The translations under genes and the position numbers were made by a program. Under the pieces are notes generated by a model, which had not been told where the DNA came from, did not search any database, and was given only the letters and a program-made list of their open reading frames with translations. From a virus, in IMG/VR virus record IMGVR_UViG_3300020198_000099, positions 1-24,451 of that record: a stretch of DNA of 24,451 nt. The stretch is one strand, 5' to 3'. Below, one piece after another: positions 1-24,451 of the stretch. Positions within the stretch are counted from its first letter, which is position 1, and each line of letters starts with the position of its first letter.

Positions 1-530
1 GCTGCGCTACGATACCTAGGAGTAGCAGTAAAATAGTATGCGTTCTTGGCAGTCAGAGTAGCAGCAGCAACCTCTTGGAAGAAGTCACGACGAACAGAAT
101 TGTGTGCCTCATCGTAGTAGACGGTATCCACATCAATACCTGCTTCGTTGATACGACGCAGAGAGTTGTAGGTAGTGAAGATCAGTTGGTGAGTATTAGA
201 TGCCTTGCAGACAGCATCATGACAACGGATCTCGTTGATCTTGGTGGTGCTGTTGCCCTCAATCTCGCCACTGTGAACGTGAAGAGTACAAACATCAACC
301 TTGCCATTCAGTTCAGCAAAGAACTCTTCATACAACTGAACCGACAGCAGGATGCGAGGAGAGACCACTACGACGGTCTGTGGGCGGTCTGTCTCTTGAA
401 AGCGACGCAGACAGTCAAGGATCATAGGAAGCGTCTTGCCGCCGCCTGTAGGGCAGGTAACACGACCGACAGCAGCAGTCTGCATAGCGTCAAGAATGCG
501 CTGCTGGTGAGGACGAAGAGTGAAAGTCAT
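1..530 (-). CDS. Superfamily 2 DEAH-box helicase, N-terminal part (cut by window start)
   Basis: Translation from ATG at 530 gives about 176 residues that stay open to the window edge, so the C-terminal RecA-like domain is missing. Visible SF2 helicase motifs in order: an LRPHQ segment near residue 5 (Q-motif-like), Walker A PTGGGKT at 27-33, motif Ia around VVVVSPR at 53-59, Walker B DEAH at 140-143, and motif III TATP at 168-171. Such proteins use ATP to unwind or remodel DNA or RNA. T4-like phages carry a relative, UvsW, which remodels recombination and replication forks. T4 UvsW has an extra domain before Walker A that is absent here, so I do not assign the symbol. The gene is the last of the minus-strand run. 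It is separated from the oxygenase gene by a 76-base gap that holds a possible promoter. Its base composition looks more GC-rich than the fibre genes. The helicase family call is sure; the exact role is not. Confidence 0.9.
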   Translation of the reverse strand, partial: MTFTLRPHQQRILDAMQTAAVGRVTCPTGGGKTLPMILDCLRRFQETDRPQTVVVVSPRILLSVQLYEEFFAELNGKVDVCTLHVHSGEIEGNSTTKINEIRCHDAVCKASNTHQLIFTTYNSLRRINEAGIDVDTVYYDEAHNSVRRDFFQEVAAATLTAKNAYYFTATPRYRSA

Positions 531-552
531 GCGGTTCGCTGTTGATGAGAAT

Positions 553-582
553 AATATAGAGCATAATCAAGAGGTCATGCAA
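553..582 (-). promoter_or_regulatory. Possible sigma70-type promoter ahead of the helicase gene
   Basis: On the minus strand, TTGCAT (577-582) and TATATT (553-558) are separated by 18 bases, about 23 bases ahead of the helicase ATG at 530. Both hexamers depart from consensus in an AT-rich phage, so chance is a real alternative. The gap between the oxygenase stop and the helicase start is one of the few places here where a new promoter would fit. Confidence 0.3.
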
Positions 583-586
583 CCCC

Positions 587-612
587 ATGTGACAGTTTTT
601 CAATCGTCACAT
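587..612. repeat. Inverted repeat at the end of the oxygenase gene
   Basis: A perfect 7-base inverted repeat, ATGTGAC and GTCACAT, is separated by 12 bases and spans the stop codon of the oxygenase gene (607-609). No run of T follows on either strand, so it is not a standard intrinsic terminator. It may be an RNA hairpin that stabilises or ends the upstream message, or a binding site for a regulator of the helicase gene. Confidence 0.4.
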
Positions 613-1257
613 AAACAACGGTCCCCATGCCCATGCAACAAGAACTCTACGAACACCTTTAGTAACAAAATTTACACGATGTTCCATGAACGACGGAAAT
701 ACCAATATATCACCATAATTTAACTCTAAACTGTGATGTTGAGCATTACCACTATGAATAGTTGCAAACTGAAAATTACCACCTTCATAGTCTTCGCCAA
801 CTTGACTCAACATCATTGTCATTGATAGTTTGCGACACCTTCTCGGTTGGTCAAGAGAAATCAAAACATCATTGTGCCAGTCATAATGTCCATGAAATTG
901 ATCTGTTTCTGAACGTTCATAGATTGAATACTGGAGATCCTCAATCGCATCAAGATCAAATCCCCAATCTGGGTCAGTATTTGCACTTTCAAATTGAGTA
1001 AAAATATAATCTTTTAGTTTGCTATCTTCAATCCAAGCAATTTGTGAGTTTCTTTTTTCTCTATTCAATTCATCGTCTGCTCCTGTAGTTCCTTGAACCC
1101 ATTTTAATGGCAATTTATTACAATAATCAACAACATTGTCAGTTGTTTCTTTCGTAATTGATGCAGTTCTATATTTGTTAAACTGGTTATTAAAGTAATT
1201 AACTACTTTACCTTCTGCAGATAAAATTGTTGATCCAGATGTTACGTTAACTTCCAT
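607..1257 (-). CDS. 2OG-Fe(II) oxygenase (PKHD/prolyl-4-hydroxylase-like)
   Basis: A 216-aa non-heme iron dioxygenase. Members couple 2-oxoglutarate decarboxylation to hydroxylation of a protein or small molecule. The iron-binding HxD is H128-N-D130 in the segment YDWHNDV, the distal histidine is H193 in MEHRV, and the 2-oxoglutarate-binding arginine is R203 or R204 in GVRRVLVAWAWG. A DYEGGNFQF strand lies between them, so the whole double-stranded beta-helix core is present and looks active. I chose ATG at 1257 because it overlaps the stop of the upstream gene as TAATG. A TTG at 1269 would add only four residues. The gene sits directly behind the tail-fibre genes, a position in which T4-like cyanophages often carry such enzymes. 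The substrate is unknown. Modification of a virion protein or of a host metabolite are both possible. Confidence 0.88.
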   Translation of the reverse strand: MEVNVTSGSTILSAEGKVVNYFNNQFNKYRTASITKETTDNVVDYCNKLPLKWVQGTTGADDELNREKRNSQIAWIEDSKLKDYIFTQFESANTDPDWGFDLDAIEDLQYSIYERSETDQFHGHYDWHNDVLISLDQPRRCRKLSMTMMLSQVGEDYEGGNFQFATIHSGNAQHHSLELNYGDILVFPSFMEHRVNFVTKGVRRVLVAWAWGPLFM

Positions 1258-1481
1258 TATTCTACACAATCAATAGATGAAATATCACAAACGGGAACCT
1301 CGTGCTCATTCGCAATTAAATACCATGGTATCATTTGTCCATGATATTCTGGGTGTGCCTCAAATGTCTCAGGATATACACGATCACCCAAATATTTTAC
1401 TTCTGTCTCTGGAATATTATGCTCGCGCAATATTGCTTGGAGTTGCAAGTGCGTCAACTCAGCTTGAGTTGGTACATTCAT
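1257..1481 (-). CDS. Unknown 74-aa protein
   Basis: A small soluble protein that I do not recognise. It is acidic and has no signal peptide, membrane segment or cysteine motif. The ATG is at 1481 and the stop overlaps the next start (TAATG) of the 2OG-Fe(II) oxygenase, so the two are almost certainly translationally coupled. A partner or accessory role to the oxygenase is possible but only inferred from that coupling. The 5' leader carries a strong hairpin (1492-1517) with a late-promoter-like element in its loop. This suggests that expression of this pair may be set separately from the fibre genes upstream. Confidence 0.7.
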   Translation of the reverse strand: MNVPTQAELTHLQLQAILREHNIPETEVKYLGDRVYPETFEAHPEYHGQMIPWYLIANEHEVPVCDISSIDCVE

Positions 1482-1491
1482 ATCAACATAT

Positions 1492-1517
1492 GTGCTACTT
1501 TTTTATAAGAGTAGCAC
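1492..1517 (-). promoter_or_regulatory. Hairpin with late-promoter-like TATAAAAA in its loop
   Basis: A perfect 8-base stem (GTGCTACT with AGTAGCAC) encloses a 10-base loop, ending 10 bases ahead of the ATG at 1481. Reading the minus strand, TATAAAAA (1500-1507) fills most of the loop, one base away from the T4-type late element TATAAATA. It occupies the only real gap (1482-1532) between the fibre-assembly genes and the oxygenase pair. It could be a late promoter, an RNA leader hairpin or a transcript boundary. There is no downstream U-run for a classical terminator. Confidence 0.45.
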
Positions 1518-1532
1518 GTTAAAAGAAAAATG

Positions 1533-1883
1533 TCAATCTCTTAGTGGATCAACATTTTTCCATTCAAAATCTCCATCTGGTCCAATGACATGACATTCCC
1601 AATAATAATCTTCATCGGGACAGTATTTTTTAGATGGAAACCATGATGATGCATATGCAATTGCAACATCTACATTATTGAGAACAATTATATCCCAAGT
1701 TCCCATTGTTTTCATGGCATCCAATACAGAGTCGTCAGTAAACTCTTCATACCATTTCCAAATCTGCTCTCTTTTTGCTTCATCAACAGATTTAATTGAC
1801 AAATTTCTAAAGTACACAAGAGTCTTATTTTGGGTTTGGCAGTACTTTTCAATCAGATCCCATTCATTAATTAATTCAACCAT
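1533..1883 (-). CDS. Unknown 116-aa protein
   Basis: I do not recognise this protein. It is rich in tryptophan, tyrosine and acidic residues (for example WKWYEEF near residue 42, and DEDYYWECHVIGPDGDFEW near the C-terminus) and has no membrane segment or signal peptide. The start ATG at 1883 lies inside the end of the upstream 298-aa gene with an 8-base overlap (ATGGTTGA contains the upstream stop), so the pair is likely translationally coupled. The context, directly behind a tail-fibre-assembly-like protein, makes a small structural or assembly role plausible. No motif proves it. Confidence 0.72.
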   Translation of the reverse strand: MVELINEWDLIEKYCQTQNKTLVYFRNLSIKSVDEAKREQIWKWYEEFTDDSVLDAMKTMGTWDIIVLNNVDVAIAYASSWFPSKKYCPDEDYYWECHVIGPDGDFEWKNVDPLRD

Positions 1884-2772
1884 TTTTCTCTGCCTCTAAT
1901 TGTTCTAATAATTTATTTAAAACCTCAGATGCAGCATCTGTATTTTCAATACTAAAAGATGTTTTTGGTGGAGCAACAGCAGAGATATTAACTCTTGCTA
2001 TTTTATCCATAAAATGATCAAAATAGATACTTTCTGTTATATTTTTAACAATCAAATATGAAGTAATTTTTTCTCTAAATGTCATCAAATAATGAGATGC
2101 AAGAGGAACAAATTGTTCTGGTGTTTCTAGATATTTTGTATCTGGATTTTTTTCCAACCAAAGTTCTTTAAAATATCTTGGACTAATTGGAAATTTAACA
2201 TCCATTGGATCTGTTGTCTCAACAATATTAGGAAGATCTCTCAATTTTTTTCTATACAACTTATATTGTTCTTTCTCTTCTTCCGAATATGATGAATCCT
2301 CTACAAATACATGATCTGTCTCATCCAACAAGAAATTGCGTGCCAATCTTACTGATAACCAGCTGACACTTGAAGTTTGAGCATGAATTTTAGCAAATTC
2401 TTTTTGAAATTCTTGGTTTTCTAAAGACTCAGAGAGAAAAAATGTTTCTTTGAACAATTCAAAAATTGATGATGCAGATTCATCTACATCAGCACTATTT
2501 TCCATCTCATAATCTTTCCAGTAGAATTCACCTGTTTTGAAATTCTTACTGTACTTTCTTCTTTGGGCAAAATAAGAATTATTGCTATACCAAGAAAATA
2601 ATACAAGTTTATCTTTATCAGAATCCCAAACAGGATATAAAGCTGGAATAATTACGTCATTCCAATATGTATCTGGAATGCTTTTAGTTACGTTTCTATA
2701 TGTCACAGTTTTTTTAATGACATTCACTTCCAAAAGTAATTCTGGAACAATAGAATTATTAGAGATAGACAT
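1876..2772 (-). CDS. Protein with phage tail-assembly chaperone (APC)-like segment
   Basis: A 298-aa protein. Residues about 142-198 follow the pattern of the phage tail-fibre assembly chaperone family: RLARNFLLDETDH, then YKLYRKKLRDLPN, then FPISP. This matches the family layout of an R-x-x-RN-x-LL-x-x-TD segment, a YRxxLRDLP helix and a final xxPxxP. In known tail-assembly proteins this segment helps fold or trimerise the fibre, and the gene usually sits just behind the fibre it serves. That holds here, because it follows the glycine-rich collar protein by 26 bases. The N-terminal 140 residues (beta-rich, with VWDSDKDKLVLFSWYS near 48-63) and the C-terminal 90 residues, which end in a Glu/Lys-rich helix, are not part of that family. 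The protein is therefore longer than a usual chaperone and could also be a minor structural protein. Confidence 0.68.
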   Translation of the reverse strand: MSISNNSIVPELLLEVNVIKKTVTYRNVTKSIPDTYWNDVIIPALYPVWDSDKDKLVLFSWYSNNSYFAQRRKYSKNFKTGEFYWKDYEMENSADVDESASSIFELFKETFFLSESLENQEFQKEFAKIHAQTSSVSWLSVRLARNFLLDETDHVFVEDSSYSEEEKEQYKLYRKKLRDLPNIVETTDPMDVKFPISPRYFKELWLEKNPDTKYLETPEQFVPLASHYLMTFREKITSYLIVKNITESIYFDHFMDKIARVNISAVAPPKTSFSIENTDAASEVLNKLLEQLEAEKNG

Positions 2773-2798
2773 TTTGCTGATAAAAGTTCCCGATATAT

Positions 2799-5700
2799 TT
2801 AGAATGCTTTAATTAGGTATTTGCACAAATGATATGGTTCAACCAATGGCACTGGGAAATCTGGATCAATTGCTGCTGTAGGAACTAAAGGGTTTTGGGA
2901 GTTTAGCGTAAATGTAGCATCTAACGCTGTTGCACCACTGGTGTACAAACTTCCCTCATCTCCATAAACAACATATGTCAATTGATCTGCACTTTTTGGA
3001 ATACCACCAGATGCTGGTATAAATTGCAATTCCGATACTTCTTTATACTCATAAATGATATCACAAATACCATAATGATCACTATCACTTGCATTATCAT
3101 TAAGACCTGATGCAGCATTTCTATTTTGAGTTAATTTAAATCTTATGTTATTTGTATTAGCAGCCTCTGGGAGATCAACACTATACCAATACCACTTAGT
3201 TGCCTCATCACCACTACCAGATCCATCATAATTATTTGTAATTTCTTGCGGTGTTGGTTTAGGAACAATTTCTCCAAGAGTATTAGTAAAATTGAGAGAC
3301 AAATCATTATTCCAATATAGCAATAACTCATCTCCTCCATTTTCTGGAAGATCACCACCGTTGTTCCCATTGCCACGAGCAACCTTAAAAGAAATTCTCT
3401 TCACATTTGTACAATCTTGTTCCTTAATAACAATAAAACGTGTTAGAGAAGTTCCCTCAAGCTTAACATATGTTGTATATGGACTAGGTGTAAGTTGATT
3501 TGATAAAGATACAGAGATTACTTTTCCAGTGTTTTGATTTATCTCTGCTATTGCATATGCCCCACTACCAGCACCATGCTTGATTCGCACTTCAGGAACA
3601 GCTGTATATCCGTTACCACCATTCGTTAAAGTAATGCCAGAAACACAACCATTAGATACTGTTACTGTAGCAGAAGCACCGCTACCACCACCGCCGCCGA
3701 GGAATTCAACGACTGGCACTTGTGTAAGTGGCAATTTAAATCCACCTGTTGATCCAGATCCAGATCCACTTGAATATAGATCGGTTGTACTATCTGCAGC
3801 AATAACGATATCTCCAACACTTGTGGCAGTGCTTCCTCCCTGATATCCAGTAATTTTACCAAAACCAACTATAACATAACCACCACCAGGGGCACTAATA
3901 CCAGAAGGATTGCTACCAGCAGCCCCCACAGTAATATAACCCGTAGTAAATGTTCCAGTAATATTACTCTTGTCCACCAATCCATATACAAATCTTCCAG
4001 CGCCGCCACCGCCACCGCCAGTTCCCCAATAGCTTCTATCTTCTGTATAAGAGTACTTAACGTATCCACCACCATTATTATCACTAGTATTACTGGTTAA
4101 GTCAAATATATTAGTATTATAAGAACTCATTCCTCGTCCGCCGCCACTTCCGCCGCCATGCCCAGCGGGACCGCCACCGCCACCGCCGTAGCCGCCGCCT
4201 TGACCACTGTAAGAACTGGTAGCAATTCCACCACCTGCGCCGCCGCCACCGCCACCGTTGCAACCCGCGTCACCACCGTTGCCTCCACCACCAGAAAATA
4301 AGTTTGCTGTAGTAGCTAATGGGCTGTTTGAATTCCACCCTGGGGTATTATTTGATGTTCCAGAAAGACCTGCTGATCCATTTCCACCATCATATCCACC
4401 ACCACCACCGCCACCGCCAGCGCCTGCTATAATTGTAGTAGTATTAAGAGTACACAATGCAGTTGCGCCGCCGCCGCCAGCGCCACCCTGCCCAGCACCA
4501 TTTGGATTTCCTCCAGTACCGCCATTCGCTCCTTGAGCACCAGCGCCGCCAGTTTTAGTATTATTAGCACCAGCAGCACCTATTTGAAATGTAGCGCCAT
4601 ATCCATTTGATGGATTCTTCACGCTTAATTTCATTTTACCGCCGCCGCCACCAGTGCCACCAGTGTACGGGCCGCCAGTTCGGCTTCCTCCTCTACCACC
4701 AGCAAGTTCTATTTCAATAGATGTGTATTTGTAATTAGTAGATGCTAAATTAAAATTTCCGTTACTGGTGTAAGTTTGTGTTCCTGTATATCCAGTATCA
4801 CTAATATAACTATTAATACCATCACTACCATCATTAGTTGCACTACCACTGTTATTTCCACCTTTCCCAGCAGTATTTGGATTACTTGGATAAGCTTTAA
4901 TATAATATGGTCCTGTAGCACCAGATGTACCAGCAGTAGCTTTTTCCTGAATTGTTTGGAAACTAGCACTTTGAGATCCGCTGACAGTTTTTGTGCCAGC
5001 ACTCCCCCCAGTTGAATTCTTTTTACCGCCTTGTCCGCCAGTACAAGATAGTAACAATTGAGATCCATCATCAAATTTAAACTCACTTGTTGCACCATTC
5101 CCACCATCAGCATTACTGCTTGCTCCTGATCCACCACCGCCTGCCACAGTAATAGCTGCAATTTGCCAAGTACCTGGGACTGATACCGAATAATTTCCAG
5201 GATTTGTGTATGTGTTAAGGGCATCGTATTCAATAATTGGCACCCCGCCAGTATTAATAGTTCTCCCACCAATTACTGAATTAGGTGCAAATTTTCTAAA
5301 CACTGTAATTGGTATGTACGTTACTTGCTCCCAAGTTCCTGAAGCCGAAGCACTAGATGCCATGTAATATTCATTATTTTTATACCCCCATTTTGTACTA
5401 CCTGTCCCTTCAGCACCAGGAACATAATCCATAATATCAAACGTTGCAACAGTATTATCAGATAATGGTTGTTTTAAAAGAGCATGTGTGTGTTCAAATG
5501 CAATTCCCCCCACTGGGAAAAAGTTATAAAGAGACTTATCAGAATCTGTATATTCAACTAAATATCTATCACCCGAAAATCCAGCTACAGATGCTTGAAG
5601 TTTATCTGCACTTGTGTGGTAAATGTAGTGCGTGTGTGAAGGAACATCTTGAATTCTCTTGGGTTTCATATTAACCCTGACTGTTTGACTACCTATAATT

Positions 5701-6569
5701 GTACAAGATGTTGTTTCAGTAACTCCTGTATAATTTGTGGTAGTAATACTTCCTAAAGAAAAGTATCCTGCTTGTGATGTTTTATCAAACAACCATTTTC
5801 CACCAATTTTATCCGCTCCAACACCTAATGTTGTAAGACCAATCGTGGGACTTCCTGAACCATATACATTACCGTATCCTACAATTTTTTTAGCCAGAAG
5901 ATCAGGAACTTTAAAACTGCCAAGAGATTCAGTCTCTCCTAAAAATTCAAACACGTTTGACTGCGTGATTGAGGTAATTTGCCCATTACTATCAAAATAT
6001 AATTTAAGATCCAATCCAGAACCAGTACCTGCATTAGTAAGTTGCCATGAAGGAGGATTTTGAGGATCATATCCAAATCCAATATTTGATACAGTAATAT
6101 CAATAATATTCCCAGTTGTATTAACAGTGACTCCTGCAGATATTACTTTTAAATCTCCTGGATTATTTGGATCGTAATTTGGAGGATTGGCAAAAACTAT
6201 ACCCACAGTTCCATCCGTTGGATAACCACTTCCACCATTAACGACATAAATTCCAGGTCGTGATGTTCCTCCATATTCATTGCCAATCACACTATAAAGT
6301 GCAGGGAAGTCTGAAATTTCGTACTCAGATCCATCACAATATAAAAATCCAGGAAATTGATATTCTGGGTTTATTGCTGTAAATGCATTTCCAGGTTGTA
6401 CTTTATATGGTCCAAATGGTATATATGAGTTATCATAACTATTGTCAATCGCTTTAAAAGTCGTGATAATAGTACCAATTTCCATTGTATCAGATGTTTT
6501 ATCTGAATAGAAATTACGTCTAGTATTTCTGTAAGTTGGTGCTACTATTGCTGGAGTTGTAAAAGGCAT
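2799..6569 (-). CDS. Glycine-rich tail-collar fibre / putative adhesin
   Basis: A 1256-aa virion fibre protein. The N-terminal region has a phage tail-collar signature split in two: FPGFLYCDGSEYEISDFPAL through NEYGG (73-101), and SFKVPDLLAKKIVGYG (218-233), with about 110 residues inserted between them. HTH motifs at 312-314 and 360-362 resemble metal-binding His-x-His sites of trimeric collar fibres. Residues about 475-905 are extremely glycine-rich with several runs of six to eight glycines, then a module with NGGNGY (983-988), a beta-rich lectin-like region, and a C-terminal KYLIKAF shared in pattern with its two upstream neighbours. Polyglycine stretches in this setting recall the host-range adhesin (gp38) of T-even-like phages, whose glycine-rich strands pack as polyglycine helices. 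A receptor-contacting tip role is my inference. It starts 3 bases after the upstream stop, without a clear Shine-Dalgarno sequence. Confidence 0.85.
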   Translation of the reverse strand: MPFTTPAIVAPTYRNTRRNFYSDKTSDTMEIGTIITTFKAIDNSYDNSYIPFGPYKVQPGNAFTAINPEYQFPGFLYCDGSEYEISDFPALYSVIGNEYGGTSRPGIYVVNGGSGYPTDGTVGIVFANPPNYDPNNPGDLKVISAGVTVNTTGNIIDITVSNIGFGYDPQNPPSWQLTNAGTGSGLDLKLYFDSNGQITSITQSNVFEFLGETESLGSFKVPDLLAKKIVGYGNVYGSGSPTIGLTTLGVGADKIGGKWLFDKTSQAGYFSLGSITTTNYTGVTETTSCTIIGSQTVRVNMKPKRIQDVPSHTHYIYHTSADKLQASVAGFSGDRYLVEYTDSDKSLYNFFPVGGIAFEHTHALLKQPLSDNTVATFDIMDYVPGAEGTGSTKWGYKNNEYYMASSASASGTWEQVTYIPITVFRKFAPNSVIGGRTINTGGVPIIEYDALNTYTNPGNYSVSVPGTWQIAAITVAGGGGSGASSNADGGNGATSEFKFDDGSQLLLSCTGGQGGKKNSTGGSAGTKTVSGSQSASFQTIQEKATAGTSGATGPYYIKAYPSNPNTAGKGGNNSGSATNDGSDGINSYISDTGYTGTQTYTSNGNFNLASTNYKYTSIEIELAGGRGGSRTGGPYTGGTGGGGGKMKLSVKNPSNGYGATFQIGAAGANNTKTGGAGAQGANGGTGGNPNGAGQGGAGGGGATALCTLNTTTIIAGAGGGGGGGGYDGGNGSAGLSGTSNNTPGWNSNSPLATTANLFSGGGGNGGDAGCNGGGGGGAGGGIATSSYSGQGGGYGGGGGGPAGHGGGSGGGRGMSSYNTNIFDLTSNTSDNNGGGYVKYSYTEDRSYWGTGGGGGGAGRFVYGLVDKSNITGTFTTGYITVGAAGSNPSGISAPGGGYVIVGFGKITGYQGGSTATSVGDIVIAADSTTDLYSSGSGSGSTGGFKLPLTQVPVVEFLGGGGGSGASATVTVSNGCVSGITLTNGGNGYTAVPEVRIKHGAGSGAYAIAEINQNTGKVISVSLSNQLTPSPYTTYVKLEGTSLTRFIVIKEQDCTNVKRISFKVARGNGNNGGDLPENGGDELLLYWNNDLSLNFTNTLGEIVPKPTPQEITNNYDGSGSGDEATKWYWYSVDLPEAANTNNIRFKLTQNRNAASGLNDNASDSDHYGICDIIYEYKEVSELQFIPASGGIPKSADQLTYVVYGDEGSLYTSGATALDATFTLNSQNPLVPTAAIDPDFPVPLVEPYHLCKYLIKAF
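3855..5147 (-). other. Glycine-rich domain with GGC-codon runs
   Basis: This encodes about residues 475-905 of the collar protein. It contains repeated blocks of consecutive glycines separated by Ser, Ala, Asn, Thr and Tyr. In several places, notably around 4140-4260 and 4400-4500, glycine is encoded by runs of GGC (seen as gccgccgcc on the plus strand), which gives local GC-rich islands inside an otherwise AT-rich gene. The spacing is not the strict G-x-y of collagen. Confidence 0.85.
5925..6257 (-). other. Insertion module inside the collar domain
   Basis: Residues about 105-215 interrupt the collar domain between its NEYGG turn and its FKVPDL strand. In the 548-aa neighbour these two landmarks are only some 16 residues apart. 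The insert has the pattern NGGSGY (111-116), then IDITVSNIGFGY (156-167) and GTGSGLDLKLYF (181-192). That pattern recurs in the same protein at about 965-1025 (GITLTNGGNGY, then GAGSGAYAIAEI), so it looks like a small repeated beta module used twice. Confidence 0.6.
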
Positions 6570-6572
6570 TTT

Positions 6573-7994
6573 TTAAATTTTAATTAAATATTCTAAAATA
6601 ATATATGGCGATGATACGCTATCAACAGATGCTGCTTGATCAACACTTAAATTTAAAGTGGTTTTTAAAGCATCTGGGGTAATTTGTAATGCGTCAGTTT
6701 TAATTTTAAATTGATGATCATCTTTTTCAATTTCTAATTTATGGAAATGCAACGTTGGATCCCCATCTTCCTGTACTAATTGTGCTGTTTCTGTAAATTC
6801 ATTAAACAAACTTGGGTAAATAAGAGAAGAAGCGCCAGCGGCACCAATATTACTATTTAATGGCACAACATCATACAAAGATAAATCTCGCCAATCTTCT
6901 GGAACTCCAGTTCCACCATTAACATAAAAAGCACTAACATTTTTACTGGTTTGAAACGGACCATCAATAATATCAAGACCTGTGGTGCAAATTCCAAGAG
7001 CAAGCGTACCTGATTCTACTTCAGGAGTTAAACTATTTAATCTGTAATTACCGTCAGAAATAGGATAACCAGACCAGCTTACATTCAATAAGCACTGGAA
7101 CATCCATTGATCTTCTAAGTTTAGTGTTCCACCATTATAACAAGCATTACTATAAACGTTTGGGTCACCACCAGCACCACTAAATGCACCAAATTGATAC
7201 TCATAATCAACTGCTACTCTATTAGATGCCATAGCTCTACAAGGTGGTTGATTATTACCAGGAAACCCTGTTCCAGGAGCTTTGGTATAATCCATCCAAT
7301 TTTGAATCGGGACTGTAGATGCGTTCCAAAAAGCCACAGACCCAAATGCTTGTGGATCTAGTGGTGTTGTTGGTGATGCTTCATCAACTTCCGATGTTGA
7401 TTTTAATCTTGCTCTAACTCCTTGAAAAAAATGAAAGTGTCCTGCAATTGATAATTCATCAACTGTTTCTGAATCTGTTTGTTTTCCAGCTGGAACTCCA
7501 ATTGTCCACACTGGTTTACCTTTCAGTTCAATTTCTTGAGAAGGAACAGTAAAAAAACCAGAATATGTTAATTCAATTGTTGTTCCTAATGTTGATGTTG
7601 CTTCTATACCAATTCCGCTACGACTTAATTCAATTCCAGCCTGACTAACTGTACGAATGGATTTATACTGTCCAGCATCTGGTCCAGTAGTTGGTTTAGG
7701 ATATTTTGAACCAAGATCTGGAACAACAAATTGTTCATCTGTTAATTCCTGCAGTGGATTATTTTTTATATCTCTTCTCACAAATTTGCCAGTTTTACCA
7801 ACCCCACAAATTTCAGCAAGTCTTGGGTAATCAATAACATTATAAATCGTACCATCACATCTTAAATAACCAGATGGTAAAACTTTTTTATTAGAATTAG
7901 AATTGATATCTGGATTAACTTCAATTGGCCATATAATTATTTGACCAGTGAGATTACCATATTGTGCTCGTGCAGATGCGTAAACTTTTGCCAT
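6573..7994 (-). CDS. Tail-collar fibre protein (473 aa)
   Basis: A virion structural protein with an N-terminal phage tail-collar domain at about residues 38-100: VLPSGYLRCDGTIYNVIDYPRL, a loop, then FVVPDLGSKYPK. Collar fibres are trimeric, beta-rich proteins of the tail and baseplate that contact the host. His-rich motifs HFHFF and a C-terminal LHFHKLEI resemble the ion-binding His-x-His sites of such fibres. The last 60 residues (ITPDALKTTLNLSVDQ, ending EYLIKI) match in layout the end of the 548-aa neighbour, which suggests gene duplication with a conserved C-terminal module. Its ATG overlaps the upstream stop (TAATG at 7992-7996), so translation is coupled. The exact place in the virion is not evident. 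Confidence 0.82.
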   Translation of the reverse strand: MAKVYASARAQYGNLTGQIIIWPIEVNPDINSNSNKKVLPSGYLRCDGTIYNVIDYPRLAEICGVGKTGKFVRRDIKNNPLQELTDEQFVVPDLGSKYPKPTTGPDAGQYKSIRTVSQAGIELSRSGIGIEATSTLGTTIELTYSGFFTVPSQEIELKGKPVWTIGVPAGKQTDSETVDELSIAGHFHFFQGVRARLKSTSEVDEASPTTPLDPQAFGSVAFWNASTVPIQNWMDYTKAPGTGFPGNNQPPCRAMASNRVAVDYEYQFGAFSGAGGDPNVYSNACYNGGTLNLEDQWMFQCLLNVSWSGYPISDGNYRLNSLTPEVESGTLALGICTTGLDIIDGPFQTSKNVSAFYVNGGTGVPEDWRDLSLYDVVPLNSNIGAAGASSLIYPSLFNEFTETAQLVQEDGDPTLHFHKLEIEKDDHQFKIKTDALQITPDALKTTLNLSVDQAASVDSVSSPYIILEYLIKI

Positions 7995-9640
7995 TAGTAT
8001 GCTCGGATCAAATACGTAATGTTCATCGCTGGTTGATCAACATTAACAATAATATTTAGAGCATCATTAAGATTTTCAGGATTTATAGAACCAATACTGA
8101 TAGTATCTATAGGATGTGTGGCAGGTGCTCCAAGATTACCTTTTGACATTTGAATGTCAAAAGTTCCATGATTATGTGATAAAAATCCCGCACCTTCTGG
8201 ATTATTATCTCCAAAATTGCTTGTTGTCGTTGGCCAAGTTCCTTCCCTAAAGGTAACTGTAAATGTTGAAGTAGCAGGATTTATAGTTGCCTTACTAAGT
8301 GTAATTGTATATACATAATTTGAATCATTAGTTCCAGCTCTTTCAATTTTCAAAATCTGTGTTCCTTTGGCAAAACAATCCCCATCTACTAATTGCCATG
8401 GATGGATTTTATCATATTGATACCATGTCACAATATCAGGGGCAGTTCCAGTTGTATGTGTTGATTTAATATCAGTACCCGCTGGAAGAGAAATTTCTGT
8501 TACACCAGGCGTAACTGTCACACTACTAACACTAAAATAATAAGCACTATTTTCTGGATTATCCTCAACATTATTATAAACTACTTTACTATGCCCAAAA
8601 AAGTTTCTTCTATTTGCAAACTCACTTGGTTTTGGAAATAATCCAGTCCAGGCCATCTCTGCGTGAGTTTTTACTGGTGTGAACGGAAATTCTTTAGTAT
8701 ACTGAGTATCAACAAAGTTACAAGTTTGAGATGGAGCTTGTGGACTATTTCTTGTCGGTGTTCCACTATGCCAATCTGGCGCTGGAACTTGAGACCAGTA
8801 ATCTTTGCCACTGTCATTCACAAAATCATAAAATTGATCAAGGACTGGAAGAGTATGCTCATATTGATTATCACCGTAAAATGCAATAAGATTTCTACCA
8901 TTTTGCCACGATGGTGATTGTTGTTGTGATGGCAAAAGAGCACATTGATGGTTTTTTGATTGAATGATACCACATGATGGGTGTGGTGTAGATCCACTTA
9001 CCTCAACGTTTGTTGAAGTAAATAATGCTGGACCAAAGAAACTAGCAGTAGCAGATTGAAATGAACCTGGATGCTGGTGATTAGGAGTATGATTGATTCC
9101 CAATTTTCTATTTAATGTTGTAATTGATGCATTAAAATCTGGAGCTGTAATATCCATGTTTGTGAATTTTCCAGACAAACTTGTTCCTGTTGGAAGAGTG
9201 AAATCAATATCAGCATTTGCAGAATAAATTGTTTTTATAACAGCAGTTGTTCCAAATCCAGTAATCAAATCGGAAAGTTTGTTCCCAACTGAATTAATTA
9301 CTACATTGAGGACATCACCCTGACCGTATTGATATTTTGTCTGCGATAAATATACTGCTTCAAGATCCATCATGCACTTATTTGTAATATTAGGTATTAC
9401 AAATTTGTCATTTTCTGCATAGTTTGGAAATGTTCCTGTAATAGAACCGCCATAGGTTGTTCCTAATTCTGCAGCTAATACTGGGTACTCTAGACATTCT
9501 AATTCCGAACCATCGCAAATTTTCCAACCTCTCGGAATATTTGCAGCAGAAAATCCACTGAATCCGTTACCTCCCCACGGCATAATTGTGCCAATACGAG
9601 AGGTTTTCATGGTTTTGATAGAATTATAATACTGAGCCAT
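7994..9640 (-). CDS. Tail-collar fibre protein (548 aa)
   Basis: The most canonical of the three collar proteins here. A tail-collar domain spans about residues 17-95: GTIMPWGG, IPRGWKICDGSELECLEYPVL, GTTYGG, then FVIPNITNK. A histidine cluster NHTPNHQH lies in the middle and SHNHGTFDIQ near the C-terminus, as in trimeric phage fibres that bind iron or zinc. The final stretch (INPENLNDALNIIVNVDQP, ending TYLIRAY) corresponds to the end of the 473-aa protein. The gene starts 6 bases after the stop of the giant fibre gene and overlaps the next start, so it belongs to the same late operon. Likely a tail or baseplate fibre involved in adsorption; the T4 counterpart (gp12 or another) cannot be fixed from sequence alone. 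Confidence 0.85.
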   Translation of the reverse strand: MAQYYNSIKTMKTSRIGTIMPWGGNGFSGFSAANIPRGWKICDGSELECLEYPVLAAELGTTYGGSITGTFPNYAENDKFVIPNITNKCMMDLEAVYLSQTKYQYGQGDVLNVVINSVGNKLSDLITGFGTTAVIKTIYSANADIDFTLPTGTSLSGKFTNMDITAPDFNASITTLNRKLGINHTPNHQHPGSFQSATASFFGPALFTSTNVEVSGSTPHPSCGIIQSKNHQCALLPSQQQSPSWQNGRNLIAFYGDNQYEHTLPVLDQFYDFVNDSGKDYWSQVPAPDWHSGTPTRNSPQAPSQTCNFVDTQYTKEFPFTPVKTHAEMAWTGLFPKPSEFANRRNFFGHSKVVYNNVEDNPENSAYYFSVSSVTVTPGVTEISLPAGTDIKSTHTTGTAPDIVTWYQYDKIHPWQLVDGDCFAKGTQILKIERAGTNDSNYVYTITLSKATINPATSTFTVTFREGTWPTTTSNFGDNNPEGAGFLSHNHGTFDIQMSKGNLGAPATHPIDTISIGSINPENLNDALNIIVNVDQPAMNITYLIRAY

Positions 9641-9646
9641 AGGTTA

Positions 9647-12600
9647 TTACAGTTCTGCTAACCACCAACCACGTAGGTTGGAAGGAATTGAAGATGCATT
9701 TGGATCTCCTGCTGCATCTGTTGGACCAACATAAATTAATCCGAATGAGGCATTTCTAGTTTGAACAATAAGTTCTCCACTATCCCACGCTGTTGTTAAT
9801 TGACCAGCGCCAGCTTGAATTTTACTTCCAGTTAAATCACCTTGAATTGCAACAGCTTGATTACTTACTTTTAGTGCTCTAATTACCAACGTTGTATTGT
9901 AACTTAGGTTGCCACTAATTTCAACAAATCTAATCACATCTCCAGTTTCAGCGGTTGCTGGTAAGTAAACAACCATATTTGTTCCAGAAGGATTATTGAT
10001 TAGATAGTTATTATTTGGTTGAAGAGGATTAGTTTGAGTTTGACCAATTCCAGTAAGAGACTGTTCAACATATGTATATCTGCGTCCGCCATTTCTTGTG
10101 AAATAACGATTAATTCCAAATGCATCAATTGATCCATCCTGATACATGATGAAATCTTTTGGTCCAACAGTTCCGCCAGTTCCAGCTCCACCTAGATTAT
10201 CAATGTGTAAAACGGCAGTACCAGAATCTCCAATAGAATTTGGAACAACTTTTCCTTTGACATAGAGTTTTTCCCCCATGTCAACACTTCCAGTGTTATT
10301 AAATACTTGGAATACAATATCATCAGTACATACACCATTTGCTTCGCAAGTATCATATCTAACTTGTAGATCATCTAAGAATGTTCCACCGCCCTTAATC
10401 CACAATCCAGATTTATTTGTCTTAGGATCAAGAATAGCACCATCACCTGGGTGATCATCATCATTAGAAATGTTAAAGATCAATGTCTGACCATCGGATC
10501 CATAAATTCTAAACTCACCTCCCCAAACATTAACTTCATCAAAAATTGTTGTTGATCCACCGCCTGCAAAAGATGTAAACGCTCCAGTTGTTGCTTGAGA
10601 TGCAGATTGTGTTGCTTTTGCTAAACGCACACCATATGAGGAATTGTTTCCATCAATACTATCTGCCCAGAACCATTCTTGTGTTGTGTTCTTTCCATCA
10701 GAATTAACTGTATTACCAGAAACAATTCTAAAGAAATGATCTGTATCTAGTTTTTGTGCAACAAGTCTATGATCCTCAAACTTAATTTGAAGTTTATTTG
10801 GGTTTGTATTTGGAGAAGGTGCTGCGGATCTTCCAGTTGCTGGAATAGGATCCGCTACTGTAGTTGTATTAATATATTTTCTAATCTTAACAACTACCGC
10901 TCCCGCATTCCAATTTTGTTTTCCAGTTTGTTCAGCACCTCTACCACCATTTGGATATATTGAAGCAAGATACTGTGCATTGTAAATTGTTGGTAAATAT
11001 CCTTGATTATTGCTCACAAATGGATTATCGGTGATAATAATAATTTCTGCCTGAGTTGATCCATTATAAATTAAAACTAAATCTCCCTTCTGGAAGAATT
11101 CAATATCATCAACTGGAATATTAAAGTCATCTTTTACAAATCCTACAGTAACACTGGTAAGAGGACCGTTGGTTTGCATTGTTTGTTTATCAAATCTATA
11201 GCTATGGATTTTGCTTGTACCAACTGTATGTGCAAGAGCACTGCTGCCCCAATACTGAGAAATAGCAAACACTCTACCAATCAGACTTCCAACACGCATG
11301 TCGCCATTGCACATGTTGACATCCCAGACAATTCCATCTGGATTTGAAAGTGACAAGTGATTATCAGTTGAGGGGTCTGGACTTGGATAAATTCCAGTAG
11401 AAGATCCACAAATACCATTTAGATTTAGACTTCCATTAACTTCAAGATCGCCATTAATTGTAGTATCGCCAGTTGTTGACTCAATTTCAAATACGATATT
11501 TTCAGAAGACGTATCACAACCATTCTTGATCATGAACTTCTTAGCAACCTGATCTAAGATAGTATCAACTTTAAATACTTCACCTTGATTATCTACTCCA
11601 TCATTAGCTGGAATACCATCTGCTCTATCAATAATTAAATAGTCATCAATATCAATTGTTCCACCAAACTGAGATAGATAAACATTTTCTTTGTCAGTGT
11701 TTGTGCCAGTGCCATCAATTAACTGCGTGGTCCAAGTTGCATCAAATTGCACAATGCACTTGTAAATTGCTGACGTATCAGTGTGATTTGTCTTAATTTT
11801 TGTAAATGTTCCGAATGGTTGCCTTTCAACAACAATATAATATGGTGCTGTACTAATTCTTGGTAGTGAAACAATCTTCAAGAATTCAGGGTGTTGGGTT
11901 GAACTTTCTGGTGTATCAAGTAGTAAAATATCGTTCTCAGTAAAATACTGATTACCATTTGAATCATATGGACTAAACTTAAGTGGTAGATAATATTTCT
12001 TACCTGTAAGTGCAGGCAGTAAAGTTGGTTCAACAGTTCCTGGGATTTGAGTGATTGCCTCTTGATAATCCACACTTCCCCAATCGCCAGATCCAGCAGT
12101 ATCTAATTCATTATAAACATCACTCGTTGATGGTACTCTCAATACGTCAACAATATCAACGTTTGAATTAAAGATGTTGTTTCCAATAATACCAGTTGCA
12201 TGTTGAAATGCTGTTGAACCCATTTGCGCTCTAAACGCAGTAAATGAATAGGAAGCAAATCCACCACAAAGAGTAATATCAGAATTAACTCTAAGCGTTG
12301 AATCAACAATCAAGTTGTTTCTAATAGTTGTTGAACCACCTTGACCACCAATAGTAATATTAGAAGCATTTGTAGCAAAATCAAGAACTGTTGTAGCACT
12401 ATTACCAGAGAAGAATTCAACTGTTCCTGCAGTAGAAGTTAATTTAACGGTATCATTTAATCCTCTTTTTGTTCCTAATTGGAAATCCCCAGCAACTTTA
12501 AATGCCTTGTTATTAATCAGTGTGTATGATAGAGATTCATTATTGTTATAAGCACCACCAATTTCAATTTTAGAAATATTTGTGTTAGTATCAGGAGTGT

Positions 12601-15600
12601 CTCCAATGAAGATATTGCTATGCAAACAATCTCCACCAATATAGATAAATTGATCTGCAGTTGTAGTATCTCCAATTGAAATCGTTGACGCTTTATTACC
12701 AATATTAAGTGTTCCAGTAAATGTAGAATCTGTAACTAGATTGAATGTACCAGTAGTAATGCCAGTTCTAATCTCACCAGTTTGCGATCCACCATCTGTA
12801 TAAACGGTAATGTCTCTCTGGAACTTTGCGTCTTCAGTAAATCTAGAATCCCCCACAACAACTAAAGCGTGATCTAGTTGTGCGTCTGTTGCATTGATGC
12901 CTACCAGACCAGCACTTGGAGTCCTACCAGCTTCTGCAATGGTTGCATTTCCTTCTGTGGAAACTCGTAATGTTGCATACTGATTAATGGATGCGCTGTT
13001 TCCACCAACAACCAAAGCATCTCTAACAGATTCTTTGTCGCGTGCGGCGAATGTGGCATGGTCTAGATAATCATCGGTCTTCTTACCACTAATGTAAGCG
13101 TTACCAACAACATCAAGGTTGGCACGAGGGTCAGTATCTACATCAACAAAAGCAGTTTGATATGAAGAATGTGCTGATCTTGCAACTGTATTGATACCTA
13201 ACTTATAATCACCGATTGTATCTGTATCTGTTCTGATTGATTCTGCACCAAGAACTCCAACTTCCTTCCAAGAAGAAGTTGAGTACTCCATCAGAACTCC
13301 ATTGCCAAGAGCAACTTCTGTTGACCACAGTCTTGGGTTATCATTATCTACATTTCCTTTGGCTTCAATAATGGCAATCTTACAATTAGATGCAGAAGGA
13401 TTAAAGGAGCTGGTGATAATTTGCCATAGTCCATTAAATGCAGAATCGCTAAAGTTAGAGATTCTAATTTGTGATCCAGATGTTATTCCGACTTGAGTGT
13501 TGGATAGGTTATTTGACCAATTAATTATAATGACATTGCTGCCATCCATGGTCAGATTTGCAATATTTGCAGAAGGGACGTTTTCAAAGAAGTTAGCATA
13601 AATCCAACCAAGAGATCCGCTTTGTCCTACTTCAGACCCTTTTAATAGGATATCACCAGATAGTGGAACTTTTGAACCATAAAGAACTGCCTGACTAGCA
13701 TTTAAAGCAGTACCATCACTACCTGGAACACCATATAGACCAGATTGATTTGGTGTAATGTTTGATCCAAGACTTGAAACTACATGATTTTGAATCTTAT
13801 AACTCTGCGCTGCTCCATTTGATCCACGTGGATTAAATTGGAATATAGATGCTGCAATTCTATTTTTAGAAATAATGATATCGCCTTTTGTATCTTGATT
13901 AAGGAACTGTGCTGTTTTATCAAGAGTAGGATCATCACCATCACTTGGAGATACATTTGAAATAATTGTTAGAGAACTATCTCTAATTTTTCCAAGAACA
14001 TTAATAGTTACTGGTGAGTTAAATGTACTCATCAAATCTTGGTTATCACCACCATTAACAGTGATATACTGATTAAAGGTTACTGGAACATCAAAAGTAG
14101 TGGTGAGATTTCCAATATCTTCGGTATCATCATCCGAATCAACAAGTGATGCCGATTCTAGGAACTCTTCTTCGCCAGTGATAGCATCAATCTTACGATT
14201 GCCAATATAGAGGTCACCATTGGAGTTTAAACCAGTGTAGAACACAAGACCACCATCTTGCTTCTTAGATTGTGCGTAGAAGTCCTGAGTAGGAGTTAAA
14301 ACAATCTCCTGACGTGCGGGAAGACCAGTAGAGTAGTTACCAGGACCGAATCCAAGATATTCAAACGTGTGGTTACCTGCACGGGCAATGGATGGTCTAC
14401 GTAGTTCAACATATAGACGTTGATCTACAACAACAGTACTATCACCAGCAATTGGAATCAAGCGATCTTCAGATCCAGAAGAGGCATTACCTTTCTGTGC
14501 TCTAATTCTATTATCAATTACAGAAGATACTTGTGTGTAAGTATTGTCAGATAGTGCTGGTTGAGAAATAAAGTCAGTAACCATTTCTTTGGTCATGGAC
14601 CCCTTGAAGTCATTGACTCTAACTAAACCATGGGTATAGTTGTCTGCCGCCGAGAAAGTAGCAGGAGGATCAACTAATGTTGCATCTAGTTGTTTGAACC
14701 AGAGAGGATCGTTCTTGTAATTTAATGGATATAACTTACTAATTGGTTGAGAGAACTTCATATTTCTAAAGTTCTCTTTACTTCCAGCTCCTGTTGGATA
14801 TGGAGAAATATTACCACGTACTGCAGTTAGATAATAGATACCCTCTTGTTGACCGTAGATGCGACGCTGAATCTCTTCAACATCAAAAATATAGAAAGTA
14901 TCTTCTAATTCTCCAGTGTCTTCAACAGAAGCAACATAATATTGAATGTTTGCATCATCAGTAATAATATCACCAGGAGTTATAGTATATACTTTTGATC
15001 CATTCTGCCTGTAATAATACTCAGGATATCCTTTTGCAATCAAATCCTTGATATACAAAGACTTACCGAAGTCTTCATCGCCAAGTAGATCTGCAAAGAC
15101 AGCACCTTGAGCGAATCTTGTATTTGTAAATTGAGAATAGTCAATCTTACCAGAAATTCCCTTCAGAATCATATACCAGTCTGAAGTTCCAGGAACATTC
15201 ATTACAGCGTGAATAAATGCATATCCAGATGAATTTCCAAACCAATCAACTCTATTGACAGAGTTTAACGATTGAGTTTTATTTGCAACAAAATTTCCAC
15301 CTTGAGGAGCAGTAATTTTAACAGTAATAAAGTTTTCATTTAAAAGACCAAGATTTTGAATTCCTAGGTCAAATACGGTTAGTTCTAGATATTCTTTATT
15401 ATTTTGAGTAATATATCTACCAGATTCAATAGTCATTGAAACATAATTTGTTGTTTCAATGATTTTTGCATATTGAGTAGTTCCTACAATGTCTCTCTTG
15501 TATGGATCATATGCACTATCTCTTGACAGACCGAGAGTTACATCATTAAAATTAGCATCCGTATAACCAATCTTTTCATTTGGTTGAACTGGATTATAGA

Positions 15601-18600
15601 AGCTTGCTTTAGTAACTGATCCAGATACTGGTTTTAACAGAATTCTCTGTGGTAATAGTTTTCTCGTATCATCCTTTCTCATCTTAATGGTAAACCCATT
15701 AATAGGATCACGTACAGCTTGTAGATATTCTGGAATTACATAGCGAAGACGATAAATGCGCTGTAACGCATCTCTTTCATCATTAATTCTCTCAAACCAC
15801 GAATCATTTGTTTTATTTTGTCCAGAAAGATCGCTGTATGCAGCCTCATGGAATCTTGTTAGAATATTGTACTCATATTCTGGATCATTTCCATTTGAAG
15901 AATGATCCTCAACTTGCATATACCACTTACCATAAATTGTTGGCGAAGTATTTGGGTTTGCATAAGAAGGATCAAATCTTACTGGAGCACGACGCTTGTC
16001 CGCAAATACAGAGAAGTCATATGTTCCTGGCTGCCATGTAATTGGATTTTGATCAGCAATGGCATCAGCTTTGCTTAGATGAACAGTGAATACCTTTTTA
16101 TTTTGGTATCTTGCCCAGAAGAACTTATCTGCTCTAATTCTACCATTACTATCTGCAACTGCAGGATCAGATGCATAGTTAGATCCAACAAGTGGTAGGT
16201 TTCCACCTTCATTTGCTCTAAAAAATACTTGATGCCCAGTAATATTACCAAATGGAACATCAAAAATATGTGGTACATCTGTACGAATACCAGATCCAAC
16301 AGCACCTTGCCCAATGTCTAATACACAAGAATATTGATGTAGATCATAGTTTTCATCTAATACAAACTGATAGATATCAATTTCAACATCTGGATCAATT
16401 GCTTCTACTTCTGCGGAGTGAATATAGATACCCGCTGCAGCATTTTCTTTGCTGCTTGCAAGCATAATCTTGGTTTGATCACTACCATTGAATACTGTCG
16501 TTGCACTATAATCTTTTGGGGTGGTAATTCTTCCAGGTGCAATAACATAATATTTTTCATTAGTTTCAAAACCATTTGGTAATCTTACTTTTCTTTTATC
16601 TACATCAACATATTTCTGTGTTACAATATCATATCTTGGACGTGGTACAAGTCTTACAGGAGTTCCAGTTTCTAAATTATGTGGATTTGATCCAACTCCA
16701 GTTTGAAGAGTCCACACAGTTGCTCTTGCTGCAAGTAGATTTGTTAACTGTGTTGGTTCATTTCTTGGAACAGTGTTAAGTCCAGTTTGAATAATTATAG
16801 CAATGTTATCAAAATATTGACGAATTGTATTGGATACATCAGAACACTCTGGATATTCTGGAGCTTGCGTAATTGTATCATCAGTGGTTGGTATTGTTGT
16901 GGCATAAACACCAATAGGTAGATCAAAATACAAATATGTGTTTGTAGTCGTAGCATTTGCATTTACTGATGGACCGAATGCCAATCCTAGTGGAGTGTCA
17001 ATTCTTTCAATTGACTGAAGATATCCAGGATTAGAAAGAGTATTAATAAGGATACCATACAGAGTGGTGATGCTTGATGCTACGTTTTGACAGGATCCAT
17101 TTGATAGATTTCTTTGAATTAATGATAGTGAAGATGGAGTTACAATAGCATTTGTAAGAATGCCGAACAAAGTAATGATTGTTGTTCTTACATCATTGCA
17201 TGATCCAACTGAAGTAGTTTTTGTAATACCAGCAATACTTAGTGGATTTGCAATAGCAGTTGTGACAATTTGGGTCAGTGTTGTAATTGTAGATTTTACA
17301 TTTTCGCAAGATCCAGCAGAAATTGAACGACTAACAGAATACAAAGAAGTCGGTGTTGAAATAGTATCTGTTAGTAAATCAACTAATGAAGTAATTGCAG
17401 CTGCTTGACTCTGGCAAGTTGGAGTAGTAGTATCAACCGTAATTGTATTATCAAATATTTGAGTTAATGTTGTATGTCCGCCAACAGTGATAGATTCATT
17501 TCTCATCGCTTGAATCATTAAATCACGAGCGAAATTAAACGCAGTAATAGTTTGCGCCTCTTCACCAGCAACATGTGCTCCTGCTGCATATAGATTTGCC
17601 GCATCCCAAACAAGGTCATTACCACCATACGCAAGATTGTGTGCAACAACCGTAATCATATCTTTGATATCATCAAGACAATTTACACTACCAGTTGGTA
17701 CAGAGAATCCAGGATAGCTTTCTAACATTCTGCCGAGAGCAATTTCAGCAATAAAATTCTTATTTGATAGAATAAGATTTTTTGCATCTGCAGATTTATT
17801 GTCAATTGGTGTTGGCGAATTGTAAGTAATAGAAGTATCATATACTTGATTAAATCCATGAGATCCAACGACAAGAATCTTTTCATTTCTCATCGCTTGA
17901 ATCATTAAATCACGAGCAAAATTAAACGCATCAATAGTTTGTGCCTCTTCACCAGCAACATGTGCTCCTTGGATATAGAGATTAATCATCTCTAAAACTC
18001 TATCATTCCCGCCAAATGCTAGATTGTAAGAAACTTCCTCAACAAAATCTTTGATATCATCAATACAATCTTGGGGATTGCCTGTTGGTGTTACAAATCC
18101 AGGATTTTTTGTAAGCATTCTTGCATATGATTCTGCAGCAATCAAATTCTTATTTGATAAGATTAAATTGCGAGCATCTCCAAAACGATCTACAACTGGT
18201 TCTGGTTGATCATAGGTAATTGTAAGATCTTTTACTTGAGTTAGTCCATGAGATCCAATAATAAGAATTTTTTGATTTCTCATGGCTTGAATTGCCATTT
18301 CTTTTGCTTGATTAAAAGCAAAGATTGTTTGTGCTTCTTCACCAGCAACATGAGCACCTTTTACATATATGGAAGCACACTCATATGTCTTATCATTACC
18401 GCCATATGCAACGTTGTCTGCAACCGCCTCTAACACATCTATAATGTCATCAATGCAGTCTTGGGGGTTACCAGTAGGAGTTACAAATCCAGGGTACTGT
18501 ACGAGCATTCTGGCGTATGCTTCTGCAGCAATTAGATTCTTATTTGATAAAATTAAATTGCGAGCATCAGCATTTCTATCTGCAACAGGATCTGGAGCAT

Positions 18601-21469
18601 CATAGGTAATTGTAAGATCTTTTACTTGAGTTAAACCATGCGAACCAAAGATAAGAATATCTTCATTACGCATAACCTGAATGCTTAGATTTCTAGCATA
18701 TTCAAATGCGCGAATAGTCTGTGCCTCTTCACCAGCAACATGAGCCCCACTTTCATATAGATATGCTGCATCCCAGGTGTCTTCATTTCCACCATATGCT
18801 AAACTCTCTGCAACTGCTTCTATTACATCTATAATATCATCAATACAATCTTGGGGATTGCCTGTTGGTGTTACAAATCCAGGAAAATCAAGAAGCATTT
18901 TTTGATATGCTTCTTGAGCGATGAAATTTTTGTTTGTAAGAATTAAGTTACGAGCATCTCCAAAACGATCTGCTACAAGTTTTTTTTCAGAGAAAACTGC
19001 TTTCTGACCTAATTCAATTGTAGTAGCATTAACAACTCTTTTAACATAAGTATTGTCTGGAATAACAGGAGATGCTGGTCTAACCGCGCCAGGATTTAGT
19101 TTACCATTAGTAAATTTAGATGGATCATAGTCAGCAACTGTCATACCCTGAACGATTCCAGTAGTATCACCAACATTTACAATAGCAGATCCAGATGTTG
19201 TAGCTACATTAGTGCGTAAATAATCAAAATTACGCATTGCTGCAATAGCAAGATCTCTTGCATAAGCATATGCTTCAAGCGACTCGCTTAATTCAGAACC
19301 AATATATGATAAAGAATATCCAACATAATATGATTCAGCAGCTTGGATTGTATTGATGTTTCCACCAAGTCTTAAGTCTTGTATAGTAGCATCAATAAGA
19401 TATCCAATGTCTCTCTTACACTTTTGGATATCAATATTTGGTTTAATTAAAAGATATGGATATTTACCAAGAATATAACCATATGCTTCTTCTTGGATAA
19501 ACTCTTTGTTATCTTCAATTCTATTGGCAGAATCAAGATTTCTATTGTTTAAAACAATACCACTAGGATTTAGAATTTCTGCAGACGCTGTGTACTTATT
19601 AAATCCAGTTGGAGTCAAAGTAGCATTGAATATGTTTCCAGATCCAGCACTTCTTGGTGTTAATTTAACGTATAATTTTTCATCAGATCTAGCACCAATT
19701 CTGAATCCATTGATTGATGCTGCTGGACGTTTTGCTGGGTTATATGCATCATCATCACCATAATAAATTTTGGTATGATTATTTGTATCATTAGATGCTT
19801 TTACATCTAATGTGTAATATGAATTCTTTTTAGTGTTACCAGTAGTTTCTGGAACAATCTGTGGTGGAATAATATCAGTGATATATCCGCCTTTATCTTG
19901 GTTGAAAGCAAATCCTTTGAAACCAATAGCGTGCAGAGAAGTATTACCAAAGTTAGAGTTGGAGTTGGTGATTGACATATCACCACCGCTTTCCATTAAG
20001 AAGTGATCAGCAAAACCAACAGCAAAGATTGATACGCACTGAATGAAAGCATCTTCTGTAGCACGAACGTGGAAGTTTCTCCAGTCATCTTTCCAGTATG
20101 CATCTCCCTTAGTATGATATGGAACAGTAGCAAACGCATCAGTTAATGATGCTTCATTCCATGTGTTAGTAAACTCATCGTATCTGATAAATGATCTATC
20201 ATCTTTTTGTAGAGAAACGCCAGTATACTGAGCGATAACCATGGATTTGAATCCAGTGGCTTTTAGACCATTTGCCCAGATACCACAAATGCCCCAGGTA
20301 GAGCGAATTGATACGTTAAAGACATATGGAGAGGCAGATTCAACAGAATCAACTTCTGCTTTAACAACTGCGTTTGCACTTAATCCATTTTGAGCTGTAT
20401 ATAATGTTCCACTAACAAGACTTGCCGTTGTTCCAAGTGCAGCAACAGTTCCAGGAAGCTGATAACTAAACTTCCTCGCATCAATAACATCAATTTCATC
20501 AACTGGAAAAGTACCATTCAATTGATCATCAAGACCATTGTTCTCAATTGCGATGAATTGATTTTTAAAATATCCGTGATTGACTTTTGTTGTTAACTCA
20601 ACAGTAATTGTTCCCGCTGGCGAAGAATCCGTACACTTAATGCTCTCAATAGCACGAATATCTGAAAGAGGACCGACAATTCTATTTTCTTGAATTCTTG
20701 GAGAAAATTCACCAGGATCGTCAATTGTTGGTTGATATTGCGAAAATGCCTTTGCAATTTTGCGATAATAAAGACCTAGTTCCTCTTCATCTGCATATTC
20801 AAATACAGTTAATTTGTGGTGAGAATAATTAGGAATTGCTAACTCATCCCACTGTCCATTTTGATAATAAACTTTACCAATTCCTTCAGTGGTGTCATAT
20901 AGTGGTGAAGATGGTTCAAGATCACCATCTTTAATAGTAAATTGCCAGAAATAGCAAGCACCAGTTACGTTAAAGATCGCAGAACGCTTCTCAAGTTTAT
21001 CTGCAGGGTCTGGAACATATAGAGGACGAACAACTGTTCTACGAAGATCGTAACCAACAAGAGAGGAACCTCTTGGAAGAATTGCACCACCTTCAGTATT
21101 ATTAAATTTATAAAGAACGTTATTTGGATCAGAAATATCTAAATTTGAATTATCAGTCCACTCGTTTAATGCCTGATTAAATCCAAACGCAGAAATGCTG
21201 GTTGTATCAACTAAACCAGGACGGTTATCAATATAGTGATTGCCAGGCATCAGCATAATGCTGAACTGGTCAAAGCGATCATTATCAATTCCTGGCAAAT
21301 AGGAATATCTTGCAATTTCTAAGAAAGCACGTTGGATAGACTTAAATGGTCTAATTGGTGAATTGCCCCTGTTATTAAGTTCATCTGATGCGTTAAAATC
21401 ATCAGGAGAAACATAAAGGTACTTACCAGTTTTTGAACTGATAAGATTATCAAGTCTTGTCAAAGCCAT
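9647..21469 (-). CDS. Giant virion fibre-like structural protein (3940 aa)
   Basis: One uninterrupted frame of 3940 codons, about half of the window, of a kind known from T4-like cyanophages as very long putative tail-fibre or baseplate-associated proteins. The N-terminus has RPFKSIQRAFLEIARYSYLPG (40-60) followed by beta-rich sequence. I see a degenerate helical unit at about 655-770, four tandem units of 129-130 aa at 835-1352, and four cysteine-led units of 36 aa at 1352-1495. After these come long beta-helix-like stretches rich in Asn, Gly, Thr and Asp (for example GDTTTADQFIYIGGD), and a compact C-terminal domain of about 140 aa ending in GWWLAEL. There is no signal peptide, protease or enzyme motif. 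The ATG at 21469 is preceded by a late promoter at 21511-21518. It heads the fibre operon and is followed after 6 bases by a collar protein. A long fibre or whisker-like structure is likely; the attachment point is unknown. Confidence 0.85.
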   Translation of the reverse strand: MALTRLDNLISSKTGKYLYVSPDDFNASDELNNRGNSPIRPFKSIQRAFLEIARYSYLPGIDNDRFDQFSIMLMPGNHYIDNRPGLVDTTSISAFGFNQALNEWTDNSNLDISDPNNVLYKFNNTEGGAILPRGSSLVGYDLRRTVVRPLYVPDPADKLEKRSAIFNVTGACYFWQFTIKDGDLEPSSPLYDTTEGIGKVYYQNGQWDELAIPNYSHHKLTVFEYADEEELGLYYRKIAKAFSQYQPTIDDPGEFSPRIQENRIVGPLSDIRAIESIKCTDSSPAGTITVELTTKVNHGYFKNQFIAIENNGLDDQLNGTFPVDEIDVIDARKFSYQLPGTVAALGTTASLVSGTLYTAQNGLSANAVVKAEVDSVESASPYVFNVSIRSTWGICGIWANGLKATGFKSMVIAQYTGVSLQKDDRSFIRYDEFTNTWNEASLTDAFATVPYHTKGDAYWKDDWRNFHVRATEDAFIQCVSIFAVGFADHFLMESGGDMSITNSNSNFGNTSLHAIGFKGFAFNQDKGGYITDIIPPQIVPETTGNTKKNSYYTLDVKASNDTNNHTKIYYGDDDAYNPAKRPAASINGFRIGARSDEKLYVKLTPRSAGSGNIFNATLTPTGFNKYTASAEILNPSGIVLNNRNLDSANRIEDNKEFIQEEAYGYILGKYPYLLIKPNIDIQKCKRDIGYLIDATIQDLRLGGNINTIQAAESYYVGYSLSYIGSELSESLEAYAYARDLAIAAMRNFDYLRTNVATTSGSAIVNVGDTTGIVQGMTVADYDPSKFTNGKLNPGAVRPASPVIPDNTYVKRVVNATTIELGQKAVFSEKKLVADRFGDARNLILTNKNFIAQEAYQKMLLDFPGFVTPTGNPQDCIDDIIDVIEAVAESLAYGGNEDTWDAAYLYESGAHVAGEEAQTIRAFEYARNLSIQVMRNEDILIFGSHGLTQVKDLTITYDAPDPVADRNADARNLILSNKNLIAAEAYARMLVQYPGFVTPTGNPQDCIDDIIDVLEAVADNVAYGGNDKTYECASIYVKGAHVAGEEAQTIFAFNQAKEMAIQAMRNQKILIIGSHGLTQVKDLTITYDQPEPVVDRFGDARNLILSNKNLIAAESYARMLTKNPGFVTPTGNPQDCIDDIKDFVEEVSYNLAFGGNDRVLEMINLYIQGAHVAGEEAQTIDAFNFARDLMIQAMRNEKILVVGSHGFNQVYDTSITYNSPTPIDNKSADAKNLILSNKNFIAEIALGRMLESYPGFSVPTGSVNCLDDIKDMITVVAHNLAYGGNDLVWDAANLYAAGAHVAGEEAQTITAFNFARDLMIQAMRNESITVGGHTTLTQIFDNTITVDTTTPTCQSQAAAITSLVDLLTDTISTPTSLYSVSRSISAGSCENVKSTITTLTQIVTTAIANPLSIAGITKTTSVGSCNDVRTTIITLFGILTNAIVTPSSLSLIQRNLSNGSCQNVASSITTLYGILINTLSNPGYLQSIERIDTPLGLAFGPSVNANATTTNTYLYFDLPIGVYATTIPTTDDTITQAPEYPECSDVSNTIRQYFDNIAIIIQTGLNTVPRNEPTQLTNLLAARATVWTLQTGVGSNPHNLETGTPVRLVPRPRYDIVTQKYVDVDKRKVRLPNGFETNEKYYVIAPGRITTPKDYSATTVFNGSDQTKIMLASSKENAAAGIYIHSAEVEAIDPDVEIDIYQFVLDENYDLHQYSCVLDIGQGAVGSGIRTDVPHIFDVPFGNITGHQVFFRANEGGNLPLVGSNYASDPAVADSNGRIRADKFFWARYQNKKVFTVHLSKADAIADQNPITWQPGTYDFSVFADKRRAPVRFDPSYANPNTSPTIYGKWYMQVEDHSSNGNDPEYEYNILTRFHEAAYSDLSGQNKTNDSWFERINDERDALQRIYRLRYVIPEYLQAVRDPINGFTIKMRKDDTRKLLPQRILLKPVSGSVTKASFYNPVQPNEKIGYTDANFNDVTLGLSRDSAYDPYKRDIVGTTQYAKIIETTNYVSMTIESGRYITQNNKEYLELTVFDLGIQNLGLLNENFITVKITAPQGGNFVANKTQSLNSVNRVDWFGNSSGYAFIHAVMNVPGTSDWYMILKGISGKIDYSQFTNTRFAQGAVFADLLGDEDFGKSLYIKDLIAKGYPEYYYRQNGSKVYTITPGDIITDDANIQYYVASVEDTGELEDTFYIFDVEEIQRRIYGQQEGIYYLTAVRGNISPYPTGAGSKENFRNMKFSQPISKLYPLNYKNDPLWFKQLDATLVDPPATFSAADNYTHGLVRVNDFKGSMTKEMVTDFISQPALSDNTYTQVSSVIDNRIRAQKGNASSGSEDRLIPIAGDSTVVVDQRLYVELRRPSIARAGNHTFEYLGFGPGNYSTGLPARQEIVLTPTQDFYAQSKKQDGGLVFYTGLNSNGDLYIGNRKIDAITGEEEFLESASLVDSDDDTEDIGNLTTTFDVPVTFNQYITVNGGDNQDLMSTFNSPVTINVLGKIRDSSLTIISNVSPSDGDDPTLDKTAQFLNQDTKGDIIISKNRIAASIFQFNPRGSNGAAQSYKIQNHVVSSLGSNITPNQSGLYGVPGSDGTALNASQAVLYGSKVPLSGDILLKGSEVGQSGSLGWIYANFFENVPSANIANLTMDGSNVIIINWSNNLSNTQVGITSGSQIRISNFSDSAFNGLWQIITSSFNPSASNCKIAIIEAKGNVDNDNPRLWSTEVALGNGVLMEYSTSSWKEVGVLGAESIRTDTDTIGDYKLGINTVARSAHSSYQTAFVDVDTDPRANLDVVGNAYISGKKTDDYLDHATFAARDKESVRDALVVGGNSASINQYATLRVSTEGNATIAEAGRTPSAGLVGINATDAQLDHALVVVGDSRFTEDAKFQRDITVYTDGGSQTGEIRTGITTGTFNLVTDSTFTGTLNIGNKASTISIGDTTTADQFIYIGGDCLHSNIFIGDTPDTNTNISKIEIGGAYNNNESLSYTLINNKAFKVAGDFQLGTKRGLNDTVKLTSTAGTVEFFSGNSATTVLDFATNASNITIGGQGGSTTIRNNLIVDSTLRVNSDITLCGGFASYSFTAFRAQMGSTAFQHATGIIGNNIFNSNVDIVDVLRVPSTSDVYNELDTAGSGDWGSVDYQEAITQIPGTVEPTLLPALTGKKYYLPLKFSPYDSNGNQYFTENDILLLDTPESSTQHPEFLKIVSLPRISTAPYYIVVERQPFGTFTKIKTNHTDTSAIYKCIVQFDATWTTQLIDGTGTNTDKENVYLSQFGGTIDIDDYLIIDRADGIPANDGVDNQGEVFKVDTILDQVAKKFMIKNGCDTSSENIVFEIESTTGDTTINGDLEVNGSLNLNGICGSSTGIYPSPDPSTDNHLSLSNPDGIVWDVNMCNGDMRVGSLIGRVFAISQYWGSSALAHTVGTSKIHSYRFDKQTMQTNGPLTSVTVGFVKDDFNIPVDDIEFFQKGDLVLIYNGSTQAEIIIITDNPFVSNNQGYLPTIYNAQYLASIYPNGGRGAEQTGKQNWNAGAVVVKIRKYINTTTVADPIPATGRSAAPSPNTNPNKLQIKFEDHRLVAQKLDTDHFFRIVSGNTVNSDGKNTTQEWFWADSIDGNNSSYGVRLAKATQSASQATTGAFTSFAGGGSTTIFDEVNVWGGEFRIYGSDGQTLIFNISNDDDHPGDGAILDPKTNKSGLWIKGGGTFLDDLQVRYDTCEANGVCTDDIVFQVFNNTGSVDMGEKLYVKGKVVPNSIGDSGTAVLHIDNLGGAGTGGTVGPKDFIMYQDGSIDAFGINRYFTRNGGRRYTYVEQSLTGIGQTQTNPLQPNNNYLINNPSGTNMVVYLPATAETGDVIRFVEISGNLSYNTTLVIRALKVSNQAVAIQGDLTGSKIQAGAGQLTTAWDSGELIVQTRNASFGLIYVGPTDAAGDPNASSIPSNLRGWWLAEL
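16985..17416 (-). repeat. Four 36-aa cysteine-led tandem repeats in the giant protein
   Basis: The four units begin at cysteine codons starting at 17416, 17308, 17200 and 17092, exactly 108 bases apart. The pattern is C-x-x-V-x-x-x-I-x-x-L-x-x-I-(L/V)-x-x-x-(I/L)-x-x-P, ending in S-x-G-S before the next cysteine (CENVKSTITTLTQIV, CNDVRTTIITLFGIL, CQNVASSITTLYGIL). A fifth, out-of-register relative (CSDVSNTIRQYFDNI) follows at about 16846. They follow directly on the 130-aa repeats. Confidence 0.85.
17414..18967 (-). repeat. Four tandem 129-130 aa repeats in the giant protein
   Basis: Units start at 18967, 18577, 18187 and 17800, a period of 390, 390 and 387 bases. Each has DARNLIL(S/T)NKN(F/L)IA, PGFVTPTGNPQDCIDDI, (A/F)GGND, the near-invariant AHVAGEEAQTI, and MRNxxI followed by a GSHG loop. 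They look largely alpha-helical, unlike the rest of the fibre. A more diverged copy lies before them at about 19150-19510 (EDNKEFIQEEAYGYIL, AYAYARDLAIAAMRN). Confidence 0.92.
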
Positions 21470-21489
21470 ATTTTCCCAACCGTTGCGGT

Positions 21490-21506
21490 GTCTAAGATCT
21501 GATCTC
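21490..21506. repeat. Near-palindrome in the giant gene leader
   Basis: The minus-strand sequence CTGAGATCAGATCTTAG is an 8-base inverted repeat around one central base with one G-T pair. It begins 4 bases after the late promoter element and ends about 20 bases before the ATG at 21469, so it lies at or just after the expected transcription start. It could be an operator or a leader hairpin. Confidence 0.4.
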
Positions 21507-21510
21507 AGAT

Positions 21511-21518
21511 TATTTATA
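21511..21518 (-). promoter_or_regulatory. T4-type late promoter ahead of the giant fibre gene
   Basis: The minus strand reads TATAAATA exactly, the late promoter element recognised in T4-like phages by the phage sigma factor gp55 with host RNA polymerase. It lies 42 bases ahead of the ATG at 21469, in the short gap between the tRNA cluster and the fibre operon. This placement fits late, virion-assembly expression of the giant protein and the collar proteins behind it. Confidence 0.75.
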
Positions 21519-21536
21519 CAACTCTAGGGGGCGATA

Positions 21537-21608
21537 TGGGAAATGGTGGACTTGAACCACCGACCGCACGATTATCAGTCGTGTGCTCTACCACTGAGCT
21601 AATCTCCC
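21537..21608 (-). tRNA. tRNA-Ile (anticodon GAT)
   Basis: A complete cloverleaf. Acceptor stem GGGAGAT pairs with ATTTCCC, discriminator A, D-arm AGCTCAGTGGTAGAGC, anticodon stem CACGA/TCGTG with loop CTGATAA, and T-arm GGTGG-TTCAAGT-CCACC. The anticodon GAT reads ATC and ATT isoleucine codons. No CCA is encoded. It lies directly next to a second isoleucine tRNA and is the last gene of the tRNA region before the late promoter. Confidence 0.96.
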
Positions 21609-21611
21609 TGG

Positions 21612-21683
21612 TAGGACTGCAGGGAATTGAACCCCGTTCACACCGTTATAAGCAGTGGGCCTTAACCAATAGGCGACAGTCCC
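21612..21683 (-). tRNA. tRNA-Ile (anticodon TAT)
   Basis: Acceptor GGGACTG pairs with CAGTCCT (first pair G-T), discriminator A. Anticodon stem CACTG/CGGTG with loop CTTATAA gives anticodon TAT, which reads the ATA isoleucine codon directly. T-arm GGGG-TTCAATT-CCCTG is slightly irregular. Most bacteria read ATA with a lysidine-modified CAT tRNA, so a TAT isoleucine tRNA is unusual. It is separated from tRNA-Ile(GAT) by only 3 bases. Confidence 0.92.
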
Positions 21684-21687
21684 ACAA

Positions 21688-21759
21688 CTCCCGAGGCGGG
21701 ATTTGAACCTGCGACCAAACGATTAACAGTCGTCCGCTCTGCCGCTGAGCTACTCGGGA
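21688..21759 (-). tRNA. tRNA-Asn (anticodon GTT)
   Basis: A complete cloverleaf. Acceptor TCCCGAG pairs with CTCGGGA, discriminator G, D-arm AGCTCAGCGGCAGAGC, anticodon stem GACGA/TCGTT with loop CTGTTAA, and a T-arm with TTCAAAT. Anticodon GTT reads asparagine AAC and AAT. Four bases separate it from tRNA-Ile(TAT), so the three tRNAs are probably cut from one transcript. CCA is not encoded. Confidence 0.96.
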
Positions 21760-21765
21760 ATGAAG

Positions 21766-21924
21766 TTAGTTGTGTTTTTGATATTCTAGCTTAATCCAGT
21801 TTAGAAGAGTAATGTATTGACTAATCTTTTCTGGATTTGGAGTGTGATATGTCTTCATAGAAGCAATGTAAAATTCAATTGCTTGAATGGTCATAGCACG
21901 ATCTGTTTGAGAAATTAAAGACAT
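21766..21924 (-). CDS. Unknown 52-aa protein between tRNA genes
   Basis: A small ORF from ATG at 21924 to TAA at 21766-21768. It encodes MSLISQTDRAMTIQAIEFYI and continues through a helix-rich tail ending in YQKHN. It has no cysteines, membrane segment or known motif, and looks like one or two amphipathic helices. It fills the gap between tRNA-Ala and tRNA-Asn almost completely, with a 6-base gap to tRNA-Asn, which supports its being a real gene. There is no clear Shine-Dalgarno sequence. Function unknown. Confidence 0.6.
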   Translation of the reverse strand: MSLISQTDRAMTIQAIEFYIASMKTYHTPNPEKISQYITLLNWIKLEYQKHN

Positions 21925-21942
21925 AATAGAATAAAGAACTCA

Positions 21943-22015
21943 TGGAGAATAGCGGACTTGAACCGCTGACATCCTGCTTGCAAAGCAGGCGCTCTACCGA
22001 CTGAGCTAATTCCCC
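21943..22015 (-). tRNA. tRNA-Ala (anticodon TGC)
   Basis: A complete cloverleaf. Acceptor GGGGAAT pairs with ATTCTCC with a G-T pair at the third position, the classic alanine identity element, and discriminator A. Anticodon stem CCTGC/GCAGG with loop TTTGCAA gives TGC. T-arm AGCGG-TTCAAGT-CCGCT. It directly abuts the stop codon of the 62-aa gene before it. Confidence 0.97.
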
Positions 22016-22204
22016 CTATTGTTTCTCAACAGTACACTCAAAAGGAAGTGTTTTAGCAACAGATTCTGCTTTTGCTTTTGTAGAAAAAGTACATGCTTGT
22101 GTTTTATCAATAGACCATCTATTTTCTTCAACAAAATAAATTGATCCAGAAACAAGAGAAGAAGTTTCTTCTGCAGTAATAATCCAATTATACTTATTAG
22201 CCAT
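22016..22204 (-). CDS. Unknown 62-aa protein between tmRNA and tRNA-Ala
   Basis: From ATG at 22204 to TAG at 22016-22018, encoding a protein that begins MANKYNWIITAEETSSLVSG and continues with SIYFVEENRWSIDKTQACTF and a Lys/Ala-rich helix. It looks like a small beta-beta-alpha domain. I do not recognise it. An upstream GTG at 22243 would extend the frame by 13 residues but would run into the structured 3' end of the tmRNA coding piece, so I prefer the ATG. The stop codon is directly followed by the first base of tRNA-Ala, so RNA processing and translation may compete here. Confidence 0.65.
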   Translation of the reverse strand: MANKYNWIITAEETSSLVSGSIYFVEENRWSIDKTQACTFSTKAKAESVAKTLPFECTVEKQ

Positions 22205-22291
22205 TGTAGTGTAAAAATGAACTGTTGAGGGGAGGCGTTCCACCTCCTTGAGTTATTTGGATAACAAGGCTAACTTAACCCCGATCTCTGT

Positions 22292-22336
22292 CTAGACAGC
22301 AACTGCCTGACGGGAGAATGCAACGATGTTATTCGC
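22292..22336 (-). other. tmRNA tag reading frame and stop
   Basis: The frame GCG AAT AAC ATC GTT GCA through GCA GTT GCT GTC TAG encodes ANNIVAFSRQAVAV and a stop at 22292-22294. The resume codon is taken as GCG at 22334-22336. GCA one codon earlier (22337-22339) is equally possible. The ANNIV-FSRQA core agrees with the tag type I recall for marine Synechococcus, but the end differs: it stops in AVAV rather than a VAA-type terminus. Confidence 0.75.
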
Positions 22337-22483
22337 TGCGGTTGCGATGTTTTTGGCATCTATTTTGTGCTTATCCAAGCAGGTTTCAGTCACGCTCCTA
22401 ACACCCCGTCTAAACCGTGGCATCCCCGTGAATGGAGATGAGGGGAGTTGAACCCCTGTCCGAAATATTGGTGGCGTCACCTA

Positions 22484-22500
22484 TTCCCTCAAAGAGGGAA
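22484..22500 (-). promoter_or_regulatory. Hairpin between tRNA-Thr and the tmRNA acceptor piece
   Basis: TTCCCTCTTTGAGGGAA forms a perfect 7-base stem with a TTT loop, starting one base after the discriminator of tRNA-Thr and just ahead of the tmRNA acceptor piece. It may mark the processing site that separates the two RNAs, or be the 5' hairpin of the acceptor piece. Confidence 0.5.
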
Positions 22501-22574
22501 AGCCACAAGTCGGACTTGAACCGACGACCTACGGTTTACAAAACCGTTGCTCTATCCAGCTGAGCTATAGTGGC
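22501..22574 (-). tRNA. tRNA-Thr (anticodon TGT)
   Basis: Cloverleaf with acceptor GCCACTA and TTGTGGC (the sixth pair is a T-T mismatch), discriminator T, D-arm AGCTCAGCTGGATAGAGC, anticodon stem ACGGT/ACCGT with loop TTTGTAA, and T-arm GTCGG-TTCAAGT-CCGAC. Anticodon TGT reads threonine ACA and related codons. Its first 23 bases overlap the end of the upstream CpeT-family coding frame, and a hairpin directly follows. Confidence 0.93.
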
Positions 22575-23031
22575 GAATAAACTCTAAGTGCCCCCATTCG
22601 GACCCCCAGATTTTTTGTTCTGTCCTCGGATCAATTCCCGAATCCATCACTTTATATGTATTATACCCAAGGATGATGTTGTTTGTCAAATAAGTTGTGA
22701 CACCTTTCCAATTGACCCAACAAGTACAATCCGTATTGTGCCCATAAAACTCATCGCCTATTAACTCAAATATTGTATCGCATCCTTCTTTGTATGTCAA
22801 ACCTTTTTTATCAAAATTTTTGACGCGAAATTTTTCCCCTTCTTGGCAAACTACCATTTGAAATTCCCTGTAAGGATTACTTAACGAGTGATGATAAGAT
22901 TGTTTACCATAAAACCTGTTTTCATCTATTCTTTTATGTGTAATGATAATTCTAGCATATCTTGTAGGATGTTTCATCGCTTGTAAACGATTGTCAAATA
23001 CACCTTCTAGATAATCATGAAACAGAGTCAT
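22552..23031 (-). CDS. cpeT: CpeT-family phycobiliprotein lyase-like protein (copy 1)
   Basis: 159 aa. The layout matches the CpeT/CpcT family: DYLEGVFDNRLQAMKHPTRYA (6-26, the helix with the conserved DNxxQA), a string of beta strands including EGEKFRVKNFD, the GCD-T-F segment (EGCDTIFELIGDEFYG), and the family end DSGIDPRTEQKIWGSEWG. Host CpeT attaches or helps attach phycoerythrobilin to phycoerythrin. Phage versions are shorter than the roughly 200-aa host protein and are presumed to help maintain or reshape light harvesting during infection; whether they are full lyases is not known. It starts inside the 93-aa gene (17-base overlap) and its last 23 bases lie inside tRNA-Thr. It is a diverged paralogue of the protein at 23592-24062. 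Confidence 0.85.
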   Translation of the reverse strand: MTLFHDYLEGVFDNRLQAMKHPTRYARIIITHKRIDENRFYGKQSYHHSLSNPYREFQMVVCQEGEKFRVKNFDKKGLTYKEGCDTIFELIGDEFYGHNTDCTCWVNWKGVTTYLTNNIILGYNTYKVMDSGIDPRTEQKIWGSEWGHLEFIRHYSSAG

Positions 23032-23296
23032 CTGGCAACAATTCTGGATTTATCAAAGGAACTTCAAATAGTAACGGATGTGCTTCTTCCATAATTAGAT
23101 AATCAGATATTCTGTATAAATCCTCCATTGTGTATTCAACATTCATAGCACATTCCGATAGAATCCATTTGTCATTTTTTTCATCATCTTCCAAATTATC
23201 AAAAGCAAATGGAAGACTAGAAATAAAATACATTTTCACTGGAATACTATCACAAAAGCAATGCATTGAAGTGATTTGATACCCAGGAAATGTCAT
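23015..23296 (-). CDS. Unknown 93-aa protein
   Basis: A small acidic protein that I do not recognise. It has two cysteines near the N-terminus (MHCFC at 11-15), a hydrophobic patch (VKMYFISSLPFAF) and an acidic middle (NLEDDEKND). There is no full membrane segment. The ATG at 23296 lies 39 bases behind tRNA-Leu and its end overlaps the start of the CpeT-family gene by 17 bases, so the two are probably translated as a unit. An AATAAATA element about 27-34 bases ahead of the ATG (23323-23330) differs by one base from the late promoter and could give it late expression. Confidence 0.68.
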   Translation of the reverse strand: MTFPGYQITSMHCFCDSIPVKMYFISSLPFAFDNLEDDEKNDKWILSECAMNVEYTMEDLYRISDYLIMEEAHPLLFEVPLINPELLPDDSVS

Positions 23297-23322
23297 TGCA
23301 ATCTATTGCAACGTGGTAATTT

Positions 23323-23330
23323 TATTTATT
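23323..23330 (-). promoter_or_regulatory. Weak late-promoter-like element
   Basis: The minus strand reads AATAAATA, one base from the T4-type late element TATAAATA, in the short gap between tRNA-Leu and the 93-aa gene. In an AT-rich genome this can be chance. Confidence 0.25.
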
Positions 23331-23334
23331 AGCA

Positions 23335-23418
23335 TAGGGCGAGGGAGACTTGAACTCCCACGGGCATACGCCCAACAGATTTTAAGTCTGGTGTGTCTAC
23401 CGATTCCACCACCGCCCC
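23335..23418 (-). tRNA. tRNA-Leu (anticodon TAA)
   Basis: An 84-base class II tRNA. Acceptor GGGGCGG pairs with TCGCCCT (G-T at both ends), discriminator A, D-arm GTGGAATCGGTAGACAC typical of leucine tRNAs, anticodon loop CTTAAAA giving TAA, a long variable arm with stem GGGC/GCCC (TTGGGCGTATGCCCGT), and T-arm GGGAG-TTCAAGT-CTCCC. It reads the TTA leucine codon, frequent in AT-rich phage genes. A sigma70-like promoter lies directly upstream. Confidence 0.96.
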
Positions 23419-23443
23419 AAGAAATCGTGTTAGCGATGTTTAT

Positions 23444-23472
23444 ATTATAGCAACAAATCAGAGATCAGTCAA
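23444..23472 (-). promoter_or_regulatory. Sigma70-like promoter ahead of tRNA-Leu
   Basis: On the minus strand, TTGACT (23467-23472) and a perfect TATAAT (23444-23449) are separated by 17 bases, five of six and six of six matches with optimal spacing. The expected start is near 23437, about 20 bases ahead of tRNA-Leu. It overlaps the last codons of the 40-aa ORF. It is the best host-type promoter I saw in the window and could drive the tRNA, CpeT and tmRNA block early in infection. Confidence 0.72.
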
Positions 23473-23587
23473 CCGTTTTTTTCTCTTCTTGCGCTTTGAT
23501 AAACTTACGAAGTTCTGGCGTTTCTTTCCATTCCCATATAGTATTATTTTTTTGAATAAATTGTTTTTTTGGTGTTTTGTTTGTCAT
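23465..23587 (-). CDS. Unknown 40-aa protein
   Basis: A short ORF from ATG at 23587 to TGA at 23465-23467, encoding a lysine-rich peptide beginning MTNKTPKKQFIQKNNTIWEW and ending in KAQEEKKTVD. Its start lies 4 bases behind the stop of the CpeT-family gene, as expected for a coupled operon gene. The IWEW segment recalls AIWEWYSERGLE in the 67-aa protein at 24049-24252, but the match is too short to prove relation. The promoter of the next unit is embedded in its last codons. Function unknown. Confidence 0.5.
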   Translation of the reverse strand: MTNKTPKKQFIQKNNTIWEWKETPELRKFIKAQEEKKTVD

Positions 23588-23591
23588 TGCA

Positions 23592-24062
23592 TTAAATTGA
23601 TAATGGTTTATCTGTTTTTTTAAATTCGTAAATCATTTCACTGCCCCAAACTCTTTTATTGTTGTTCCATCCTTGATCCATACTTTTGTATACTTTACCA
23701 TCAAATTCTACCACACTTTTAACTGTTCCTCCGTTAACTATACAATTATTTGTGGCAACCTCCCCAGTATAATGATCACCTACGAGATAAAATAACATAT
23801 CGCAACAAGAGTTATGTGATTCCCAATTTGGATCCCAATTTTCTACTCTAATTCTATCACCTTCATCAACAATTTTACTCCAACGGTGTCTATACGCATT
23901 TTCTTCTCCCAAGTAATGATACCATTGTTTTACAGAAAACTCGTTTTCATTAAGTTTTTTATATCTTAATTTAATATGGGCACAACGAGCTGGATCTCTT
24001 GCTGCTTGAAACCAATTATCATAAAATCCCTCAAGTTTATTACAAAAATCAAGAGTGTTCAT
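23592..24062 (-). CDS. cpeT: CpeT-family phycobiliprotein lyase-like protein (copy 2)
   Basis: 156 aa with the full CpeT-like layout: KLEGFYDNWFQAARDPARCA (9-28), a YHYLGEENAYRHRWSKI segment, EGDRIRVENWDPNWE, CCDMLFYLVGDHYTGE (where host CpeT has GCDM-F), NNCIVNGG, and the C-terminal YKSMDQGWNNNKRVWGSEMIYEF. It aligns along its whole length with the product of 22552-23031 (shared LEG-x-x-DN-x-x-QA, R-V-x-N-x-D, CD-x-x-F-x-L-(I/V)-GD, V(W/Y)GSE), but the two are clearly diverged and therefore not a recent duplication. The family acts on phycoerythrin chromophore attachment in cyanobacteria. The ATG at 24062 overlaps the upstream gene by 14 bases. Confidence 0.87.
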   Translation of the reverse strand: MNTLDFCNKLEGFYDNWFQAARDPARCAHIKLRYKKLNENEFSVKQWYHYLGEENAYRHRWSKIVDEGDRIRVENWDPNWESHNSCCDMLFYLVGDHYTGEVATNNCIVNGGTVKSVVEFDGKVYKSMDQGWNNNKRVWGSEMIYEFKKTDKPLSI

Positions 24063-24252
24063 TTTTAAGTTCTTCTAAGTAATCAGTCCACCACTGTGGA
24101 TCTTTTTTCATTTTCCAGTTTGGCACTTCTAATCCACGTTCAGAATACCATTCCCATATTGCCATATCAATTTTTTCGGATACTTCAAACATTTTCATCC
24201 TTTTCATTAAGATCTCCATATGGTTTAACCAAAACGAGTCTGTGGGTTTCAT
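24049..24252 (-). CDS. Unknown 67-aa protein
   Basis: Starts at ATG 24252, which overlaps the upstream stop as ATGA. The GTG at 24273 would add seven residues but lacks such coupling. The protein is rich in Met, Trp, Glu and Lys, with MAIWEWYSERGLEVPNW in the middle and DPQWWTDYLEEL near the end. It looks like a compact helical protein without membrane segments or metal sites. Its end overlaps the CpeT-family start by 14 bases, so it belongs to the same operon. Function unknown. Confidence 0.68.
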   Translation of the reverse strand: MKPTDSFWLNHMEILMKRMKMFEVSEKIDMAIWEWYSERGLEVPNWKMKKDPQWWTDYLEELKNEHS

Positions 24253-24451
24253 TCTTCTTCTACATTCAGGCACTTCTCAAACTTATCTCTCAACTCATTA
24301 ATTCTGGTATTATGCTGAAACTCCATAATGTGATCATTGATTTGTTTTTCTTCTTCTGTAAGAGGCATACGATGTTTGAGTTTAATGTCAATCAAACGCA
24401 CCATATCCATATAATGTTCGGTGCCTTTGTGTATAAACTCTTCGTAAGTCA
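24249..24451 (-). CDS. Unknown small protein, cut by window end
   Basis: Reading inward from the window end, the frame begins TG ACT TAC GAA GAG, so an ATG may sit exactly at the border with its A just outside. The visible residues start TYEEFIHKGTEHYMDMVRLI and end in KCLNVEEE before TGA at 24249-24251, about 66 aa. The sequence is mainly helical and charged (LTEEEKQINDHIMEF), with coiled-coil character. I do not recognise it. It is coupled to the next gene by an ATGA overlap. Confidence 0.6.
   Translation of the reverse strand, partial: TYEEFIHKGTEHYMDMVRLIDIKLKHRMPLTEEEKQINDHIMEFQHNTRINELRDKFEKCLNVEEE

Follow-up and report, generated by a model that had tools for sequence, protein, structure and literature searches.

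The closest described counterpart of the RNA reported here is the cyanobacterial two-piece tmRNA (Rfam RF01851) of Prochlorococcus, Synechococcus and Cyanobium, with which it shares the gene order, the acceptor stem with its G3-U70 pair, the T-arm, the joining helix, a short spacer without CCA, and the tag core AN(N/K)IVxFxR. Tags of bacterial tmRNAs typically end in Ala-Ala, the end of the ClpXP degron. That phages carry two-piece tmRNAs is already known: the available text of one paper (PMC9004378) describes them in methylophage Melnitz, Pelagibacter phage Mosig and AG-345-P14, and reports a survey of 53, of which 50 belong to phages of marine or aquatic origin; across all forms, 79 sequences of phage tmRNA are counted in PMC11915505. 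The Melnitz tmRNA is, according to the former text, of the alphaproteobacterial type and lies beside a glutamine riboswitch, unlike ours. The one-piece tmRNAs of Bacillus phage G and the mycobacteriophage ET08/Bxz1 group also differ from ours, having the standard gene form and unrelated hosts, although their predicted tags likewise lack Ala-Ala: AKLNITNNELQVA, ending in ELQVA, in phage G (locus L273, 1501-1809), and ATDTDATVTDAEIEAFFAEEAAALV, ending in AAALV, in ET08 (L276, 1501-1935).

RNAs of the same kind as ours occur in the named cyanophages Sf-FS3, S-SSM7/S-SSM6a, S-CAM1, S-CAM3, S-CBWM1, S-CRM01 and AG-345-P14, with tag ends that vary from clade to clade (LATA, LVTA, TVAA, VSCA). None of the feature tables examined has a tmRNA feature for these genes, several of which appear there as hypothetical proteins or go unannotated: the region is called “hypothetical protein” in S-SSM7 (L006, 3004-3222) and S-CAM3 (L005, 2955-3095), and it carries no annotation in S-CAM1 (HQ634177, L003) or AG-345-P14. 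We found no discussion of the tag sequences of marine-phage two-piece tmRNAs in the available text of PMC9004378, and none of the altered tag end, the tag extension or the separate viral lineage described below in a partial literature search, with the tmRNA database outside it.

The stretch of DNA analysed here (the window) is a 24,451-base IMG/VR virus record. It encodes a phage DNA helicase, a tail collar/short tail fibre protein, a tail chaperone, a 2OG-Fe(II) oxygenase and CpeT, and Sf-FS3 and S-SSM7 have a similar setting, with a 2OG oxygenase, the tRNA/tmRNA cluster and the giant tail-fibre gene; Sf-FS3 matches the window in the adjacency of tRNA-Thr as well as in the upstream and downstream gene setting. 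Judged by these characteristic genes and by synteny, the virus is a T4-like marine cyanophage (Kyanoviridae). Two CpeT-like antenna paralogues (PF06206, phrog_488; 22552-23031 and 23592-24062, both minus strand) flank a small phage protein (phrog_4134) and tRNA-Leu, and a single frame of 3940 residues (9647-21469, minus strand) occupies the position of the giant tail-fibre gene in related cyanophages.

A sequence-only reading of the window had proposed a phage-borne, permuted two-piece tmRNA of the cyanobacterial type and named a covariance-model search as the check. That identification is borne out by Rfam and ARAGORN, and by the cyanophage proteins around the gene. RF01851 matches end to end (22232-22517, minus strand; 158.2 bits against a gathering score of 70 bits, E = 5e-44, model positions 1-288 of 288), RF04321 (tmRNA_permuted) matches at 86.6 bits, and ARAGORN places a permuted tmRNA at 22201-22522 (minus strand). 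The acceptor piece precedes the coding piece (CATCTCC-A-TTCAC-GGGGATG at 22440-22421, no CCA encoded), and the acceptor stem, with 7 of 7 pairs including G3-U70, and the 5-nt spacer lie exactly where they had been read. It is near certain, then, that 22231-22500 on the minus strand is a complete permuted two-piece tmRNA gene. The earlier reading gave no tag, and the tag is the unusual part of this tmRNA. Compared with the cyanobacterial RNAs of RF01851, the viral copies form a separate lineage, mostly have tags that do not end in Ala-Ala, in many cases carry seven additional codons at the N-terminal end of the tag and a resume signal that lies correspondingly further upstream, and sit in phage tRNA clusters.

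Table 1. Elements of the tmRNA locus and its upstream tRNA in the window
Element	Position	Strand	Basis or remark
tRNA-Thr(TGT)	22501..22574	-	ARAGORN; directly upstream, 3' end abuts acceptor piece
Acceptor (tRNA-like 3') piece	22433..22500	-	Ends in discriminator A22433; 5' end predicted at 22500
5' hairpin of acceptor piece, TTCCCTC-TTT-GAGGGAA	22484..22500	-	Rfam alignment
Joining long helix, 5' strand	22461..22481	-	Rfam model, covariation
Joining long helix, 3' strand	22388..22408	-	Rfam model, covariation
T-arm	22441..22457	-	Rfam model; 100% of cells paired, 3 covarying pairs
Acceptor stem 3' strand, CATCTCC	22434..22440	-	Read off sequence
Discriminator A	22433	-	CCA not encoded
Intervening segment TTCAC, 5 nt	22428..22432	-	Read off sequence
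Acceptor stem 5' strand GGGGATG, start of coding piece	22421..22427	-	G3-U70 identity pair
Coding (mRNA-like) piece	22231..22427	-	Rfam, ARAGORN; 3' end approximate
Resume context ATAGAT/GCC, A at -4	22355..22363	-	Resume codon GCC 22355-22357
Tag reading frame, 21 codons + TAG, AKNIATAANNIVAFSRQAVAV	22292..22357	-	ARAGORN, codon reading
Seven-codon N-terminal tag extension AKNIATA	22337..22357	-	Absent from hosts
Conserved tag core ANNIVAFSR	22310..22336	-	Common to hosts
Altered C-terminal tag end QAVAV + stop	22292..22309	-	Hosts: xAPVAA
Downstream structured segment of coding piece	22250..22286	-	Matches cyano_tmRNA model
3' terminal hairpin of coding piece	22231..22247	-	Rfam alignment

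Pairing in the viral relatives goes far beyond chance, and the structure is under selection. Across 16 viral homologues, the 29 named pairs of three helices are 89.6% standard, against 40.9-56.6% when the alignment is slid by 1-3 columns, and 14 of the 29 have changed on both sides. The T-stem and acceptor stem are 100% paired in these homologues; part of the acceptor stem is fixed by the search pattern, while the T-stem and joining helix covary at free positions. The G3-U70 pair is present in the window and in 61/61 viral copies, where U70 is fixed by the search pattern and G3 is free, and in the same 61 acceptor pair 5-68, left free by the pattern on either side, is never broken, being found as GC, AT, TA and CG. 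The hairpin at the 5' end of the acceptor piece shows compensatory changes in loci L002, L041, L044 and L011. The window does score well below host tmRNAs (158 against 297-314 bits), as a non-functional remnant of a captured host gene might, but compensatory base changes, a conserved reading frame and intact genes in many viral contigs leave that explanation scarcely credible.

The shortness of the spacer between the two pieces had been raised as a puzzle for processing. Host spacers have a mode of 6 nt (range 5-20) and viral spacers a mode of 5 nt (range 4-17), so that 5 nt is ordinary and no new cutting mechanism is needed; permuted transcripts are known to be cut by tRNA-processing enzymes (PMC11915505). 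At the other end of the acceptor piece there is no spacer at all, tRNA-Thr ending at 22501 and the hairpin starting at 22500. Because the two abut, 3' maturation of the tRNA-Thr would also set the 5' end of the tmRNA. The arrangement recurs: in 20 viral loci a same-strand tRNA-Thr lies 58-66 nt ahead of the acceptor, and other viral loci have a different tRNA at about 89-94 nt. Cyanophage S-RIM50 (L008, 2957-3220) has the order tRNA-Leu, Thr, Ala, Asn, like the window, with no tmRNA between tRNA-Thr and tRNA-Ala; this is a presence/absence site, so the gene comes or goes between relatives. In the window, a frame of 62 residues without a family match (22016-22204, minus strand) lies between the tmRNA and tRNA-Ala.

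The RNA had also been called host-derived, and this holds only remotely. In an unrooted tree built without the tag, a single branch with 100/100 support separates 64 viral from 61 host tmRNAs; the tree does not give the direction of the original transfer. The split persists with the 5' part alone and after the addition of 20 host sequences that include the best matches to the window (64 viral, 81 host). Among 200 genomes of the host order, 175 match the window tmRNA, with listed identities of about 65-77%; the best of these are about 74-77% identical, and no close host copy was found in the 200. Recent capture from a host is rejected, as the viral copies do not nest among host copies in any tree. 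The cyano-type viral tmRNAs thus form, as far as such trees can tell, a lineage of their own that is host-derived only distantly.

The clearest departure from the hosts is the end of the tag. All 130 host tags (110 sampled and 20 added, the best window matches among them) end in Ala-Ala, whereas only 15 of the 83 viral cyano-type tags do so (10/64 unique sequences), and since the viral copies are one lineage these counts are not independent; Fisher tests on the raw counts are inflated by this common ancestry and are given no weight. The remaining 68 end in TA (27), LV (19), AV (10), TV (6), VA (2), LA (2), CA (1) and PA (1). Peptides from phage tags would include those of the AKNIATAANNIVAFSR type. 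A third collection pattern found nothing. In the window the tag ends in AVAV, and as Ala-Ala is a customary rather than a defining feature, the assignment of this RNA to the tmRNAs stands. A general loss of Ala-Ala from viral tmRNAs is rejected: of the permuted viral tmRNAs that lack the cyanobacterial tag core 46/50 keep it, as do 45/50 unique tags of one-piece viral tmRNAs, many of which may be prophages with host genes. Nor is the loss required in every cyanophage, as phages of the S-CAM1/S-CAM3 type retain STVAA.

On the tree, the presence or absence of Ala-Ala takes at least seven changes. If the starting point was a host-like VAA end, separate codon routes were followed, with GCC becoming GTC in the window and an alanine codon becoming GTT in loci L009 and L026. 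Scaled by branch length, there are 7 changes on 4.56 in the viral cyano-type tmRNAs against 3 on 12.71 in the other permuted viral tmRNAs (P = 0.005, the counts coming from separate trees); set against the hosts alone, with branch lengths included, the rate contrast is only suggestive (P = 0.065). The main rival to a weakened or redirected degradation tag draws on some of these results. According to it, selection on the tag is relaxed: the phage copy does no more than add to host tmRNA, and since it hardly matters in a short lytic infection how strongly the tag promotes degradation, its end has drifted. The variety of outcomes (TA, LV, AV, TV, VA, LA) over at least seven changes, the lineages that keep Ala-Ala and the weak contrast with the hosts would all fit, but under drift one would not expect the last residue to stay small and hydrophobic, alanine or valine, in 83/83 viral tags, and the other permuted viral tmRNAs keep Ala-Ala in spite of greater total divergence.

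The second departure is at the beginning of the tag, where 50 of the 83 viral loci, the window included, have seven codons before ANNIV and a resume signal shifted to match. In E. coli, tmRNA needs an A at position -4 from the resume codon (PMC2481249). This A precedes the upstream GCN codon in 42/42 unique long-tag sequences, the window among them, and the ANNIV codon in 1/42. The ANNIV codon is accordingly rejected as the resume codon of the long-tag phages, having the wrong base at -4 in 41/42, and translation of the extension is predicted. Its codons in both the window and locus L234 still look like those that open the tag (GCC AAA AAC ATC G / GCG AAT AAC ATC G), a likeness that makes a tandem duplication of the tag start probable. 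Near their C-terminus, the tags of L006, L201 and L204 are extended a second time (LTREFARTDELVTA), by what looks like a repeat of the TREL(A/V)TA unit.

All 42 long-tag copies combine a resume codon preceded by A at -4 with an open tag frame and a stop, which bears on a further explanation, that the phage RNA is a decoy or inhibitor, titrating SmpB and blocking trans-translation in the host, a role suggested for the gene of mycobacteriophage DS6A. The DS6A gene is tmRNA-like but has the tRNA-like domain only and no tag frame, and a molecule similar to it inhibits host tmRNA, so that inhibition has a precedent (PMC4131195, PMC11915505). In the window, by contrast, the frame is intact, and as a decoy needs neither resume codon, A at -4, stop nor tag core, all of which are kept, we regard this role as very improbable.

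Selection at the level of codons differs along the tag. With a pN/pS of 0.08 in the core and 0.34 over the whole tag, and with third-position changes dominating, purifying selection acts on the tag. The C-terminal part takes a middle value (0.39), and in the non-Ala-Ala tags the final three codons yield 0.25, from few changes (6 synonymous, 3 nonsynonymous); the extension, at 1.09, is without amino-acid constraint. The last of these values would suit relaxed selection, under which the value for the core is unexpected, and taking both sides together we consider drift of the tag possible but unlikely. A different proposal is that the tag has been retargeted, its altered end being recognised by a protein of the phage, or by a different protease or adaptor of the host, and leading to another route of degradation. 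The three-residue ends are indeed of few types (ATA, VTA, VAV, ALV, SLV, TLV) and within clades the C-terminal part shows partial conservation; yet the ends vary between clades, so that no single new reader is apparent, no adaptor was identified, and none of 11 phage records has a ClpP, all of which makes retargeting improbable.

Neither SmpB nor ClpP was found in those 11 phage records; a phage-encoded version of either is rejected on this ground, and host factors would be needed. In enterobacteria, degradation of tags with an AAV or ASV end is slower than that of tags with an LVA end, the former being slowed rather than immune (PMC11003136), and for the growth of the phage hybrid lambda immP22 it is mainly the release of ribosomes, not proteolysis, that matters (PMC2862035). 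Together with the need for host factors, these observations favour a working phage rescue RNA that would use host SmpB and add a weakened or redirected degradation tag, a reading to which we give a probability of roughly 0.5. By analogy with the enterobacterial tags, the phage tag would weaken or redirect degradation in cyanobacteria as well, although tags ending in alanine or valine could still be readable by ClpX.

As a rescue RNA of this kind, the tmRNA would be transcribed inside the tRNA cluster and cut by host tRNA enzymes, with 3' maturation of tRNA-Thr releasing the 5' end of the acceptor piece, RNase P making the 5' end of the coding piece, and 3' trimming and CCA addition finishing the acceptor piece. 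The two pieces would then pair and be charged with alanine through G3-U70, and the charged RNA would bind host SmpB, rescue stalled ribosomes and restart translation at the GCC codon. The longer tag without Ala-Ala would meet weaker or different handling by host ClpXP. We tentatively go one step further, at somewhat less than even odds: this may be an old cyanophage lineage whose tag has repeatedly been edited away from the ClpXP degron, giving rescue without destruction, in which ribosomes are freed but the tagged proteins spared or redirected, in competition with host tmRNA during infection.

Among the roles suggested for phage tmRNA is the recycling of host proteins through tagging (PMC9004378). 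A systematic loss of the degradation end points in the opposite direction, to ribosome rescue as the function under selection, and the cyanophage tags would thus offer natural variants for separating the two functions of trans-translation.
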